This document shows, piece by piece, positions 1 to 64,000 of a DNA stretch of 64,000 nt; the stretch's first letter is position 1, and the number at the start of each line of letters is the position of its first letter. Made by a program: the position numbers and the translations under genes. Source of the DNA: Cytophagaceae bacterium (GTDB taxonomy: Bacteria; Bacteroidota; Bacteroidia; Cytophagales; Cytophagaceae); contig JALONH010000002.1 of NCBI GenBank assembly GCA_025455005.1, positions 62,001 to 126,000 of the forward strand, read 5' to 3'. The notes beneath the pieces were generated by a model that was not told the origin of the DNA, did no database searches, and saw nothing but the letters and a program-made list of their open reading frames with translations.

Positions 1-1556
1 CCTTACCTATAAGTACCTACAAAGATATTCGTAAAAGTATTTTACAGTTAACTGCTGAATGGGAGCTCCGTCATTTAGCCTTACAGTATGGTAATGATTC
101 TTTAAAAATACCTAAGAATTCAAGCCTACCTATTGCGGATTTGTTTACAGAGGCTGACCCTTATTTTTATATAGTTTATAACAATGCCAGAACGATAGCC
201 TTGTTGGATTCAAAGGATTCACTGTATGTCAAGCGATTGAATGTAGCCATCGAAAATGTGTTATCGAACGAGAAATTGTTTTTAGATATCATGAATAAGA
301 TTGTATTTCGATTTGATTTTGAGGCACGAGAAAAGGTGGCATGGTTAGAAAAGATTGAATACATACTTTTTATTTTGACTCTAGTTGTATTATTATTTGA
401 AGGTTTTTTTATTTTCAGGCCGGCATCAAAAACCATCGAACAAAACATAGAAGAGTTGATTGATGCAGAGCAACAAGCAATGACATTAGCTCAAAAGTTA
501 AGAGTGAGCAATACAAGTTTATCCAAGTCTTTAAAAGAATTAAAAGATGTTACGTTTGCATTAGAACATGCTACCGTGATGATTCGAACAGACCCACAGG
601 GTATCATCACCTATACCAGTGAAAAGTTTTGTTCTATTTTGAAATATGATGCAGAAGATTTAGTAGGTAAGTCGTTAGAAGTATTAAATAGTCATTATCA
701 TAGTCAACAGTTTTTTGATGATTTGTGGAAGACTATTTCTAGAGGGGACATTTGGAATGATGAGATTCGGAATAAGGCCAAGGATGGAAGTTATGTATGG
801 TTGGATACAACGATAATTCCGGTTTATAATGAATACAATGCAATTGGCCAATACATTGCTATTTATACTGATTTAACAGAAAAATTTAAACATAGTATCA
901 GCGAACAAAAGATTCGAACGGCGTCTGTATTAGAAGGGCAAGAAAAAGAAAGAAGAAAAATTGCTCGTGAATTGCACGATGGATTAGGTCAAATGTTAAC
1001 CGCATTGCGTTTTAATATACAAGCAATACCGGAGACGATAGAAAAAGAAGAAAATGGGTTAGTAAAAACGATTAAGCAATCCATTACTGAAATTATTCAA
1101 GAAGTTCGTAGGATTTCCTTTGATTTGATGCCAAGTGTATTACATGATTTTGGTTTATCGGCCGGACTGCATCATTTATGTGAACGCATGAATGCAAATA
1201 GTACAGCTGTCGAAATACATTACATTGGAACCGATAATACATTTCGATTGGATAAAAACTTTGAAATAAATTTATATCGGATTGCCCAAGAAGCGATGAA
1301 TAACGCTATCAAATATGCAGAGCCGAATAAAATTGAAATGGATTTACAATTGTCAAGTAAACAGTTAGTGTTGGTCATTCAAGATGATGGCAATGGATTT
1401 ATTCCATCGGATAAAAAGAAAATAGATGGATCTGGGAGAGGGTTAACAAACATAAAAGAAAGAGTTAATTTATTAAACGGAAATCTTATCTTTAACAGTA
1501 TAATAGGAGAAGGTACTACAGTTCGTGTAGAAGTACCTCTTACTCAAAAAATATGA
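1..1556 (+). CDS. NarX-like membrane sensor histidine kinase with PAS domain (5' truncated)
   Basis: The reading frame is open from base 3, so the true start lies before the window; a TTG at 141 is not a convincing start. Visible parts in order are a helical extracytoplasmic PilJ/NarX-type sensor segment, one membrane helix near bases 354-416, a PAS domain (about 580-890), a HisKA_3 dimerisation domain with the phospho-acceptor His in ARELHDGLGQ (about 967-995), and a HATPase domain with an N box (AQEAMNNAIKYA), DDGNGF and GRGLTNIKERV. This is the NarX/LiaS class that phosphorylates LuxR-type regulators. Its stop overlaps the next start by 4 bp (ATGA). Nitrate as the signal is inferred from the sensor type and from the nrt genes just downstream. 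Confidence 0.85.
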   Translation, partial: LPISTYKDIRKSILQLTAEWELRHLALQYGNDSLKIPKNSSLPIADLFTEADPYFYIVYNNARTIALLDSKDSLYVKRLNVAIENVLSNEKLFLDIMNKIVFRFDFEAREKVAWLEKIEYILFILTLVVLLFEGFFIFRPASKTIEQNIEELIDAEQQAMTLAQKLRVSNTSLSKSLKELKDVTFALEHATVMIRTDPQGIITYTSEKFCSILKYDAEDLVGKSLEVLNSHYHSQQFFDDLWKTISRGDIWNDEIRNKAKDGSYVWLDTTIIPVYNEYNAIGQYIAIYTDLTEKFKHSISEQKIRTASVLEGQEKERRKIARELHDGLGQMLTALRFNIQAIPETIEKEENGLVKTIKQSITEIIQEVRRISFDLMPSVLHDFGLSAGLHHLCERMNANSTAVEIHYIGTDNTFRLDKNFEINLYRIAQEAMNNAIKYAEPNKIEMDLQLSSKQLVLVIQDDGNGFIPSDKKKIDGSGRGLTNIKERVNLLNGNLIFNSIIGEGTTVRVEVPLTQKI

Positions 1557-2218
1557 AAATGATACAGGTAGTTTTGGTAGATGATCATAGTATTGTTCGA
1601 GATGGAGTCCGAGCAACATTAAAAGATCAAAAAAATATAAAAATAATTGGAGAAGCCTCTAATGGTAAAGATGCTGTTAAACTTGTTTCAGAATTAGAAC
1701 CGGATGTAGTTATTATGGACATAGCGATGCCGGAGATGAATGGTATAGAAGCAACTGACTTGTTGACGAAAAAGAAAATACAATCTAAAGTCATCATATT
1801 ATCTATGCACGATAATGAGACCTATGTATTAAAAAGTGTAGAAGCAGGCGCCATGGGGTATTTGTTAAAAGATGTTGACAAAGAAGAATTTGTGAAAGCA
1901 ATCAATGTAGTGGCCTCCGGTGAAAAATATTTTAATACAACTATATCTACCTTGTTGGTAAATGGATATTTAAATAAAGTAAAACAAGGAGAGTTAAAGA
2001 CGAGTGAGGATGAATCTGAGGGCGAGTTTGATTTAACGAAAAGGGAAAGAGGTATTTTAAAAATGATAGTGGATGGACGTAATAATAGAGAAATAGCCGA
2101 CGGGTTAGGAATAAGTGTACGAACGATTGAAACACATAGAGCGAATATCATGAAGAAACTTAAAGTAAAAAACGCTGTTGAGTTGGTAAAAGTAGCCATA
2201 GAAGAAAAGATAGTCTAA
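1553..2218 (+). CDS. NarL/FixJ-type response regulator (REC + LuxR HTH)
   Basis: This 221-residue protein has an N-terminal receiver domain with acidic residues DDH at 10-12, phospho-acceptor Asp56 in VIMDIAMPEMNG, and the conserved Lys in LLKDVDK. A LuxR-type helix-turn-helix follows near residues 155-215 (TKRERGILKMIVDGRNNREIA and SVRTIETHRANIMKKL). It is translationally coupled to the kinase through an ATGA overlap and ends before a strong terminator. It is the obvious candidate regulator of the nitrate genes that begin 220 bp downstream. That link is inferred from position and not shown by the sequence. Confidence 0.9.
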   Translation: MKMIQVVLVDDHSIVRDGVRATLKDQKNIKIIGEASNGKDAVKLVSELEPDVVIMDIAMPEMNGIEATDLLTKKKIQSKVIILSMHDNETYVLKSVEAGAMGYLLKDVDKEEFVKAINVVASGEKYFNTTISTLLVNGYLNKVKQGELKTSEDESEGEFDLTKRERGILKMIVDGRNNREIADGLGISVRTIETHRANIMKKLKVKNAVELVKVAIEEKIV

Positions 2219-2245
2219 GCTTGTTTTTAAGTACTATAAAGTAGC

Positions 2246-2273
2246 AGACCCTATACAAAGGGTCTTTTTTTTG
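2246..2273 (+). terminator. Rho-independent terminator after the two-component pair
   Basis: AGACCC (2246-2251) pairs with GGGTCT (2260-2265) and is followed by a run of T. It separates the kinase/regulator operon from the nitrate transport operon. Confidence 0.85.
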
Positions 2274-2290
2274 CCTGTATTTTTACTTAG

Positions 2291-2377
2291 AAATTGTACT
2301 TAATAAAGAATATGTATTAATACGTAATTAAAATAAGTAAAATTACGTACAACTAATACGTATATTTATTAATATTG
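2291..2377 (+). promoter_or_regulatory. nrt operon upstream control region with three TACGTA sites
   Basis: The element AAATTGTACTTAATAAA (2291-2307) is followed by TACGTA at 2321-2326, 2344-2349 and 2357-2362, then a possible -7 box TAATATTG (2370-2377). There is no good TTTG -33 box, which fits an activator-dependent promoter. The same 17-mer and three TACGTA palindromes recur upstream of nirB, and a similar layout precedes nasA. Binding by the adjacent NarL-like regulator is an inference. Confidence 0.6.
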
Positions 2378-2439
2378 TATCCGTACACGAAAACGAACAG
2401 AGTACGTGTAACGAACGAACCTTTTATCACCTTACTCTT

Positions 2440-3972
2440 ATGAACATGAACAGAACATTACTAGTGAAGGGAGCAGCGCTGCTACTGGCAGGCTGTTGGA
2501 GCTCTTGGGCTTCCGCACAGTTATCGATTACCGGTCAATATAGAACTCGTTCAGAGTTTCGTTATGGCCAAGGTACTTTACCTTATGAAGGCGCAATTCC
2601 TTCTTTCTTTACCAGTCATAGAATGCGTTTAAACTTTGGTATGAATGCCGATCGCTATCGGTTTTATGCTTCTATACAAGATATCCGAGTATGGGGACAG
2701 GATGCATCGACCATCAACCAAATTGATGGGAATAAATTGGGAGTAAATGAGGCTTGGGGTGAAGTAGTAATAAACGATTCTACGTTTCTGAAAAGTTTTT
2801 CCAACTTCAGTCTTAAAGTTGGTCGTCAAAATATTCAATACGATTGTCAACGTTTATTAGGAGGATTAGATTGGTTACAACAAGGTCGCAGACACGATGC
2901 GATTATTTTGCGTACCCATTATAGAACATGGAAAATGGATGCCGGTTTTGCTTTTAATCAACATAGAGAGATTAAAAATAATGGTACTAATTATTTCCCA
3001 ATTCCGGTCCCTGTTAATGGTACTGATGGTGCTAATATAGCTGCACCTGCCGGTACAAACGGGATTTCCAATATGTATAAAGCCATGCAATATTTATATC
3101 TATCAAAAGAAATCGGATATTCTAAATTAACATTCTTATTCTTTAATGACGCTTTTCAAAAGAATAAAGGTACATCCACCAACTTTGTTCCAACTAGAGG
3201 TGTATGGAGCCGTCAAACGTTTGGTGTAGCCTATTATGGTCAAATAAAACGCCGTCATAAAATTGAAGCCGGTGCATACTACCAAGGAAACAAAGATAGA
3301 ACAGGTAAAACGATGGATGCTTATATGGCTTTCTTACAAACAGATTTTCAAATCGGTCGTAAATTTAACATCGGTCCAGGAGTAGATTATTTATCCGGTA
3401 ATAATACCTTAGATTCTACTTCAACCGTTAACAGAGCATTTGATCCTTTGTATGGTACACCTCATAAATTTTGGGGGTATATGGATTATTTCTACGTAGC
3501 TGATCCGTTTTTCCAAACAACAAATGGTGTAAACAGAACACCCGGCTTGTTAAACTTAAACATTACGGCTCGTTATAAATTTTCAGATAAAACATCCTTA
3601 TATGTTGCAGCGCACCAATTCTTAGCAGCAAACAGCGTTGCCGAGAAGAGAACATCCGATTTAACGGATAAAATGAGTTCAAATTTAGGTACTGAAATCG
3701 ATATGGTATTGAATTACAACTTAACCAAAATGGTTGGATTTGAACTAGGTTATTCTGTAATGTTTGCAACAGAAACAATGGCTGCAATTAAACCGGTTGC
3801 AGGAACTACAAACATAGCGAGTAAAGACTTAACCGCTCACTGGGCATATTTCACAATAAATATTCGTCCGGACTTTACCAATGCTATCAATACTCAGTTG
3901 AGAGAATTGAGAAGAGATTTAGATGCGGCCAATAAATCCATCAAAGATTTACAAGACGCTCAAGGTAAATAA
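2440..3972 (+). CDS. Alginate-export-type outer-membrane porin of the nitrate operon
   Basis: This 510-residue protein begins with a signal peptide (hydrophobic stretch, then SWASAQ at about residues 22-27). The rest is built of alternating amphipathic strands rich in aromatic residues, typical of an 18-strand AlgE/OprD-like beta barrel. Features such as SHRMRLNFGMNAD and GRQNIQYDCQRLLGG match the alginate_exp family. The last 25 residues (LRELRRDLDAANKSIKDLQD) look like a short coiled coil outside the barrel. It is the first gene of the operon, 28 bp before nrtA. It probably lets nitrate or small anions cross the outer membrane; the substrate is inferred from the operon only. Confidence 0.8.
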   Translation: MNMNRTLLVKGAALLLAGCWSSWASAQLSITGQYRTRSEFRYGQGTLPYEGAIPSFFTSHRMRLNFGMNADRYRFYASIQDIRVWGQDASTINQIDGNKLGVNEAWGEVVINDSTFLKSFSNFSLKVGRQNIQYDCQRLLGGLDWLQQGRRHDAIILRTHYRTWKMDAGFAFNQHREIKNNGTNYFPIPVPVNGTDGANIAAPAGTNGISNMYKAMQYLYLSKEIGYSKLTFLFFNDAFQKNKGTSTNFVPTRGVWSRQTFGVAYYGQIKRRHKIEAGAYYQGNKDRTGKTMDAYMAFLQTDFQIGRKFNIGPGVDYLSGNNTLDSTSTVNRAFDPLYGTPHKFWGYMDYFYVADPFFQTTNGVNRTPGLLNLNITARYKFSDKTSLYVAAHQFLAANSVAEKRTSDLTDKMSSNLGTEIDMVLNYNLTKMVGFELGYSVMFATETMAAIKPVAGTTNIASKDLTAHWAYFTINIRPDFTNAINTQLRELRRDLDAANKSIKDLQDAQGK

Positions 3973-4000
3973 TATTGAACCCTTTTAATACTTATACTAT

Positions 4001-5224
4001 ATGAAAAAGATGTTACGTAAAATAGCAGTTGTAACAGGAATAGGTACAGCGCTACTGATACTACCTTCTGCACAAAAATCAATGCAGCAAGAAGATGTTA
4101 TAAAAATAGGTTTTATACCATTAACCGATTGTGCTCCGATTGTAATGGCTAAAGAATATGGTTTGTTTAAAAAACAAGGTGTAAACGTCGTTGTTACCAA
4201 AGAAGCTTCTTGGGCAAACGTACGCGACAAACTGTTAACCGGCGAACTTCAAGCCGCTCATTGTTTGTCCAGTATGCCACTTTCTGTATATACCGGTGTA
4301 GGTGGTAAAGCAGGATCAGAGTTGAAGATTGCCATGATACTTAATACCAATGGTCAAGCTATCACATTATCCAATGAATTTTGCGGTAAAATAGGTTTTA
4401 AGCAAGTGAATAAAGTAAAAGGTGTAGTGGATGCACGCAAGGCATCAGGTAAAGAGGTGACGTTTGCTATGACCTTCCCGGGTGGAACGCACGATATGTG
4501 GTTACGTAACTGGTTAGCGAATGCAGGAATTAATCAAAAGTCTGTTAAAATCATTACTATTCCTCCACCACAAATGGTAGCGAACATGAAAGTAGGAAAT
4601 ATGGATGGTTTTTGCGTAGGAGAACCTTGGAATGGCGTAGCTGTAGCACAGACAGTAGGTTTTACACACTTAGCTACTCAAGATATTTGGAAACACCATC
4701 CGGAAAAAGCGTTGGTTGTTAACAAAGCCTTCGCAGAAGGGAAACGCGATCAATTGAAAAAAGTAATGAAAGCGGTTATGGAAGCGTGTAAACTATTAGA
4801 TAATGGAGCCAATAGAAAACAATCTGCAACTGTTATCGGTGCACCTAGTTATGTTAACGCAGCTCCAGCCGTTATAGAAAACCGTTTAGCCGGTATCTAC
4901 GACTTAGGTTGTAACCAAGGACAGGTAACCTATGTAGATGATTATATGCTATTCCATAAAAAAGGTTTAGTTAACTTCCCAAGACGATCACATATGTATT
5001 GGTACTTAGCTCAATATGTTCGTTTCGGATATTTGTCTGAGGAGCCTAATTATAAAGAGGTAGTAGATAAATTATTAATGCAGGATCTTTACAAAGAAGT
5101 GGCAACAGAAATGGGCGTTGCTATTCCGAACGATGATATGACACCATTTGCTACTAATATCGAACCGGGTGCAACATTTGATCCTAAAAATCCATCAGCG
5201 TACTTAAGTACTTGTAAAAAATAA
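4001..5224 (+). CDS. nrtA: NrtA-like nitrate ABC transporter substrate-binding protein
   Basis: At 407 residues this is a normal length for the NrtA/CmpA family. An N-terminal export signal (to about residue 25, LLILPSAQ) precedes the binding domain, which opens with IKIGFIPLTDCAPIVMAKEYG, the family hallmark. Further family features are the GGTHDMWLRNWL segment and FCVGEPWN, which line the anion site in NrtA. It sits between the porin and nrtB. It would deliver nitrate, or possibly nitrite or cyanate, to the inner-membrane permease. Nitrate is favoured because nitrate and nitrite reductase genes follow. Confidence 0.9.
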   Translation: MKKMLRKIAVVTGIGTALLILPSAQKSMQQEDVIKIGFIPLTDCAPIVMAKEYGLFKKQGVNVVVTKEASWANVRDKLLTGELQAAHCLSSMPLSVYTGVGGKAGSELKIAMILNTNGQAITLSNEFCGKIGFKQVNKVKGVVDARKASGKEVTFAMTFPGGTHDMWLRNWLANAGINQKSVKIITIPPPQMVANMKVGNMDGFCVGEPWNGVAVAQTVGFTHLATQDIWKHHPEKALVVNKAFAEGKRDQLKKVMKAVMEACKLLDNGANRKQSATVIGAPSYVNAAPAVIENRLAGIYDLGCNQGQVTYVDDYMLFHKKGLVNFPRRSHMYWYLAQYVRFGYLSEEPNYKEVVDKLLMQDLYKEVATEMGVAIPNDDMTPFATNIEPGATFDPKNPSAYLSTCKK

Positions 5225-5247
5225 TATTTCTATAACCGGAATTAGAT

Positions 5248-6111
5248 ATGAAAACTATGACTTTAAAATCATTTCTACCTGGTTTGACGGATAAATCTAC
5301 GGGTGCAGCTTCTGCACCCGTATTTTCCCAATCGATTTATATCGTTAAACAAACCCTAACGAATCTGTTTCTTTCTTTAGTAGGTATCGGGTTATTCTTA
5401 TTGATGTGGGAAGGAATCAGTGTATACTTAGATCGTAATCTACCCGGCCCATTGGCCACCTTAACCGTGTTATGGAGTATGATTAGTAATCCATGGTATG
5501 ATAATGGACCAAATGATAAAGGTATTGGTTTACAATTGATGATGTCCATTGAACGCGTGTTCAAAGGATTTTCTATTGCTACTATATTAGCTATACCTGT
5601 TGGTGTGTTACTTGGTTCTAGTAAACTATTTTACAAAATGTTTGATCCTATTGTACAAATATTGAAACCGGTATCTCCATTAGCTTGGTTCCCTATAGGA
5701 TTGGTAGCACTTAAGAACGCCGGTTCTGCTACAGTGTTTATTATCTTTATTACGTCTTTATGGCCTACACTAATCAATACAGCAGTTGGTGTTGCATCCA
5801 TTCCGGATGATTTCAGAAACGTAAGTAAAGCATTTGGTTTTTCTCCCTTCCGTTATATTACAAAAGTGTTACTTCCTTATTCTGTACCTCACATTATTAC
5901 AGGGCTACGCTTGAGTATTGGAGTGGCTTGGTTGGTAATCGTTGCCGGTGAAATGTTATCCGGAGGTACGGGTATCGGCTTCTTTGTATGGGACAGTTGG
6001 AATGCTTTAAGTTTAGAAAAGGTGATTTCAGCCATCATCATTATTGGTACTGTTGGTCTATTGTTGGATCGTTTCTTCTTATTCTTAGGAAAGAAGTTCT
6101 CTTATAAATAA
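5248..6111 (+). CDS. nrtB: Nitrate ABC transporter permease NrtB
   Basis: This 287-residue integral membrane protein has about six hydrophobic segments. The cytoplasmic EAA-type loop of the BPD_transp_1 family is visible as the segment from FRNVSKAFGFSPFRYI to VLLPYSVPHIITGLR. The N-terminal portion (KQTLTNLFLSLVGIGLFLLMWEG) matches NrtB/SsuC permeases. It lies 23 bp after nrtA and 40 bp before the ATPase, so it is co-transcribed with them. It would form the homodimeric channel of the nitrate importer. Confidence 0.92.
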   Translation: MKTMTLKSFLPGLTDKSTGAASAPVFSQSIYIVKQTLTNLFLSLVGIGLFLLMWEGISVYLDRNLPGPLATLTVLWSMISNPWYDNGPNDKGIGLQLMMSIERVFKGFSIATILAIPVGVLLGSSKLFYKMFDPIVQILKPVSPLAWFPIGLVALKNAGSATVFIIFITSLWPTLINTAVGVASIPDDFRNVSKAFGFSPFRYITKVLLPYSVPHIITGLRLSIGVAWLVIVAGEMLSGGTGIGFFVWDSWNALSLEKVISAIIIIGTVGLLLDRFFLFLGKKFSYK

Positions 6112-6151
6112 AATACCCATAATTTCATTCACACCCTTGAACTAAAAAAAT

Positions 6152-6979
6152 ATGGAAACTCCTTTAGATATAAATGATACCTCTGTTTACCATTCCGAAT
6201 TGGGTATACAGATTCGCAACGTAGATATCTCTTTCCCCACTCCAAAAGGTATTTATACCGCAGTTAAAAATATTAATCTAAATATTAAATCCGGTGAGAT
6301 TGTTTCTCTAATCGGACATTCAGGTTGTGGTAAATCTACTATTCTGAACGCTATTGGTGGCTTAGTAAAACCAACCAAAGGGGAAGTAGTAGTGAAATAT
6401 AAAACAATTACTGCTCCGGGACCGGATAGGGGTATAGTATTTCAACATTATTCCTTGCTCCCCTGGATGTCTGTATTTGAAAACATCTATCAAGCAGTAG
6501 ATTCTGTTTTTCCGGATAAATCCAAATCCGAGAAAAAAGAAATTGTTCATTATTATTTACAAAAAGTAGGTTTAATGAATCATAAAGATAAATCGCCCCA
6601 ACAAATTTCCGGAGGTATGAAACAACGGACCGCCATAGCGCGTGCTTTTGCGATTAATCCTAATATTCTATTGTTGGATGAACCCTTTGGTGCATTAGAT
6701 GCTTTAACAAAAAGTTCTTTACATGAAGAATTAACCGCGCTTTGGAGTTCGGACGAACAAAAGAAAACAATTGTTATGGTTACTCACGATATAGAAGAAG
6801 CGATTTTCTTATCGGATAAAATTGTAGTACTCACGAACGGACCGGCGGCTACAATTGGTGAAATTATACCTGTTAACATTCCACGGCCAAGAGAGAAAAA
6901 AACCTTTGTGGCCAGCCCTGAATACAAGGCGATACGAGACCAACTGTTGTACTTATTGATGGAGGCTTACGCCGCTTAA
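6152..6979 (+). CDS. nrtD: Nitrate ABC transporter ATPase NrtD
   Basis: This 275-residue single ABC domain has Walker A GHSGCGKST, a Q-loop (VFQHYSLLPWMS), signature ISGGMKQR, Walker B ILLLDEPFGALD and switch His in MVTHDIEEA. It lacks the C-terminal substrate-binding-like extension of cyanobacterial NrtC, so NrtD is the better name. It is the last gene before the terminator at 7012, giving a four-gene porin-nrtA-nrtB-nrtD operon. Confidence 0.92.
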   Translation: METPLDINDTSVYHSELGIQIRNVDISFPTPKGIYTAVKNINLNIKSGEIVSLIGHSGCGKSTILNAIGGLVKPTKGEVVVKYKTITAPGPDRGIVFQHYSLLPWMSVFENIYQAVDSVFPDKSKSEKKEIVHYYLQKVGLMNHKDKSPQQISGGMKQRTAIARAFAINPNILLLDEPFGALDALTKSSLHEELTALWSSDEQKKTIVMVTHDIEEAIFLSDKIVVLTNGPAATIGEIIPVNIPRPREKKTFVASPEYKAIRDQLLYLLMEAYAA

Positions 6980-7011
6980 TATAAGAAACCCGACAGTTAG
7001 TAAAAGGGTGT

Positions 7012-7041
7012 AGAGGGACCGGAAGGGTCCCTCTTTTTTTA
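7012..7041 (+). terminator. Terminator of the nrt operon
   Basis: AGAGGGACC (7012-7020) and GGTCCCTCT (7026-7034) form a 9-bp GC-rich stem with a 5-nt loop, followed by a T tract. It ends the transporter operon and shows that the next gene needs its own promoter. Confidence 0.92.
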
Positions 7042-7053
7042 TTTTTATTGGGT

Positions 7054-7129
7054 AGAATTGCATTATTTAAAGTATTTTTTAAAAATACGTATAAATACGT
7101 ACGTAAGTGTTCCTTTTTTTCTATCTTTA
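7054..7129 (+). promoter_or_regulatory. nasA promoter region with clustered TACGTA sites
   Basis: TACGTA occurs at 7086-7091, 7096-7101 and 7100-7105, the last two sharing bases. The stretch 7054-7072 resembles the 17-bp element upstream of nrt and nirB (14 of 19 positions match by eye when one A is skipped). TATCTTTA at 7122-7129 is a possible -7 box. This control region shows that the coding start is the ATG at 7186, because an earlier in-frame TTG (7048) would put the operators inside the gene. Confidence 0.55.
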
Positions 7130-7185
7130 ATTATCCAAAGGAGTGTTCAGGCTCAACAATTGGAAGTGAACTCTTATCCAAAACT

Positions 7186-10100
7186 ATGGCAGCTCTTCGT
7201 ACTACTCAAACATCTACTTGTTCCTATTGTGGAGTAGGTTGTGGTGTGCAAATTCATACATATACTAATGGTAACGTAGAAGTGGAAGGGGATCCTTCGC
7301 ATCCGGCCAGTAAAGGGATGTTGTGTTCTAAAGGTATGAACCTTCACTATGCTGCTATGGATACGTCAGATCGTATTCTTCATCCTATGATGCGGGCTCA
7401 TAGAGATCTTCCCTTGCAGCAGGTGTCATGGGAAGCTGCTATTCAACGCGCTGCGGGTGTTTTCTCTTCTATCATTAAAAAATATGGGCCGGATTCTGTT
7501 GGTTTTTACGTATCCGGTCAATGTCTCACAGAAGAATATTATCTGGTTAATAAAATTACAAAAGGGTTTCTAGGAACAAATAATATTGATACAAATTCCC
7601 GATTGTGCATGAGTTCTGCTGTGGTTGGTTACAAATCAACCCTAGGTGAAGATAGTGTTCCTGTCTCTTATGATGATATTGAATTAGCCGATTGCTTTTT
7701 TATTACGGGTGCCAATCCGGCGTGGTGTCATCCAATATTATTTCGACGAATAGAAGCGCATAAAGCAGCTAATCCTAACGTTACGATTATAGTTGCTGAT
7801 CCTAGAAAAACTCAAACGTGTGCGATAGCAGATATTCATTTACCCATTCAGCCTGGAACCGATATTTATTTGTATCACGCTCTTTCTCGAGTATTAATCG
7901 AAGAAAACTATATCGATACTGAATTTATAAATCAATACACGGATGGTTTTGAGGCGCTTCGTTCTCAAGTAATGTCTACCTCTTTAGAAGAGTATGCATT
8001 ACAGTGTGACGTTCCACTTCAAGATATTCAATTAGCAGCACGAGCTATTGGAAAAGCCAAAGGATATATTTCGATGTGGGCAATGGGTTTGAACCAAAGT
8101 GTGATTGGCGTTAAAAAAAACGTTGCCTTAATCAATTTGTCTTTGATTACAGGTAAGATAGGGAAACCCGGTAATGGACCTTTTTCACTGACCGGTCAGC
8201 CCAATGCTATGGGAGGACGTGAAGTTGGTGGTTTAGCTAATTTATTGCCGGCTCATTTCAATTTGGCTAATGCAGAACATAGAAAGTATGTAGCGGATTT
8301 TTGGGGTGTTCCTACCATTCAAGAAAAACCTGGATTTACTGCTACTGAAATGTTTCAACATTTGGCTTCCGGTAAAATGAAAGCGATTTGGATTATTTGT
8401 ACTAACCCGTTAGTAAGTCTACCGGATGCTACTCAAATTGAAGCAGCTTTAGATAAAGCAGCGTTTGTAGTGGTGCAAGATATTTCCAATCGCTCCGATA
8501 CCATAGCCTATGCTGACTTAGTACTTCCTGCTGCTGCTTATATGGAAAAAGAAGGCGTTATGACGAATTCCGATCGACGTATAAGTTACTTAAATAAAGT
8601 ATTAGAAGCACCCGGGCAAGCTTTACCGGATATTGAAATATTGACACGCTTTGCGCACGCTATGGGATGGAAGGAATCCTTTAATTATACCTGTGCTGCG
8701 GATATTTTTAATGAATACACTCAAATAACTCGGCATACCAATATTGATATTAGTGGGTTATCGTATGATGATTTGAAAAAAAGAAGAAGCGTTCAGTGGC
8801 CTGTGCCTACTCCCGGTCATCCCGGTACACCCCGTTTATTTACCGATTTTAAATTTTATACTCCCAATACCAAAGCGCAGATTGGAACTGCATCTCCTGA
8901 AAATCAGTCTGCACCTACAACACCTGATTTTCCATTGATATTGACTACCGGACGCATACGAGATCAATGGCATACCATGACCAGAACGGGAAAAGTAAGA
9001 AAGCTTACTTCTCATATCGCAAAACCTTATCTAGAAATACATCCGGAAGATGCTGCTGTTCGTGGCTTAAAACAAGATGCCATAGCGGAAATTTATAATT
9101 CATTAGGATCTGTTCGTGTACCGGTAAAAATAACAGAAGATATTCGAAAAGGGTGTGTTTTTTTACCCATGCATTGGGGTAAAATTATGCAATCTACACA
9201 AGCTAGGGCCAATAATATAACGCATACAGTAGTGGATCCGATTTCAAAAGAACCAGATTTTAAATATAATGCTGTAGAGGTAAAAGTTTATACTAAACCG
9301 AAAGAACATATTATTATAATAGGTGCAGGTGCTGCGGCTTGTCAGTTTATTCGAAGACATAAAGCATTAGCGCCTGACGATGTTCTTACTGTTTTTAGCG
9401 GTGAAGTAAATCCATTTTACAATCGTGTATTACTTCCGGAATACCTGAGTGGACATAAAATGTGGAAACACTTACAAAAACTGGAAGAGCCCGAATGGAA
9501 CGCTTTAGGAGTTAATGTCATTCGGCAGCGAATTGAACACATTAATAAAGAGTCTAAGATAATTACAGATGCCTCCGGTATTCGGTATTCTTATGATCGC
9601 TTGATTGTAGCCACCGGTAGTCGTGCTTTTAGATTGAAATCCTTACCTGCTTTGGAGGGTATCTATACCATTCGACAAAAAGAAGATACCGATAAATTAT
9701 TACATAGAATAAAGAAAGGGGATAATGTTGTAGTAGTAGGTGGTGGATTACTTGGTTTGGAAATGGCAGATGCTTTGGTTGAAATCGGTATGAAAGTAAC
9801 CGTTATTCAACGTTCCAATCGTTTAATGGACCGTCAATTGGATAAGACTTCCGCAGATTTATTAGCGGAAGAATTGCAAGACAGAGGCATGGATTTGTAT
9901 TTCAATGATGAAGTATTGTATATCAATGGAGAAAAAGAAGTTGAAAGCATTCGATTACGAAGTAGTCGAAAAATTGACTGTAAAGCTGTTTTGTTTGCTA
10001 TAGGGACTCAACCTAATATAGAATTATTGAAAGAAGCCGGAGTGACAACCAATAGAGGAGTAGTGGTGAATGAATACCTGCAAACGTCAGATGTGTCCAT

Positions 10101-10710
10101 ATACGCAATGGGGGAAATAGCTGAATGTAATGGACAACTATTTGGGATAACAGCAGCAGCTGAAGAGCAAGCAAATGTACTGTCTGCTCATTTGACGGGA
10201 GATCCCACTGCTTTCTATAAAGGAAGTTTAAGTATGAATATCTTAAAGGTACACGGCGTTGAATTATGTTCCATCGGAATGATTGAGATTCCTTCAGATG
10301 AAGAAGGGTATGAGGAAGTGGTATTTATGGATAAACACCGTAGATACTATAAAAAATGTATTGTGTACAAAGATCGTTTAGTGGGTGCTATTTTAATGGG
10401 GGATAAATCTGAATTTAATGAGTTTAGAAGTCTTATTCATTCGCAAACAGAGCTAGGGGATAAACGAGCACAATTGTTGACTTCTGGAAATAGTACGAAA
10501 GAACCTTTGATGGGAAAATTAGTCTGTAGTTGTAATGGGGTAGGTGAGGGAAACATAGAAAAGGCGGTACATTCCGGATGTGTGGACTTTGTTCAACTTT
10601 GTTCAACAACAGGAGCGGGTACAGGTTGCGGAAGTTGCAAACCGGAAGTAAAAGCAATTTTAGATCGTTGTTCGATTAAACAGATGAAGGAGGTTGAACA
10701 TGTCCACTAA
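7186..10710 (+). CDS. nasA: Fused assimilatory nitrate reductase: MoCo catalytic + FAD/NAD(P)H + [2Fe-2S] BFD domains
   Basis: This 1174-residue protein joins three modules. Residues 1 to about 700 form the molybdopterin bis-MGD catalytic part. Its [4Fe-4S] site has Cys12, Cys15, Cys19 and Cys47, and it carries family segments such as TGQPNAMGGREVGG and the C-terminal molybdopterin-dinucleotide-binding region. From about 706 there is an NirB-like pyridine nucleotide oxidoreductase with two Rossmann motifs (IIIIGAGAAACQF and VVVVGGGLLGLEMADAL). From about 1110 there is a BFD-like [2Fe-2S] domain (VCSCNGVGEG and CGSC). Such a chain could pass electrons from NAD(P)H to nitrate in one polypeptide, replacing separate NasB/NasC subunits. 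The start was set at ATG 7186, after the operator region. Confidence 0.92.
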   Translation: MAALRTTQTSTCSYCGVGCGVQIHTYTNGNVEVEGDPSHPASKGMLCSKGMNLHYAAMDTSDRILHPMMRAHRDLPLQQVSWEAAIQRAAGVFSSIIKKYGPDSVGFYVSGQCLTEEYYLVNKITKGFLGTNNIDTNSRLCMSSAVVGYKSTLGEDSVPVSYDDIELADCFFITGANPAWCHPILFRRIEAHKAANPNVTIIVADPRKTQTCAIADIHLPIQPGTDIYLYHALSRVLIEENYIDTEFINQYTDGFEALRSQVMSTSLEEYALQCDVPLQDIQLAARAIGKAKGYISMWAMGLNQSVIGVKKNVALINLSLITGKIGKPGNGPFSLTGQPNAMGGREVGGLANLLPAHFNLANAEHRKYVADFWGVPTIQEKPGFTATEMFQHLASGKMKAIWIICTNPLVSLPDATQIEAALDKAAFVVVQDISNRSDTIAYADLVLPAAAYMEKEGVMTNSDRRISYLNKVLEAPGQALPDIEILTRFAHAMGWKESFNYTCAADIFNEYTQITRHTNIDISGLSYDDLKKRRSVQWPVPTPGHPGTPRLFTDFKFYTPNTKAQIGTASPENQSAPTTPDFPLILTTGRIRDQWHTMTRTGKVRKLTSHIAKPYLEIHPEDAAVRGLKQDAIAEIYNSLGSVRVPVKITEDIRKGCVFLPMHWGKIMQSTQARANNITHTVVDPISKEPDFKYNAVEVKVYTKPKEHIIIIGAGAAACQFIRRHKALAPDDVLTVFSGEVNPFYNRVLLPEYLSGHKMWKHLQKLEEPEWNALGVNVIRQRIEHINKESKIITDASGIRYSYDRLIVATGSRAFRLKSLPALEGIYTIRQKEDTDKLLHRIKKGDNVVVVGGGLLGLEMADALVEIGMKVTVIQRSNRLMDRQLDKTSADLLAEELQDRGMDLYFNDEVLYINGEKEVESIRLRSSRKIDCKAVLFAIGTQPNIELLKEAGVTTNRGVVVNEYLQTSDVSIYAMGEIAECNGQLFGITAAAEEQANVLSAHLTGDPTAFYKGSLSMNILKVHGVELCSIGMIEIPSDEEGYEEVVFMDKHRRYYKKCIVYKDRLVGAILMGDKSEFNEFRSLIHSQTELGDKRAQLLTSGNSTKEPLMGKLVCSCNGVGEGNIEKAVHSGCVDFVQLCSTTGAGTGCGSCKPEVKAILDRCSIKQMKEVEHVH
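10687..10693 (+). promoter_or_regulatory. Strong Shine-Dalgarno that fixes the next gene's start
   Basis: AAGGAGG lies 6 nt before the ATG at 10700, inside the last codons of nasA. Strong Shine-Dalgarno sequences are uncommon in Bacteroidota, so this one both selects ATG 10700 over the upstream TTG (10694) and suggests efficient re-initiation after nasA. Confidence 0.75.
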
Positions 10711-12160
10711 TATTCCAATAACAGTATTTACAAATGGAGGAATCGTTTCTCCGGGTGATTTAAGAAAAATTGCAATGGCGGCACACCAATCCGGTGCCGA
10801 AGATATTTATATTGGGAATCGCCAAGAACTACGGTTTTATACTTCTAAAGCAGCTGTAGATGCTTTGTCAGATCGACTATCTTCTTTAAATGTTCGATAT
10901 GCGATAGGAGAAACTGTATTTAAAAATATTGTCACCTCAGCCGTTATTAAGGATATTCTTAAAACGAAAATATGGTTAACAGAAGGGTATTATAGAGATT
11001 TATTGGAATCTTTTACATTTCAACCTGCTATTCCCATCAATATTGTGGATTCTGATCAATATGCTGTGCCCTTGTTCTCCGGTACGCTTAATTTTATAGC
11101 AGCAGCGGAAGAAGATTTTTGGTATATTTTTATACATGCACCCAATCACAAAATATCAGATTGGATGCCGGTGTTAATCAATACAGCTCAAATCCCTTTT
11201 TTAGTTGAACGTCTTGAGCCTTTCTTAATGAAATCCTCTTCTATCCTTACAATGGAGATGTTGATGTCTGAAGTATACAAGAGTGATTTTTGGGTATTTA
11301 AGAATTATGAAAAACTCCCTCGTATACCGGCTTATCATTATTTTCGACAAGAAGGATTTCACTCTATGGGAGAAAAATTTTGGTTAGGTGTATTTAATAA
11401 GAAGAATCGATTTTCTATTACATCCCTGGATGCCTTTGCTGTTGCTGCATTAGAAACAAAAATTGGTAGTTTTTATATTACACCATGGGATAGTATTATG
11501 GTTAAAAATATTTCCGAAGAGCATATTTCTGTTTGGGAAGATGTTTTGGGTTTAAATAATATCAATACAGGCCATGCTGCTGTCGATTTATGTTGGAATT
11601 GTAATGAATGGGATCTTGGTGCTTTAGGTTTGAGAAATAAAATTAGTCAAATTTTATTAGAGCAAGATGCAAGATGCGAAGGAATGATTATAGGTGTGAA
11701 TACTCCAATACATGATTCGTTTTATTCCATCAATATTCAAGAGGAAGGTTTGTTTTCATTATTTGGGAAAAAGTATTTTTCAAGGTATCATATACGTTAT
11801 AAAGAATCGTTTAATCCGAATGATCCAACAGTCAAACCTTTTATGGATCATATTCCGGAAAAAGAACTACCCTCGTTTATTCATTATCTAATGGATTCCT
11901 TTTATAAAAACAAACGAGAGAAAAAGAATATAGCTATTACAAGTAACGCACCTAAGGGTATGATTCCTAAATCGAAATATATCTACTTAGAATGTAAACA
12001 TTGTGCTACCGTTTATCACCCTCAAGTGGGAGATTCTAGAAGTGAAATACCCGCGGGCGTATCATTTGATCAATTACCGGATGCTTATGTGTGTTCTGTT
12101 TGTAGTGCTCCTAAAACCGATTTTATTTTGTCTTCCCAACAAATTGAAGTACTTTCATAA
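10700..12160 (+). CDS. Sulfite/nitrite-reductase-fold protein without siroheme motif, with C-terminal rubredoxin
   Basis: This 486-residue protein overlaps the nasA end by 11 bp. Residues 1-80 match the ferredoxin-like half domain of nitrite/sulfite reductases (GGIVSPGDLRKIAMAA, then IGNRQELRFY). A KNIVTS segment and a second ferredoxin-like half (about 225-290) complete the fold order. The Cys motifs that bind siroheme and [4Fe-4S] are absent: only CWNC and an isolated Cys remain. The C-terminal 45 residues form a rubredoxin with CKHC and CSVC clusters binding one iron. I infer an electron carrier or scaffold between NasA and its donor or NirBD. It is unlikely to be an active nitrite reductase. 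No named function is known to me. Confidence 0.7.
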   Translation: MSTNIPITVFTNGGIVSPGDLRKIAMAAHQSGAEDIYIGNRQELRFYTSKAAVDALSDRLSSLNVRYAIGETVFKNIVTSAVIKDILKTKIWLTEGYYRDLLESFTFQPAIPINIVDSDQYAVPLFSGTLNFIAAAEEDFWYIFIHAPNHKISDWMPVLINTAQIPFLVERLEPFLMKSSSILTMEMLMSEVYKSDFWVFKNYEKLPRIPAYHYFRQEGFHSMGEKFWLGVFNKKNRFSITSLDAFAVAALETKIGSFYITPWDSIMVKNISEEHISVWEDVLGLNNINTGHAAVDLCWNCNEWDLGALGLRNKISQILLEQDARCEGMIIGVNTPIHDSFYSINIQEEGLFSLFGKKYFSRYHIRYKESFNPNDPTVKPFMDHIPEKELPSFIHYLMDSFYKNKREKKNIAITSNAPKGMIPKSKYIYLECKHCATVYHPQVGDSRSEIPAGVSFDQLPDAYVCSVCSAPKTDFILSSQQIEVLS

Positions 12161-12162
12161 TA

Positions 12163-13119
12163 ATGAATAAAGTAATTGATCCATTTGGACGAACGTTTCA
12201 AACGTTACGCGTAAGTTTATCCGAATCATGTTCAATGGCATGTGTCTATTGTGTTCACTCTGAATCTTCATTATCGGAATCCAATGCCGATTCTACTTCT
12301 GCTGTACTTACGGTTGAAGGGTATTTGTCTATTATCCAATCCATCCACCATATTACTCCACTAACCACTATACGTTTAACTGGCGGAGAACCATTGTTAT
12401 TTAAACCACTTCCGGAATTAATAAAAGGGATCGTAAACCTCGGGATTTCCTCTATAAAAATTACAACGAATGGATTGCAGTTGTTAGATCGGTTGTCCGA
12501 ATTAAAAGAAGCCGGATTACGGTCTATTAATATTTCATTGGATGCACTTGATCCGGATACTTTTTATTCGTTAACCCGAGTGAATAAAATTAAAAAAGTA
12601 TTGGATGGTATTGAGGCTGCTGTGTCTTCGGGTTTAGAAGTAAAACTAAATACAGTTGTATTGAAAAATTTTAATGAACACCAGATTGTACCCTTGTTGG
12701 AATATGCTGCCGGAAGAAATATTCCCATTCGTTTTTTGGAGTTAATGTCGATGGGGTATTTAAATAAATCACACGAATCGTACTTTGTATCGCAAGAAGA
12801 AATATTGGATATCATCCAAAGGGTAACAACGATAGCTCGTATACCCAGAAGTATGTCGTCTACCGCGAATTATTGGATGACGGCAAGAGGGTGGAAATTT
12901 GGTGTTATCGCAAATTCATCCGAGCCTTTTTGCATGGATTGTAATCGCCTTCGATTAGATTCATATGGGAATATATGGGGTTGTTTAAGTTCTACAGTAT
13001 CGTATTCCGCTAAAAATAAAACGCAGGATGAACTACAACAAATCTTAGCTGCAGCGTTAGCTACAAAACAAACCGCTTTTTCAGGAAGTGCGTTAAGTAT
13101 GAAATATATTGGGGGGTAG
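12163..13119 (+). CDS. moaA: GTP 3',8-cyclase MoaA (molybdenum cofactor synthesis)
   Basis: This 318-residue radical SAM enzyme catalyses the first step of molybdopterin synthesis, GTP to cyclic 3',8-dihydro-GTP. The N-terminal cluster CSMACVYC (CxxxCxxC) binds SAM, and TGGEPLL is the SAM-binding motif. The C-terminal second [4Fe-4S] cluster is visible as FCMDCNRLRLDS followed by GC in NIWGCL. It starts 2 bp after the rubredoxin gene, so it is co-expressed with the molybdoenzyme it serves. The C-terminal GG motif of activator peptides is also present (KYIGG). Confidence 0.94.
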   Translation: MNKVIDPFGRTFQTLRVSLSESCSMACVYCVHSESSLSESNADSTSAVLTVEGYLSIIQSIHHITPLTTIRLTGGEPLLFKPLPELIKGIVNLGISSIKITTNGLQLLDRLSELKEAGLRSINISLDALDPDTFYSLTRVNKIKKVLDGIEAAVSSGLEVKLNTVVLKNFNEHQIVPLLEYAAGRNIPIRFLELMSMGYLNKSHESYFVSQEEILDIIQRVTTIARIPRSMSSTANYWMTARGWKFGVIANSSEPFCMDCNRLRLDSYGNIWGCLSSTVSYSAKNKTQDELQQILAAALATKQTAFSGSALSMKYIGG

Positions 13120-13156
13120 AAAATATATTTTAATTTTATTGCTTAAATAGTTAATT

Positions 13157-13783
13157 ATGTATTGTGGATCACCGATTCCGGATTCTCTATCGTTGAATCT
13201 ATTATGGCTCTGCGGCGGAAATAGTTCTAGAATGGGATATGATAAAGCTCAAGCAAAGTTGCAGGGATATAATTCTAATTTTTTAGATTGTGCTATTGCC
13301 TTGTCGACTCAATTATCGATGGAGACGTATTTTTCTATTCGCTCGGATCAGCAATTGCAATATCAACATATAGTTCCACTTAACCGATGTATTGTAGATG
13401 GTACGTATTCCAATGGGCCATTGAATGGAATTGCTTCTGCCTATAATTTTTCGTCTTCTGTTGATTGGTTGATTATACCAATTGATATGCCGTTATTAAC
13501 GATAGAATGTGTTCAAACGTTAATCAATCATTATACTGAAGATCATTTAGAAGCAGATGTTTTTGCTTACGAAATGCCGAGTGGTTTTATTCAACCTTTC
13601 CCCAGCATATATACAAAAGAAGCTTTGCATAAATTGTTTTGGCTTCTAACTTCCAATAGCTTAGAAAAAAATAGTTGTAAAGAGGCTATGGATGTATTAC
13701 ATACTAAAACGTATAAGATTGCTTTTGATTACGAAAAATGTTTTTTAAATTTTAATTCCCCAAGTGATCTTCAATCGTTCTGA
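13157..13783 (+). CDS. mobA: MobA-like molybdenum cofactor guanylyltransferase
   Basis: This 208-residue protein opens its nucleotidyltransferase domain with LCGGNSSRMGYDKA, a MobA-type variant of the LAGGxSxRMGxdK loop. A DGTYSNGPLNGI segment matches the GPL.Gi motif and IIPIDMPLLT matches the metal-binding D.P. motif. It would attach GMP to molybdopterin to give the MGD cofactor needed by nitrate reductase. It lies 37 bp after moaA and is the last gene of the nasA operon. No terminator is obvious before the promoter at 13802. Confidence 0.85.
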   Translation: MYCGSPIPDSLSLNLLWLCGGNSSRMGYDKAQAKLQGYNSNFLDCAIALSTQLSMETYFSIRSDQQLQYQHIVPLNRCIVDGTYSNGPLNGIASAYNFSSSVDWLIIPIDMPLLTIECVQTLINHYTEDHLEADVFAYEMPSGFIQPFPSIYTKEALHKLFWLLTSNSLEKNSCKEAMDVLHTKTYKIAFDYEKCFLNFNSPSDLQSF

Positions 13784-13801
13784 TGGATTTTTAAAATATT
13801 T

Positions 13802-13832
13802 TTTGGATTCTATAGAAGAAGCATTACTTTTG
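13802..13832 (+). promoter_or_regulatory. Bacteroidota-type promoter for the thiamine receptor transcript
   Basis: TTTG (13802-13805), a 19-bp spacer, and TACTTTTG (13825-13832) match the -33 TTTG / -7 TAnnTTTG consensus exactly. The predicted start site falls within a few bases of the riboswitch's 5' edge. Confidence 0.8.
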
Positions 13833-13840
13833 TATCGAAC

Positions 13841-13919
13841 CTTTGGGGGTGTTTTGAAAAATCAAAACTGAGATATACCCTTAGAACCTGATCGGCGTAA
13901 TGGTCGCGTAGGGAAAAGG
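13841..13919 (+). ncRNA. TPP riboswitch (THI element)
   Basis: The conserved blocks appear in order: GGGGGTG (13845-13851), CTGAGA (13868-13873), ACCC, GAACCTGAT (13884-13892) and GCGTAGGGA (13906-13914). A variable P3a-like stem (TTTTGA...TCAAAA) sits between the first two. Binding of thiamine pyrophosphate is expected to repress the downstream TonB receptor gene. Confidence 0.95.
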
Positions 13920-13920
13920 A

Positions 13921-13979
13921 TGGCACAACTGCAGTGTGCCACTCTGTTTTACACTTCCGGGTTCATTAACCTATGAACC
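13921..13979 (+). promoter_or_regulatory. Putative riboswitch expression platform: two hairpins before the receptor start
   Basis: TGGCACA / TGTGCCA (13921-13927 with 13935-13941) forms a 7-bp hairpin right after the aptamer, followed only by a short T run. GGTTCA / TGAACC (13960-13965 with 13974-13979) forms a second hairpin that ends one base before the ATG at 13981. The second hairpin would hide the ribosome landing site, so translational control is plausible. The switching partner strand was not worked out. Confidence 0.5.
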
Positions 13980-13980
13980 T

Positions 13981-16374
13981 ATGTTTACACCATTACTTAT
14001 TATTTGTCAATCCCTTTTCTTTACGTTCTCCGGGACAGTTAAAGATGCTCAAACAAAAGAAGTTTTACCAACGGCTTATGTTCGTTTAGAGACTGTTGCT
14101 TCTGTTATGACCGCAAACGACGGTGGATTCTCGTTTTCAAAAGTGCCTTCGGGAACCTATAGCATTCAAGTTCGATTTGCCGGATATGATGTATGGGAAG
14201 ATTCTATCTTTCTTACAAAAAATATAGATAGCTTTTCAATTGAATTAACTCCTTCGGTTCTCAATGAACGAGTAATCGTTGAAGGAATTCGATCTGTCGA
14301 TAACTTTCCGGTTACTACTGTTGAGTTGAATAAACAGCAATTACAAGAGAAATATTACGGTTATGATGTTCCGTATGTAATCAATAATACTCCTGCTGTT
14401 AATGCCTATTCGGATAATGGAACCGGTATAGGATATTCTTACTTTAGATTAAGAGGTATCGATCAAACAAGAATTAATCTTACGGTTAATGGAATTCCAA
14501 TCAATGATCCGGAAAATCAAGGTTTCTTTTTTAATAATTTTGCTGATTTAACAAGTTCTGCACAACAAATACAAATTCAACGCGGTGTTGGTACCAGTAC
14601 TAATGGGACAGCTGCTTTTGGTGGTTCAATTAACATTTTAACAAATGATTTAAAGCCATCACCTCATGCTGCGATTCATCTAGGATATGGAAGTTTTCAA
14701 ACTTCTAGAATAACAGCCGAAGCCGGTACCGGTATACTTCCCAATAAAACAGCGTTTTATGGTCGAATATCTTCCATTCAAACAGATGGATACAGACAAC
14801 AATCGGCATCTGCTGTTCGGTCTTGGTTTTTTAGTGGAGCGTCGTATGGAAAAAAATCCATTCTAAAGTTTAATGCATGGGGCGGCTTCTCTACAAATGA
14901 GTTGTCGTATGTGGGAGTCAGTAAAGCAACCTTGGATACTGCTCGTCGAAATAATCCTTTAACTCCGGCCGAAACGGATTACTTTAACCAAACATTTTTC
15001 CAATTACAATATTCAAAGTCCTTTAATTCTTCATGGAAATTATCTGCTTCAGCCTATCATGTAATGGGTACAGGATGGTTTGATGTTCGTTTTAATGATT
15101 GGCCTTATGCTCTTATGAATATGCCGGATGTAAATGGCAATACTACCGCAAATTTTATTGCTCGGTATTGGTTGAAACAACGGTTTACAGGTGCTTTTGC
15201 CACTTTACATCACAAATATTCAAAAGGGGATACTTATATTGGTGTTCATGCCAATGCGTTTGCATCGGATCACTATATGACGGTGCCTTGGGCTTCTACT
15301 TACCCCTCTACACTTGAGCCTAATCATGAAGCTTATTTTAATACCGGTTATAAAAATGAAGCCAGTATTTTCTTCAAACATCAACATGTTTTTAATTCTA
15401 AATGGACGGCGTTTATAGATGCTCAACTGCGTTCTGCTTCCTTCCGATATAAAGGAGAGGATAAACCTATTTATCGGGATACATTCGATGTAGAAAAAAT
15501 GAATTGGTTGTTCTTTAATCCTAAAGCGGGTATAGCGTATCAACTATCTAAAGGATTAAAATGGTACGCAACAATTGGTAAAACATCACGTGAACCGGCA
15601 CGAATTGATTATTTAACAGATGATCGAGCTAATTTTGATGTTAAACAGAGTGATGTTAAACCGGAACGTGTTGTTAATATTGAAACCGGTATGAAGATTA
15701 AAACGGGATCTTGGATAGGACAAGTGAATTTATACGCTATGGAATTTAAAAATGAAATAGTATTAACCGGTCAGTTAAATGCTTTTGGTTTGCCTCTTCG
15801 CAGTAATGCAGCAGGTAGTTTTAGGCGTGGTATAGAAGTAGATTTAAATTATACCATTAATAAAAATTGGTCGGTTTACAATGCAACGTCACTTTCTTAT
15901 AATAGATTAAAAGAATTTAATCAAAAGTATGTAGTGAATGATGAAAACGGTAATTATTTAAGAGATACTAGTGTTTTGTATACCAATGTTCAACCTGTAT
16001 TTACTCCCTCCTTTATTTTTAATCAAGGTATTCGATATTCTATACCTTCTATTTTACAAGTAGATGTAATAGGTAAATATATGTCTTCATCGTTTCTGGA
16101 TAATTCCAATGTAGAGGCTGTCCTTTTACCTTCTTTCGGATTTGTAGATGCTCGCGTTACCTTGTTTTTAAATCGATGGATAAAACAAGGACAGTATACA
16201 TTATCGTTACAATGCAATAATGTAACCAATCAATTGTATAGCCACTCCGGTTCTGTAAGTGTGTATGGATATGTCTTAACACAGAGTGGTAATTCTATTA
16301 CGAATTCCACCAGCCCTAGTTTCTTTCCTGCGGCTACCCGAAATTTTATGTTAACCTTTAGCGCTAAATTCTAA
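13981..16374 (+). CDS. TonB-dependent outer-membrane receptor under TPP riboswitch control (thiamine uptake)
   Basis: This protein of about 797 residues starts at ATG 13981, because an upstream GTG (13936) lies inside the leader hairpin. A short signal segment precedes a carboxypeptidase-like regulatory domain (FSGTVKDAQTKEVLPTAYV), then a plug domain (about 125-230, with RLRGIDQTRINLTVNGIPIND and RGVGTSTNGTAAFGG) and a 22-strand barrel ending in an aromatic-rich strand (NFMLTFSAKF). TPP riboswitch control and the YkoF-like neighbour point to thiamine or a precursor as ligand. TPP-regulated TonB receptors are known in Bacteroidota from comparative genomics; the substrate here is inferred. Confidence 0.9.
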   Translation: MFTPLLIICQSLFFTFSGTVKDAQTKEVLPTAYVRLETVASVMTANDGGFSFSKVPSGTYSIQVRFAGYDVWEDSIFLTKNIDSFSIELTPSVLNERVIVEGIRSVDNFPVTTVELNKQQLQEKYYGYDVPYVINNTPAVNAYSDNGTGIGYSYFRLRGIDQTRINLTVNGIPINDPENQGFFFNNFADLTSSAQQIQIQRGVGTSTNGTAAFGGSINILTNDLKPSPHAAIHLGYGSFQTSRITAEAGTGILPNKTAFYGRISSIQTDGYRQQSASAVRSWFFSGASYGKKSILKFNAWGGFSTNELSYVGVSKATLDTARRNNPLTPAETDYFNQTFFQLQYSKSFNSSWKLSASAYHVMGTGWFDVRFNDWPYALMNMPDVNGNTTANFIARYWLKQRFTGAFATLHHKYSKGDTYIGVHANAFASDHYMTVPWASTYPSTLEPNHEAYFNTGYKNEASIFFKHQHVFNSKWTAFIDAQLRSASFRYKGEDKPIYRDTFDVEKMNWLFFNPKAGIAYQLSKGLKWYATIGKTSREPARIDYLTDDRANFDVKQSDVKPERVVNIETGMKIKTGSWIGQVNLYAMEFKNEIVLTGQLNAFGLPLRSNAAGSFRRGIEVDLNYTINKNWSVYNATSLSYNRLKEFNQKYVVNDENGNYLRDTSVLYTNVQPVFTPSFIFNQGIRYSIPSILQVDVIGKYMSSSFLDNSNVEAVLLPSFGFVDARVTLFLNRWIKQGQYTLSLQCNNVTNQLYSHSGSVSVYGYVLTQSGNSITNSTSPSFFPAATRNFMLTFSAKF

Positions 16375-16631
16375 TGCAATTATCTATAGAAATAAGTTTT
16401 TATCCCTTGACGGAAGGGTATGAGGCATGTGTTTTAAACTTTATTGCCGACGTAAGACGGACAGAATCGATTCAAGTAGAAGTGAATGGAATGAGTACAC
16501 AACTATTTGGAGAGGATACTATACTAATGCCTTGTTTACATCAGGCTATCGTTAAAAGTTTAGATGATCAAAAGGGAATGTTCGTTCTGAAAATAGGAAA
16601 AGGGACATTGAAATTAGATCAACCAATTTAG
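16374..16631 (+). CDS. YkoF/MTH1187-family thiamine-binding protein
   Basis: This 85-residue protein overlaps the receptor stop by one base (TAATG). Its opening, LSIEISFYPLTEGYE, with VNGMSTQLFGEDTILMP further on, matches the MTH1187/YkoF ferredoxin-like fold, members of which bind thiamine. It has no signal peptide, so it is cytoplasmic. Placement after a TPP-controlled TonB receptor supports a thiamine-pathway role, such as a carrier or a partner of the importer. The match rests on motif resemblance and the domain is single, while B. subtilis YkoF is a tandem repeat. Confidence 0.75.
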   Translation: MQLSIEISFYPLTEGYEACVLNFIADVRRTESIQVEVNGMSTQLFGEDTILMPCLHQAIVKSLDDQKGMFVLKIGKGTLKLDQPI

Positions 16632-16647
16632 GTGAATTCCTTTGTAG

Positions 16648-16681
16648 GAGCGAGTACGTGTAAAGTGCTCGCTCTTATTTT
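16648..16681 (+). terminator. Terminator of the thiamine receptor operon
   Basis: GAGCGAGTAC (16648-16657) pairs with GTGCTCGCTC (16665-16674), with one G-T pair, followed by TTATTTT. It lies between convergent genes and abuts the stop codon of the minus-strand kinase gene. Confidence 0.8.
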
Positions 16682-17232
16682 AATTCCAGTTGGTTAATAA
16701 TAGTTGTTGCTTTCTCTAAACGCTTTTGTTGATCTCCACTAATAATATCAAAAGGTAATTGGTATTGAAGTAAGGTAGAATGAAACAAATCAAAAAGAAT
16801 TTTTCTGTCTTCCGGTTTGGGTCGATCTCTTAAGGGGTCCTCAATCCATGGGATATCGATATCGGTCAATAAATAATAATCATATACACGTTCTTGAATA
16901 ATTTTTTCTATCCACTCTTCACTTCTTTTAAAATAATATCGATTGTATACGAGTGTTTGTAATGGATTAGTGTCACAAAATAGAAATCGGTTGGCTTGTA
17001 AAGCAAAAGCTTCCTCCATCACTATTTGTCCGATAACAATAGATGGAATATCTTGCGGTTGACATATTTCTGACGATTGTCTTCCAAATGGGTCATATAC
17101 TTCCCGTTTGAAATCTAAATACCCACGTGCAAACTCCGGAACATAGACAGATTCGAAAGCATGTGCAAGCGATTCAGCTAAAGTAGATTTTCCTGTAGAC
17201 TCAGGACCATATAATACGATTCGTTTAAGCAT
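16675..17232 (-). CDS. NadR-type AAA ATPase / nucleoside (vitamin) kinase
   Basis: This 185-residue P-loop protein has Walker A GPESTGKST at residues 9-17, followed by PEFARGYLDF and FCDTNPLQTLVY, all typical of the ribosylnicotinamide kinase domain of NadR. It lacks the NadR adenylyltransferase domain. It overlaps the upstream PnuC-like gene by 8 bp, so the pair is a transport-and-trap unit: the kinase phosphorylates what the channel lets in. Nicotinamide riboside is the textbook substrate. Thiamine is an alternative suggested by the converging TPP-controlled genes. Confidence 0.8.
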   Translation of the reverse strand: MLKRIVLYGPESTGKSTLAESLAHAFESVYVPEFARGYLDFKREVYDPFGRQSSEICQPQDIPSIVIGQIVMEEAFALQANRFLFCDTNPLQTLVYNRYYFKRSEEWIEKIIQERVYDYYLLTDIDIPWIEDPLRDRPKPEDRKILFDLFHSTLLQYQLPFDIISGDQQKRLEKATTIINQLELK

Positions 17233-17785
17233 ACAATTCTTTTCTCCAATCGTAATATCCTTTGATAACCATTATAACAAATATAAAATAAAGTACAGCA
17301 GTAACGTAAAGTGCTTTGTCTAAATATAAATAAATGTATGCGCTATCGATGAAGAGCCAAAGTATCCAATGTTCTATAATTTTATTGGCCATCCAATATG
17401 TCCCCCAAATGGAACCTGCTGCTAAGATGGCATCAATATATAGTCTATCAGCATTTGTTTGTTTAAAAATGTAGATTAAAAGAAGGGCAATAATTGCGCT
17501 CAAACAGACACCTTTCCAATATTCGGATAAAGTAGCGTTGCGAACGCCACCTATAGAAGAATTTATTTTTTTGTTAAATGTCCATTGGTACCACCCGTAT
17601 ATAGAACTGATTAAATAAAATACATGAAGTAAGGTATCCGAATAGAGTCGTTGTTGATAAAAGAGTACGATATACATACTGACACTGATACCTCCTATAT
17701 ACCAAGTGAAAATGGATTGTCGTATCGTAAGCCATACACTAACAATACCGGATATAGCGCCAAACCATTCTAACGTATTCATCAT
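17225..17785 (-). CDS. pnuC: PnuC-family vitamin transporter (nicotinamide riboside, or thiamine as PnuT)
   Basis: This 186-residue membrane protein has about seven hydrophobic segments. The family signature is seen as SIYGWYQW and WILWLFIDSAYIYLYLDKAL, followed by a last helix ending in GYYDWRKE. PnuC proteins are SWEET-like facilitators driven by phosphorylation of the substrate inside the cell, which fits the overlapping kinase gene. In Bacteroidota a PnuC paralogue called PnuT carries thiamine, and the convergent TPP-riboswitch operon makes that a serious alternative. It starts 5 bp after moeA, with no riboswitch of its own. Confidence 0.85.
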   Translation of the reverse strand: MMNTLEWFGAISGIVSVWLTIRQSIFTWYIGGISVSMYIVLFYQQRLYSDTLLHVFYLISSIYGWYQWTFNKKINSSIGGVRNATLSEYWKGVCLSAIIALLLIYIFKQTNADRLYIDAILAAGSIWGTYWMANKIIEHWILWLFIDSAYIYLYLDKALYVTAVLYFIFVIMVIKGYYDWRKELYA

Positions 17786-17790
17786 AATGC

Positions 17791-18966
17791 CTAAAATGGA
17801 TAATAGGGGAGAGTATCTCCAATTTGAATTCCACCCGATGTAGGATGTCGTACGAGTCCTGAAGCATTAACGAGCATAGACACGTCTCCGCTACCATTAA
17901 ATGGTAAGAATTGTATTTTATTATCTATACATCGAACAGGAAGAAACTCATCTAATGTATTTTTTTTGGGTCTACTTTCATTACTAATGATAGTAGATGG
18001 AGGAGTATATTGATGAAGTAAGTGTTGAATAAATGGTTCAACAAAAACTTTGATGGAACTTACAACGGAATATGGATTTCCGGGAAGAGCAAAAACAACT
18101 TGACCGGATGTCGGATGAACACCAAACCAAATGGGTTTGCCCGGTTTAATAGCTACTTTGTGAAAAAGACAGGTATACCCTAAATCAATTAATACATCCG
18201 GTGTATAGTCCGCTTCACCGGCTGATACACCACCGGTAATAATTAAGATGCTTTGGTTGTGGTATCGTTTAATGGTTTCGCTTAATTTTCTTTTATTATC
18301 TTCAATATGTTCGCCGGTAAACTGTAAAGGATAAGAATGCAATAAGGCTGGAATAGTTACACTATTCGAATTTCGAATTTGATGTGTTTCAATCGATGAA
18401 ACGGTACTATCCACTATTTCATTTCCGGTACTGAGCAAGCCTATTTGTAAAGGGGAATATACTTCAATCGGATTACATCCTATGGAGGCTAAAATTGGAA
18501 TATGAGTAGGTAATATTTTCGAATTTTTAGGTACTACCGTACTCCCTTTTTTTACATCTTCCCCCTGTAGGGCTATGTTTAAGAACGGTTTTAATTCCAG
18601 ATTCGAATTAAACGAAACAAGATTGTCTTTTACCTGAGTATCTTCTTTTTTTACGACTACATTAAGATTAGAAGGTACCGGCGCTCCGGTCATAATTTTT
18701 ATACCTGTTGGAAAGGGTATGGGGTCCGTGTAGGTAGAACCTGCATATAATGTACCTTGTATCGCTAATGTAGATGGTGGGGTTGCCTTATCCCAATAAA
18801 ACGCATACCCGTCCATAGTAGCCCTATTAAAGGGAGGATAATCTCTATCCGATATACTATCTTGGACCGATATTTTAAATAAAGCCTCCTTTAAAGGAAC
18901 ATTGGAAGTCGTAAGGGGTATGGATTGTTGTAATACAAGAGAAAGCGCTTCATCGTATGAAATCAT
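17791..18966 (-). CDS. moeA: Molybdopterin molybdenumtransferase MoeA
   Basis: This 391-residue enzyme inserts molybdate into adenylated molybdopterin, the last step before MGD formation. N-terminal MoeA features include DYPPFNRATMDGYAF. The MoCF domain shows LLSTGNEIV and TGGVSAGEADY, and LPGNPYSV lies in the C-terminal part. Length is normal for the family. It lies on the minus strand with pnuC and the kinase gene, across from moaA/mobA, and downstream of nirBD after a terminator. A possible -7 box TATACTTG lies just ahead of the start (18971-18978), so the leader would be very short. Confidence 0.94.
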   Translation of the reverse strand: MISYDEALSLVLQQSIPLTTSNVPLKEALFKISVQDSISDRDYPPFNRATMDGYAFYWDKATPPSTLAIQGTLYAGSTYTDPIPFPTGIKIMTGAPVPSNLNVVVKKEDTQVKDNLVSFNSNLELKPFLNIALQGEDVKKGSTVVPKNSKILPTHIPILASIGCNPIEVYSPLQIGLLSTGNEIVDSTVSSIETHQIRNSNSVTIPALLHSYPLQFTGEHIEDNKRKLSETIKRYHNQSILIITGGVSAGEADYTPDVLIDLGYTCLFHKVAIKPGKPIWFGVHPTSGQVVFALPGNPYSVVSSIKVFVEPFIQHLLHQYTPPSTIISNESRPKKNTLDEFLPVRCIDNKIQFLPFNGSGDVSMLVNASGLVRHPTSGGIQIGDTLPYYPF

Positions 18967-18987
18967 ACGGCAAGTATACTTAATTTA

Positions 18988-19022
18988 AAAACTAAAAAAA
19001 AGAGTCCGTTCATACGGACTCT
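18988..19022 (-). terminator. Terminator of the nirBD operon
   Basis: AGAGTCCGT (19001-19009) and ACGGACTCT (19014-19022) form a 9-bp stem with a 4-nt loop. On the minus strand the T tract (A-run at 18994-19000) follows the hairpin, so it stops transcription after nirD. Confidence 0.92.
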
Positions 19023-19042
19023 TCACAGTTAGAAGGGAACGA

Positions 19043-19396
19043 TTATACATTCAGGCCAACGTATATCAAGCCGTCTTCTACCTTTATTGGATACGTCTTT
19101 ATTTCATAATTATCGCCGGAAAGACAAGCACCGGATTTCAAGCTGAATGTTTTTTTATGAAAAGGACAAGCTACTTTTGGTTCTCCTTGCATGTCTCCAA
19201 TCATACCTCTCGATAAAATCATTTGTTGTCGGTGTGGACAAAGGTTGTCCGTTGCATACCATTCGCCTCTTCTTGTGAAATTATAAATAGCGATTTGTTT
19301 TCCGTCAATTAAGGCACATGCGCCTCCATTTTCAGGTATATCTTGTACCGTTGCTACACGATGCCATAAGATGTCAGTAGTGGTCATAGAATTCAT
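19043..19396 (-). CDS. nirD: Nitrite reductase small subunit NirD (Rieske protein)
   Basis: This 117-residue protein has the Rieske [2Fe-2S] ligand boxes CPHR (in TDNLCPHRQ) and CPFHKK (in VACPFHKKTF), normal for NirD. It is the partner of NirB in NAD(P)H-dependent nitrite reduction to ammonium in the cytoplasm. It follows nirB by 19 bp and ends before a terminator, so the two form an operon. A second in-frame ATG nine bases on (MTTTD) is an equally possible start. Confidence 0.95.
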   Translation of the reverse strand: MNSMTTTDILWHRVATVQDIPENGGACALIDGKQIAIYNFTRRGEWYATDNLCPHRQQMILSRGMIGDMQGEPKVACPFHKKTFSLKSGACLSGDNYEIKTYPIKVEDGLIYVGLNV

Positions 19397-19415
19397 AGTA
19401 GGTGTTGATAGAAAG

Positions 19416-21917
19416 TTAAACTGTCCAATTACTTGGTTTTTTCATTTCACGCATTGGCTCAAAGGCCATTTCGGCATCACTATCCGTAGAGTTAACAAAC
19501 GTTTTGAAGCGCTTACGTAATTCGGGGTTCTCCACTACTTCTTTCCACTCACAGTGATACGTATCTACTAACAATTGCATTTCACGTAACAATTGCTCGT
19601 TGATTCCTAAGCTATCCTGAATAACTACTTGTTTTAAGTAGTCCAAACCACCTTCCATTTTGTTTAACCAGGTAGCAGTACGGGTTAATGGTTCAGCGGT
19701 TTTTATGTAAAACATCATAATTAAATCAATGTATCGTATACAGGTTTCCTCGTCTATGTCTTGAGCAAAAAGTAATGCGTGCTGTGGTTTTGCACCACCG
19801 TTTCCACATACATATAAATTCCAACCTTTTTCCGTAGCAATAATGCCGAAATCCTTCGCTTGTGCTTCTGCGCATTCTCGTACACAACCGGAAACTCCCA
19901 TTTTAACTTTATGTGGAGAGCGTATACCTTTGTATCGGTCTTCAACTCGAATAGCAAAACTTACAGAGTCTTGTACACCAAATCGGCACCAAGTGGAACC
20001 TACACAACTTTTTACCGTTCGTAGCGATTTTCCATAAGCATGACCACTTTCAAAACCGGCATTAACTAATTCTTCCCAGATGTCCGGTAATAGATGTACC
20101 GGTGCTCCAAATAAATCGATACGCTGACCGCCGGTAATTTTAGTATATAAATTATATTTTTTGGCAACTTCACCAATCACAATTAATTTTTCCGGGGTTA
20201 TTTCTCCTCCTGCTATTCTAGGTACAACAGAATACGTTCCGCCCTTTTGCAAGTTTGCGAGGTATCGATCATTCGAGTCTTGAATGGTATCTTGTTTTAA
20301 AATGACTTCATTCCAAACACTGGCTAGAATAGAAGCAACAGCGGGTTTACATATTTCACATCCATCCCCTTTGCCATGTTGATTTAAGATCTCATCATAT
20401 TTTTTTAAACCGCCAACCTTTACAAGGTCCAATAATTCTTGACGCGAATAATCGAAGTGTTCACACAGAACATTTTTTATAACTTTACCTTGTGCTTTTA
20501 ATGTTTCTTTAATTAAATCATTCACCATTGGAACACAACCACCACATCCTGTTCCTGCTTTCGTACATTTTTTTATGGCACCAATATCTGTATTGCCTTC
20601 TTCGACCGCTAAACAAAGTGCCCCTTTGGTTACACTTTCACATGAACAAACAACGGCTTCATCCGGCAATTGCATAACCCCGGCGCCGCCGGAAGATTTC
20701 CCTTCTCCTCTTGCTCCTAATATTAAATCTTCCGGGTGCTCGGGCAACACCATTTTGTTGTTGACCATTTGGAGTAACATGTTGTACTGCTCCGCATCGC
20801 CCACTAAAATGCCTCCAATCACATGTTTTTTATCCGCTGAAATATTGAGTCGTTTATAGATACCTTTTTCTTTATGTTCAAAACAGATTTTAGTAGCTCC
20901 CTCCGCTGACCCAAACGCATCTCCAAAACTAGCTACATCTACACCAATTAATTTTAATTTAGTAGACATATCGAAGGCACTGAACGATTTCTGACCACCG
21001 GTCAATCGATCTGCCACTACTTCTGCCATTTCATATCCGGGAGCTACTAATCCGTAAATCATGCTACGGTGTAACGCACATTCACCAATAGCATAAATAT
21101 TTTGTTGAGAAGTTTGTAAAGCATCGTTTACCACAATGCCTCCTCGAGGTCCAATTTCTAATCCTGCTTTAGCCGCTACTTCATCTCTTGGTTTAATACC
21201 CGCTGAGATAACAACCATATCTACTTCTAACCTACTATTGTCCGCAAACTGAAGTGCAGTTACGGATGCGGCTCCATCAAAGAAGGATGTATTTTTATTT
21301 AAATGTATTTTAATACCTAAAGACTCTAATTTTGTCTGTAACGTTTCGGAACCTGTATCGTCGAGTTGTCTCGGCATTAATCGAGGGGCAAATTCAACTA
21401 CGTGTGTCTCTAGCCCTAAGTCCATTAAAGCTTTACCGGCTTCTAATCCTAAAAGGCCTCCTCCTATAACCGCACCTATCTTTGATTTTTTGGCATATGA
21501 AATTATTAAATCTAGATCCTCTATGGTTCTATAAACAAAAATTCCATCCTTTTCGACTCCCGGTATCGTTGGTACAAATGCAGCAGAACCGGTAGCTATA
21601 ACTAAATGATCATATGCAAACGTTTTACCCTGCAACGTGTAAATGCATTTTTTGCTAGGATCAATTTTTTGAACCGGGTCACCTAAATGCAATGCAATGG
21701 AATTGTCGATATACCACTCCACCGGAGCCATAGTTAAATGATCCGGATTAGGATTTGTGAAATACTCACTTAAATGAACCCGGTCGTATGCCGGTCTCGG
21801 CTCTTCACCTATAACAGTTATTTCGAACGTACGAGATGAGTCTTTTTTCAAGAGCTTCTCGCAGAATTTATAGCCAACCATCCCGTTGCCTACAACTACT
21901 ACTTTTTCTGTGTTCAT
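19416..21917 (-). CDS. nirB: NAD(P)H-dependent nitrite reductase large subunit NirB
   Basis: This 833-residue enzyme has the normal length and order. An N-terminal FAD/NAD(P)H reductase (VVVVGNGMVGYKFCEKLL and GAVIGGGLLGLEAGKALMDLG) is followed by a BFD-type [2Fe-2S] domain (VVCSCESVTKGAL with TGCGGC) and a second Cys-rich BFD-like region (GDGCEICKP). The C-terminal siroheme/[4Fe-4S] reductase module has CVGSTWCRFG and GVSGCVREC. It reduces nitrite to ammonium with NirD. The upstream region carries the same 17-mer and TACGTA sites as the nitrate transport operon. Confidence 0.96.
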   Translation of the reverse strand: MNTEKVVVVGNGMVGYKFCEKLLKKDSSRTFEITVIGEEPRPAYDRVHLSEYFTNPNPDHLTMAPVEWYIDNSIALHLGDPVQKIDPSKKCIYTLQGKTFAYDHLVIATGSAAFVPTIPGVEKDGIFVYRTIEDLDLIISYAKKSKIGAVIGGGLLGLEAGKALMDLGLETHVVEFAPRLMPRQLDDTGSETLQTKLESLGIKIHLNKNTSFFDGAASVTALQFADNSRLEVDMVVISAGIKPRDEVAAKAGLEIGPRGGIVVNDALQTSQQNIYAIGECALHRSMIYGLVAPGYEMAEVVADRLTGGQKSFSAFDMSTKLKLIGVDVASFGDAFGSAEGATKICFEHKEKGIYKRLNISADKKHVIGGILVGDAEQYNMLLQMVNNKMVLPEHPEDLILGARGEGKSSGGAGVMQLPDEAVVCSCESVTKGALCLAVEEGNTDIGAIKKCTKAGTGCGGCVPMVNDLIKETLKAQGKVIKNVLCEHFDYSRQELLDLVKVGGLKKYDEILNQHGKGDGCEICKPAVASILASVWNEVILKQDTIQDSNDRYLANLQKGGTYSVVPRIAGGEITPEKLIVIGEVAKKYNLYTKITGGQRIDLFGAPVHLLPDIWEELVNAGFESGHAYGKSLRTVKSCVGSTWCRFGVQDSVSFAIRVEDRYKGIRSPHKVKMGVSGCVRECAEAQAKDFGIIATEKGWNLYVCGNGGAKPQHALLFAQDIDEETCIRYIDLIMMFYIKTAEPLTRTATWLNKMEGGLDYLKQVVIQDSLGINEQLLREMQLLVDTYHCEWKEVVENPELRKRFKTFVNSTDSDAEMAFEPMREMKKPSNWTV

Positions 21918-21948
21918 ATATTTGGCCTGATTAAATACTATGTAAAAA

Positions 21949-22039
21949 TACGTAGTAAGATATTTTTATGCAAGTAATAAATAAGTAAAAATACGTAATT
22001 AATACTTACGTACTATGGAATGTTTATTAAGTACAATTT
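21949..22039 (-). promoter_or_regulatory. nirBD control region sharing elements with the nrt promoter
   Basis: Read on the minus strand, AAATTGTACTTAATAAA (22039-22023) is identical to the nrt element. It is followed by TACGTA at 22007-22012, 21992-21997 and 21949-21954. Order and direction relative to the gene are the same as at nrt. This is strong evidence for one shared regulator, although the regulator's identity is inferred. Confidence 0.65.
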
Positions 22040-22101
22040 TCCGATTTAGGTATGTAATTTTAGACTAAATGACTTATTTTTGAGATGAAATGGGAAGATG
22101 T

Positions 22102-22117
22102 AAACAAAATCTTGTTT
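22102..22117 (+). promoter_or_regulatory. Possible operator dyad upstream of the CarH-like gene
   Basis: AAACAA (22102-22107) and TTGTTT (22112-22117) form an inverted repeat 37 bp before the GTG start. The half-sites match those of the two larger dyads before the downstream sigma-factor gene, suggesting autoregulation. Confidence 0.5.
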
Positions 22118-22154
22118 GGTTTGTACTTATATCTGGTACTAAATTAAAGTCTCT

Positions 22155-23027
22155 GTGTCGAAATACTCCATAAAAGATTTGGAACGTTTATCCGGAATCA
22201 AAGCGCATACTATTCGTATTTGGGAACAACGGTACAATATTATATCTCCGGAGCGAACAGATACCAATATTCGGTACTATTCAAATGAGGATTTAAAGCG
22301 AATCTTGAATATAAGTATCTTAAACAATCATGGTGTTAAGATATCCAAGATAGCCGGCATGAGCTCCCAGCAGATTGAATCCGAAGTAAAGCAACTGGTA
22401 GATCAATCGGTAGACCATCAAGATCAAATCGAAGGACTCATCGTTTCCATGGTGGAAATGGATGAAGAGCGTTTTGAAGAAATAATCAATCAGGTGATAA
22501 ATACTTTTGGATTTGTTGCTGCCATGGAACAAATCATATATCCCTTTTTTGATAAAATAGGTGTATTGTGGCAGACCGGCTCTATAAACCCGGCTCAAGA
22601 ACATTTTATGTCGAATTTAATTCGTCAAAAAATAATCGTTTCTATAGATGCAATGCCAACTATTCATCATAACCCAAAAGGAAAGGTATTGCTTTTTTTG
22701 AGAGAAGGGGAAATGCACGAAATAGGTTTGTTGGTTCAATATTATATGACGAAACAACTAGGCTATAAACCGTATTATCTTGGTCAATCAGTCCCTTACG
22801 ACGATTTAGCCAGTATTGTTAAGATTGCACAACCCGATTATATTTCAACAATATTAACCAATACTTTTGAACCGGGGGAGTTAAATGATTTTATACAACG
22901 AATTTCTTCTGATTTTAAAACCCAAACGATTTTTTTATCCGGTTACGCCCTTAAAGAAGAAAAATTGAAACTGCCTCCCAATGTCCGATTGCTCACGTCG
23001 ATTATTGAATTCAGACAAACATTATAA
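22155..23027 (+). CDS. CarH/LitR-type MerR regulator with B12-binding photosensor domain
   Basis: This 290-residue protein starts at GTG. Residues 1-70 are a MerR winged helix (YSIKDLERLSGIKAHTIRIWEQRY). Residues about 85-165 are the helical B12-cap domain with W139 and E149-H150, the Wx9EH signature of adenosylcobalamin photoreceptors. Residues 177-285 are a Rossmann B12-binding domain with EMHEIG, whose His188 is the expected lower axial ligand. In Thermus and Myxococcus such proteins repress in the dark and release DNA in light. The position after W139 is Gln, where Thermus CarH has the His that caps cobalt after photolysis. The following eight genes are typical light-response genes. Confidence 0.85.
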   Translation: MSKYSIKDLERLSGIKAHTIRIWEQRYNIISPERTDTNIRYYSNEDLKRILNISILNNHGVKISKIAGMSSQQIESEVKQLVDQSVDHQDQIEGLIVSMVEMDEERFEEIINQVINTFGFVAAMEQIIYPFFDKIGVLWQTGSINPAQEHFMSNLIRQKIIVSIDAMPTIHHNPKGKVLLFLREGEMHEIGLLVQYYMTKQLGYKPYYLGQSVPYDDLASIVKIAQPDYISTILTNTFEPGELNDFIQRISSDFKTQTIFLSGYALKEEKLKLPPNVRLLTSIIEFRQTL

Positions 23028-23074
23028 TTTTTATCCATCAAATATAAGTTGTTAATAATCAATAGTTTATTATT

Positions 23075-23106
23075 TTGTTTAAAAAAATAATAAAAAAATT
23101 AAACAA
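23075..23106 (+). promoter_or_regulatory. Inverted repeat upstream of the sigma-factor operon (operator candidate 1)
   Basis: TTGTTTAA (23075-23082) and TTAAACAA (23099-23106) are perfect 8-bp arms separated by 16 bp of nearly pure A/T. The arms are contained in the larger dyad at 23113-23154, also with a 16-bp spacer, so both may bind the same dimer pair. Confidence 0.6.
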
Positions 23107-23111
23107 TATAT

Positions 23112-23154
23112 TTTGTTTTGTTTAATCAACGTGTACATTTGTTAAACAAAACAA
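23112..23154 (+). promoter_or_regulatory. Promoter overlapped by a perfect 13-bp inverted repeat (operator candidate 2)
   Basis: TTGTTTTGTTTAA (23113-23125) and TTAAACAAAACAA (23142-23154) are exact reverse complements with a 16-bp spacer. Within this lies a promoter: TTTG (23112-23115), an 18-bp spacer, and TACATTTG (23134-23141), which fits the Bacteroidota consensus. A dimeric repressor bound here would cover both promoter boxes. The adjacent CarH-like protein is the natural candidate. Confidence 0.75.
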
Positions 23155-23161
23155 CACAACT

Positions 23162-23680
23162 ATGTCCACAGCAGAATTTTACACCCTAATCATGAAGGAG
23201 CGAAGCTTACTAAAAAGCTTTGCACTCAAACTTACAATGGATCAGGAAGAAGCAAAAGACCTGCTCCAGGATACCTTGTTGAAAGCAATAAAATACAAGG
23301 ATAAGTTCATCAGTTCAACAAATCTTAAAGGTTGGTTATGCGTCATTATGAAAAATACCTTCATCAACCAATACAGAAGAAATGTTCGGAAGACAGATTT
23401 AGTAAACAAGTCGGCCGTGCAAATAAAAGAATCCGTTCGCTCTACTATTTTCTATAATACTTCAGATGGTCAAATTAATTTGAAAGATATTATGGCAGTA
23501 ATAAACGAATTGAAAGATGAATTTAGAATTCCATTTATTCGATTTGTAGACGGATATAAATACAAAGAAATTTCGGATGAATTGGAAATTCCTATTGGTA
23601 CCGTAAAGAGCCGCATCTTTATAGCCCGAAAAGAAATTATGAAAAAGTTAAAAGAAGATTATTCGTATTTAATGAACTAA
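23162..23680 (+). CDS. ECF-family sigma-70 factor
   Basis: This 172-residue protein has region 2 near residues 8-75 (EEAKDLLQDTLLKAIKYKDKF and LKGWLCVIMKNTFINQYRR, the -10 recognition part) and region 4 near 115-165 (FIRFVDGYKYKEISDELEIPIGTVKSRIF). No anti-sigma gene is adjacent, which suggests control by transcription. It is the first gene after the CarH-like regulator and is expressed from a promoter covered by the 13-bp dyad. It would relay the light signal to promoters elsewhere. Confidence 0.93.
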   Translation: MSTAEFYTLIMKERSLLKSFALKLTMDQEEAKDLLQDTLLKAIKYKDKFISSTNLKGWLCVIMKNTFINQYRRNVRKTDLVNKSAVQIKESVRSTIFYNTSDGQINLKDIMAVINELKDEFRIPFIRFVDGYKYKEISDELEIPIGTVKSRIFIARKEIMKKLKEDYSYLMN

Positions 23681-23705
23681 TCTTTTGAATAATTGTCCTT
23701 ATTAT

Positions 23706-24374
23706 ATGAAACTGAACAACCATAAAAATATTTTATTAGTAGACGATCACGATGATCATTTATCTTCTAATCCGGATACACCTTTACGTCCGGATGCATT
23801 TCTAATGGACGATGAATTGAAAAAAGAACTGATCAGTAAAAAGTTTAAAGAAATCATGGAGATACTGGGTTTGGACTTGTCTGACGATAGTTTGAGAGGT
23901 ACCCCGGATCGTGTGGCTAAAATGTACATCGATGAAATATTTTCCGGTTTAAATCCGGCGAATAAACCTTCTATTGCTTTGTTTGATAATAAATATCAAT
24001 ACAAAGAGATGGTGTTAGAAAAAGATATAAATTTCTACTCCCATTGTGAACATCATTTTGTCCCCATCATGGGTAAAGCACATGTAGCTTATATTTCAAA
24101 CGGACAGGTCATAGGTTTGTCCAAACTAAATAGAATTGTACAATATTTTGCTAAACGTCCTCAAGTACAAGAACGCTTGACATCGCAAATAGGTAATGAG
24201 TTGTTGTCGGTACTAAATTCTAAAGATGTAGCGGTTGTTATTGAAGCAAAGCATTTGTGCGTATCCATGAGAGGTGTCAAAGACGATACAAGTTCTACCA
24301 CTACAGCATTTTATTCCGGTGCATTTATGGAAGAATCTAAACGACAAGAATTCTTACAACTAATAAAAAAATAA
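23706..24374 (+). CDS. folE: GTP cyclohydrolase I FolE
   Basis: This enzyme of about 222 residues makes dihydroneopterin triphosphate from GTP, the first step to folate. Zinc ligands are seen at Cys114 and His117 (SHCEHHFVP) and at the Cys of KHLCVSMRG, and family motifs include GTPDRVAKMY and GLSKLNRIV. ATG 23706 was chosen over a TTG 21 bases upstream because the extra residues add nothing conserved. In this operon it probably supplies the folate antenna (MTHF) of cryptochrome/photolyase; folE also accompanies photolyases in proteobacterial LitR clusters. Confidence 0.93.
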   Translation: MKLNNHKNILLVDDHDDHLSSNPDTPLRPDAFLMDDELKKELISKKFKEIMEILGLDLSDDSLRGTPDRVAKMYIDEIFSGLNPANKPSIALFDNKYQYKEMVLEKDINFYSHCEHHFVPIMGKAHVAYISNGQVIGLSKLNRIVQYFAKRPQVQERLTSQIGNELLSVLNSKDVAVVIEAKHLCVSMRGVKDDTSSTTTAFYSGAFMEESKRQEFLQLIKK

Positions 24375-24375
24375 A

Positions 24376-25062
24376 ATGAATTATTTATTCATAGGTAATT
24401 CATCCGCCATTGCTTCTAGTGTCCAAAAGCATATCGATTCCTCTTCGCACAACTTGTGGACGGTGGGTAGATCAACTTCTGACATTGCATCTGCCCATCA
24501 CCACACTTGGTCTTCAGTTGAAGATCCTCTTCCAACAGATTTTCTCCCGGATACACTACATGGTTTCGTTTATTTTCCGGGTACCATTAACCTAAAACCG
24601 TTTCACCGTACATCTGAAGAAGATTTCCTTTCCGATTATAAAGTAAATGTTCTCGGAGCGGTTCGTTCGTTACAGTGGGCTATGGGGTCATTAAAAAAAG
24701 GTAATGGCTCCGTAGTTCTTATTTCCTCGGTAGCGGCTACGACCGGTATGGGATTTCATAGTTCCATTGCTTCTGCTAAATCGGCACTTGAAGGATTGGC
24801 TCGTAGTTTAGCAGCAGAATGGGCCCCTCATATTCGGGTGAATGCAGTAGCCCCTTCACTTACAGATACTCCTTTAGCTGAAAAGTTTTTATCCTCAGAA
24901 GATAAACGACAAGCTTCTATTAAGCGTCATCCACTTTCCAAAATTGGTGCTCCGGATGATATTGCTTCTGCCATAAATTTTTTATTACAACCCTCTTCTG
25001 CGTGGATGACCGGTCAAGTGATAGCAGTAGACGGTGGTTTGTCCTCTTTACGCTTATTATAA
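24376..25062 (+). CDS. SDR-fold protein lacking the catalytic tyrosine
   Basis: This 228-residue short-chain dehydrogenase-like protein starts one base after folE. The fold is clear: a substitute for the N-terminal glycine motif (FIGNSSAIASSV), VVLISSVAA with the catalytic-type Ser, and a C-terminal VNAVAPSLTDTPLA and GQVIAVDGG. At the active site the usual YxxxK reads IASAK, so the catalytic Tyr is replaced by Ile while the Lys remains. The first glycine motif is also weak. From memory, SDR relatives in photolyase clusters share the I-x-x-x-K form, which suggests a conserved, possibly non-redox role. Confidence 0.85.
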   Translation: MNYLFIGNSSAIASSVQKHIDSSSHNLWTVGRSTSDIASAHHHTWSSVEDPLPTDFLPDTLHGFVYFPGTINLKPFHRTSEEDFLSDYKVNVLGAVRSLQWAMGSLKKGNGSVVLISSVAATTGMGFHSSIASAKSALEGLARSLAAEWAPHIRVNAVAPSLTDTPLAEKFLSSEDKRQASIKRHPLSKIGAPDDIASAINFLLQPSSAWMTGQVIAVDGGLSSLRLL

Positions 25063-25063
25063 T

Positions 25064-25696
25064 ATGGATTTAAATCGTGAACAAATGGAAGCCCTTGAAA
25101 CACGATTTCGAGCTAATCTATTTAATTCGATTACAGGTATAAAATCGGTCTGTTTAATCGGCACTAAAAATGAATCGAATCGATTAAATCTTGCCGTATT
25201 TAGTTCTGTTACACATTTAGGGTCTAACCCTCCTTTGTTTGGTATGGTTGTTCGTCCTCCACAAGATGTTGAAAGACATACATGGAATAATATACAATCG
25301 CAACAACAATATACAATTAATGTTGTACAACGTTCTTTTGTACATAAGGCCCATCAGACCTCTGCAAAATATGACGATTTTACTTCTGAATTTGATGCAG
25401 TTGGTTTAACGCCTTCGTTTATAAACGGTGCTATTGCACCTGCCGTTAAAGAAAGTGAGATTTCTTTATGGCTTCACTATAAACAACATGTTGTTCTTCC
25501 AAATCAAACTATTTTTGTAATAGGAGAAGTGGAACAATTATCCATTTCTAATTCTTATTTGTTCGACGATGGAACGGTAGACCATGATCAATCCAACTCT
25601 ATTGGTGTAAGTGGTCTAGATACCTATTACACGCTACAGTTGTATGAGCGTTTTCCCTACGCTCGTCCCACCCATGAAAAGAATTCAAAAATCTAA
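25064..25696 (+). CDS. Flavin reductase-like FMN-binding split-barrel protein
   Basis: The protein has about 210 residues. The start is ATG 25064, one base after the SDR stop; an earlier in-frame ATG would overlap the SDR and adds unconserved residues. Features are [46 protein letters not shown], read in two pieces, the flavin-binding core of the flavin_reduct family, and a later [10 protein letters not shown] strand. It could reduce flavin or simply bind FMN. In this operon it might supply reduced flavin to the cryptochrome or photolyase, but no direct evidence shows that. Confidence 0.85.
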
Positions 25697-25829
25697 CTTA
25701 CCCTCTAAAATTTGTCCTGTTTGTAATCGTCCTTTTACATGGAGAAAGAAATGGGAACGTGTTTGGGAACACGTGCTATATTGTAGTGACTACTGTCGAA
25801 AAAATAAAGCCTCTTTCAATAAACAATAA
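25674..25829 (+). CDS. DUF2256 small zinc-ribbon-like protein
   Basis: This 51-residue protein starts at ATG 25674 and overlaps the flavin reductase end by 23 bp. It carries the DUF2256 pattern [18 protein letters not shown] followed by [11 protein letters not shown], giving four Cys in two CxxC or YCSxxCR pairs and a basic, Trp-rich core that could bind zinc and nucleic acid. DUF2256 proteins are repeatedly found beside photolyase genes, and the function is unknown. Confidence 0.9.
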
Positions 25830-25853
25830 ACATTTTTTACTTGTCCTATAGGT

Positions 25854-27293
25854 ATGACTAGAGTACGTTCATTGGTCTGGTTTCGAAACGACTTACGCAT
25901 ACACGACCATAAGCCCTTATATCAAGCAGTACTTCATTCGGAAGAAATTATTCCCTTTTATTGTTGGGAAGATCGTTTTTTATCTACCACTTCCTTTGGT
26001 TTTCAACGGACCGGAAGGTTTAGATCAGATTTTATAATCCAGTCTATTCTTGACTTAAAAAAATCACTTCAACAACACTATTCAGCCGACTTATGGGTAG
26101 CGAATGGATCCGTAGTGGAAGCTCTTGGTAGTATTCATCAACAATACCCGTTTCAAAAATTATATTACTTCGAAGAACCAGCTCCGGAAGAACATCAATT
26201 AGAACAATCTGTTGAACAGGCTATGGCCTTATTAGGGGTGGAATGTATTTCCTATTGGGGTTCTACGTTGTGTAGTAAAGAAGATCTACCCTTTAACCTT
26301 CTGCACATTCCAGAAACATTTACAAAGTTCAGAAAAGAGATAGAAGAAAATTGCTCCTTTGCTGCTCCTTTGCCTCCTCCATTAAAAATTAAAGTTCCGG
26401 ATAATTGGATTGTTCCCGAAACATCTAAGCTACCTATTCCTACTGATCAAACTGCAGTTCATTCAGCTTATCCATTTGTAGGTGGTGAAACTTATGCCTT
26501 GATCCGTTTACAAGATTATATTTGGGATACGCAATCCATTAAGGAATATAAAGAAACACGAAATCAATTATTGGGAACTCAATATTCTACTAAGTTTTCT
26601 GCATACCTGTCTGTTGGGGCTATTTCTCCACGTAAAATTTATGAAGAAATAAAAGAGTTTGAAGCTAAAGTTGTAGCAAACGAGTCTACCTATTGGGTAA
26701 TATTTGAATTGTTGTGGCGTGATTATTTTAAATTCTTAACTGTAAAATATTATTCTAAATTTTTTAAAGCGGAAGGAATTAAAAAATCGGTTGACTGTAA
26801 TTGGGAAATCAATTGGGAAAAGTTTGATCGCTGGAAAAACGGTACTACAGGTAATCCTTTTATAGATGCCAATATGCGGGAGTTGAAATATACTGGATTT
26901 ATGAGTAATAGAGGTCGACAAAATGTTGCCAGCTTCTTGTGTAAAGATTTACAAGTACATTGGTTAATGGGTGCGGAATATTTTGAGTCGATGTTATTGG
27001 ATTATGATGTATGTAGTAATTATGGTAATTGGGCATACATAGCGGGTGTAGGAGTGGACCCAAGAGGTTATCGCTATTTTAATACCTTCTCTCAAGCTCA
27101 ACAATATGATCGCCATGCTTTATACACTAAAACATGGGTCCCGGAATTGAAGGTGTTAGAGGAGTCGGATATTCACGAAATATATAGAATGTCTCCGGAA
27201 ACATTAGAATCCAAAGGAATAAAATTAGGAGTAGATTATCCGGAATATATTGTTAAACCACAAAAAAATAAATCCCTAAAATATCATGTATAA
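25854..27293 (+). CDS. cry: DASH-type cryptochrome/photolyase
   Basis: This 479-residue flavoprotein has the N-terminal alpha/beta antenna domain (SLVWFRNDLRIHDHKPL) and a C-terminal FAD-binding helical domain with SNRGRQNVASFLCKDL, DYDVCSNYGNWAYIAGVG and FNTFSQAQQYD, all hallmarks of the Cry-DASH branch. Cry-DASH proteins repair cyclobutane dimers mainly in single-stranded DNA and use MTHF as antenna, consistent with folE in the operon. It begins 24 bp after DUF2256. Confidence 0.95.
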   Translation: MTRVRSLVWFRNDLRIHDHKPLYQAVLHSEEIIPFYCWEDRFLSTTSFGFQRTGRFRSDFIIQSILDLKKSLQQHYSADLWVANGSVVEALGSIHQQYPFQKLYYFEEPAPEEHQLEQSVEQAMALLGVECISYWGSTLCSKEDLPFNLLHIPETFTKFRKEIEENCSFAAPLPPPLKIKVPDNWIVPETSKLPIPTDQTAVHSAYPFVGGETYALIRLQDYIWDTQSIKEYKETRNQLLGTQYSTKFSAYLSVGAISPRKIYEEIKEFEAKVVANESTYWVIFELLWRDYFKFLTVKYYSKFFKAEGIKKSVDCNWEINWEKFDRWKNGTTGNPFIDANMRELKYTGFMSNRGRQNVASFLCKDLQVHWLMGAEYFESMLLDYDVCSNYGNWAYIAGVGVDPRGYRYFNTFSQAQQYDRHALYTKTWVPELKVLEESDIHEIYRMSPETLESKGIKLGVDYPEYIVKPQKNKSLKYHV

Positions 27294-27741
27294 ACTCGAA
27301 ACAGTACAGCGTTTACCTATTTCATTAGATACGGCATGGCGTTTTTTTTCCTCCCCGGATAATCTTAAAAAAATTACTCCGGAATATATGAGTTTTGATA
27401 TACTTTCCGGTGGTGATACGGATATGTATCCCGGTATGATGATAAAATATAAGGTTACCCCCTTGTTTAATCTTCCTATGACATGGGTAACGGAAATTAC
27501 TCATGTTCAGGCACCGTATTATTTCGTGGACGAACAGAGAGTAGGTCCTTACTCCATTTGGCATCATCAACATAAATTCAAAGAAATACCAGGTGGTATC
27601 GAGATGACAGACATTGTTCACTATAATCCTCCCTTTGGTATTATTGGTAAACTCGTTCATCCTTTTCTCGTTCGCCCTAAGTTAAAAGAGATATTTGATT
27701 ACAGGTTTGCTATTTTAGAAAAAACATTTGGTAAGCTTTAA
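27286..27741 (+). CDS. SRPBCC-family ligand-binding protein
   Basis: This 151-residue START/Bet v 1-like protein overlaps the cryptochrome end by 8 bp. It has the usual opening, LETVQRLPISLDTAWRFFSSPDNLKKITPEY, in which helix 1 follows the first strand, and ends in a long C-terminal helix (LVRPKLKEIFDYRFAILEKTF). The cavity could hold a hydrophobic or cofactor ligand. Similar proteins occur in proteobacterial photolyase clusters, but no ligand is known to me. Confidence 0.85.
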   Translation: MYKLETVQRLPISLDTAWRFFSSPDNLKKITPEYMSFDILSGGDTDMYPGMMIKYKVTPLFNLPMTWVTEITHVQAPYYFVDEQRVGPYSIWHHQHKFKEIPGGIEMTDIVHYNPPFGIIGKLVHPFLVRPKLKEIFDYRFAILEKTFGKL

Positions 27742-29294
27742 TGTCAATTTCGGATAAATCGTACACTACGCTTCGATTGATATTAGGAGATCAACTCAAT
27801 ATTGAACACTCTTGGTTTTCAAAAGTAGACGATGCCATTGTGTATGTGTTGATGGAAGTGCGCTCTGAGACCGATTATGTTCAACACCATATACAAAAAG
27901 TGGCTGCTATATTTCAAGCTATGGAACTTTTTGCGAAGAGATTGTCCTCGCTTGGTCATCAAGTTCTCTATATTTCGTTAAATGATGTAAAGAATCGTCA
28001 ATCTATTCCAGAGAATTGTAAGGCACTTATTCAAAATCTTTCAATTAAAGAAATTCAATATCAAGTTCCTGACGAGTATAGATTGGATCAACAGTTATTA
28101 GCGTTGTCTTCTTTAGGTATTCCTTGCGTGAAATTTAATACTGAACATTTTTACACGAAAAGGCTCGACTTACAACATTTTTTCAAGGATAAAAAACAAT
28201 TTTTAATGGAGTCTTTTTATCGTTCTATGAGGACTCAGCACAATGTATTAATGGATCGAGAAGGGAAGCCGGTTGGAGGTCAGTGGAATTTTGATAAAGA
28301 AAATAGGCAACCCTTAAAAGCAACGAGTTTCATTCCGGATCCTAAACGATTTCCCCGTAAGGTGTCTTCTATTATAAAAAAAATTCACGATCATGGTGTT
28401 CGAACGATAGGTGTTTGTATGGACGATACAATAGATTGGCCTTTGACTTTGGAAGAAGCTCGAGAGTGTTTGACGTATTTTATCGATTTTCTATTGCCAA
28501 AATTTGGACTCTATCAAGATGCAATGGTGCTAAATGAACCATTTCTGTTTCATTCCAGATTATCGTTTGCCTTAAATATTAAATTGATCTCACCTGTTGA
28601 AGTTGTAAAATCGGTAGAGGTAGCCTATCATAAAAATCCGAATAAATATCCTATAGCAGCTATCGAAGGGTATATTCGACAAATACTTGGATGGAGAGAA
28701 TACATGAGAGGAATGTATTGGGCTTTAATGCCTACTTACGCAACAGAAAATTATTTCCAACACTCAAGAAAGTTGCCGGAGTATTTTTGGACTGGGAATA
28801 CTAAGATGCAATGCATTAAATCAGCTGTTAACCAGAGTTTACAACATGCTTATGCACATCATATTCAACGACTCATGATTACCGGTAACTTTGCATTGTT
28901 AGCCGGTATACATCCGGATGCTGTGGATGCTTGGTATCTTGGAATTTATATAGACGCTTTTGAATGGGTTGAAATTACAAATACCAGAGGGATGAGTCAA
29001 TTTGCGGATGGTGGTAAGGTAGGCTCTAAACCTTATGTGTCTTCAGCTGCTTATATTCATAAGATGTCTAATTATTGCGGCTCTTGTTATTATAATAATG
29101 ATGTCAAAATAGGAGATAAAGCATGCCCATTTAATAGCTTGTATTGGAATTTTTACTACCAACATAAAGATAAGTTGTCTAAAAATCCAAGGATTGGTAT
29201 GATGTACGCTACGTGGAATAAAATGAAAGAGGAGGATCGACAAGCACTTTTAACCCAAGCATCGATTTACTTAGAAAATATAGAAGAATTATAA
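27741..29294 (+). CDS. Iron-sulfur cryptochrome/photolyase, PhrB (6-4) type
   Basis: This 517-residue protein overlaps the SRPBCC stop by one base. Residues 10-150 form the N-terminal Rossmann-like domain (LILGDQLNIEHSW). The C-terminal helical part has Cys358, Cys446, Cys449 and Cys462, in MQCI, YCGSCY and KACPF. Their spacing (88, 3, 13) equals that recalled for the [4Fe-4S] ligands of Agrobacterium PhrB, a (6-4) photolyase. Other features are GWREYMRGMYW and NTRGMSQFADGG. It would repair (6-4) photoproducts, complementing the DASH cryptochrome. It is the last gene of the island. Confidence 0.95.
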   Translation: MSISDKSYTTLRLILGDQLNIEHSWFSKVDDAIVYVLMEVRSETDYVQHHIQKVAAIFQAMELFAKRLSSLGHQVLYISLNDVKNRQSIPENCKALIQNLSIKEIQYQVPDEYRLDQQLLALSSLGIPCVKFNTEHFYTKRLDLQHFFKDKKQFLMESFYRSMRTQHNVLMDREGKPVGGQWNFDKENRQPLKATSFIPDPKRFPRKVSSIIKKIHDHGVRTIGVCMDDTIDWPLTLEEARECLTYFIDFLLPKFGLYQDAMVLNEPFLFHSRLSFALNIKLISPVEVVKSVEVAYHKNPNKYPIAAIEGYIRQILGWREYMRGMYWALMPTYATENYFQHSRKLPEYFWTGNTKMQCIKSAVNQSLQHAYAHHIQRLMITGNFALLAGIHPDAVDAWYLGIYIDAFEWVEITNTRGMSQFADGGKVGSKPYVSSAAYIHKMSNYCGSCYYNNDVKIGDKACPFNSLYWNFYYQHKDKLSKNPRIGMMYATWNKMKEEDRQALLTQASIYLENIEEL

Positions 29295-29295
29295 C

Positions 29296-29982
29296 TTATT
29301 TTTTGATAGTCTTCATTTGAATAATATCTACTGCAAATGCAAAGGCCATTGAAAAATAGATGTAACCTTTCGGAAAGTGAAATGAGAATCCTTCTGCTAC
29401 CAAAGTAATTCCTATCATCATTAAAAAACATAAAGCTAGTACTTTAAAAGAAGGATGTGAACTAATAAAGGCGTGTATCTTACCGGAAAATAATAACATC
29501 AAAAGTACACTCAAGATAACAGCTGTATACATAATCCAAATTTCATCTACCATACCTACTGCTGTTATGATGGAATCGATGGAGAATACAAGGTCTAATA
29601 ATAAGACTTCTAGCAACAATCGTTTAAAGGAAATTGCTCCACTCGAGGCTGGAGTGGTTTTCTGGTTCTCTGTTTTGTGGTAGATTTCTTTTGTACTCTT
29701 ATAAAGTAAAAAGATTCCACCTAATAATAAGATTATGGATTTGCCTGTAAAGGAATGATGCTGTAGGCTAAACAGTACTTTGTCTAATGTTAGTATCCAA
29801 GATATACTACCTAATAATATTAATCGAAGCACAACCGCTATGCCAATACCAAGGTAACGAAGTTTAGCTCGTTGTTCTATAGGAAGTTTTTCTGCTAAAA
29901 TGGAAATGAATATTATATTATCAATACCTAGCACTACTTCTAGAGCTACGAGAGAAAGGAGAGGGATTAGGATAGCTTCCAT
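29296..29982 (-). CDS. TerC-family integral membrane protein
   Basis: This 228-residue protein has about seven membrane helices and the TerC signature EVVLGIDNIIFISILAEKLP, with a second acidic motif DLVFSIDSIITAVGMV. TerC proteins are linked to manganese export and tellurite or metal tolerance; metal insertion into exported proteins has also been proposed. It is convergent with the photolyase gene, with 1 bp between the stops, and belongs to a different unit. A longer TerC paralogue lies at 44576-45520. Confidence 0.9.
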   Translation of the reverse strand: MEAILIPLLSLVALEVVLGIDNIIFISILAEKLPIEQRAKLRYLGIGIAVVLRLILLGSISWILTLDKVLFSLQHHSFTGKSIILLLGGIFLLYKSTKEIYHKTENQKTTPASSGAISFKRLLLEVLLLDLVFSIDSIITAVGMVDEIWIMYTAVILSVLLMLLFSGKIHAFISSHPSFKVLALCFLMMIGITLVAEGFSFHFPKGYIYFSMAFAFAVDIIQMKTIKK

Positions 29983-30045
29983 ATGGTAGCAGTTTACAGA
30001 TATAATGGAGGAAATTCAATCCTTTTTTATGGGGATTATAAATAG

Positions 30046-30095
30046 TTGTAAAAAAAGATGTTAAGGTCTATATATTTTTGAATATAGACCTTAAC
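30046..30095 (-). terminator. Terminator downstream of glgB
   Basis: GTTAAGGTCTATAT (30060-30073) and ATATAGACCTTAAC (30082-30095) form a perfect 14-bp stem with an 8-nt loop. Read on the minus strand, a T run follows (A tract at 30050-30056), so it ends the mpl-exonuclease-glgB transcript. Confidence 0.92.
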
Positions 30096-30110
30096 TAAGA
30101 ATTAAACTAA

Positions 30111-32123
30111 TTATTTTTCTATTTTTTGAAATACGAGGACAGTTCTGCACGGTGTGTAAATGGTTAGTTTACCCTCATCGTTGCAAGGGTATACGATGGC
30201 ATCGTCTACACGGTTATGTCCACCAAATGCTGGTGCGTCACTATTAAACACTATAATATATTCGCCAGGTTCATGTGGTACAAATTGGTAACCAAATACT
30301 GAATTCTGAACACTGAAGTTGAAAACAAATATAAAATTATTACGTTCGAAAATGATGACCTTATTCCATTCATCCATGTTCAATTGATGAGCAGGCAATG
30401 AAGCTAATAATTTCGTTTTACGGACAAAGCGCAACATGGCTTCATCAAACCCTCCAAGGAATTGATATTTTAATTTTGGATTTTCAACCAATGACCATTG
30501 ACGTCTGCAATACAAATAACTCCAGCCATTTCCTTCTCTAGGAAAATCAATCCATTCCGGATGGCCAAATTCATTTCCCATAAAGTTTAGATAACCTTCG
30601 CCTCCTAAGCTAATGGTAAAAAATCGTATCATTTTATGAAGCGCAATTCCACGGTCCACAACTGGATCCGGATCATCAACCATCATATGGAAATACATTT
30701 CCTTGTCCATTAACCAAAAGGCAATCGTTTTATCCCCCACTAATGCTTGGTCATGAGATTCAGCATAAGCGATAGTTTTCTCTTTATATCTTCGATTGGT
30801 TAATGTATGCCACATCTCATGTATGTTCCAATCTTCATCACGATACTCTTTTAAATATTTTATCCAAAAGTCCGGAATTCCCATACCTAATCGGTAATCA
30901 AATCCAATGCCTCCCTCTTTAATAGAGCGTGTCAATCCGGGCATTCCGCTTACATCTTCCGCTACCGTAATGACGTCTTTTAAATATTGATGACACACTT
31001 CATTTGCTAATTGCAAATAAGTTACGGCGTCCCAGTCAACACCTTCTTCAAAATATTTTCCGTAGTGATCAAACGTTATATTACCATGATGAAAATATAA
31101 CATGGAGGTTACCCCATCAAAACGGAATCCGTCAAAATGAAACTCTTCTAACCAATACCTTAAATTGGACAATAAGAATCGCTTCACTTCTAATTTACCA
31201 TAGTCAAACAATTTGGAGTCCCAAAGATCATGATTCCCTCTTCCACCCGGATGAAAATATTGATGGTCGCTTCCGTCGAACTCATTTAATCCTTCTCCAA
31301 AATTTTTAACAGCATGGGAGTGTACAACATCCATTATGACCGCTAGACCATACTTATGTGCACGGTCTACTAAATATTTTAAATCCTCCGGGGTGCCAAA
31401 TCGGGAAGAAGGTGCAAAGAAATTAGACACGTGATATCCAAACGAACCATAATATGGATGTTCTTGAATCGCCATTAATTGAATACAATTGTATCCCATT
31501 TGACGTATCTTTGGAATGTTTTTATCTGCAAATTCTCTATATGTTCCTAAACCTTCTCGTTCTTGAGACATTCCTACATGTGCCTCGTATATAAGCGGGT
31601 CCTTTATTTTTTTTAAATTAAAATCTCTGTCTGTCCATTCAAAGGGTTTGTTGGGAAACCAGAGTTGACCACAAAAGTCAGGGTTGTTTTCTTCTTGAAC
31701 TACACGGGTAATATATGCAGGAATCCTATCGTAACTGCCGTTGGCGCCTACGATGTGTACCTTTACTTTTGATTTGTGTGTAAACTTTTTATAATATAAA
31801 TCTTCCGGCAAAAAGAGTTCCCAAATACCGAAATTGTTTTTAGTAAGTGGATGTGATGTACGGTCCCAATCATTAAACTCACCGAATAAATATAAGCCGT
31901 AAGCCTCAGGAGCCCATTCTCTATAAAACCAACCTTTTTGATCTTCATCGTAAGTAAAACCAAAATACTTATGCCCGGTGGCAAAGGTTAATAAATCGCC
32001 AGAAACATCTTTTATTTCTTTTAGCGCTTTTTTAAATCGTTGTATCCGGTTTCGTATTTCTTCTTCATGTGGTTGTAACCAGGGGTCTTCTTCCACTAAA
32101 GCTATGGTTTTTTTATCTTTCAT
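30111..32123 (-). CDS. glgB: 1,4-alpha-glucan branching enzyme (GH13)
   Basis: This 670-residue enzyme has an N-terminal CBM48 (YREWAPEAYGLYLFGEFNDWD) and a GH13 barrel. Catalytic positions are Asp in FRFDGVTSM, Glu in VITVAEDVSG and the His-Asp of AYAESHDQ. Length and segments such as HHGNITFDHYGKYF resemble the eukaryotic-like GH13_8 branch common in Bacteroidota, more than the E. coli type. It makes alpha-1,6 branches in glycogen. It follows the exonuclease gene by 12 bp, an unusual partner, and no other glycogen gene is in the window. Confidence 0.95.
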   Translation of the reverse strand: MKDKKTIALVEEDPWLQPHEEEIRNRIQRFKKALKEIKDVSGDLLTFATGHKYFGFTYDEDQKGWFYREWAPEAYGLYLFGEFNDWDRTSHPLTKNNFGIWELFLPEDLYYKKFTHKSKVKVHIVGANGSYDRIPAYITRVVQEENNPDFCGQLWFPNKPFEWTDRDFNLKKIKDPLIYEAHVGMSQEREGLGTYREFADKNIPKIRQMGYNCIQLMAIQEHPYYGSFGYHVSNFFAPSSRFGTPEDLKYLVDRAHKYGLAVIMDVVHSHAVKNFGEGLNEFDGSDHQYFHPGGRGNHDLWDSKLFDYGKLEVKRFLLSNLRYWLEEFHFDGFRFDGVTSMLYFHHGNITFDHYGKYFEEGVDWDAVTYLQLANEVCHQYLKDVITVAEDVSGMPGLTRSIKEGGIGFDYRLGMGIPDFWIKYLKEYRDEDWNIHEMWHTLTNRRYKEKTIAYAESHDQALVGDKTIAFWLMDKEMYFHMMVDDPDPVVDRGIALHKMIRFFTISLGGEGYLNFMGNEFGHPEWIDFPREGNGWSYLYCRRQWSLVENPKLKYQFLGGFDEAMLRFVRKTKLLASLPAHQLNMDEWNKVIIFERNNFIFVFNFSVQNSVFGYQFVPHEPGEYIIVFNSDAPAFGGHNRVDDAIVYPCNDEGKLTIYTPCRTVLVFQKIEK

Positions 32124-32135
32124 GATATCCTTCCA

Positions 32136-32987
32136 TTATTTTAATCCACCAAAATTCTTAAGCTTAATTTGTGTTAGTTTCTGTTTTGTATCTGTTGCAA
32201 AATCACCTTTTAAAATCCAATCATAATAATTCGGATCTTTCAACAATGTATCGGTTACTTTCCATCCTTTGTATTTCCCAAAATTAAAAACAACTTCACC
32301 TCTTTCATTATATACCATTCTGCCTGCTAAATCTACCATATTAGAAGAGGAAACTTGATGTAACGTTTGCATATCATTTTTGATAGGGGATATACTTTTA
32401 CCTTCCGCATCTACAATCGTTTTATCTGCATACCGTTCTACTTGTGCTCTAAGAATGTGATAGGTCGCAAGAGCATCTGCTTCTGCACTGTGAGCTCCAA
32501 CTAAATCCTTTTGACAATAAAATCGATACGCAGCGCCCAACGTTCTAGGTTCCATGGTATGGAATATTTTTTGTGCGTCTATCAAACGACGTTTGCTAAT
32601 ATCAAATTCAATTCCACCTCTAGCAAATTCTTCTATTAGCAAAGGAATATCAAATCGAATACAGTTAAAACCGGCCAAGTCCGCCTCTTTCATAAACTGT
32701 GAAACGGTAGGGGCGATTTCATTAAAATGGGGTGCATCGGCTACGTCTGAATCAAATATTCCATGCACATCACTGGCGCCTTGTGGAATGGGCATTCCCG
32801 GATTTACTCGGAATGTTTTAATTTCTACTTTTTCATCAGGAGGAGAAACACGCACCATTGATATTTCCACTATACGATCCATAGTGATATTGGTACCCGT
32901 TGTTTCTAAATCAAAAAATACGATGGGTTTCGTTAAATTTAATTTAAATGAAGGAAGGGAAGAAAATATGTCAGTTTGTTGGCTCAT
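32136..32987 (-). CDS. DEDDh 3'-5' exonuclease (DnaQ/ExoX-like)
   Basis: This 283-residue protein has the DEDDh motifs: ExoI FFDLETTGTN, ExoII FNCIRFDIPLL and ExoIII HSAEADALATYHIL. The C-terminal 60 residues (GEVVFNFGKYKGWKVTD to YYDWILKGDF) match the small DUF3820/ExoX-C region. It lies 5 bp after mpl and 12 bp before glgB in one transcription unit. It probably acts in DNA repair or proofreading as a stand-alone nuclease. It is not fused to a polymerase. Confidence 0.9.
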   Translation of the reverse strand: MSQQTDIFSSLPSFKLNLTKPIVFFDLETTGTNITMDRIVEISMVRVSPPDEKVEIKTFRVNPGMPIPQGASDVHGIFDSDVADAPHFNEIAPTVSQFMKEADLAGFNCIRFDIPLLIEEFARGGIEFDISKRRLIDAQKIFHTMEPRTLGAAYRFYCQKDLVGAHSAEADALATYHILRAQVERYADKTIVDAEGKSISPIKNDMQTLHQVSSSNMVDLAGRMVYNERGEVVFNFGKYKGWKVTDTLLKDPNYYDWILKGDFATDTKQKLTQIKLKNFGGLK

Positions 32988-32992
32988 AATTT

Positions 32993-34360
32993 TTATTGTT
33001 CTAATACGAAGTTAGTAAGTGCAGTTAAATCTATTCCTCCAAAATTGCCCGAACTCATCAGCAATAAATTGGTTTGAGACCAATGTAAACTTTTTAAATA
33101 GTCTTCTAAACTTTTACTATCCATAAATACTTTTACTTTTGGATTATCAAAAGCATCTTTCACATCTTGCGCAGTAAGTGCTTCCAATTTTTTATGTGCT
33201 ACTGTTTCCGGATTAAAGTATACAATTGGCTCATCCGGGGTTTTATAAGTATCCTTATATTGGGAAAGAAATTCTTTGTTTAACGAACTGAAGGTGTGAA
33301 GTTCAAGAACTGCTACTAATTTATGTGAGGGAAATTGTTTTTTAACAGCTTTTGATGTCGCTTTTAATTTACTGGGTGCATGGGCAAAATCTTTAAATAC
33401 AACTTTATTATTTTTTCTGCCAATAACTTCCAATCGATTTGCCGCTCCTTTAAATTGCTCAATAGCATCATAAAACATAGATTTAGTGATCCCGATTTTT
33501 AAGCAAACTTCCAGTGCGGCTGAAATATTTTTTAAATTATGTTTTCCGAAAAACTGTAAAGGAACTTTTCGAATATCGGTATGTAAATAGGTTATACCAT
33601 CGATTACTTCATGAGGATGTGCTTTATATTCAATTCTAGTAACATCCGTACGTTCTTTATTTCCAATGAATGAAGCTAAATCATCTGATTCTGAAAAAAT
33701 CAATGCTCCACCTTTGGGTGTACTATCAGCAAAGGCATCAAATTGTGATACATAAGATTCAAACGTTGGGTAAACATTGATATGATCCCAAGCAATACCG
33801 GAAATAACGCCAATATGGTGTTTGTAGTGTAAGAACTTTGGTGTTAAATCTAATGGTGATGTAAGGTATTCGTCTCCCTCTATAATAATGACGGGCGCAT
33901 CTGAAATCTTCACCATAGTTTCAAATCCTTCGATTTTAGCTCCAACTAAATAATCAAATTCTTTATGGTGAAACTGTAACACATGCAAAATCATAGACGT
34001 GATAGTCGTTTTTCCATGACTACCGGCTATGACAATGCGTTGTTTGTTTTTAGATTGTTCGTAGATATATTGAGGAAAGGAAAAGATAGGTATTCCTAAT
34101 GCTTGAGCCTGTAGTAATTCAGGATTGTCTTTCCTAGCATGCATTCCTAAAATGACAGCTTCTAATCCCATTGTTATTTTTTCCGGAAACCATCCCATCT
34201 TTTCCGGTAATAAACCTTTTGAATCGAGTCTAGTTTTAGAAGGTTCGAATATTTCATCGTCTGATCCTGTAACTTTGTATCCCATGGAATGTAAAGCCAA
34301 GGCTAAATTATGCATAACGGCTCCGCCAATAGCTATAAAATGAATGCGTTTGGTTGACAT
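32993..34360 (-). CDS. mpl: UDP-N-acetylmuramate:tripeptide ligase Mpl (peptidoglycan recycling)
   Basis: This Mur-family ligase of about 455 residues attaches a recovered tripeptide to UDP-MurNAc. The N-terminal domain begins RIHFIAIGGAVMHNLALALHSMGY, typical of Mpl (the MurC counterpart differs after the glycine motif). An ATP loop GSHGKTTITSMI, IIIEGDEYLTS and the FKDFAHAPSKLKAT segment are all present. ATG 34360 (MSTKRI) was preferred to an ATG seven codons upstream. It is divergent from dnaB and heads an operon with the exonuclease and glgB. Confidence 0.93.
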   Translation of the reverse strand: MSTKRIHFIAIGGAVMHNLALALHSMGYKVTGSDDEIFEPSKTRLDSKGLLPEKMGWFPEKITMGLEAVILGMHARKDNPELLQAQALGIPIFSFPQYIYEQSKNKQRIVIAGSHGKTTITSMILHVLQFHHKEFDYLVGAKIEGFETMVKISDAPVIIIEGDEYLTSPLDLTPKFLHYKHHIGVISGIAWDHINVYPTFESYVSQFDAFADSTPKGGALIFSESDDLASFIGNKERTDVTRIEYKAHPHEVIDGITYLHTDIRKVPLQFFGKHNLKNISAALEVCLKIGITKSMFYDAIEQFKGAANRLEVIGRKNNKVVFKDFAHAPSKLKATSKAVKKQFPSHKLVAVLELHTFSSLNKEFLSQYKDTYKTPDEPIVYFNPETVAHKKLEALTAQDVKDAFDNPKVKVFMDSKSLEDYLKSLHWSQTNLLLMSSGNFGGIDLTALTNFVLEQ

Positions 34361-34573
34361 AGTATTCTCTAATCTAAACAAATTTAAAAGATTTCAACAG
34401 ATTTCTGAATTTATTCGACTTACTCTTCATTGATTCGCCTATAAACGGTTGAAAATAAGTAATGCTAAAGTTTCAGTAGTTTTCAAATGTGCATAAGTAA
34501 GTGAATAAAGGTGTTATAACTGTCCATCTCTCTACGTTTAATTACCATAGGTTTCAAGTAGTTTTGTTATTGT

Positions 34574-36121
34574 ATGGAAATAGATAGAAGTAGACGATCC
34601 GTAGGAGCTGTACCTAGAAAAAATACTATTGGTAATGACTTATTGCAAGGGCTAGGAAAATTGCCCCCTCAAGCGATTGAAGTAGAAGAAGCAGTATTGG
34701 GTGCATTGTTATTAGAACGCGATGCCTTAACCAATGTAATTGATATATTACAAGGGGATAGTTTTTATAAAGAGGCGAATCAAATCATATATAAGGCTGT
34801 ATTAGAATTGTTTGATACTTCACAACCCATCGATTTGATTACGGTTGTCAATCTCTTGAGGACGAAAGGTGAGTTGGAAATTGTTGGAGGAGCCTATTAT
34901 ATAACAGAATTAACCACTAAGGTATCTTCTGCAGCTAATATTGAATACCATGCTCGTATCGTAGCAGAAATGGCTATTAAACGAGAATTAATTTCCATTG
35001 CTTCTGTTATTCATAAAGATGCGTTCGAAGACACAACGGATGTTTTTGATTTGTTAGATAAAACAGAAAAAGAACTATACCGCGTATCTGAATCAAATAT
35101 TCGAAAGAACTATGCCGAGATGAAGTCCTTGATTGGGCAAGCACTAAGGGAACTTCAAGAAAAGAAAAACCAAGATACCGGTTTGACCGGTGTGCCCAGT
35201 GGATTCTTTGAGTTAGATAAAGTAACATCCGGTTGGCAAAAAAGTGATTTAGTGATTATGGCGGCCCGACCGGGTATGGGTAAAACTGCTTTCGTCCTTT
35301 CCGCTATGCGAAATGCTGCGGTTACATTTAAAAAAGGCGTAGCCCTGTTTTCCCTGGAGATGTCGGCTGTCCAATTAGTGAATCGTTTAATAGCGGCCGA
35401 AGCTGAATTAGAGAGTAAAAAAATTAGAACCGGGAAGTTAGAAGAGTATGAATGGCAACAGCTCCATCATAAAATAGCTCCCTTAACTTCTGCTCCCATT
35501 TTTATAGATGATACTCCGGGACTTAGTATTCGTGAATTGAGAACCAAGGCTCGTAGATTAAAACAGAAACACGATATTCAATTAATTATCATCGATTACT
35601 TACAGTTGATGACGGCTGATAGTGGGAAGTCCAGTGGACCCGGAAATAGAGAGCAAGAAATATCAGCTATTTCACGTTCCTTAAAAGGACTGGCCAAAGA
35701 GTTAGAGGTTCCTGTTATTGCACTTTCTCAATTAAGCCGTGCTGTTGAAACTCGAGGTGGGGATAAGCGACCTCAATTGTCTGACTTAAGAGAGTCCGGC
35801 GCTATTGAACAAGATGCCGATATAGTATGCTTTTTATATAGACCGGAATATTATAAAATTGATACAGACGAAGAAGGTAATCCAACAAAAGGTGTAGGGG
35901 AAGTTATTATAGCTAAACATAGAAATGGATCGCTGGAAACCGTTAAACTCCGCTATATCGATAAATACACTAAATTTGCAGATCTTGGAGCAGAGTTAGG
36001 GGATACCGACTATACCAGTCAATTTAGTGAACCTCAAGACTCAAATAATTTCTTTGCCGGCAAAACATTTAGCTCAAAAATAAATAATAGAGATGACGAG
36101 CCAGATGAAGCACCATTTTGA
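34574..36121 (+). CDS. dnaB: Replicative DNA helicase DnaB
   Basis: This 515-residue protein has the N-terminal DnaB domain (PPQAIEVEEAVLGALLLERDAL) and a RecA-like C-terminal domain with Walker A AARPGMGKTAF, ALFSLEMSAVQLVNR and Walker B LIIIDYLQLM, followed by DLRESGAIEQDADIV and AKHRNG. The length is normal and there is no intein. The acidic tail (DDEPDEAPF) is typical of the phylum. It is divergent from mpl, with a 213-bp gap in which I see no further gene. Confidence 0.97.
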   Translation: MEIDRSRRSVGAVPRKNTIGNDLLQGLGKLPPQAIEVEEAVLGALLLERDALTNVIDILQGDSFYKEANQIIYKAVLELFDTSQPIDLITVVNLLRTKGELEIVGGAYYITELTTKVSSAANIEYHARIVAEMAIKRELISIASVIHKDAFEDTTDVFDLLDKTEKELYRVSESNIRKNYAEMKSLIGQALRELQEKKNQDTGLTGVPSGFFELDKVTSGWQKSDLVIMAARPGMGKTAFVLSAMRNAAVTFKKGVALFSLEMSAVQLVNRLIAAEAELESKKIRTGKLEEYEWQQLHHKIAPLTSAPIFIDDTPGLSIRELRTKARRLKQKHDIQLIIIDYLQLMTADSGKSSGPGNREQEISAISRSLKGLAKELEVPVIALSQLSRAVETRGGDKRPQLSDLRESGAIEQDADIVCFLYRPEYYKIDTDEEGNPTKGVGEVIIAKHRNGSLETVKLRYIDKYTKFADLGAELGDTDYTSQFSEPQDSNNFFAGKTFSSKINNRDDEPDEAPF

Positions 36122-36122
36122 T

Positions 36123-36157
36123 AACTAAAGCCTTAAGATTTCTTAAGGCTTTAGTTT
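36123..36157. terminator. Bidirectional terminator between dnaB and trx
   Basis: AACTAAAGCCTTAAG (36123-36137) and CTTAAGGCTTTAGTT (36142-36156) form a perfect 15-bp stem with a 4-nt loop. It starts right after the dnaB stop and its second arm contains the stop codon of the convergent thioredoxin gene, so it serves both. Confidence 0.9.
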
Positions 36158-36448
36158 GGATTGCAGGGTTTGTGTGAGTTGTTTTTCTGATATAAAACCA
36201 GAGTTTCGCCAAAGTAGTTTCCCTTGTTGAAAAAGTAGCAATGTAGGAACTCCTCTTACTTGAAAAGTTTGAGCCGCTGCCGGGTTTTTATCTACATTGA
36301 TTTTAACTATACGAACAGCATCATCCATTCTATCGGCAACTTTTTGTAATTCCGGTGCTAATGCTTTACAGGGACCACACCAATCAGCATAGAAATCAAT
36401 TAATATGGGCGTTTTGGATTGAATTAATTCGTTTAAATTCCCTTTCAT
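36143..36448 (-). CDS. Thioredoxin
   Basis: This 101-residue protein is a single thioredoxin domain with active site WCGPC (in DFYADWCGPCKAL) and cis-Pro in RGVPTLLLF. There is no signal peptide, so it acts in the cytoplasm. It lies 7 bp after the rhodanese lipoprotein gene and ends the ArsR-controlled sulfur operon. Thioredoxin releases sulfane sulfur from rhodanese or persulfides, which fits the operon's inferred role. Confidence 0.93.
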   Translation of the reverse strand: MKGNLNELIQSKTPILIDFYADWCGPCKALAPELQKVADRMDDAVRIVKINVDKNPAAAQTFQVRGVPTLLLFQQGKLLWRNSGFISEKQLTQTLQSKLKP

Positions 36449-36455
36449 ACGTCAT

Positions 36456-36848
36456 TTATTTTTGTGTTATGGGTAAAGATTGATTCATCCAAGCTTGTAT
36501 CCCTCCGGATAAATCAATGACTTTAAAGCCGGCTTCTTGTAATAAAGTGGATGCTTTACCGGATCTACCGCCGCTTCTACAATAAATATATACTGTATTG
36601 TTTTTAGCCGTTTGTTTAACCTGAGTTAAAAATTGAGCATCATAGAAGTTAATATTTTTTGCACCTATTAAATGCCCTTCTTGAAATTCATCCGGTGTTC
36701 GAATATCCAGTAGGGTGGCCGAACTATCCTTCAGAAGAGCTTTTTGATATTCAGCAGGTGTTAACTTTTGTTGTCCTTGTGCTTGCTGACATTGAACGAA
36801 GAATAGGGTCGACAATGCTAAGACGAAATAAACGATTCCTTTTTTCAT
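36456..36848 (-). CDS. Rhodanese-domain lipoprotein
   Basis: This 130-residue protein has a lipoprotein signal ending LFFVQC at Cys20, so it is anchored on the periplasmic side of a membrane. A single rhodanese domain follows (TLLDIRTPDEFQEGHLIGA) with the active Cys in YIYCRSGGRS. It lies 10 bp after the persulfide dioxygenase gene. It probably carries or transfers sulfane sulfur in the envelope. Confidence 0.92.
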   Translation of the reverse strand: MKKGIVYFVLALSTLFFVQCQQAQGQQKLTPAEYQKALLKDSSATLLDIRTPDEFQEGHLIGAKNINFYDAQFLTQVKQTAKNNTVYIYCRSGGRSGKASTLLQEAGFKVIDLSGGIQAWMNQSLPITQK

Positions 36849-36858
36849 ATAGTTACGA

Positions 36859-38286
36859 TTAATTAGTTTTTACAAAAGAAAACAAAGAAGAAAGCCATCC
36901 TTTTTTTTGTAGACGGGTAATTCCTAGTTCTTGGTCTATTGCAGAAAAGCCTCCTTCAATATCGATTAAATGATGAAATCCTCTATTGCGAAGAATGGAT
37001 GCGGCAATTACGGAACGATAACCACCGGCACAATGTAGATAGTAGGTTTTATTTTTATCTAATTGATTTGTCCATTCATCAATGAAATCTAAAGGTAAAT
37101 GTGTAGCTTCTTCCATATGAGCTGCGTCGTATTCACTTTGACGACGTACATCCAATATATGGATGGATTCGTATCTTTTTTTCTTTAATTCTTTAGGTTG
37201 TAGAGTAGATATACGATCAATAGGTTTAGATGCTGTTTCCCATTGAGGAAAGCCTCCGGATAAATAACCTAATACATGATCAAATCCAACACGCGCTAAT
37301 CGTGTAACAGCTTCTTCTTCTTTACCGGGAGTTGTAATTAGCAAAATGGGTTGGTGTAAATCCGGTATCATAGTAGCTGCCCATGGCGCAAACTGCCCTT
37401 CTAGTCCTATATTAATAGCTCCCGGTATAAATCCTTTTTTAAATTCGATGGGAGACCGTGTATCGATTAGTATAGCTTGTGTACGGTCTTGTGTCTTTTC
37501 AAAATCCTCTACGGATAAAGGAGTCGATCCTTGTGAAATTACTTGATCTATTTCTTTGTAACCTTGTTTGTTTAATAAAGCATTCGCTCCGAAGTAAGCA
37601 GGTGGTGCTGTAAGTCCATCTAATACTTCTTGTATAAATGCTTCTTTTGTAGGTGCTTTTAATGCGTAATTCTTTTCCTTTTGATTTCCTAATGTGTCGT
37701 AGGTGTCTTTGCTCATGTTTTTACCACAAGCAGAACCAGCTCCATGACCCGGGTAAATTGTAATGGAGTCCGGTAGCGTTTTGATTTTATTTTCTAAGGA
37801 TTCATACAATAGTCCGGCTAAATCTTCAGCTGTTAGATCACTTTTGATGGCTAAATCAGGTCGCCCTACATCTCCAATAAATAAGGTGTCTCCAGTGAAT
37901 ACAGCTACTGGTTTGTTTTTGTTGTCGCGTAATAAATAACATGTAGACTCCATAGTATGTCCGGGAGTATGAAGGACTTCAATTTCTATATCGCCAATAC
38001 TTAAACGTTCTCCATCTTTTGCCCTATAACTGTCAAAGTCAGTTTGAGCTGTTGGACCATAAACAATGGTTGCGCCAGTTGCTTTTGCTAAATCAATATG
38101 ACCGGAAACAAAATCAGCATGAAAATGTGTCTCTAATATGTATTTAAGTTTTGTGCCTTGCTTGTTTAACTTTTTTAAATAAGGTTGTGTATCTCTTAAG
38201 GGATCAATAATAATGGCTTCACCATTTGATTCAATGTAATATGCTGCTTCAGCTAAACATCCTGTGTACATTTGTTCTATTTTCAT
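36859..38286 (-). CDS. Persulfide dioxygenase-like MBL hydrolase with two rhodanese domains
   Basis: This 475-residue protein begins with an ETHE1/BlrB-type metallo-beta-lactamase domain. Metal residues are in THFHADFVSGH (about 53-63), HTPGHTMES, FTGDTLFIGDVGRPDL and IYPGHGAGSACGK, the last typical of persulfide dioxygenases. The first rhodanese-like domain (about 255-355) has no Cys at its loop (LITTPGKEEE) and is probably inactive. The second (about 370-455) has HCAGGYRS with the active Cys. It would oxidise glutathione-like persulfides to sulfite, which the neighbouring TauE could export. Confidence 0.9.
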   Translation of the reverse strand: MKIEQMYTGCLAEAAYYIESNGEAIIIDPLRDTQPYLKKLNKQGTKLKYILETHFHADFVSGHIDLAKATGATIVYGPTAQTDFDSYRAKDGERLSIGDIEIEVLHTPGHTMESTCYLLRDNKNKPVAVFTGDTLFIGDVGRPDLAIKSDLTAEDLAGLLYESLENKIKTLPDSITIYPGHGAGSACGKNMSKDTYDTLGNQKEKNYALKAPTKEAFIQEVLDGLTAPPAYFGANALLNKQGYKEIDQVISQGSTPLSVEDFEKTQDRTQAILIDTRSPIEFKKGFIPGAINIGLEGQFAPWAATMIPDLHQPILLITTPGKEEEAVTRLARVGFDHVLGYLSGGFPQWETASKPIDRISTLQPKELKKKRYESIHILDVRRQSEYDAAHMEEATHLPLDFIDEWTNQLDKNKTYYLHCAGGYRSVIAASILRNRGFHHLIDIEGGFSAIDQELGITRLQKKGWLSSLFSFVKTN

Positions 38287-38290
38287 ACGT

Positions 38291-39094
38291 TTACAGTATA
38301 GGTGTAATGGTTAATTCTTTAAATAATATTAATAAACCCATGGCAAATATGAACCAACCAAAGGCGGGTTTTAATTTAGCCGGTTGTACTTTACTGTTAA
38401 AATAACTGCCACCTAAGACTCCCATACTGGTGAATAGTAAGGCAATAATGATAATGTTTGGATTTACCTTTGTAAGGTTGGTGTCACTCCAAAATCCTAT
38501 AGCTGAATTTAGAGCTATAATTAATAGAGATGTACCAACTGCCTTACGCATGGGTAGTTTGTTCCAAACAACTAAAGAGGGGAGGATTAAAAAACCTCCA
38601 CCGGCACCTGTTAATCCGGTTATAAATCCAATAATTAAACCCTCTATTGGAAGCCATCCATATTGTTTGCCATCTACTTGTTTTGTATCCTTCTGATCGG
38701 ATATGGAACGAATCATCGAGTAACAAGCTGCTAACATAAGCGTTGCAAAGAGCAACATGATAGCATGGTCTTTTGAAAGCAATACCTCTCCGGGTAATCG
38801 TAGGGTCTCTGGAATATTAGGTACTACCCAATGACGGGTAATGTATACACTTATAATCGAAGGGATAACAAATAGTAATGCAATAGTGCTGTTATACTCT
38901 TTCTTTTTTATGTAAGAGGATGCGCCTACTGCACTCGCTGTTGCTACGATTAATAATGAGTAAGTAGTGGCCATTGATGGTGCGATTTGCAACCCATAGA
39001 CTAATATTGGAATAGTAATTATGGATCCTCCACTACCTAATAATCCAATAAAGATTCCCATAACGAATAGCCCTATGTAGGATAGCCATACCAT
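38291..39094 (-). CDS. TauE/SafE-family sulfite exporter
   Basis: This 267-residue membrane protein has about eight hydrophobic segments and the two-fold repeated family motif (GLLGSGGSIITIPIL and ITGLTGAGGGFLILPSLV). ATG 39094 lies one base after the arsR-type stop; a start at 39112 would overlap it. TauE proteins export sulfite, sulfonates or similar organic anions. Between an ArsR sulfur sensor and a persulfide dioxygenase, sulfite efflux is the best guess. Confidence 0.88.
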   Translation of the reverse strand: MVWLSYIGLFVMGIFIGLLGSGGSIITIPILVYGLQIAPSMATTYSLLIVATASAVGASSYIKKKEYNSTIALLFVIPSIISVYITRHWVVPNIPETLRLPGEVLLSKDHAIMLLFATLMLAACYSMIRSISDQKDTKQVDGKQYGWLPIEGLIIGFITGLTGAGGGFLILPSLVVWNKLPMRKAVGTSLLIIALNSAIGFWSDTNLTKVNPNIIIIALLFTSMGVLGGSYFNSKVQPAKLKPAFGWFIFAMGLLILFKELTITPIL

Positions 39095-39095
39095 A

Positions 39096-39404
39096 CTACA
39101 TTGTACAATCACATTGCTCTACACAATGCAAAATGGAAATAATATTTTTTTCTTTTAAAGAATAATAACAACTCACGCCTTCCTTACGCACCTTTAAAAT
39201 GCCTTTCAATCGCATATTTTGTAAGTGATGCGATACGAGCGATTGTTCAGCTTGAACCAAGTCGCACAATTGATTTACCGATAATTCTGTTACTTTCGAT
39301 AAGTAGTCTACTATAGATAATCGAATGGGATGTGCTATGGTTTTTAATATATAAGCCGCTTTTTCTAATTTTTCGGGACTTAAAGTAGATCGAAGAGTCT
39401 CCAT
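39096..39404 (-). CDS. ArsR-family repressor, possible persulfide sensor (BigR/SqrR-like)
   Basis: This 102-residue winged-helix protein has the recognition helix in AEQSLVSHHLQNMRLKGIL. Cys47 (SVNQLCDLV) and Cys94, Cys98 and Cys100 (ILHCVEQCDC) sit near the alpha2 and alpha5 positions used by BigR/SqrR to form a polysulfide bridge. Metal sensing through the C-terminal Cys cluster is an alternative. It heads the TauE-dioxygenase-rhodanese-thioredoxin operon, and a dyad lies upstream of its start. This layout matches sulfide-responsive operons. Confidence 0.88.
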   Translation of the reverse strand: METLRSTLSPEKLEKAAYILKTIAHPIRLSIVDYLSKVTELSVNQLCDLVQAEQSLVSHHLQNMRLKGILKVRKEGVSCYYSLKEKNIISILHCVEQCDCTM

Positions 39405-39428
39405 GCTGTACTTTTATTAATATTACAA

Positions 39429-39450
39429 TATATGAACATATATTCATATA
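39429..39450 (-). promoter_or_regulatory. Operator of the ArsR-type repressor
   Basis: TATATGAA (39429-39436) and TTCATATA (39443-39450) are perfect 8-bp arms around a 6-bp centre, 25 bp upstream of the start codon. On the minus strand TTTTG precedes the dyad and TATATTG overlaps its end, so the site fills the spacer between the -33 and -7 boxes, the usual place for an ArsR operator. Confidence 0.7.
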
Positions 39451-39490
39451 TCAAAAGTTCCATAGGAGCTAAAAAAAGTTGAAATAGTAG

Positions 39491-39802
39491 TTATTCTTCT
39501 AGTTCTAAGTTGAGTAAAGCGTTTTTTAATTCTGCGAGCGTTTTTACATCTTGTTTTTTTTCGGCTAATACAATGCCCATTCTATAAATACTCAAGGCAC
39601 GAGCAGTATCCGTTTCTGAAAAATAACCTGCTGCTACATAATAAGTAGGTAAATAATCGGCATGCTCCTGAAGTAAGGTCTCGAAGTACTGAGACGCCCG
39701 TTGATCCCGAATAGCAACATACTCTAATGCAATCCCATATAGAATAAACGGATCGCCCGGTTCATTTTTTTCTATCTCTAATAATTGCTCTAATCGATTC
39801 AT
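39491..39802 (-). CDS. TPR-like small cytoplasmic protein
   Basis: This 103-residue helical protein shows a repeat of about 34 residues resembling tetratricopeptide motifs (DPFILYGIALEYVAIRDQR and LPTYYVAAGYFSETDTARA). It has no signal peptide and no catalytic motif. It may be a protein-interaction module. It lies upstream of and divergent from etfB, with 125 bp between. Confidence 0.7.
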   Translation of the reverse strand: MNRLEQLLEIEKNEPGDPFILYGIALEYVAIRDQRASQYFETLLQEHADYLPTYYVAAGYFSETDTARALSIYRMGIVLAEKKQDVKTLAELKNALLNLELEE

Positions 39803-39927
39803 CTATGTTTTTTACAAATCTTTATATAATTATTGAAACTTTTGTCCTTAATATTAGTTAAATATAATAAATTGAATCCATTCAATGGTTTTTAAAAGGA
39901 TGTTTCACAATTATAAGCAAGAGTAGA

Positions 39928-40665
39928 ATGAAAATTTTAGTATGTATAACCCATGTTCCGGATACCACTTCAAAAATAAGTTTTAAAGACAATAACACTT
40001 CTTTTGATTCCGCAGGTGTTCAGTATATAATAGGACCCTATGATGAATATGCTTTATCTAGAGCAGTTGAATTAAAAGAACAACATGGTGGATCTGTTAC
40101 GGTGTTACATGTAGGCACGGCAGAAGCAGAGCCTACCATTCGAAAAGCATTAGCAATCGGGGCGGATGATGCCATAAGAGTGAACGCTGTAGCGTCGGAT
40201 GCTTTTTTTGTAGCAAAACAAATTGCTTCCGTTGCTCAAAAAAATGGTTATGATTTGATTTTAATGGGTAGAGAGTCTATAGATTTTAATGGGGGAATGG
40301 TTCATGGTATGGTAGCTGAGTTATTGCAAATGCCCTGTATAACCCCGATTATGAAACTGGACATCGAAGGTACGACGGCTAAGATGTCAAAAGAAATTGA
40401 AGGCGGGAAAGAATATGTTTCGTGTGATTTACCTTTTGTGGCCGGATGTCAAGAACCGATTGCTGAATGGAAAATTCCTAATATGAGAGGTATTATGTCG
40501 GCGCGCACCAAACCTTTAGAGGTGATCGAACCTAGTGCCGTTGAGTCGACCTTAGTGTATACAACATATACTCTACCTCCACCTAAGGGGGCTTGTAAAA
40601 TGATTGATGCCGCCAATGCCGGTGAATTGTGGCAGCTTTTACGTAATGAAGCAAAAGTAATTTAA
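39928..40665 (+). CDS. etfB: Electron transfer flavoprotein subunit beta
   Basis: This 245-residue ETF beta subunit has VCITHVPDTTSKISF at the start, then DEYALSRAVELKE, the AMP/nucleotide-binding region LILMGRESIDFNGGMV, and a C-terminal arm contacting the alpha subunit. It passes electrons from acyl-CoA dehydrogenases to the membrane quinone pool with EtfA. It lies 32 bp before etfA. Confidence 0.96.
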   Translation: MKILVCITHVPDTTSKISFKDNNTSFDSAGVQYIIGPYDEYALSRAVELKEQHGGSVTVLHVGTAEAEPTIRKALAIGADDAIRVNAVASDAFFVAKQIASVAQKNGYDLILMGRESIDFNGGMVHGMVAELLQMPCITPIMKLDIEGTTAKMSKEIEGGKEYVSCDLPFVAGCQEPIAEWKIPNMRGIMSARTKPLEVIEPSAVESTLVYTTYTLPPPKGACKMIDAANAGELWQLLRNEAKVI

Positions 40666-40697
40666 CACTAACTCTAACGCATTAACTCTAGTAAAAT

Positions 40698-41654
40698 ATG
40701 TCAGTACTTGTATATGTAGAATCCAATGGTTCTGAAATAAAAAAATCATCTTTGGATGCAGTTTCTTATGCAGCTGCGCTCGCCTCAAAAATATCCGGTA
40801 ATGTAACCGCATTAGCTATTGGGGCTATATCTAAAGACCATCTAAAAGATTTGGGTAAATACGGAGCTCAAGTGGTGCTCCATGCTGAAACGGTTCCGGA
40901 GTCGGCTATGGCAATTGGCACTGCAGTTGTAGAGGCATCAAAACAGAAGTCGGCTCAGTTTATTGTATTGCCCAAATCAGTATTGGTCGATTCTCTTGTA
41001 GGTAAGGTAGCAGTCGTGTTAAATGCCGCTGTAGTGTCAGGGGTTACAGAATTGCCATCATTTGACAATGGTTGTAAAGTTAAAAAAGCCATATTTACCG
41101 GTAAAGCATCTGTTCAAGTTGAATTGCAGAGTGCTGTTAAAATCATAACATTGGCTAAAAACGCCTTTCCCGCAACAGAAAACACGGGTGAGGCTTCTGT
41201 GGAAAACTTTTCAGTTAGCCTTTCGAATTTGGATAATAAAATTACTTCCCTTTCCAAAGAAAAAGCAAGTGGTGATTTGTTATTAACGGAAGCTCCTCTT
41301 GTTGTTTCTGGCGGTCGCGGTTTTAAAGGTCCCGAGAATTGGGGGGTATTGTTAGACTTGGCTAAAACTATAGGTGCCGCAACCGGGTGCTCTAAACCTG
41401 TTTCGGATATGGATTGGAGACCTCACCACGAACACGTGGGGCAAACAGGTGTAAAAGTAGCTCCAAATTTATATATTGCAGTTGGAATTTCAGGAGCGAT
41501 TCAACACTTAGCTGGTGTAAATTCATCTAAGTGCATCGTAGTCATTAACAAAGACCCTGAGGCTCCTTTCTTTAAGGCTGCTGATTACGGTATAGTAGGT
41601 GATCTGTTCGAGGTTTTACCAAAACTAACGGAAGCAGCGAAGCAATTAAAATAA
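40698..41654 (+). CDS. etfA: Electron transfer flavoprotein subunit alpha
   Basis: This 318-residue ETF alpha subunit has an N-terminal domain and a C-terminal FAD domain with SGGRGFKGPENW, GAATGCSKPVSDM, GQTGVKVAPNLYIAVGISGAIQH and INKDPEAPFFKAADYGIVGD, the signature region. It forms the heterodimer with EtfB. The next gene starts 6 bp after its stop, so three genes share this unit. Confidence 0.97.
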   Translation: MSVLVYVESNGSEIKKSSLDAVSYAAALASKISGNVTALAIGAISKDHLKDLGKYGAQVVLHAETVPESAMAIGTAVVEASKQKSAQFIVLPKSVLVDSLVGKVAVVLNAAVVSGVTELPSFDNGCKVKKAIFTGKASVQVELQSAVKIITLAKNAFPATENTGEASVENFSVSLSNLDNKITSLSKEKASGDLLLTEAPLVVSGGRGFKGPENWGVLLDLAKTIGAATGCSKPVSDMDWRPHHEHVGQTGVKVAPNLYIAVGISGAIQHLAGVNSSKCIVVINKDPEAPFFKAADYGIVGDLFEVLPKLTEAAKQLK

Positions 41655-41660
41655 AGCTTT

Positions 41661-42284
41661 GTGGAGAAAATACGTTTAGAAATTATAGGATTATCTTCGA
41701 GCCAGTCTCAGACCGGCTCGTTTGCTTTAGTCTTAGGAGAAGTATCCGGTAATCGTCGCTTACCCATCATTATTGGTATGTTTGAAGCGCAAGCCATAGC
41801 AATAGAAATCGAAAAGGTTATTCCTAATCGACCTATGACTCATGATTTGTTTAAATCGTTCGCTTCGACTTTTCATATTCAAGTGGATGAAATTGTGATT
41901 TCAGATTTAAAGGAAGGTGTTTTTTTTGCTAAGATAGTCTGTTCAGACGGAGTGAATACCACTGAAATAGATGCACGACCATCTGATGCCATAGCGATTG
42001 GGCTTCGTTTCGATGTTCCGATTTATACCTATGAATCCATCCTTTCAGAAGCGGGTATTGTGCTGAATGATGAAACAGATGAAGAGGATGAAAGTGAGGA
42101 TGAGGATGATTCCGACGACAATCAAGAAGATTTAGCTCCGGTTGCTAAGGTAGAAGGTATAAAAGAAGATGCTATTAAAAATATGTCCTTAGAGCAGTTG
42201 AACCTTTTGCTGAGTGATGCCATTCATAAAGAAGATTATGAAAGAGCAGCAAAGATTAGAGATGAGATAAATAAAAGAAATTAA
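41661..42284 (+). CDS. Bifunctional nuclease-family protein with UvrB/C motif
   Basis: This 207-residue protein starts at GTG. Residues 1-135 form the DUF151/BFN domain (LPIIIGMFEAQAIAIE and DARPSDAIAIGLRFDVPIY). An acidic linker (about 137-155, runs of Asp/Glu) leads to a C-terminal UVR motif (SLEQLNLLLSDAIHKEDYERAA). BFN proteins were first reported as nucleases in plants; their bacterial role is unclear. The pairing with etfBA is recurrent in Bacteroidota as I recall. The terminator after it closes the operon. Confidence 0.9.
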   Translation: MEKIRLEIIGLSSSQSQTGSFALVLGEVSGNRRLPIIIGMFEAQAIAIEIEKVIPNRPMTHDLFKSFASTFHIQVDEIVISDLKEGVFFAKIVCSDGVNTTEIDARPSDAIAIGLRFDVPIYTYESILSEAGIVLNDETDEEDESEDEDDSDDNQEDLAPVAKVEGIKEDAIKNMSLEQLNLLLSDAIHKEDYERAAKIRDEINKRN

Positions 42285-42314
42285 AAAAAGTCCCGTTTTA
42301 AACGGGACTTTTTT
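42285..42314. terminator. Bidirectional terminator between bfn and the H1-like gene
   Basis: AAAGTCCCGTTT (42287-42298) and AAACGGGACTTT (42300-42311) are complementary, with A runs before and T runs after. It ends both convergent genes and abuts the stop of the minus-strand gene. Confidence 0.9.
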
Positions 42315-42779
42315 TTAGAATATGGAGTTGTTATCAGGAGTGAATAACTCACCTTGTGGCTCATCATCATCCTTACTTGTTTCCACTACTGTAGCTACAA
42401 CGTCTGCTGCTTTAGCTTCCATTGCTACTTCAGGTTTGCTTGCTTTCTTCTTAGGAGCTGCTTTCTTTTTAGGAGCCGCTTTCTTGGCTACTTTAGCAGG
42501 AGCCACTTTCTTGGTTGCTTTAGCAGGAGTCGCTTTTTTAGCTGCTTTCTTAGGAGCTGCTTTTTTAGCCGCTTTCTTGGCTGCCTTTTTCGCTACTTTT
42601 TTGGCTGCTTTTTTAACAACTTTTTTAGCTGCCTTTTTCGGAGCCGCTTTTTTAGTAGCTTTTTTTACTGCCTTTTTCGCTGCTTTCTTAGCTACTTTCG
42701 CCGCTTTTTTTACTTTTTTAGCAGCTTTCGCTTTCGGTGCCTTACCACCTTTTTTTGCTTTTTTCTCTTTTTTTGCCAT
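42315..42779 (-). CDS. Lysine/alanine-rich histone H1-like DNA-binding protein
   Basis: This 154-residue protein is built of AAKKA/APKKA repeats over residues 1-115, with no aromatic residue or Cys there, then a short acidic tail (SKDDDEPQGELFTPDN). Such low-complexity tails resemble eukaryotic linker histone C-termini and bacterial H1-like (Hc1/AlgP) proteins that condense DNA. Long open frames opposite it are artefacts of this base pattern. Repeat number may vary between strains. Confidence 0.85.
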   Translation of the reverse strand: MAKKEKKAKKGGKAPKAKAAKKVKKAAKVAKKAAKKAVKKATKKAAPKKAAKKVVKKAAKKVAKKAAKKAAKKAAPKKAAKKATPAKATKKVAPAKVAKKAAPKKKAAPKKKASKPEVAMEAKAADVVATVVETSKDDDEPQGELFTPDNNSIF

Positions 42780-42900
42780 GTTGATTCGGGGGTAAAAAGT
42801 TTGTAATCTTTCTTAACTAAAGTTTTATTCCACTAAAATAAAAAAATAGTTTTATATTAAAATTTTAACACGAAAAAAATTTCTAAATAGAACAAGATTC

Positions 42901-44271
42901 ATGAAAGTGTTTTTCCTACTTCTTACTTGGACACTGACTAGTTTAGGCTACAGTCAATTCTCTTGGAAGGGCATCTTGCAGGAACCTTCTTTATCCAATG
43001 CTTCTATTGCATATCAAATTGTAGATTTGCAATCCGGCATCACAATTGATCAATATCAATCTAATAAGTCGTTTACTCCTGCCTCTACTTTCAAACTCCT
43101 GACCACAGCCCTTGCCATACAAAACTTGGGACCCAATTATAGGTTTGAGACTACCTTAAGCTCTTCAAGTCCACTTCATAAAGGGGATTGGACGGGTGAT
43201 TTAATTTTAAATGGGAATTATTCTCCTACCTTTTCCTCTCAAGTCCTCCGTCGTTGGGCGGATAGTTTGTATACTTTAGGTGTTCGTCGCATCAAAGGGC
43301 GAATTTTATATCCTTCTTCATTATTCTATAATCCTTATCCAAATGATTATGCATGGGGTGATATGGGGAATTATTATGGTGCCGGTACTTTCCCGGTTAA
43401 TTTTGATGAAAATAAAATAATTCTTCAGTTAAAACCCGGTAAGGAAGTAGGTGATTCGGTCGAACTGGTTTCGATGTCTCCCCTCCCAAAACTGTCCTTA
43501 ACTATTCTAAATCGTCTACAAACAGCAGCTATCGGAACAGGAGATAAAGTCATAGTGTATTCAAGTCCAATGTCCAATACCTTGCTTTTGGAAGGGACTA
43601 TACCTATTGGTGGATTGTTTACCATTAAAGCAGGAATCCCGGATCCCGGCTTTTGGGCGGCTTCACAATTAAAAGACTTCTTATTGGAAAAGGGGATTGA
43701 AATAAGTGGATTAGAACAGTTTAGGGAGTTGCCTAAACCTATCACTGTTTTGTTTACACAATATTCTCCGCCATTATCCGAACTCATTCAAACTACTAAT
43801 AAAACCAGTAATAATTTATACGCAGAATGTATAGGAAGGGCATTAGTGTATAAACATATAGGCACCTATACGCTAAACGGAAAAACGATTGGGGAGTGTT
43901 TAGACAAAACGGGATTGGACACTCTAGGCTTACGATACAGAGACGCTTCTGGTATGTCACCGTTGAATGCTATTTCACCTAGGCAATTAACCTCGTTGCT
44001 GGTGTACATGAAAGATAATAAAGATTGGGTACAGTCTATACCATGGGCAGGTAAAGAAGGAACGGTAGCAGGTATTTTACAAAATTATCCTAGTCAAGCT
44101 CGTTTGAAAAGTGGAACGATGACAGGAGTGACCTGTTATGCCGGATATCTAAATGCTCGGTCAGGTAGTAAATATGCGTTGGCTATTATGGTGAATCACC
44201 ACGAAGGGAAGAATAAGCCTATTCAACGAATTATTGAGAAATACTTAATCCAACTTATAGAAAATAAATGA
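42901..44271 (+). CDS. dacB: D-alanyl-D-alanine carboxypeptidase/endopeptidase (PBP4 type)
   Basis: This 456-residue peptidase S13 protein has a signal peptide (to about residue 18) and the three penicillin-binding motifs: SxxK at Ser62-Lys65 (PASTFKLLTT), SxN in KTSNNLYAE, and KSG in RLKSGTMTG. It trims or cleaves peptidoglycan cross-links in the periplasm. A short gene starts 1 bp after its stop, so the two are co-transcribed. Confidence 0.94.
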   Translation: MKVFFLLLTWTLTSLGYSQFSWKGILQEPSLSNASIAYQIVDLQSGITIDQYQSNKSFTPASTFKLLTTALAIQNLGPNYRFETTLSSSSPLHKGDWTGDLILNGNYSPTFSSQVLRRWADSLYTLGVRRIKGRILYPSSLFYNPYPNDYAWGDMGNYYGAGTFPVNFDENKIILQLKPGKEVGDSVELVSMSPLPKLSLTILNRLQTAAIGTGDKVIVYSSPMSNTLLLEGTIPIGGLFTIKAGIPDPGFWAASQLKDFLLEKGIEISGLEQFRELPKPITVLFTQYSPPLSELIQTTNKTSNNLYAECIGRALVYKHIGTYTLNGKTIGECLDKTGLDTLGLRYRDASGMSPLNAISPRQLTSLLVYMKDNKDWVQSIPWAGKEGTVAGILQNYPSQARLKSGTMTGVTCYAGYLNARSGSKYALAIMVNHHEGKNKPIQRIIEKYLIQLIENK

Positions 44272-44272
44272 A

Positions 44273-44584
44273 ATGAAACTACAAGCATATGGGTATTTGT
44301 GGGATATTTCAAATGGAGATGAAGGGTTTGTAAAAGAAATGCTACAAACTTTTATTCAGACTTCTTCGCTTTACTTGGAAGGTTTAGGCCGTTGGGAGTA
44401 TTTAAATCAAACCGACAGGGCAATGTTGATTCATAAGATTTTAAGTGCCGTTAAAATAATAGAAGAAAATACATTAATTGATGGAGTAAAAAATATTACT
44501 GCTACTACTGATTCAGCAACCATTTATGAATTGAAATCAAATTTACTTCTTGTTATTGAAAAAATACAAGCAGAATTAATCTAA
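44273..44584 (+). CDS. Hpt-like helical protein of unknown role
   Basis: This 103-residue protein resembles a histidine phosphotransfer domain: ISNGDEGFVKEMLQTFIQTSS matches helix A, and LIHKILSAVKII matches the helix with the phospho-His. The usual HxLKG after the His is not kept (HKILSAV), so phosphotransfer is uncertain. It follows dacB by one base and its last 9 bases overlap the end of the convergent TerC gene. Confidence 0.5.
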   Translation: MKLQAYGYLWDISNGDEGFVKEMLQTFIQTSSLYLEGLGRWEYLNQTDRAMLIHKILSAVKIIEENTLIDGVKNITATTDSATIYELKSNLLLVIEKIQAELI

Positions 44585-45520
44585 TGCTTCTTTTTTAGGG
44601 AATAATAGCGAAGCACCTATGGATAAACTTAAACAAGAAAGTACAAATAATAAGGAATACGTATTGTTTATGGTGTACCAATGGGATATAATTAATTTGA
44701 CGCCAACAAAAGATAAAATAACGGCTAACCCATAATTAATATAGTGGAATAAATTAATTATACTAGATAAAGCAAAGTACAAAGAACGTAAACCTAGTAA
44801 AGCAAATACATTTGATGTATAGACTATAAATATATCCTTTGTTACTCCAAATATTGCTGGTATAGAATCTAATGCAAATACTACATCGGTTGTTTCTACA
44901 ACTAATACAACAACAAACAGTGGAGTAGCATACAATAAACCATTTATACGAACAAAAAAACGATCGCCTTCATAATTTTTTGTAACACGCATATATTTAT
45001 TGATTAATCGAAGCATGTAATTTTTTTCAGGATCAATTTCAGTGTCATTGTCTGATGAAAGGACCATTTTAATTCCTATGTATATTAAGAATACACCTAA
45101 GATGTAAACCATCCATTCAAAATGTTCTATTAATTCAATTCCAACCACTATAAAGGTAGCTCGTAGAACTAAAGCTCCAATAATACCCCAAAATAATACC
45201 TTGCGTTGGTATTCGCTGGGCACCCTGAAATAACTAAAGATTAACATTATGACAAATAAATTGTCTATACTCAACGATTCTTCTATCAAATAGCCCATTA
45301 AAAAATCACCTGCAGCAGATGGTCCTTTCCAAAAATAAACAAAGAGGTTAAAAGCCAAAGCTAATCCAACCCAAAAAGCACTCCACAATAGAGCCGATTT
45401 TGTTGAAACCGTTTCATTTTTTTTGTTGAGAACAAATAAATCAAGTACTAGAAGTGTCAAAACTCCTATGTTAAATGCTACCCAAAACAAACCTTCATTC
45501 ATACTATTGTCGTCAAACAA
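44576..45520 (-). CDS. TerC/Alx-family membrane protein
   Basis: This 314-residue protein has about nine membrane helices. The TerC family acidic motifs are EESLSIDNLFVIMLIFSYF and VVETTDVVFALDSIPAIFG. It matches the longer Alx type, linked to manganese homeostasis and pH response. I looked for the yybP-ykoY Mn riboswitch known from other Alx genes; the upstream gap (45521-45579) is too short and shows none. It follows dedA in the same direction by 59 bp. Confidence 0.92.
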   Translation of the reverse strand: MFDDNSMNEGLFWVAFNIGVLTLLVLDLFVLNKKNETVSTKSALLWSAFWVGLALAFNLFVYFWKGPSAAGDFLMGYLIEESLSIDNLFVIMLIFSYFRVPSEYQRKVLFWGIIGALVLRATFIVVGIELIEHFEWMVYILGVFLIYIGIKMVLSSDNDTEIDPEKNYMLRLINKYMRVTKNYEGDRFFVRINGLLYATPLFVVVLVVETTDVVFALDSIPAIFGVTKDIFIVYTSNVFALLGLRSLYFALSSIINLFHYINYGLAVILSFVGVKLIISHWYTINNTYSLLFVLSCLSLSIGASLLFPKKEALD

Positions 45521-45579
45521 GTTGAAAAATTACTACTAATTTTTGAGACTTAAAAATGGTATATGAAGACTTATTATAA

Positions 45580-46212
45580 CTAGGCATTTTTCTGCTTTTT
45601 TCTCTCATTTAAATAGGTTTTAATAACCGGAACCCAAGTAATTATCACAATGCCTAAAATGATATATTCTAAGTGTTGTTTTGCATCGGGGAAAATAATA
45701 CCTAAATAATAGCCTCCCATTACCAGTGAAACCACCCAAATGGTTCCTCCTAATACATTAAAAAACATGAATTTACCAAAAGGATATCGTATAATTCCTG
45801 ATAAAATGGGAGCAAAGGTGCGGATAATAGGTAAAAAACGCGCCATTATTAATGCGGTTGCTCCATGTTTATGAAAAAACGATTCAGCAGCGAACATGTA
45901 TTTTTTTTTGAAAAATAAAGTGTCATTTCTGTTAAATAAGCTACTTCCGGTTGTCTTCCCAAACCAATATCCAAACCAACTTCCCGCATACGCAGCGAGA
46001 CAAATACTAGAAACCAAGGTAAATGTAGGTATTTCTAAAATACCGGTTGCATTCAATAGACCGGTAGTAAATAACAGGGTATCTCCCGGAAGAAAAAAAC
46101 CAAAAAACACACCATTCTCAGCGAAGATGATAATAAGGATTAAGAACAGCCCTCCCTTAATGATGGATTCAGGGTCGGTTACTTGGTGGAGTATTTCTAT
46201 AAAAGAACTCAT
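45580..46212 (-). CDS. DedA-family membrane protein (VTT domain)
   Basis: This 210-residue protein has the DedA/SNARE-associated domain with FAENGVFFGFFLPGDTLLFTTG and HKHGATALIMARFLPIIRTFAPILSGI, the latter holding the conserved Arg residues. The family includes flippases for undecaprenyl phosphate and phosphatidylethanolamine. It starts right after the nuoN stop with no gap, so it is co-transcribed at the end of the complex I operon. Confidence 0.93.
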   Translation of the reverse strand: MSSFIEILHQVTDPESIIKGGLFLILIIIFAENGVFFGFFLPGDTLLFTTGLLNATGILEIPTFTLVSSICLAAYAGSWFGYWFGKTTGSSLFNRNDTLFFKKKYMFAAESFFHKHGATALIMARFLPIIRTFAPILSGIIRYPFGKFMFFNVLGGTIWVVSLVMGGYYLGIIFPDAKQHLEYIILGIVIITWVPVIKTYLNERKKQKNA

Positions 46213-47601
46213 CTATAGGAGTCGTCCTATACTAACTAAAATATCAGGAAATAAACCTAAAATAAGGATAGAAACAAGAAGTACAACTAACGTAACATAA
46301 ACTTGTAAAGAAGGAGAGAGCGATGAATCACCTGTTGTACTTTCTGTAGAGGTATACATTCGAATGATAACTTTAAAATAGTAATAAATGCTAATAAGTG
46401 ATCCTATAACGGCAATCAGCACGGACCATAAATAACCGTTGTTAATTGAAAGTGTAAACAGATAAAACTTACCAAAAAAGCCGGCTGCAGGGGGAAGGCC
46501 GGCTAATGAAATCATGGATAAAGTTAGTACTAAAGCCAATATAGGTTGTTTTTTTCCTAAACCCTCAAAACTTTCTAAGTTAGTGGAACCACCGATTCGA
46601 CTAACTTTATATAGAACATAAAAAGCAGGGAGATTGGCTATGCCATAAGCTATCAAGTATACCAGTAAGGAAGACTTTCCTAATTCACCTTGAATCGGTA
46701 GTAGAAGGAGTAAATAACCTGCTTGTGCAATTCCGGAGAAAGCTAATATTCGTTTCATATCAGTTTGATATACTGCAGCTATATTACCTACCAATATCGT
46801 AGCTCCGGATAATAAAATGATAGTATTTTCCATTGGTAACGGAATAGACAAATAGGCTTGCTGTATGAAATGGTAAAAACCTGCAAAAGCGGCTACTTTA
46901 ACAAATGCTGACATAAAAGCCGTTATAAAGGTGGGTGCTCCGGTATAGACATCCGGAGCCCAAAAATGGAATGGGACAGCTGATACTTTGAATGCAAAGG
47001 AAAGTGTTAATAATAAGGTGCCACCATAATAAAGCGTATTATCCATGTTTTTAGCATTGTATTGAGCGATTAATCCCAAATCAAACGTTCCGGTAGCCCC
47101 GTACAGTAGTGCTATTCCTAATAACATAATGCCGGTTGCAAATGATCCTAATAGGAAATATTTAATGGACGCTTCTATAGAATACTTGTTATTTTTGTCA
47201 CTTCCGGCTAATATATAGAGAGGGATAGAAAGTATTTCTACACCCATAAATAACGTGGCTAAATTGTTAAAGGAAACGAGCAATAAGCCACCTACTGTAG
47301 AAAATAAAATCAATGCATAGTGATCTCCACGATTATATTCCTCATTTAGATAAGATTCAGAAGATAAAAGTAGCCAAAGTACTGTTATACTTAAAAGCAC
47401 TGTACTGAAGGCAACATAGTAATTATCTGCCAACATCATTCCATAATACACTTGTGTGTAATTCCATTCAGTATAGATGTTTACACCTATTGTAAGAAGA
47501 AGTCCTACTATAAGTAAGGGAAGTATAATTTTTTTAAGACCTATGATTTCGGAAATCATAGCAAGTATACCTAGGGCTGAAGTGAAAATAATGGCCTTCA
47601 T
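46213..47601 (-). CDS. nuoN: NADH-quinone oxidoreductase subunit N
   Basis: This 462-residue antiporter-like subunit has about 13-14 membrane helices. Proton-channel positions are visible in GVEILSIPLYILAG, KYFLLGSFATGIMLLG, APDVYTGAPT and MKRILAFSGIAQAGYLL. It is the last nuo gene and lies 21 bp after nuoM. Confidence 0.95.
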   Translation of the reverse strand: MKAIIFTSALGILAMISEIIGLKKIILPLLIVGLLLTIGVNIYTEWNYTQVYYGMMLADNYYVAFSTVLLSITVLWLLLSSESYLNEEYNRGDHYALILFSTVGGLLLVSFNNLATLFMGVEILSIPLYILAGSDKNNKYSIEASIKYFLLGSFATGIMLLGIALLYGATGTFDLGLIAQYNAKNMDNTLYYGGTLLLTLSFAFKVSAVPFHFWAPDVYTGAPTFITAFMSAFVKVAAFAGFYHFIQQAYLSIPLPMENTIILLSGATILVGNIAAVYQTDMKRILAFSGIAQAGYLLLLLPIQGELGKSSLLVYLIAYGIANLPAFYVLYKVSRIGGSTNLESFEGLGKKQPILALVLTLSMISLAGLPPAAGFFGKFYLFTLSINNGYLWSVLIAVIGSLISIYYYFKVIIRMYTSTESTTGDSSLSPSLQVYVTLVVLLVSILILGLFPDILVSIGRLL

Positions 47602-47622
47602 TCTTGAATTATGGTCAATCGA

Positions 47623-49086
47623 TTAGTTAATACTAGAAACTGTTTTTTGCATGGATTGTAAAAGCATTTCTACAGATGCTTCTGTTTGTTCCAATACAAT
47701 GTTAGGGAAAATACCCATTATAATAATTAGAGCAATAAGGGGAACTAAGGTTAAGGCTTCTCCAAGCGTTACATCTTGCACATGGCTATAATTAGGATTT
47801 ACATCCCCCAGCATAATTTTTTGAAATGAGCTTAGCATATATACCGCTCCTAAAATAATGGTCAAACCGGCTATAGCAGTTAGTATTGGACTATATTGAA
47901 ACAACGCTACAAAAAGCATAAACTCACCAACAAATCCATTGGTTAAAGGGAGCGCTATACTCGCCATAACAATGATGAGAAAGAATACATTCAAAATAGG
48001 GGCTTGATGTCTTAAGCCTCCGAGTTTGGATAATTCTAAAGTACCGGTACGCTTTACTATGAGTTCTATAATTAAGAAAATGCCTACTACATTTATTCCA
48101 TGTGCAAACATTTGTATTAATGACGCTTGAATCCCAATGAAAGATGCACTAAATACACCTGCCGCTATTAATCCAACGTGTGCAATAGACACATAGGCAA
48201 TTAAAGTTTTGTAGTTTTGTTGTTGCAGAGCTAAGATAGACGAGTATAAAATTCCTATTACGGCTGCTATAATGACCCAACAGCCATATGATTCTAAAGC
48301 AATTGGAGTTATAGGTATTACCCAACGGATTACACCATAAATACCCATTTTCAACATGATGCCACTCAATAACATCGTTCCGGCTGTTGGGGCACTGGTA
48401 TACGTAGCCGGTTGCCATGTATGTAAAGGGAAAATAGGCATTTTAATACCAAATGCTAGAACAAATGCTAGGAAGACAAATGTTTGATCGATACTATCCA
48501 ATCTTAGACTATAAAGCGATTCCATTGAATAACTATGATCAGGTGTTTGTAGGTATAAATAAATTATAGCAACCAGCATAAATAAACTGCCTACTAACGT
48601 ATAAATAAAGAATTTAAAGGTAGTGGCTTTTCTGTTTTCATCACCCCATTGTAAACAAATAAAATAAATAGGGAGTAGGGCTAATTCCCAAAAGATGTAA
48701 AACAAAAAAACATCTTTTGCAGTAAAAACGCCTATTAATGCAGATTGCATGAGTAAAGCTAAACTATAAAATGCAGCTGTATCTTTTAGTTTGGATAATA
48801 GACCGGTTATTAAAATGACAGGAAGTAACAGTACCGTTAATAAAACGAGAACTAGAGATATACCATCCATTCCTACATAGTATTCTATGTTCAAATTGCT
48901 TATCCATTCTATTCGCTGTTCAAAATTCCAAATGATTATTGGGTTGAAATCTAAAAAAGCAGAAATACCGGCAGCGAGTTCCAGAAGCGAAGCAATTACA
49001 GCAACTTTTCCGGCAAGTTTATTTCCGGATAAATAAACAAATAATGCAGCAAGTAATGGAAAACCAATTAGAAATGTAGTAATCAT
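47623..49086 (-). CDS. nuoM: NADH-quinone oxidoreductase subunit M
   Basis: This 487-residue proton-pumping subunit has about 14 helices. Channel motifs include WELALLPIYFICLQWG with the conserved Glu, PLHTWQPATYTSAPTAGTMLL and LIAYVSIAHVGLIA. It lies between nuoL and nuoN in the standard order. Confidence 0.95.
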   Translation of the reverse strand: MITTFLIGFPLLAALFVYLSGNKLAGKVAVIASLLELAAGISAFLDFNPIIIWNFEQRIEWISNLNIEYYVGMDGISLVLVLLTVLLLPVILITGLLSKLKDTAAFYSLALLMQSALIGVFTAKDVFLFYIFWELALLPIYFICLQWGDENRKATTFKFFIYTLVGSLFMLVAIIYLYLQTPDHSYSMESLYSLRLDSIDQTFVFLAFVLAFGIKMPIFPLHTWQPATYTSAPTAGTMLLSGIMLKMGIYGVIRWVIPITPIALESYGCWVIIAAVIGILYSSILALQQQNYKTLIAYVSIAHVGLIAAGVFSASFIGIQASLIQMFAHGINVVGIFLIIELIVKRTGTLELSKLGGLRHQAPILNVFFLIIVMASIALPLTNGFVGEFMLFVALFQYSPILTAIAGLTIILGAVYMLSSFQKIMLGDVNPNYSHVQDVTLGEALTLVPLIALIIIMGIFPNIVLEQTEASVEMLLQSMQKTVSSIN

Positions 49087-49095
49087 TGTATAGTA

Positions 49096-51000
49096 TTATA
49101 ATACGATTTGAATCAAAATAACAAGGGCAACACCTAAGATCATGAATAAGGCATACGTGTTTGTACTACCGGATTGAATGTGACGAATTCCTGAACCCGC
49201 TTTTTGTACACCTAAACCTATACTTTTTACAATTCCATCTAGTATATATTTTTCAATAAATGAAAAAACGGTGTCACTGGCTATGTGTAAAGGCTTTACA
49301 ATGATGGAATGATATATTTCGTCTATATAAAATTTATTATAAGATAATTTATAACCTAAAGTTGTAGATTCACTATTATCTGCACTAGGGATGTTGTGTT
49401 TCTTTACATAAGAGATATAAGTAAATAAAATAGTAGCCATAACTAAAATTAAAGCAATGGCCATTAAGATATATTCAGTTGTTACAGAAATACTACTTTC
49501 ACCTAATAATGGAACTAAAGACTTTTGGTTTAAATAATGAGAAAACCATTGATGACCACCAAAAACATGAGGGATATTTATAAAACCACCTCCAAAGGAT
49601 AGTAAAGCCAATACTGCTAATGGTAAGGTCATTAGAAGGGGAGATTCATGTAAGTGTTCTTTTTGTTTGTCACTACCTCTGAACGAACCAAAAAAGGTTA
49701 AGAAAAACATACGGAACATGTAAAAAGTGGTTAGTAAGGCAGCAAATACTCCAATTCCCCAATATATGGGACTATGTTCAAACGCTACTGCTAATATTGC
49801 ATCTTTGGAAAAGAATCCGGCAAGAGGTGGAATCCCGGCAATAGCAAGTGTTCCTATAAGGAAAGTGATAAAAGTAATTGGTAGTTTATGACGAAGACCA
49901 CCCATATAGCGTATGTCTTGTTCGCCTCCCATAGCATGTATTACACTACCGGAACCTAGAAATAGTAAAGCTTTGAAGAAAGCATGGGTAGTTACATGAA
50001 ATACTGCTATGCTGTAAGCGCCCATTCCAAGAGCCATGAACATAAATCCTAATTGACTTACCGTTGAATATGCGAGCACTTTTTTAATATCATTTTGAGT
50101 TAGTCCGATCAATGCAGCTAAAATTGCAGTAGCGGTTCCAATATAATAAACAATGTCAAGTGTAATAGGAGCTAAATCAAAAAGTATATTTGTACGTGTA
50201 ATCATGTAAATACCGGCAGTAACCATCGTTGCGGCATGTATTAAAGCAGACACCGGCGTAGGTCCCGCCATAGCGTCTGGAAGCCAAGTATACAAAGGAA
50301 CTTGAGCGCTTTTGCCGGTAGCGCCAACAAAGAGAAGCAAGGTGATAACTGTTATTAATCCTGCATTTTTATGAAAGACCTGAGGTGCTTGTTCTAATAC
50401 TGTGGTATAATCTAAACTTCCCACATGCATAAATAATAACAACATCCCTAATAGAAATCCTAAATCTCCAATTCGGTTCATTATAAAGGCTTTTTTAGCG
50501 GCATCATTATAGGCGTTATTTTTAAACCAAAAACCTATAAGTAAATAAGAGCACAAACCTACACCCTCCCAACCTGCAAACAGGACAACAAAGTTGGAGC
50601 CCATGACCAAAATTAACATGGAAAAGATAAATAGGTTTAAATAGGAAAAATACCTGGTTATACCATCGTCATCATGCATATAAGCGATGGAATACAAGTG
50701 TATAAGAGATCCAATACCTGTGATAATAGCCATAAACCATATGGATAATACATCTATCTGGAAAGCAAAATTAAGATGGTATTTGCCCAAATTGATCCAA
50801 TCCCATGCTACCCAAGTAAAAGGAGTCAGCTCACCTCTAAGAGCAGGAATAAACCAGTTAAGGACAACTATAAAAGAAGATACTACAGCCAAAGTAGCCA
50901 AGTAACCGGATAAGCCTTTTGGAATAAACGACTTAAATAAGCTAAGAATTAAAAAACCTGCTAGAGGTAGAGTTGGAATAAGCCAAACGAAATCTTTCAT
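49096..51000 (-). CDS. nuoL: NADH-quinone oxidoreductase subunit L
   Basis: This 634-residue subunit has about 16 helices. Channel motifs are AGWEGVGLCSYLLIGFW, PLYTWLPDAMAGPTPVSALIHA and KKVLAYSTVSQLGFM. The C-terminal part carries the long lateral helix region and final anchor (HIQSGSTNTYALFM). It is the most distal pump of the membrane arm. Confidence 0.96.
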   Translation of the reverse strand: MKDFVWLIPTLPLAGFLILSLFKSFIPKGLSGYLATLAVVSSFIVVLNWFIPALRGELTPFTWVAWDWINLGKYHLNFAFQIDVLSIWFMAIITGIGSLIHLYSIAYMHDDDGITRYFSYLNLFIFSMLILVMGSNFVVLFAGWEGVGLCSYLLIGFWFKNNAYNDAAKKAFIMNRIGDLGFLLGMLLLFMHVGSLDYTTVLEQAPQVFHKNAGLITVITLLLFVGATGKSAQVPLYTWLPDAMAGPTPVSALIHAATMVTAGIYMITRTNILFDLAPITLDIVYYIGTATAILAALIGLTQNDIKKVLAYSTVSQLGFMFMALGMGAYSIAVFHVTTHAFFKALLFLGSGSVIHAMGGEQDIRYMGGLRHKLPITFITFLIGTLAIAGIPPLAGFFSKDAILAVAFEHSPIYWGIGVFAALLTTFYMFRMFFLTFFGSFRGSDKQKEHLHESPLLMTLPLAVLALLSFGGGFINIPHVFGGHQWFSHYLNQKSLVPLLGESSISVTTEYILMAIALILVMATILFTYISYVKKHNIPSADNSESTTLGYKLSYNKFYIDEIYHSIIVKPLHIASDTVFSFIEKYILDGIVKSIGLGVQKAGSGIRHIQSGSTNTYALFMILGVALVILIQIVL

Positions 51001-51019
51001 GAGTTTTATATTCTAGAGA

Positions 51020-51313
51020 TTACCATTTTAAGTTTTTCAATTGTTCTATGCCTATAGATTTAATATTTCTATAAATCATAACCAATATAGCCAAGCCAAT
51101 TGTTATTTCTGCAGCAGCAACAGCCATTACAAAAAAAACAAAAACCTGACCTTGGGCATCTCCATGTATAGATGAGAAGTAAACCAATAATAAATTGACA
51201 GCATTAAGCATTAACTCGATAGACATAAACATAACTAATAAGTTTCGTCTTGCCATCATGCCTAAGGCGCCGATTACAAAGAGTAGTGTACAAAGAAATA
51301 AGTAATTAAACAT
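51020..51313 (-). CDS. nuoK: NADH-quinone oxidoreductase subunit K
   Basis: This 97-residue protein has three membrane helices and the conserved acidic residues in MSIELMLNAVNLLLVYF and VAAAEITIGLAIL, both parts of the proton path. The size is normal. It lies 11 bp before nuoJ's stop and 19 bp after nuoL's start. Confidence 0.95.
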   Translation of the reverse strand: MFNYLFLCTLLFVIGALGMMARRNLLVMFMSIELMLNAVNLLLVYFSSIHGDAQGQVFVFFVMAVAAAEITIGLAILVMIYRNIKSIGIEQLKNLKW

Positions 51314-51324
51314 GAATGTATATA

Positions 51325-51831
51325 TTAGTGTTGTTTCAAATCCTTTTTACCTAACATTACGGCTCCTATCATTGCGGATAAGAACAATACAGAAGATATT
51401 TCAAAAGGAAGTAAAAACTCATTAAATAATATTTTACCTAATTGATGTGCTGATCCGAAATCTTCGGTTAGTTGTTGGGTTGAGAATTGTCCAACTTGGT
51501 AGGATTTGAAAATGTAAACCAATGAGATGAGTAATAAGCCGGCTGCTCCGGTCGCCGCCAATTTGCTAATAAGATTACTGTTCTTTTCCGTTGTTTCATT
51601 TAAATTCAACATCATTATAACGAATAGGAAAAGAACCATAATCGCACCTGCATAAACGATTAAATTAACGATTGCTAAAAACTCAGCAGACAATAACAAG
51701 AGATGCCCGGATATACTAGCAAAAGTGATAATCAAGGAGAGTACGCTATATATCGGATTCTTCGAAAGAACAACCAATAAAGCACTGCCTATCGAAATTC
51801 CGGATAAAATGTAAAATAGTATATTGTCCAT
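51325..51831 (-). CDS. nuoJ: NADH-quinone oxidoreductase subunit J
   Basis: This 168-residue protein starts at ATG 51831 (MDNILFYIL), one base after the nuoI stop; an in-frame ATG 48 bases upstream lies inside nuoI and is unlikely. It has five helices, with NLIVYAGAIMVLFLFVIMMLN, the conserved pi-bulge helix, clearly visible. Confidence 0.94.
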   Translation of the reverse strand: MDNILFYILSGISIGSALLVVLSKNPIYSVLSLIITFASISGHLLLLSAEFLAIVNLIVYAGAIMVLFLFVIMMLNLNETTEKNSNLISKLAATGAAGLLLISLVYIFKSYQVGQFSTQQLTEDFGSAHQLGKILFNEFLLPFEISSVLFLSAMIGAVMLGKKDLKQH

Positions 51832-51832
51832 G

Positions 51833-52360
51833 TTATTTTTTATAAGGTTTGTAGGTCTTTGGATGAGCGCTTGTGCCAAGAGGTTGCACTAACTTGTCCT
51901 TACCATAAATAAAATCGTTTCTATTATATTGAGCCGGAACTAATTCTTCTGTGAGGTAAATGGCATCTTTAGGACAAGCTTCTTCACATAGACCACAGAA
52001 AATACAGCGCAGCATATTGATTTCATATACTTTTGCGTATTTTTCTTCCCGATACAAATGCTCTTCACCTTTTTGACGCTCGTCAGCTACAATTGTTATC
52101 GCTTCTGCCGGACAAGATACTGCACACAATCCACAAGCAGTACAGTTTTCTCTACCCTTTTCATCGCGTTTTAAAATATGTTTTCCTCTATAAACAAAAG
52201 AAAATTCTCTCTTTTGTTCCGGATACTGAATGGTTGCTTTCTTCTTGAAAAAATGACTCATAGTAATTTTCATACCACCCAATATAGCAGGGATATAAAG
52301 CTTCTCCATGAAACTCATTTCTTTTTGTACAACGACTTTTGATCTATTCGTTAGTTGCAT
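51833..52360 (-). CDS. nuoI: NADH-quinone oxidoreductase subunit I
   Basis: This 175-residue ferredoxin-like subunit holds two [4Fe-4S] clusters (N6a, N6b). The ligand sets are CTACGLCAVSCP and CIFCGLCEEACP. It links the hydrophilic arm to NuoB. The exact start is unsure; several ATG codons lie in the first 35 codons. Confidence 0.95.
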   Translation of the reverse strand: MQLTNRSKVVVQKEMSFMEKLYIPAILGGMKITMSHFFKKKATIQYPEQKREFSFVYRGKHILKRDEKGRENCTACGLCAVSCPAEAITIVADERQKGEEHLYREEKYAKVYEINMLRCIFCGLCEEACPKDAIYLTEELVPAQYNRNDFIYGKDKLVQPLGTSAHPKTYKPYKK

Positions 52361-52372
52361 ATTTCTTCCTCC

Positions 52373-53407
52373 TTATTTGGTGAATAATATAAATACTCCG
52401 GTAAGAATAACATTGATGATAGCCATTGGGATTAAAATTCTCCAACCTAAATGCATTAATTGGTCGTATCTAAATCTTGGTACTGTCCAACGAATCCACA
52501 TAAAGAAGAAAATAAATAATACAATCTTAGCGAAGAAGAATAAGAAGCCTAAGACTGCTACTACATTACTCGATAATCCTAAGTATTCAATAAATGGTAT
52601 ATCATATCCCCCAAAATACAGAGCACTCATAACAGCGGAGGAAACAAACATATTTACATATTCTGCAAACAAGTATAAACCAAGTTTCATGGAAGAATAT
52701 TCCGTATGGTAGCCACCCACTAATTCTGCTTCACATTCCGGCAAATCAAATGGTGTTCGGTTTAGTTCAGCAAAAGCACAGATTAAGAAAATGAAAAAAC
52801 CTAAGGGCTGATAGATAATATTCCAATGCCCTTCAGCTTGTTGAGCTACAATCTCCTTTAGACTCATAGTGCCGGTAGTCATGATAAGGGCGACAATAGA
52901 CATACCCATAGCGATTTCATATGAAATCATTTGAGAGGATGCGCGAAGAGCACCCATTAAAGAATATTTATTGTTGGACGCCCATCCTCCAATCATAACT
53001 CCATAAACGCCTATAGAAACAATCGCAAATACATATAAAATACCAATATTGATATCTGTTACTTGCATTTCTACTGCTCTTCCGCCAATTTCTAAATATG
53101 TCCCCCAAGGAATAACGGCACTTGTTAAACAGGCTGTCATCATAGAGATAGAGGGACCTAATATAAAAAGGAATTTATTGGAAGAAATGGGAATGATTTC
53201 TTCTTTAAAAATAAGTTTGGCTCCATCCGCCAAAGGTTGAAGTAATCCAAATGGGCCCGCACGGTTAGGGCCAATTCGATCTTGAAAAAACGCAGAGATT
53301 TTGCGTTCTCCATAGGTGCTATACATGGCCGTTAATAATGAAACTGTAAATACAATAACAACCAGTATCGTTTTTTCAATTAATTCATAGGGTATTTCCA
53401 TATCCAA
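52373..53407 (-). CDS. nuoH: NADH-quinone oxidoreductase subunit H
   Basis: This 344-residue membrane subunit has about eight helices and closes the quinone chamber. Signatures are FFQDRIGPNRAGPFGLLQPLADGAK and NRTPFDLPECEAELVGGYHTEY (read in parts), plus WIRWTVPRFRYDQLMHLGW at the end. Its start overlaps the nuoG stop by 23 bp. Confidence 0.96.
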   Translation of the reverse strand: MDMEIPYELIEKTILVVIVFTVSLLTAMYSTYGERKISAFFQDRIGPNRAGPFGLLQPLADGAKLIFKEEIIPISSNKFLFILGPSISMMTACLTSAVIPWGTYLEIGGRAVEMQVTDINIGILYVFAIVSIGVYGVMIGGWASNNKYSLMGALRASSQMISYEIAMGMSIVALIMTTGTMSLKEIVAQQAEGHWNIIYQPLGFFIFLICAFAELNRTPFDLPECEAELVGGYHTEYSSMKLGLYLFAEYVNMFVSSAVMSALYFGGYDIPFIEYLGLSSNVVAVLGFLFFFAKIVLFIFFFMWIRWTVPRFRYDQLMHLGWRILIPMAIINVILTGVFILFTK

Positions 53408-54356
53408 TTTTTTTAGGTGCTTCTACTTTTACACCTTTTTCATATTTATTTAAAGAAATAACAGACGTGCGTTCAATTTTGCGAGGACCTTCTATTATCC
53501 AATCTGAAGCTTTCTTTTTATCAAAACGACATGTGTTACAAATAAATTCTTCCACTTCTCCGTAAGTATCCTTACGTGCTGTGACTCTATATACCTCATC
53601 TCCACTCATCCACAAAGCGACTTTGCCGGAACATGATGTACAAGACCTATGAGCATTCATAGGTTTTACAAACCAAACACGAGACTTAAATCGGAATGTT
53701 TTATCTGTCAACGCACCTACTGGACATACATCTATGACGTTACCGGAGAAATCATTCTCTATTACATTCTCAATGTAGGTACTGATTTCTGCTTTGTCCC
53801 CTCTGAACAATATACCATGTTTTCTATCATTTGTTATTTGATCTGCTGTGAATACACAACGATAACAAAGTATACAACGGTTCATATGTAATTGAATCTT
53901 GTCGCCAATATCAATTCGATCATATGTACGGCGTTCTTCTTCGTATCTGGAACGAGCGGCACCGTGTTCGTATGATAAATCTTGAAGGTGACATTCCCCG
54001 GCTTGATCGCATACCGGGCAATCTAACGGGTGATTAATCAATAAAAACTCTACAACACCTTTTCGAGCTTCTAATACTCTAGGAGACGTGATATTTTTAA
54101 CTTCCATTCCATCCATTATAGGAGTAGAACAAGAGGCAACTAGTTTGGGCATTGGACGAGGATCCTTTTCAGAGCCTTTCGATACCTCTACTAAACAAGT
54201 ACGACATTTGCCTCCACTGCCTTTTAGTTTAGAATAGTAACACATAGCAGGAGGGACGATTTCTCCTCCTATAGAACGGGCGGCATTTAAAATGCTGGTT
54301 CCCGGTGCTACTTCTACTGTTTGACCATCTATGGTGACTTTAAATAAATCCGACAT
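53385..54356 (-). CDS. nuoG: NADH-quinone oxidoreductase subunit G (short form)
   Basis: At 323 residues this NuoG keeps only the iron-sulfur part. The [2Fe-2S] site has CYYSKLKGSGGKCRTC and a later Cys. The His/Cys cluster is in HPLDCPVCDQAGECHLQDL, and C.LCYRC and VIDVCPVGAL follow. A last Cys quartet (SCTSCSGK and CNTCRFDKK) precedes the end. The large molybdopterin-oxidoreductase-like domain of E. coli NuoG is missing. This is normal for Bacteroidota as I recall, and the gene is intact, with nuoH overlapping its end. Confidence 0.93.
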   Translation of the reverse strand: MSDLFKVTIDGQTVEVAPGTSILNAARSIGGEIVPPAMCYYSKLKGSGGKCRTCLVEVSKGSEKDPRPMPKLVASCSTPIMDGMEVKNITSPRVLEARKGVVEFLLINHPLDCPVCDQAGECHLQDLSYEHGAARSRYEEERRTYDRIDIGDKIQLHMNRCILCYRCVFTADQITNDRKHGILFRGDKAEISTYIENVIENDFSGNVIDVCPVGALTDKTFRFKSRVWFVKPMNAHRSCTSCSGKVALWMSGDEVYRVTARKDTYGEVEEFICNTCRFDKKKASDWIIEGPRKIERTSVISLNKYEKGVKVEAPKKIGYGNTL

Positions 54357-54370
54357 ATGCTATTTTCGGT

Positions 54371-55717
54371 TTAAACAGTTACAGTTTTATAGTTTGGTAA
54401 ATGAGCTTTACGACTATCTTTAACTTTATTCGGATACTTTACATGGTATTCAAATTCTTCTCTAAAGTGACGAATAGCACTAGCTACGGGCCATGCAGCT
54501 GCATCGCCTAAAGGGCAAATTGTATTACCTTCAATTTTTTTAGAAATATCTACTAATAAATCGATGTCGTGCATATGACCATGTCCAAACTCTAATCGAT
54601 GTAATACTTTCTCCATCCATCCTGTTCCTTCTCTACATGGAGAACATTGTCCACAGGATTCATGATGATAAAAACGAGCCAATGTCCACGTGTTGTGGAC
54701 GATACATGTTGTTTCGTCCATTGCAATAAAACCACCGGAACCTAACATGGTACCGGATGCGAAGCCACCTTCAGATAGGGATTCATAGGTCATTAAACGA
54801 CCTTCTCCCGCTACTGTTTTTAAAAATAATTCACCCGGTAGAATCGGTACAGAAGAACCTCCGGCGATTACGGCTTTTAATTCATGACCGGTTCTTATTC
54901 CACCACAATACTCATCAGAATTTAAAAATTCATCAACCGGTAATCCTAATTCGATTTCATACACTCCAGGGCGATTTAAATGACCGCAAGCAGAGATTAA
55001 TTTAGTCCCTGTACTTTTCCCAACGCCTATTTTAGCATATTCGTCTCCTCCCATTTGTATGATAGGAACGACAGCTGCTAACGTTTCTACATTGTTCACA
55101 ACCGTTGGACAATTGTATAAACCGGAAACGGCAGGAAATGGAGGTTTTATTCTAGGGTTTCCTCTTTTTCCTTCTAGGGATTCAATTAGCGCTGTTTCCT
55201 CTCCACAAATGTATGCTCCAGCACCATTATTAACATATATTTCTAAATCAATACCGCTTCCAAGTATATTCTTTCCTAAAAAACCGGCATGTTTTGCTTC
55301 CGCAATCGCCTCCTCTAATATTCCTACTATCCACTTATATTCACCTCGTATATATATATAAGTACTCTTTGAGCCTAATGCATATGAGGATAATATAAGC
55401 CCTTCTACCAAAAGGTGAGGGATATGTTCCATTAAATAACGGTCTTTAAATGTACCCGGCTCAGACTCATCTGCATTGCATACCAAGTAGCGCGGCTTAT
55501 CCGATTTTCTATCCAAAAAACTCCACTTCATTCCCGTAGGGAAACCTGCACCACCTCTACCTCGTAATCCGGATTTTTTTACTTCTTCCATAACATCGTC
55601 CGGAGACATTGATTTCAGCGCTTTTTCAACAGCTGAATATCCGCCTTTAGAACGGTATACCTCATAGGTTCTAATGCCTGGAACGTTGATGTGTTCTAAT
55701 AGTAATTTTTTGCCCAT
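54371..55717 (-). CDS. nuoF: NADH-quinone oxidoreductase subunit F
   Basis: This 448-residue subunit binds NADH, FMN and a [4Fe-4S] cluster. GLRGRGGAGFPTGMKW and CNADESEPGTFKDR are the NADH/FMN motifs. The cluster ligands are in SCGQCSPCREG and the later Cys of NTICPLGDAA. Its start overlaps the nuoE stop by one base. Confidence 0.97.
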   Translation of the reverse strand: MGKKLLLEHINVPGIRTYEVYRSKGGYSAVEKALKSMSPDDVMEEVKKSGLRGRGGAGFPTGMKWSFLDRKSDKPRYLVCNADESEPGTFKDRYLMEHIPHLLVEGLILSSYALGSKSTYIYIRGEYKWIVGILEEAIAEAKHAGFLGKNILGSGIDLEIYVNNGAGAYICGEETALIESLEGKRGNPRIKPPFPAVSGLYNCPTVVNNVETLAAVVPIIQMGGDEYAKIGVGKSTGTKLISACGHLNRPGVYEIELGLPVDEFLNSDEYCGGIRTGHELKAVIAGGSSVPILPGELFLKTVAGEGRLMTYESLSEGGFASGTMLGSGGFIAMDETTCIVHNTWTLARFYHHESCGQCSPCREGTGWMEKVLHRLEFGHGHMHDIDLLVDISKKIEGNTICPLGDAAAWPVASAIRHFREEFEYHVKYPNKVKDSRKAHLPNYKTVTV

Positions 55718-56250
55718 TATATTGTATGTTTTTTAAATGGATCAAAGTCTGCTTGACCAAATAATTCTACGATTGTGTCGATCTTTTCTTTGGTTAAATT
55801 TTCATAGTAATATGTTCCTATTTGAGCCATAGGGGCTGAACCACAGGAACCCAAACACTCTACCGCCTTTATTGTAAAACGACCATCTTGGGTCGTTTCA
55901 TTTACTTTAATACCCAGTTTTGTTTCTGTATATTCAATTAGTTCTTCCACTCCGCGTAAGCAACAAGGACCGGTTTGACAAAATTCAATAAGACAATTTC
56001 CTACCGGTTTTAAGTTATACATGGTGTAAAAAGTTGCTACTTCATACACTTCAATAGGTTTGATATCCAACAATTCGGCAACATAATCCATAGTAGGAAC
56101 GCTAAGCCATCCCCCTAACTCATTTTGTGCCATATGTAACACAGGTAATAATGCTGATTTTTGTTTGCCTTCCGGATAACGTGATTTCATTTCCTGAATT
56201 TTTTTCAGGCTTGTTTCAGAAAAGGTTACGTTTGATGTTGTTGAACTCAT
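55717..56250 (-). CDS. nuoE: NADH-quinone oxidoreductase subunit E
   Basis: This thioredoxin-like subunit of about 177 residues holds the N1a [2Fe-2S] cluster. Ligands are in CQTGPCCLRG and CLGSCGSAPM. ATG 56250 (MSSTTS) avoids overlap with nuoD, unlike an ATG 33 bases upstream. Confidence 0.95.
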   Translation of the reverse strand: MSSTTSNVTFSETSLKKIQEMKSRYPEGKQKSALLPVLHMAQNELGGWLSVPTMDYVAELLDIKPIEVYEVATFYTMYNLKPVGNCLIEFCQTGPCCLRGVEELIEYTETKLGIKVNETTQDGRFTIKAVECLGSCGSAPMAQIGTYYYENLTKEKIDTIVELFGQADFDPFKKHTI

Positions 56251-56260
56251 ATTTATAGTA

Positions 56261-57484
56261 TTATGCATCCATTTCACCTGCAATCAAATTCAAACTACTC
56301 ATTGTAGCGATCGCATCAGAAATTAACTGCCCTTTAATCATTTCTGGATATGCTTGATAGTATATAAAACAAGGTCTTCTGAAGTGTAATCGGAAAGGAG
56401 ATCGCCCTCCGTCGCTAATCAGGTAGAAACCTAATTCTCCATTTCCACCTTCAACAGAATGGTATACTTCTCCTTTAGGTATTTCTGTTTCTCCCATTAC
56501 AATTTTGAAATGCCAAATTAAAGCTTCCATTTGAGAATAAACGTCTTCTTTTGGAGGTAAGTAAAATTCTGGAACTTCAGCATGATAAACACCTCTAGGA
56601 AGCTTTTTAATTTTTTCCATAGCTTGTTTAATAATGCTTAAGCTTTCCCACATTTCCTTATTCCGTACCATGAATCGGTCGTAAGTATCTCCTTGAGTAC
56701 CGATAGGAATAGTAAAATCAAAGTCTTGGTAAGAGCTGTATGGGTTCATTACTCGAACATCATAATCAACACCGGCTGCTCGCAAATTAGGACCTGTAAA
56801 ACCATAGTTTAGTGCACGTTCTGCGCTAATAGGGCCTACACCAACTGTTCGGTCCATAAATATTCGATTACGATTAAACAGCTTTTCAAATTCATTTAAA
56901 GCAGCAGGGTATTCTTCTAAAAACAATTCGATTTTACGAAAAACGATATCATTAAAATCCCTTTCGAATCCTCCAATTCGACCTATGTTGGTAGTTAAGC
57001 GAGCACCACATATTTCTTCAAAGATTTCATATATTTTTTCTCTGAATTGAAAAATATAAAGGAAACCAGTAAAGGCTCCGGTATCGACACCTAGAATGGA
57101 GTTGCAAATCAAATGATCCGCAATACGAGAGAGTTCCATTATTACTACCCGCATATACTCTACTCGCTTAGGAAGTTCAATAGAAGCTAATTTCTCCACT
57201 GTCATATGCCATCCCATATTATTAATAGGGGAGGAACAATAGTTGAGTCTATCCGTAAGTGGAGTAATTTGATAAAAAGCACGTCGTTCAGCAATCTTTT
57301 CAAAGGCTCTGTGAATATAGCCTACAGAAGGAACTGCGTCTACTATTTTTTCACCATCTAGGGTTACAACATTACCGAATACACCATGAGTAGCAGGGTG
57401 AGTAGGGCCTAGGTTAAGCACGGTAAGATGATCCGTAGAAGAGGTGCTTAATTCATTGGTTTTATTATCTGCAGTTACTAGCAT
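56261..57484 (-). CDS. nuoD: NADH-quinone oxidoreductase subunit D
   Basis: This 407-residue subunit forms the quinone site with NuoB. LNLGPTHPATHGV holds the quinone-binding His, and VGYIHRAFEKIAE and DRLNYCSSPINNMG are further signatures. It is separate from NuoC here, without the CD fusion of E. coli. Confidence 0.97.
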   Translation of the reverse strand: MLVTADNKTNELSTSSTDHLTVLNLGPTHPATHGVFGNVVTLDGEKIVDAVPSVGYIHRAFEKIAERRAFYQITPLTDRLNYCSSPINNMGWHMTVEKLASIELPKRVEYMRVVIMELSRIADHLICNSILGVDTGAFTGFLYIFQFREKIYEIFEEICGARLTTNIGRIGGFERDFNDIVFRKIELFLEEYPAALNEFEKLFNRNRIFMDRTVGVGPISAERALNYGFTGPNLRAAGVDYDVRVMNPYSSYQDFDFTIPIGTQGDTYDRFMVRNKEMWESLSIIKQAMEKIKKLPRGVYHAEVPEFYLPPKEDVYSQMEALIWHFKIVMGETEIPKGEVYHSVEGGNGELGFYLISDGGRSPFRLHFRRPCFIYYQAYPEMIKGQLISDAIATMSSLNLIAGEMDA

Positions 57485-57496
57485 AAATCGTATCGA

Positions 57497-57997
57497 TTAT
57501 CTTCCAAAGAAATTATCTGACTTATCATCACGGGTTGGATCTTCCAACGCATATTCTTTTCGCATCGGGTGGTAACCCAAATCGTCCACATTTAAAATTC
57601 TTTTCAAATTCGGATGACCTTGGAAAACGATGCCATAAAAATCGAATGTTTCCCTTTCCATCCAATTTGCAGCTTCAAAAACAGAGGTTAAAGAAGGACA
57701 AGTAGGGTCGGACTTAGGGAAAAATGTTTTAATGCGAATTCGACAGTTTTTAGGAAGGTGATGCAAGTGGTAAACCACTCCCAATACATCATCCGGTTCC
57801 GGTAGATGTACACCGGTTAAATCTGTTAAAAAGGTAAAGCCGAATTCATCTTGATATAAGTATTGAAACAGTTCTACTATGATAGAACGATCAACCGTAA
57901 TTGTTAACATTCCAAAAGGTTCTTCTACCTTTTGAATGGCATTGCCAAATTTATTTTGCAATGCTTCTGTGATAACAGTGTAATTCAATTCTGTCAT
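57497..57997 (-). CDS. nuoC: NADH-quinone oxidoreductase subunit C
   Basis: This 166-residue peripheral subunit has the 30 kDa signature WMERETFDFYGIVFQGHPNLKRIL (split here as two overlapping pieces in the family) and a C-terminal HPMRKEYALEDP. It lies 12 bp before nuoD. Confidence 0.95.
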   Translation of the reverse strand: MTELNYTVITEALQNKFGNAIQKVEEPFGMLTITVDRSIIVELFQYLYQDEFGFTFLTDLTGVHLPEPDDVLGVVYHLHHLPKNCRIRIKTFFPKSDPTCPSLTSVFEAANWMERETFDFYGIVFQGHPNLKRILNVDDLGYHPMRKEYALEDPTRDDKSDNFFGR

Positions 57998-58018
57998 ATT
58001 TAGTAGTATAACACTCGT

Positions 58019-58561
58019 TTATTCGATTTCGTATTTTGCTAATAGAGCTTTGTATTCAGGAGAATTTCTTCTTCTTAGAGGTTCATTATGCACTAAGTCT
58101 TGCAATCTTAAAATCCCATCTAGTATTTGTTCTGGACGAGGAGGACATCCGGGTACATAAACATCCACCGGTAAAATGCGATCAATACCTTGTAAAACAC
58201 TGTAAGTGTCAAATATCCCACCACTCGATGCACAAGCACCCACAGCTATAACCCATTTAGGTTCTGCCATTTGTTCATAAACTTGTCTTAAGATAGGACC
58301 CATTTTCTTCGCTATGGTTCCCATAACAAGTAATACATCTGCTTGTCTAGGGGAAAAACTAATACGTTCAGTTCCAAAACGGGCCAAGTCATATGTTGAG
58401 GCCATAGTTGCCATAAACTCAATACCACAACAAGAGGTGGCAAAAGGCAAAGGCCAAAGCGAGTTCTTTCTGGCTAGACCTACGATTTGATCCAAACTGG
58501 TAGCAAAGAAACCGGGACCTTCGAAGCCATCGGGTTTGTTCTCTAATTTTATATCGCTCAT
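58019..58561 (-). CDS. nuoB: NADH-quinone oxidoreductase subunit B
   Basis: This 180-residue subunit holds the terminal cluster N2. Ligands are the tandem Cys of [12 protein letters not shown], the Cys of VGACASSGG and of [14 protein letters not shown] 58561 (MSDIKLE) fits better than an ATG 36 bases upstream, which would add unconserved residues. Confidence 0.96.
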
Positions 58562-58618
58562 TGGAAATGCTTTTTTAGTGAGTATACTATATAACAAACT
58601 GAAGAGGGAAGAGTTGGG

Positions 58619-59002
58619 TTATTCCCAATCCAATGCTCCTTTTTTGACAATATAGAAGAATCCAATTAAGAATGAAGTCATAAAGAGAAGCATTTTCAAG
58701 AAACCCTCTGCTTTATTTACAGTGCTGGCTGCAAACTCTTGAAAGTTTACTGCCCAAGGGTAAAAGAAAATAACTTCTACGTCAAAGAGAACAAATAATG
58801 CTGCTACTAAAAAATATTTAATGGAGAATTGAACACGTGCATTTCCTACAGATTCGATACCGGATTCAAATGCATCTAGTTTATGTTTAGTTTTTAATTT
58901 GGGACCTGCAAACCAACTGACCAATACAGAAGTAGCTACAAATCCTAATGCAACAACCAATTGAATGGCAATGGGTAAATATTCGTTCATTTGTGATTCC
59001 AT
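58619..59002 (-). CDS. nuoA: NADH-quinone oxidoreductase subunit A
   Basis: This 127-residue protein has three membrane helices. KLDAFESGIESVGNAR holds the quinone-loop residues and KYFLVAALFVLFDVEVIFFYPWA is the conserved helix. It is the first gene of the nuoABCDEFGHIJKLMN-dedA unit. A second ATG (58990) is also possible. Confidence 0.95.
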   Translation of the reverse strand: MESQMNEYLPIAIQLVVALGFVATSVLVSWFAGPKLKTKHKLDAFESGIESVGNARVQFSIKYFLVAALFVLFDVEVIFFYPWAVNFQEFAASTVNKAEGFLKMLLFMTSFLIGFFYIVKKGALDWE

Positions 59003-59036
59003 GAGTGTGGCCTGTTTGTAATTTAGGAATTAAGGT

Positions 59037-59044
59037 CAAAATTA
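59037..59044 (-). promoter_or_regulatory. Possible -7 box of the nuo operon
   Basis: On the minus strand TAATTTTG matches TAnnTTTG, 34 bp upstream of the nuoA start. No matching TTTG was found at the -33 position. Confidence 0.4.
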
Positions 59045-59156
59045 TGTAAAAAGCCTTAAAAAAAAAGTAAATCAATGTTTTTTGTAGATAGATTTTGATT
59101 GAAATTGTCAACAAAAAAATCGTAAGCACATTAGATGTTACCGCATGAATCCTTTC

Positions 59157-59164
59157 TATATTTG
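59157..59164 (+). promoter_or_regulatory. Possible -7 box of the CNNM/CorC gene
   Basis: TATATTTG matches TAnnTTTG, 37 bp before the ATG at 59202. No good -33 TTTG precedes it. Confidence 0.4.
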
Positions 59165-59201
59165 CTAAGTTAAATTTCATTTAGATACATTCCAAATAAG
59201 C

Positions 59202-60503
59202 ATGATCGTCGAGTTTATATTAATCTTATTCTTAGTCCTATTAAATGCATTTTTTGTGGCTGCAGAGTTTGCGATTGTTAAAGTGAGACCATCTCAATTA
59301 GAGGTTATTGCGGCTACCGGGAATACGCGTGCAAAATTAGCTTTGAAAATACTCTCAAATTTAGATGCCTATTTATCCGCTTCTCAATTGGGTATCACCA
59401 TAGCTAGTTTATTGTTAGGAGCCATAGGAGAAGAGGTATTAGTAGAAGCTATTTTATCCCTAGTGGGATATATGGATTTAGCTATATCTTCTGATCTAGC
59501 CCATAATATCGCCTTTGTTTTGTCTTTGACGCTCATAACTATTATGCACATCGTTTTTGGTGAACAAGCTCCCAAATCCCTGGCTATTCAACAAGCCGAA
59601 AAAGTAACTATTGCAGTAGCTATTCCATTACAAATCTTTTATGTAATCTTTAGACCGTTTATATGGGTCTTGAATCAAATGGCGGTGGTTGTGCTGCGTT
59701 GGTTTGGTTTGGCAAATCATGGCGAGTCGGATTTACATTCGGCAGAAGAATTAGAATTATTAATTGACCAAGGTAAACAAACGGGTGCTTTAATAGACAC
59801 TGAACATGAACTGATTAAAAATGTTTTTGGATTCGTAGATGTCAACGTACGGCAAGTCATGACACCTAGGACGAGTATCAATGCAATTGATATCAATTTA
59901 CCCCTCGACTACATCATCAATAAAATTATTAATGAAGGGTATTCTAGATTACCGGTTTATAAGGACTCTATAGAAGATATTATTGGTGTTTTGTATGCTA
60001 AAGACTTACTTAAAATGATGAATCAGTCGGATGTTTCTTCTATTGATTTAAATAAAGCCATCCGGATTCCTTATTATGTACCTGAAACAATGAAAATTCA
60101 TTTGTTGCTGAAAGAATTACAAGCAAAACGATTGCATATGGCCATCGTTACCGACGAATATGGAGGTGTTTCCGGTATTTGTACCATTGAAGATATTATA
60201 GAGGAAATAGTAGGTGAAATTCAAGACGAACACGATGATGAATCTCCTAAGGTGGAACAATTAAGTGAGTTGGAGTTTGTAATTAATGCCGCCACCTCTA
60301 TTATTGATGTTAATGAGTTTTTACCCGTAAAGTTGCCGGAATCAGAAGAATATGATACAGTTGCCGGACTTCTAAATACAATAAGTGGTAGAATCCCGGA
60401 TATTAGTGAAAAAATAGATTTTCAAAATTTTGAATTTTCTATCATAAAACGCTCAAAACAGAGTGTTCTATTGGTTAAACTGGTTATAAAGAAGGAAGAT
60501 TAA
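59202..60503 (+). CDS. CNNM/CorC-family membrane protein (HlyC/CorC)
   Basis: This 433-residue protein has an N-terminal CNNM (DUF21) domain with about four helices (LNAFFVAAEFAIVKVRPSQLE and MHIVFGEQAPKSLA), then a CBS pair (about 205-330, with VMTPRTSINAID and VSGICTIEDIIEEIVGEI) and a CorC_HlyC C-terminal domain (about 345-430). Such proteins transport or sense magnesium or cobalt. It is divergent from nuoA. Confidence 0.94.
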   Translation: MIVEFILILFLVLLNAFFVAAEFAIVKVRPSQLEVIAATGNTRAKLALKILSNLDAYLSASQLGITIASLLLGAIGEEVLVEAILSLVGYMDLAISSDLAHNIAFVLSLTLITIMHIVFGEQAPKSLAIQQAEKVTIAVAIPLQIFYVIFRPFIWVLNQMAVVVLRWFGLANHGESDLHSAEELELLIDQGKQTGALIDTEHELIKNVFGFVDVNVRQVMTPRTSINAIDINLPLDYIINKIINEGYSRLPVYKDSIEDIIGVLYAKDLLKMMNQSDVSSIDLNKAIRIPYYVPETMKIHLLLKELQAKRLHMAIVTDEYGGVSGICTIEDIIEEIVGEIQDEHDDESPKVEQLSELEFVINAATSIIDVNEFLPVKLPESEEYDTVAGLLNTISGRIPDISEKIDFQNFEFSIIKRSKQSVLLVKLVIKKED

Positions 60504-60644
60504 TTCAATTATAACTTATATTAAATAGGCTTAATGTTCTTATTTTAAGATATTTATAAATAATTTTTTAAAAAATCTTTGTTATTTTTGTTCAATTTTA
60601 ACTAGATATCGTTATATTAGTAGAAATATTTAATAGGCTTCTAC

Positions 60645-61130
60645 ATGATCAAACGCTTCTTCCCGATACTTATTCTTACCTCATCGGTATTATTGGGTTC
60701 TTCGTTTATACAAACAAATCCTCCTATTAGTCCAAAAAAGGGTTCATTTGTTTGTATCATTAATGATAAACCTTTTATCATTGAAAATATGAAAGCTAAT
60801 TTCAGAAAAATAACCGGTGGGGAGATTCAGTTGTCGTTTAGTAATGATCGGTTTGTGAAATTTACCTTTTTAAATCCAACCGTTAATAATAGAATAGATG
60901 TGAGTGTGCCGGGTAGAAACCACTACATTCGATATGAAGATCCTTCAACTAGTTTAGTCGGTAAACCAAAACAAGGTTATGTATTATTAAGCAAATTAGA
61001 TGAGTTAAATAAAGTCGTTTCCGGTGAATTTGAACTTCAAATATCTGTTCAAATGTCTGACGGAAATGAAAAATTAATCAAAGTCTCTCAAGGTAAATTA
61101 TATGATATACCTATTGAGTTCAGACAATAA
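60645..61130 (+). CDS. Secreted protein of unknown function
   Basis: This 161-residue protein has a signal peptide (PILILTSSVLLGSSF, cleavage near residue 22). The rest is beta-rich with alternating polar and hydrophobic residues, and has one conserved-looking turn, VSVPGRNHYIRYEDPS. I do not recognise a family. TATTTTTG at 60583-60590 may be its -7 box. A terminator follows. Confidence 0.75.
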   Translation: MIKRFFPILILTSSVLLGSSFIQTNPPISPKKGSFVCIINDKPFIIENMKANFRKITGGEIQLSFSNDRFVKFTFLNPTVNNRIDVSVPGRNHYIRYEDPSTSLVGKPKQGYVLLSKLDELNKVVSGEFELQISVQMSDGNEKLIKVSQGKLYDIPIEFRQ

Positions 61131-61132
61131 TT

Positions 61133-61168
61133 AAAAAAAGCCTCTTAACAAATTAAGAGGCTTTTTTT
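61133..61168. terminator. Bidirectional terminator between convergent genes
   Basis: The arms 61133-61148 and 61153-61168, centred on GCCTCTTAA and TTAAGAGGC with flanking A and T runs, form a perfect stem with a 4-nt loop. It ends the secreted protein gene and the Ste24-like gene. Confidence 0.9.
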
Positions 61169-62409
61169 TATCTTTCTTTATTCATCGCCTTGATGCGTTC
61201 ACTTATGGGTGGGTGTGAATAGTGCAGGAATACATAAGCAGGGTGCGGTGTTAGGTTACTTAAGTTTTTCCTAGACAATTTCTTTAAGGCATCAATTAAG
61301 TGCGTAGCTGAATATGTTGATGCAGCAAACGCATCGGCTTCATACTCATTTTTTCTAGAATACAAATTGACAAATAAACCGGTTAAAGTTGAAATAGGGG
61401 TAAATAAAAGGGCAAAACCTATGAGGTTTAGAGCTGGACTTGATGAAGCAGTACTTCCTAGTGCTTGAGTAATGGTAGATGAAAAAATAAATTGACTTAA
61501 TACAAATAAATAAATTCCCATTTGAACAATCGAAAGTAACATCATTTGAGGAATATGTTTCTTTTTAAAATGGCCTGCTTCATGAGCTAAAACAGCTATA
61601 ATTTCTTCCGTTGTGTGTTGTTGTACCAATGTATCAAACAAGACGATTTTCTTGTTTTTCCCAAAACCGGAAAAAAATGCATTGGCTTTATTGCTACGTT
61701 TAGAGCCATCCATTATGAATATATTTTCAATCGGAAAGTTTTGTGAAGCTCCATATGATTGTATAGCAGTCTTTAATTCACCATCTTCAAGAGGGGTTAA
61801 CTTATTAAACAACGGAAGTAATACTGAAGTATAAAACATATTTATACCTAAAATAAGGACACTAATAATTATCCAAAATATCCACCAAAAATCAAAAGCT
61901 AAAACATCTATTAACCATAATAAACAACCTAAAATACCGCCCCCTATTATTATGACAAGAAAATAAGATTTCAATTTGTCCAATATAAATAGGCGTCTAG
62001 TAGTCTTATTGAAGCCAAATGCTTCCTCAATCACAAACGTTTTATAATATGTAAAAGGGGTTTGAGTGAGATCAGAAATAATGAATAGCAAACCAAAAAA
62101 AAGCAATTGGTTTAAAAGGGGATATGCGGTGAGAGCACCTGTCCAATCGTATAATAAACCCAAATAACCAAAATATAACACAATGAGTTGAATTAGGAAT
62201 GCCCCCCAACTTACTTTTTGATCAAAAGCATTATTGATAGATAGATATTTTTGTGATGTATTGTATTCGTCTACCGGATAAATATCACGTACATTTTCGG
62301 GTAGTGGGTGATTTAAGTATGAAATATTTAAATAATTCAACAAACGTTCCAGTATAAAATCGAACGTAATAATACCAAGTAAGGTAAATAATAACTCGTT
62401 TGCACTCAT
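61168..62409 (-). CDS. M48 (Ste24/CAAX-prenyl protease-like) metallopeptidase
   Basis: This 413-residue membrane protein has about seven helices. Zinc ligands are in LAHEAGHFKKKH (HExxH) and SRKNEYEADAFA (downstream Glu), with the S-x-HPP motif near the end (YSHPPISERI). It is a full-length Ste24 relative. In bacteria its substrates are unknown, and membrane protein quality control is likely. Confidence 0.94.
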   Translation of the reverse strand: MSANELLFTLLGIITFDFILERLLNYLNISYLNHPLPENVRDIYPVDEYNTSQKYLSINNAFDQKVSWGAFLIQLIVLYFGYLGLLYDWTGALTAYPLLNQLLFFGLLFIISDLTQTPFTYYKTFVIEEAFGFNKTTRRLFILDKLKSYFLVIIIGGGILGCLLWLIDVLAFDFWWIFWIIISVLILGINMFYTSVLLPLFNKLTPLEDGELKTAIQSYGASQNFPIENIFIMDGSKRSNKANAFFSGFGKNKKIVLFDTLVQQHTTEEIIAVLAHEAGHFKKKHIPQMMLLSIVQMGIYLFVLSQFIFSSTITQALGSTASSSPALNLIGFALLFTPISTLTGLFVNLYSRKNEYEADAFAASTYSATHLIDALKKLSRKNLSNLTPHPAYVFLHYSHPPISERIKAMNKER

Positions 62410-62476
62410 AATGAATTCTTCAATCGTTGATTCTTAAAACGAAGATACGTATATTCGATAGATTCTTATTCAAGAG

Positions 62477-62671
62477 ATGTCTACTTGTGGGTATTTATGT
62501 CCTAAATGTGAAGGATCCGGTTATTTAGAAACGGGAGATTCATGTGAATGGTGTGCCCTTCCACCGACACCTTCTCCGAACAACACAACACAGATTATTA
62601 CGGAAGAGGTATGGTTAAAGTCTGTTCATGAAGGAAATTGTTGTGGCCATTGGGAGGAATCAAAGTCCTAA
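62477..62671 (+). CDS. Small Cys-rich zinc-finger-like protein
   Basis: This 64-residue protein has Cys8-x2-Cys11 in CPKCEGSGY and Cys23-x2-Cys26 in SCEWC, four Cys spaced like a zinc ribbon, with CPKCEGSG resembling a DnaJ-type repeat. Cys4 and a further Cys pair (NCCGHW) follow. Its 3' end overlaps the convergent DUF4421 gene by 12 bp. Coding is likely from the motif, but function is unknown. Confidence 0.6.
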   Translation: MSTCGYLCPKCEGSGYLETGDSCEWCALPPTPSPNNTTQIITEEVWLKSVHEGNCCGHWEESKS

Positions 62672-63739
62672 AAAACGAGTAAAGGTTGATTGATATCCTT
62701 TTTGTAGCCATTTAGGAGCACCAAAACGATAGCCGAAATCGATAGTAAATACCCCAAGATTATTTTCATACCGCATATCGTTTGTTTTGAAAACGGTACG
62801 GTCTCCAATGTATTTAAACGCAGCATAAAATCGTTTTGATTGATACCCTAATGAAGCTCTACCTTCTGTATAAGCAGATAAAGTAGCACTGCGTTCTACT
62901 AATTGACTTTCATTATATGTTCGATAACGAATATTATCAACAGATAAAAATGCTAATACTGAAACATATACTCTTTTAAACACAACAATATTAATTCCTA
63001 TACCCGGACCGGCTTTTATGGATAAATAATCCAATCGGTGAGCATCATCAAACAATGGGTATTGAGCGATAAGAGTAGTACTAACCAGTAAAGAATCCGA
63101 AAAGGTGTTGTTATCACTTATTCCGGCTTTAACTAAAAATCCGACTTTAGACTTAATTTGCCTCTGAGTATAATTTAAAGGGCCCAGTAAGCTGAATTTT
63201 TTCCAATTAAAATTATAGATACCACTTATACTAAAATATTTCTGTTGAAGATTTCTTTCAATATCATATATTCGTTCGTTTTTTTCATTTAGTGTAGAAA
63301 TCGATTCATTATAGAAACTTTTCATTCGTCTCCAATCCACTGCAATCATAAACCGAGGATTATTAAATCGTATACCTATCCCACTAAAACTTGTTTTGCC
63401 TTTAGATGTAGCGGATTCAGGATCAAGAGGCGTTCTGAAACCAAATCCAACGTATATACTTCTAAAGGCCACTGTAAAACCTAGCGCATTCGAAATATTT
63501 GCTTGTAATGTTGTATGATATTGAGTTGAATCGATTTGGTTAATGGGGGCAAAGGTGAAAGAGTTATGTGGAGTTGCACTAAAAATGCCAATCGTTAAGT
63601 ACTCTCTATAACTTTGTATGAATTGAGTATTCGGTTTAGGTGGACCTTTTTTAGAAAGCCTAAATAAGGTATCCGTTTGGCCGAAAAGAATAGTGCACGA
63701 ACAGATACAATAGAACCATATAAAAAGAAATGGTTTCAT
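62660..63739 (-). CDS. DUF4421 outer-membrane beta-barrel-like protein
   Basis: This protein of about 359 residues starts at ATG 63739 (MKPFLFIWF), which gives a proper signal peptide ending near SCTILFGQ. The rest alternates amphipathic strands with aromatic ends, as in DUF4421, a Bacteroidota family of putative outer-membrane proteins. The C-terminal strands (GVFTIDFGYRFGAP) support a barrel. It lies 11 bp after rnc. Function is unknown. Confidence 0.8.
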   Translation of the reverse strand: MKPFLFIWFYCICSCTILFGQTDTLFRLSKKGPPKPNTQFIQSYREYLTIGIFSATPHNSFTFAPINQIDSTQYHTTLQANISNALGFTVAFRSIYVGFGFRTPLDPESATSKGKTSFSGIGIRFNNPRFMIAVDWRRMKSFYNESISTLNEKNERIYDIERNLQQKYFSISGIYNFNWKKFSLLGPLNYTQRQIKSKVGFLVKAGISDNNTFSDSLLVSTTLIAQYPLFDDAHRLDYLSIKAGPGIGINIVVFKRVYVSVLAFLSVDNIRYRTYNESQLVERSATLSAYTEGRASLGYQSKRFYAAFKYIGDRTVFKTNDMRYENNLGVFTIDFGYRFGAPKWLQKGYQSTFTRFLGL

Positions 63740-63750
63740 AAAATATATCT

Positions 63751-64000
63751 TTAAATTAAACCAAGAGACGTGCAAGTTCGTTCAGCTGCGGCTTGTTCGG
63801 ATTTCTTTTTACTGAAACCGACACCTTCCATAAAATCTTCACCATCTATCACAACTTTTGAAGTGAATACTTTTTGATGTCGATGTCCAGCTTCTTTAAC
63901 TAAAACAAAATCTAATTTTTTATTTTCTTTTTGACACCATTCTAATAAAATACTTTTGAAGTTTTTATTTTGGAGGATAATGGTATCGATATCAATTGAA
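63751..64000 (-). CDS. rnc: Ribonuclease III, C-terminal dsRNA-binding domain (5' part outside window)
   Basis: The last 82 residues are visible in a frame open to the window edge. They contain FKSILLEWCQKENKK and FMEGVGFSKKKSEQAAAERT, the alpha1 and alpha2 regions of a dsRBD as found at the C-terminus of RNase III. The catalytic domain must lie beyond 64000. The stop is at 63751-63753. Confidence 0.85.
   Translation of the reverse strand, partial: SIDIDTIILQNKNFKSILLEWCQKENKKLDFVLVKEAGHRHQKVFTSKVVIDGEDFMEGVGFSKKKSEQAAAERTCTSLGLI

Follow-up and report, generated by a model that had tools for sequence, protein, structure and literature searches.

In Paracoccus, the NirD-like Rieske protein NasG is a small carrier that is encoded with the assimilatory reductases, is needed for NasC and NasB, and receives electrons of NADH through NasB and relays them to both enzymes (PMC4724949, PMC5424462). 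The protein analyzed here, psSiR-Rd (psSiR for short, a SiR/NiR-fold pseudoenzyme with a C-terminal rubredoxin), differs from NasG in fold and cofactor, and its genome also has a NirD of its own. It shares with CysI, NirA and plant NiR the two-half fold, the order of the half-domains, the RQ of the TNRQ/FGxRQ motif and homology over approximately 390 positions. Compared to CysI and NirA, however, it lacks the siroheme/[4Fe-4S] cysteines and any PF01077 signal, and a rubredoxin has been added. The latter has two CxxC knuckles, a PF00301 match and its fold in common with other rubredoxins. A carrier fused to a redox-enzyme-like body is likewise found in flavorubredoxin NorV and in rubredoxin-hydroxylamine reductase, but the body of psSiR is a dead SiR fold, and no Gly follows its first knuckle. 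In addition, the second half-domain (residues 216-278) gives a weak profile match to the precorrin-3B synthase CobG, although the score (TIGR02435, 15.3 bits) is far from the cut-off of 234.8 bits and the genomic context is different.

The gene lies in a 64-kb stretch of Cytophagaceae bacterium (assembly GCA_025455005.1, contig JALONH010000002.1, 62,001-126,000), referred to as the window, in which all positions are given (Table 1). Residue numbers taken from alignments count from Ser 1 at position 10703.

Table 1. Features of the psSiR-Rd gene and its surroundings, in window positions
Feature	Position	Strand	Basis
nrtABC-type nitrate ABC transporter genes, upstream of nasA, same strand	4001..6979	+	ORFs; conserved in relatives
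NasA fusion: NasC-type Mo/4Fe-4S catalytic subunit, NirB-like FAD diaphorase, BFD [2Fe-2S]	7186..10710	+	Pfam/NCBIfam, comparison
Shine-Dalgarno AAGGAGG within nasA 3' end, 6 nt ahead of ATG 10700	10687..10693	+	sequence
psSiR-Rd, 486 aa	10700..12160	+	ORF, Pfam, AlphaFold, Foldseek, family
11-base overlap of psSiR start and nasA end	10700..10710	+	sequence
First NIR_SIR_ferr half-domain, residues 7-60 of the 486-aa ORF	10718..10879	+	Pfam, column counts
First SiR body domain, ~residues 61-215, degenerate, no PF01077 match	10880..11344	+	Pfam, AlphaFold, hhalign
Second ferredoxin-like half-domain, ~residues 216-278	11345..11533	+	Pfam second stretch, weak CobG match, alignment columns
Second SiR body domain, ~residues 279-410	11534..11929	+	hhalign, alignment columns
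Flexible linker, ~25 residues	11912..11986	+	pLDDT, family identity
Rubredoxin domain, residues 430-475, both CxxC present	11987..12124	+	Pfam, Foldseek, genome scan
moaA-like and mobA-like molybdenum cofactor genes, directly downstream of psSiR	12163..13783	+	ORFs, profiles
nirD and nirB, siroheme nitrite reductase, Cys ligands intact	19043..21917	-	profiles

Gene, fold and catalytic site of psSiR-Rd

The longest ORF begins at TTG 10694, and the sequence indicates that translation likely starts instead at ATG 10700, behind the Shine-Dalgarno sequence; the 486-aa frame from this ATG closes with a stop codon ending at 12160. As the TAA of nasA occupies positions 10708-10710, the two genes overlap by 11 bases. 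The longest ORF of nasA opens at TTG 7048, with ATG 7186 as the more probable start. Upstream lie genes that we take, from knowledge of the family, to be of the nrtABC type, and downstream only 2 bases separate psSiR from the moaA-like gene. The window genome encodes a genuine NirB as well as a genuine SiR. The latter (contig C19, approximately 205072-207258) is a 729-aa protein that has the two NIR_SIR domains and a C-terminus extended over a long stretch, and a cobA-like gene directly follows it.

Two Pfam families matched the psSiR of the window above the cut-off: NIR_SIR_ferr (PF03460, E=2.5e-7), in two stretches, and Rubredoxin (PF00301, E=2.6e-14). No Pfam match was obtained in this copy to NIR_SIR (PF01077), the siroheme/4Fe-4S domain, and a PHD_4 match below the cut-off was discarded as a coincidence of the Cys pattern. 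The AlphaFold2 model, built from 55 aligned sequences, reached a pLDDT of 89.6 and a pTM of 0.79. Its best PDB match by Foldseek was NirA of M. tuberculosis (1zj8, E=1.3e-17), and the other top matches were E. coli SiRHP (4g39/6c3m) and spinach NiR (2akj), over approximately 460 columns; rubredoxins were matched separately, with TM scores (target) of up to 0.94. Using seven real SiR/NirA proteins as the target (E. coli CysI, the SiR of the window genome and five of NirA type), hhalign aligned psSiR residues 4-407 with CysI 80-545 (E=4e-7). The matches listed from PDB sequence searches were rubredoxin-containing chains only, and a viral fold library gave no match at E<=0.001. psSiR is thus predicted by the model to have the complete two-half SiR/NiR fold. 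The first half-domain holds the family-invariant R and Q of FGxRQ, as counted in alignment columns, and the second ferredoxin-like half-domain is the most conserved domain across the family.

The second SiR body domain is where real enzymes carry the four siroheme/4Fe-4S cysteines, which are absent in the window copy. Across the family, the alignment columns equivalent to C434, C440, C479 and C483 of CysI contain no conserved Cys; PF01077 matched none of the 55 members scanned, and PF03460 matched 51 of them. Five further CysI residues, R83, R117, R153, R214 and K217, were compared, with their roles in SiR assumed from general knowledge. The counterparts of R153 (mostly P or Q) and R214 (P) are lost family-wide, and those of R83 (K/R), R117 (R) and K217 (K) are retained in most members; the window copy retains only that of R117, with T at R83 and P at K217. 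The invariant polar residues of the family are R40, Q41, N75, N113, Q119 and N130. As far as can be read from these residues, the body can probably no longer assemble a siroheme-[4Fe-4S] centre and is a putative pseudoenzyme.

The rubredoxin domain was found in 55 of 55 members scanned, and all four of its cysteines are kept in 97 of 98 relatives, the exception being genome G126 (see below). Even in two members (L129 and L123) in which the loop between the knuckles has shrunk to 8 and 15 residues, the four cysteines remain. The linker in front of it measures 21-32 residues across members, with 9% pairwise identity, and the pLDDT falls below 50 at residues 416-423. A genome-wide scan found no second rubredoxin in the window genome. 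Gly after the first CxxC is usual, though not absolute, in rubredoxins; in psSiR this residue is mostly L, F or M and is Gly in none of the 98 members, unlike the two rubredoxins of L030, which carry CGY. The redox potential, and even the metal (Fe or Zn), are therefore uncertain.

These results uphold the structural part of what a sequence-only reading of this DNA had proposed, namely that the half-domain order of SiR is kept, that the siroheme/[4Fe-4S] ligands are gone, that a rubredoxin has been added and that the gene is coupled to nasA, as the overlap behind AAGGAGG indicates. That reading had also staked itself on the predicted structure resembling sulfite reductase, and the model resembles NirA, SiRHP and plant NiR. 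It had, however, overlooked the NirB-like NADH diaphorase within NasA itself and the family that extends across the phylum.

Spread of the family and its link to NasA and NirB

Of 395 genomes sampled from the phylum, 29 gave long matches to the SiR body, and a pattern scan of GTDB species genomes confirmed at least 584 relatives. The best 80 of these belong to Bacteroidota or Balneolota, except for one MAG labelled Williamsia (Actinomycetota), which has a typical Bacteroidota nas operon, nests among Chitinophagaceae and is probably mis-binned or mislabelled. In plasmid records of Spirosoma and Hymenobacter the gene is annotated as 'rubredoxin' beside 'nitrate reductase', and both the sequence and the context of WP_232563077.1 from Spirosoma oryzicola place it in the family. 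Two Aquirufa species descriptions list a 'rubredoxin' among the assimilatory nitrate/nitrite genes, and according to one of them three strains have it along with the nitrate and nitrite reductases, whereas a fourth lacks all of them (PMC12528234, PMC10821818). The likeness of this Aquirufa 'rubredoxin' to psSiR is by operon description only. In the passages found on it, the operon protein of Bacteroidota is recorded simply as rubredoxin, with no mention of a SiR-fold body. Our literature searches found no functional study of psSiR-Rd, which is a widespread Bacteroidota protein filed in databases only as "rubredoxin". The notion that a rubredoxin is already present in Bacillus NasB was dropped, B. 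subtilis having no PF00301 match in the control set. Of three plasmid loci from Bacillota, two contain NirB and the third has no annotation.

In all 95 pairs inspected, psSiR is located downstream of a fused nasA on the same strand, at distances ranging from an overlap to approximately 1.2 kb and with an extra ORF between them in some loci; nirB is often not adjacent. On one MAG scaffold (L091) the gene lies away from nasA, next to FUSC, lipid A acyltransferase and TauE/SafE genes. Among the 395 genomes, the full NasA fusion occurs in 33, NirB in 28 and psSiR in 29, with all three together in 28. Every NirB genome (28/28) has both psSiR and the fused NasA, which ties psSiR to the NirBD route, and 28 of the 29 psSiR carriers have the fused NasA. 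In addition, each of five genera (g3, g4, g15, g16 and g25) includes members with the complete set of three genes as well as members with none of them, so the module is present or absent as a whole. The distances of NasA and psSiR correlate (r=0.88), which shows shared descent rather than contact.

The five genomes with a fused NasA that lack psSiR also lack NirB, and a siroheme NirA-type gene lies beside or close to their nasA. Their NasA fusions (L136-L140, from G219, G050, G008, G155 and G179) form a sister clade, and in four of the five, genes that appear flavodoxin-like and reductase-like from their translations lie between the NirA-type gene and nasA. On the NasA tree, one branch (SH-aLRT 97) separates the psSiR-bearing from the psSiR-less sequences, so the use of NirB or NirA represents a single evolutionary contrast. 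This sister clade suggests that the body of psSiR may descend from a NirA-type neighbour of NasA.

G126, a genome rated 100% complete, has a psSiR body with neither fused NasA nor NirB. Its ORF (L135, approximately 273-1556) keeps the conserved motifs of the body and stops cleanly where the linker begins, and a genome scan found no rubredoxin anywhere else. The contig end truncates the locus on its upstream side alone and leaves the body ORF whole. As the gene lies near the contig start, the missing nasA could be partly an assembly matter. Taken at face value, this one case shows the rubredoxin lost when its presumed redox partners were lost.

The window copy is itself divergent. Its NasA is 53-60% identical to those of other members, but its psSiR just 27-31%, and of the family pairs whose NasA identity is similar, only 0.3% have a psSiR identity lower than the window mean. 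The divergence lies in the SiR body (25-33% versus 36-54% between other members) and not in the rubredoxin (43% versus 48%). The family CxxC at positions 246/249, in the second half-domain, has been lost, and a private CWNC (residues 297-300, window 11591-11602) is aligned with the position of the lost C434 of CysI.

Possible roles of psSiR-Rd

Real NirB, according to its Pfam domains, consists of a diaphorase/BFD module followed by SiR-fold domains. This order is mirrored by the NirB-like end of NasA and the dead SiR fold, with its tethered rubredoxin, encoded by the next gene, and we therefore favour a non-catalytic role for psSiR-Rd in the NasA-NirBD module, as a subunit for docking and electron transfer whose tethered rubredoxin would act as a one-electron carrier. 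We give this role about an even chance. The basis consists of the fold, the loss of the catalytic cysteines, the conserved rubredoxin, the linkage and the co-occurrence; from these we infer that a complex forms and that electrons are transferred, and in which direction and to which recipient. The dead body would act as a scaffold onto which the NirB-like NADH diaphorase of the NasA fusion docks. The rubredoxin arm would be reduced, one electron at a time, by the FAD/[2Fe-2S] module of NasA and would pass the electrons to the [4Fe-4S]/Mo site of that enzyme and/or to NirBD, and the reductions of nitrate and nitrite would thus share electrons, much as they do via NasG in Paracoccus.

The sequence-only reading had likewise suggested that electrons are shuttled to the nitrate reductase. 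The linkage to nasA, the four-Cys rubredoxin on a flexible tether and its being the sole rubredoxin of the genome argue for this, as do the four cysteines kept despite shrunken loops, a rubredoxin unchanged in a window copy with an altered body, and the single case of G126, where rubredoxin and reductases are missing together. The related NasA fusions that occur without psSiR tell against it in part, since they indicate that not all such enzymes require a rubredoxin between FAD and Mo.

The same reading had alternatively proposed that nitrite is bound and passed to NirBD. In this form psSiR would be a scaffold coupling NasA to NirBD, its body mimicking the siroheme domain or dimer of NirB and handing over nitrite, with the rubredoxin secondary. 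The perfect co-occurrence with NirB, the absence of psSiR where NirA is used and the SiR fold are in keeping with such a scaffold, and the six invariant polar residues suggest a kept pocket or interface. The family-wide loss of the R153 and R214 counterparts, joined in the window copy by those of R83 and K217, speaks against nitrite binding; moreover, in the window lineage it is the body that changes fastest while the rubredoxin stays, and nirB often lies elsewhere. We regard this scaffold as possible, but doubtful.

A more far-reaching proposal concerns how the docking and electron-transfer subunit might have arisen: as a third component of assimilatory nitrate reduction throughout the phylum, a nitrite reductase beside NasA that was disarmed when NirBD replaced it and that, having acquired a rubredoxin, turned into a hub distributing electrons and linking the reduction of nitrate to that of nitrite. 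We offer this history only tentatively, and it is rather doubtful as a whole.

Translational coupling to nasA and the molybdenum cofactor genes directly downstream would also fit a structural or maturation factor, chaperone-like for NasA, with Zn or Fe playing a purely structural part in its four-Cys domain; the non-Gly knuckle residues agree with this. The domain nevertheless resembles electron-carrying rubredoxins both in its sequence and in its fold and is flexibly tethered, and a role confined to NasA leaves the co-occurrence with NirB unexplained, which makes such a factor unlikely. Rubredoxins are redox-active, and the family CxxC at 246/249 could be a switch, as would suit a protein that regulates the nas operon, or the activity of NasA, in response to redox state or NO. 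Yet Pfam found no DNA-binding or signalling domain in the window copy or in 55 members, the gene sits inside a structural operon, and the window copy is still kept without C246 and C249; we consider regulation improbable. An active siroheme nitrite or sulfite reductase with unusual ligands would share the overall fold, but it is hardly credible when all four cluster cysteines and several siroheme contacts are missing in every member checked and the genome already encodes genuine versions of NirB and SiR.

A conserved companion of nasA and NirBD across Bacteroidota implies an enzyme complex unlike the textbook assimilatory systems. psSiR-Rd would clearly exemplify, in nature, the conversion of a siroheme reductase into a pseudoenzyme, and how cells balance the production of nitrite against its use could be tested directly through this one gene.
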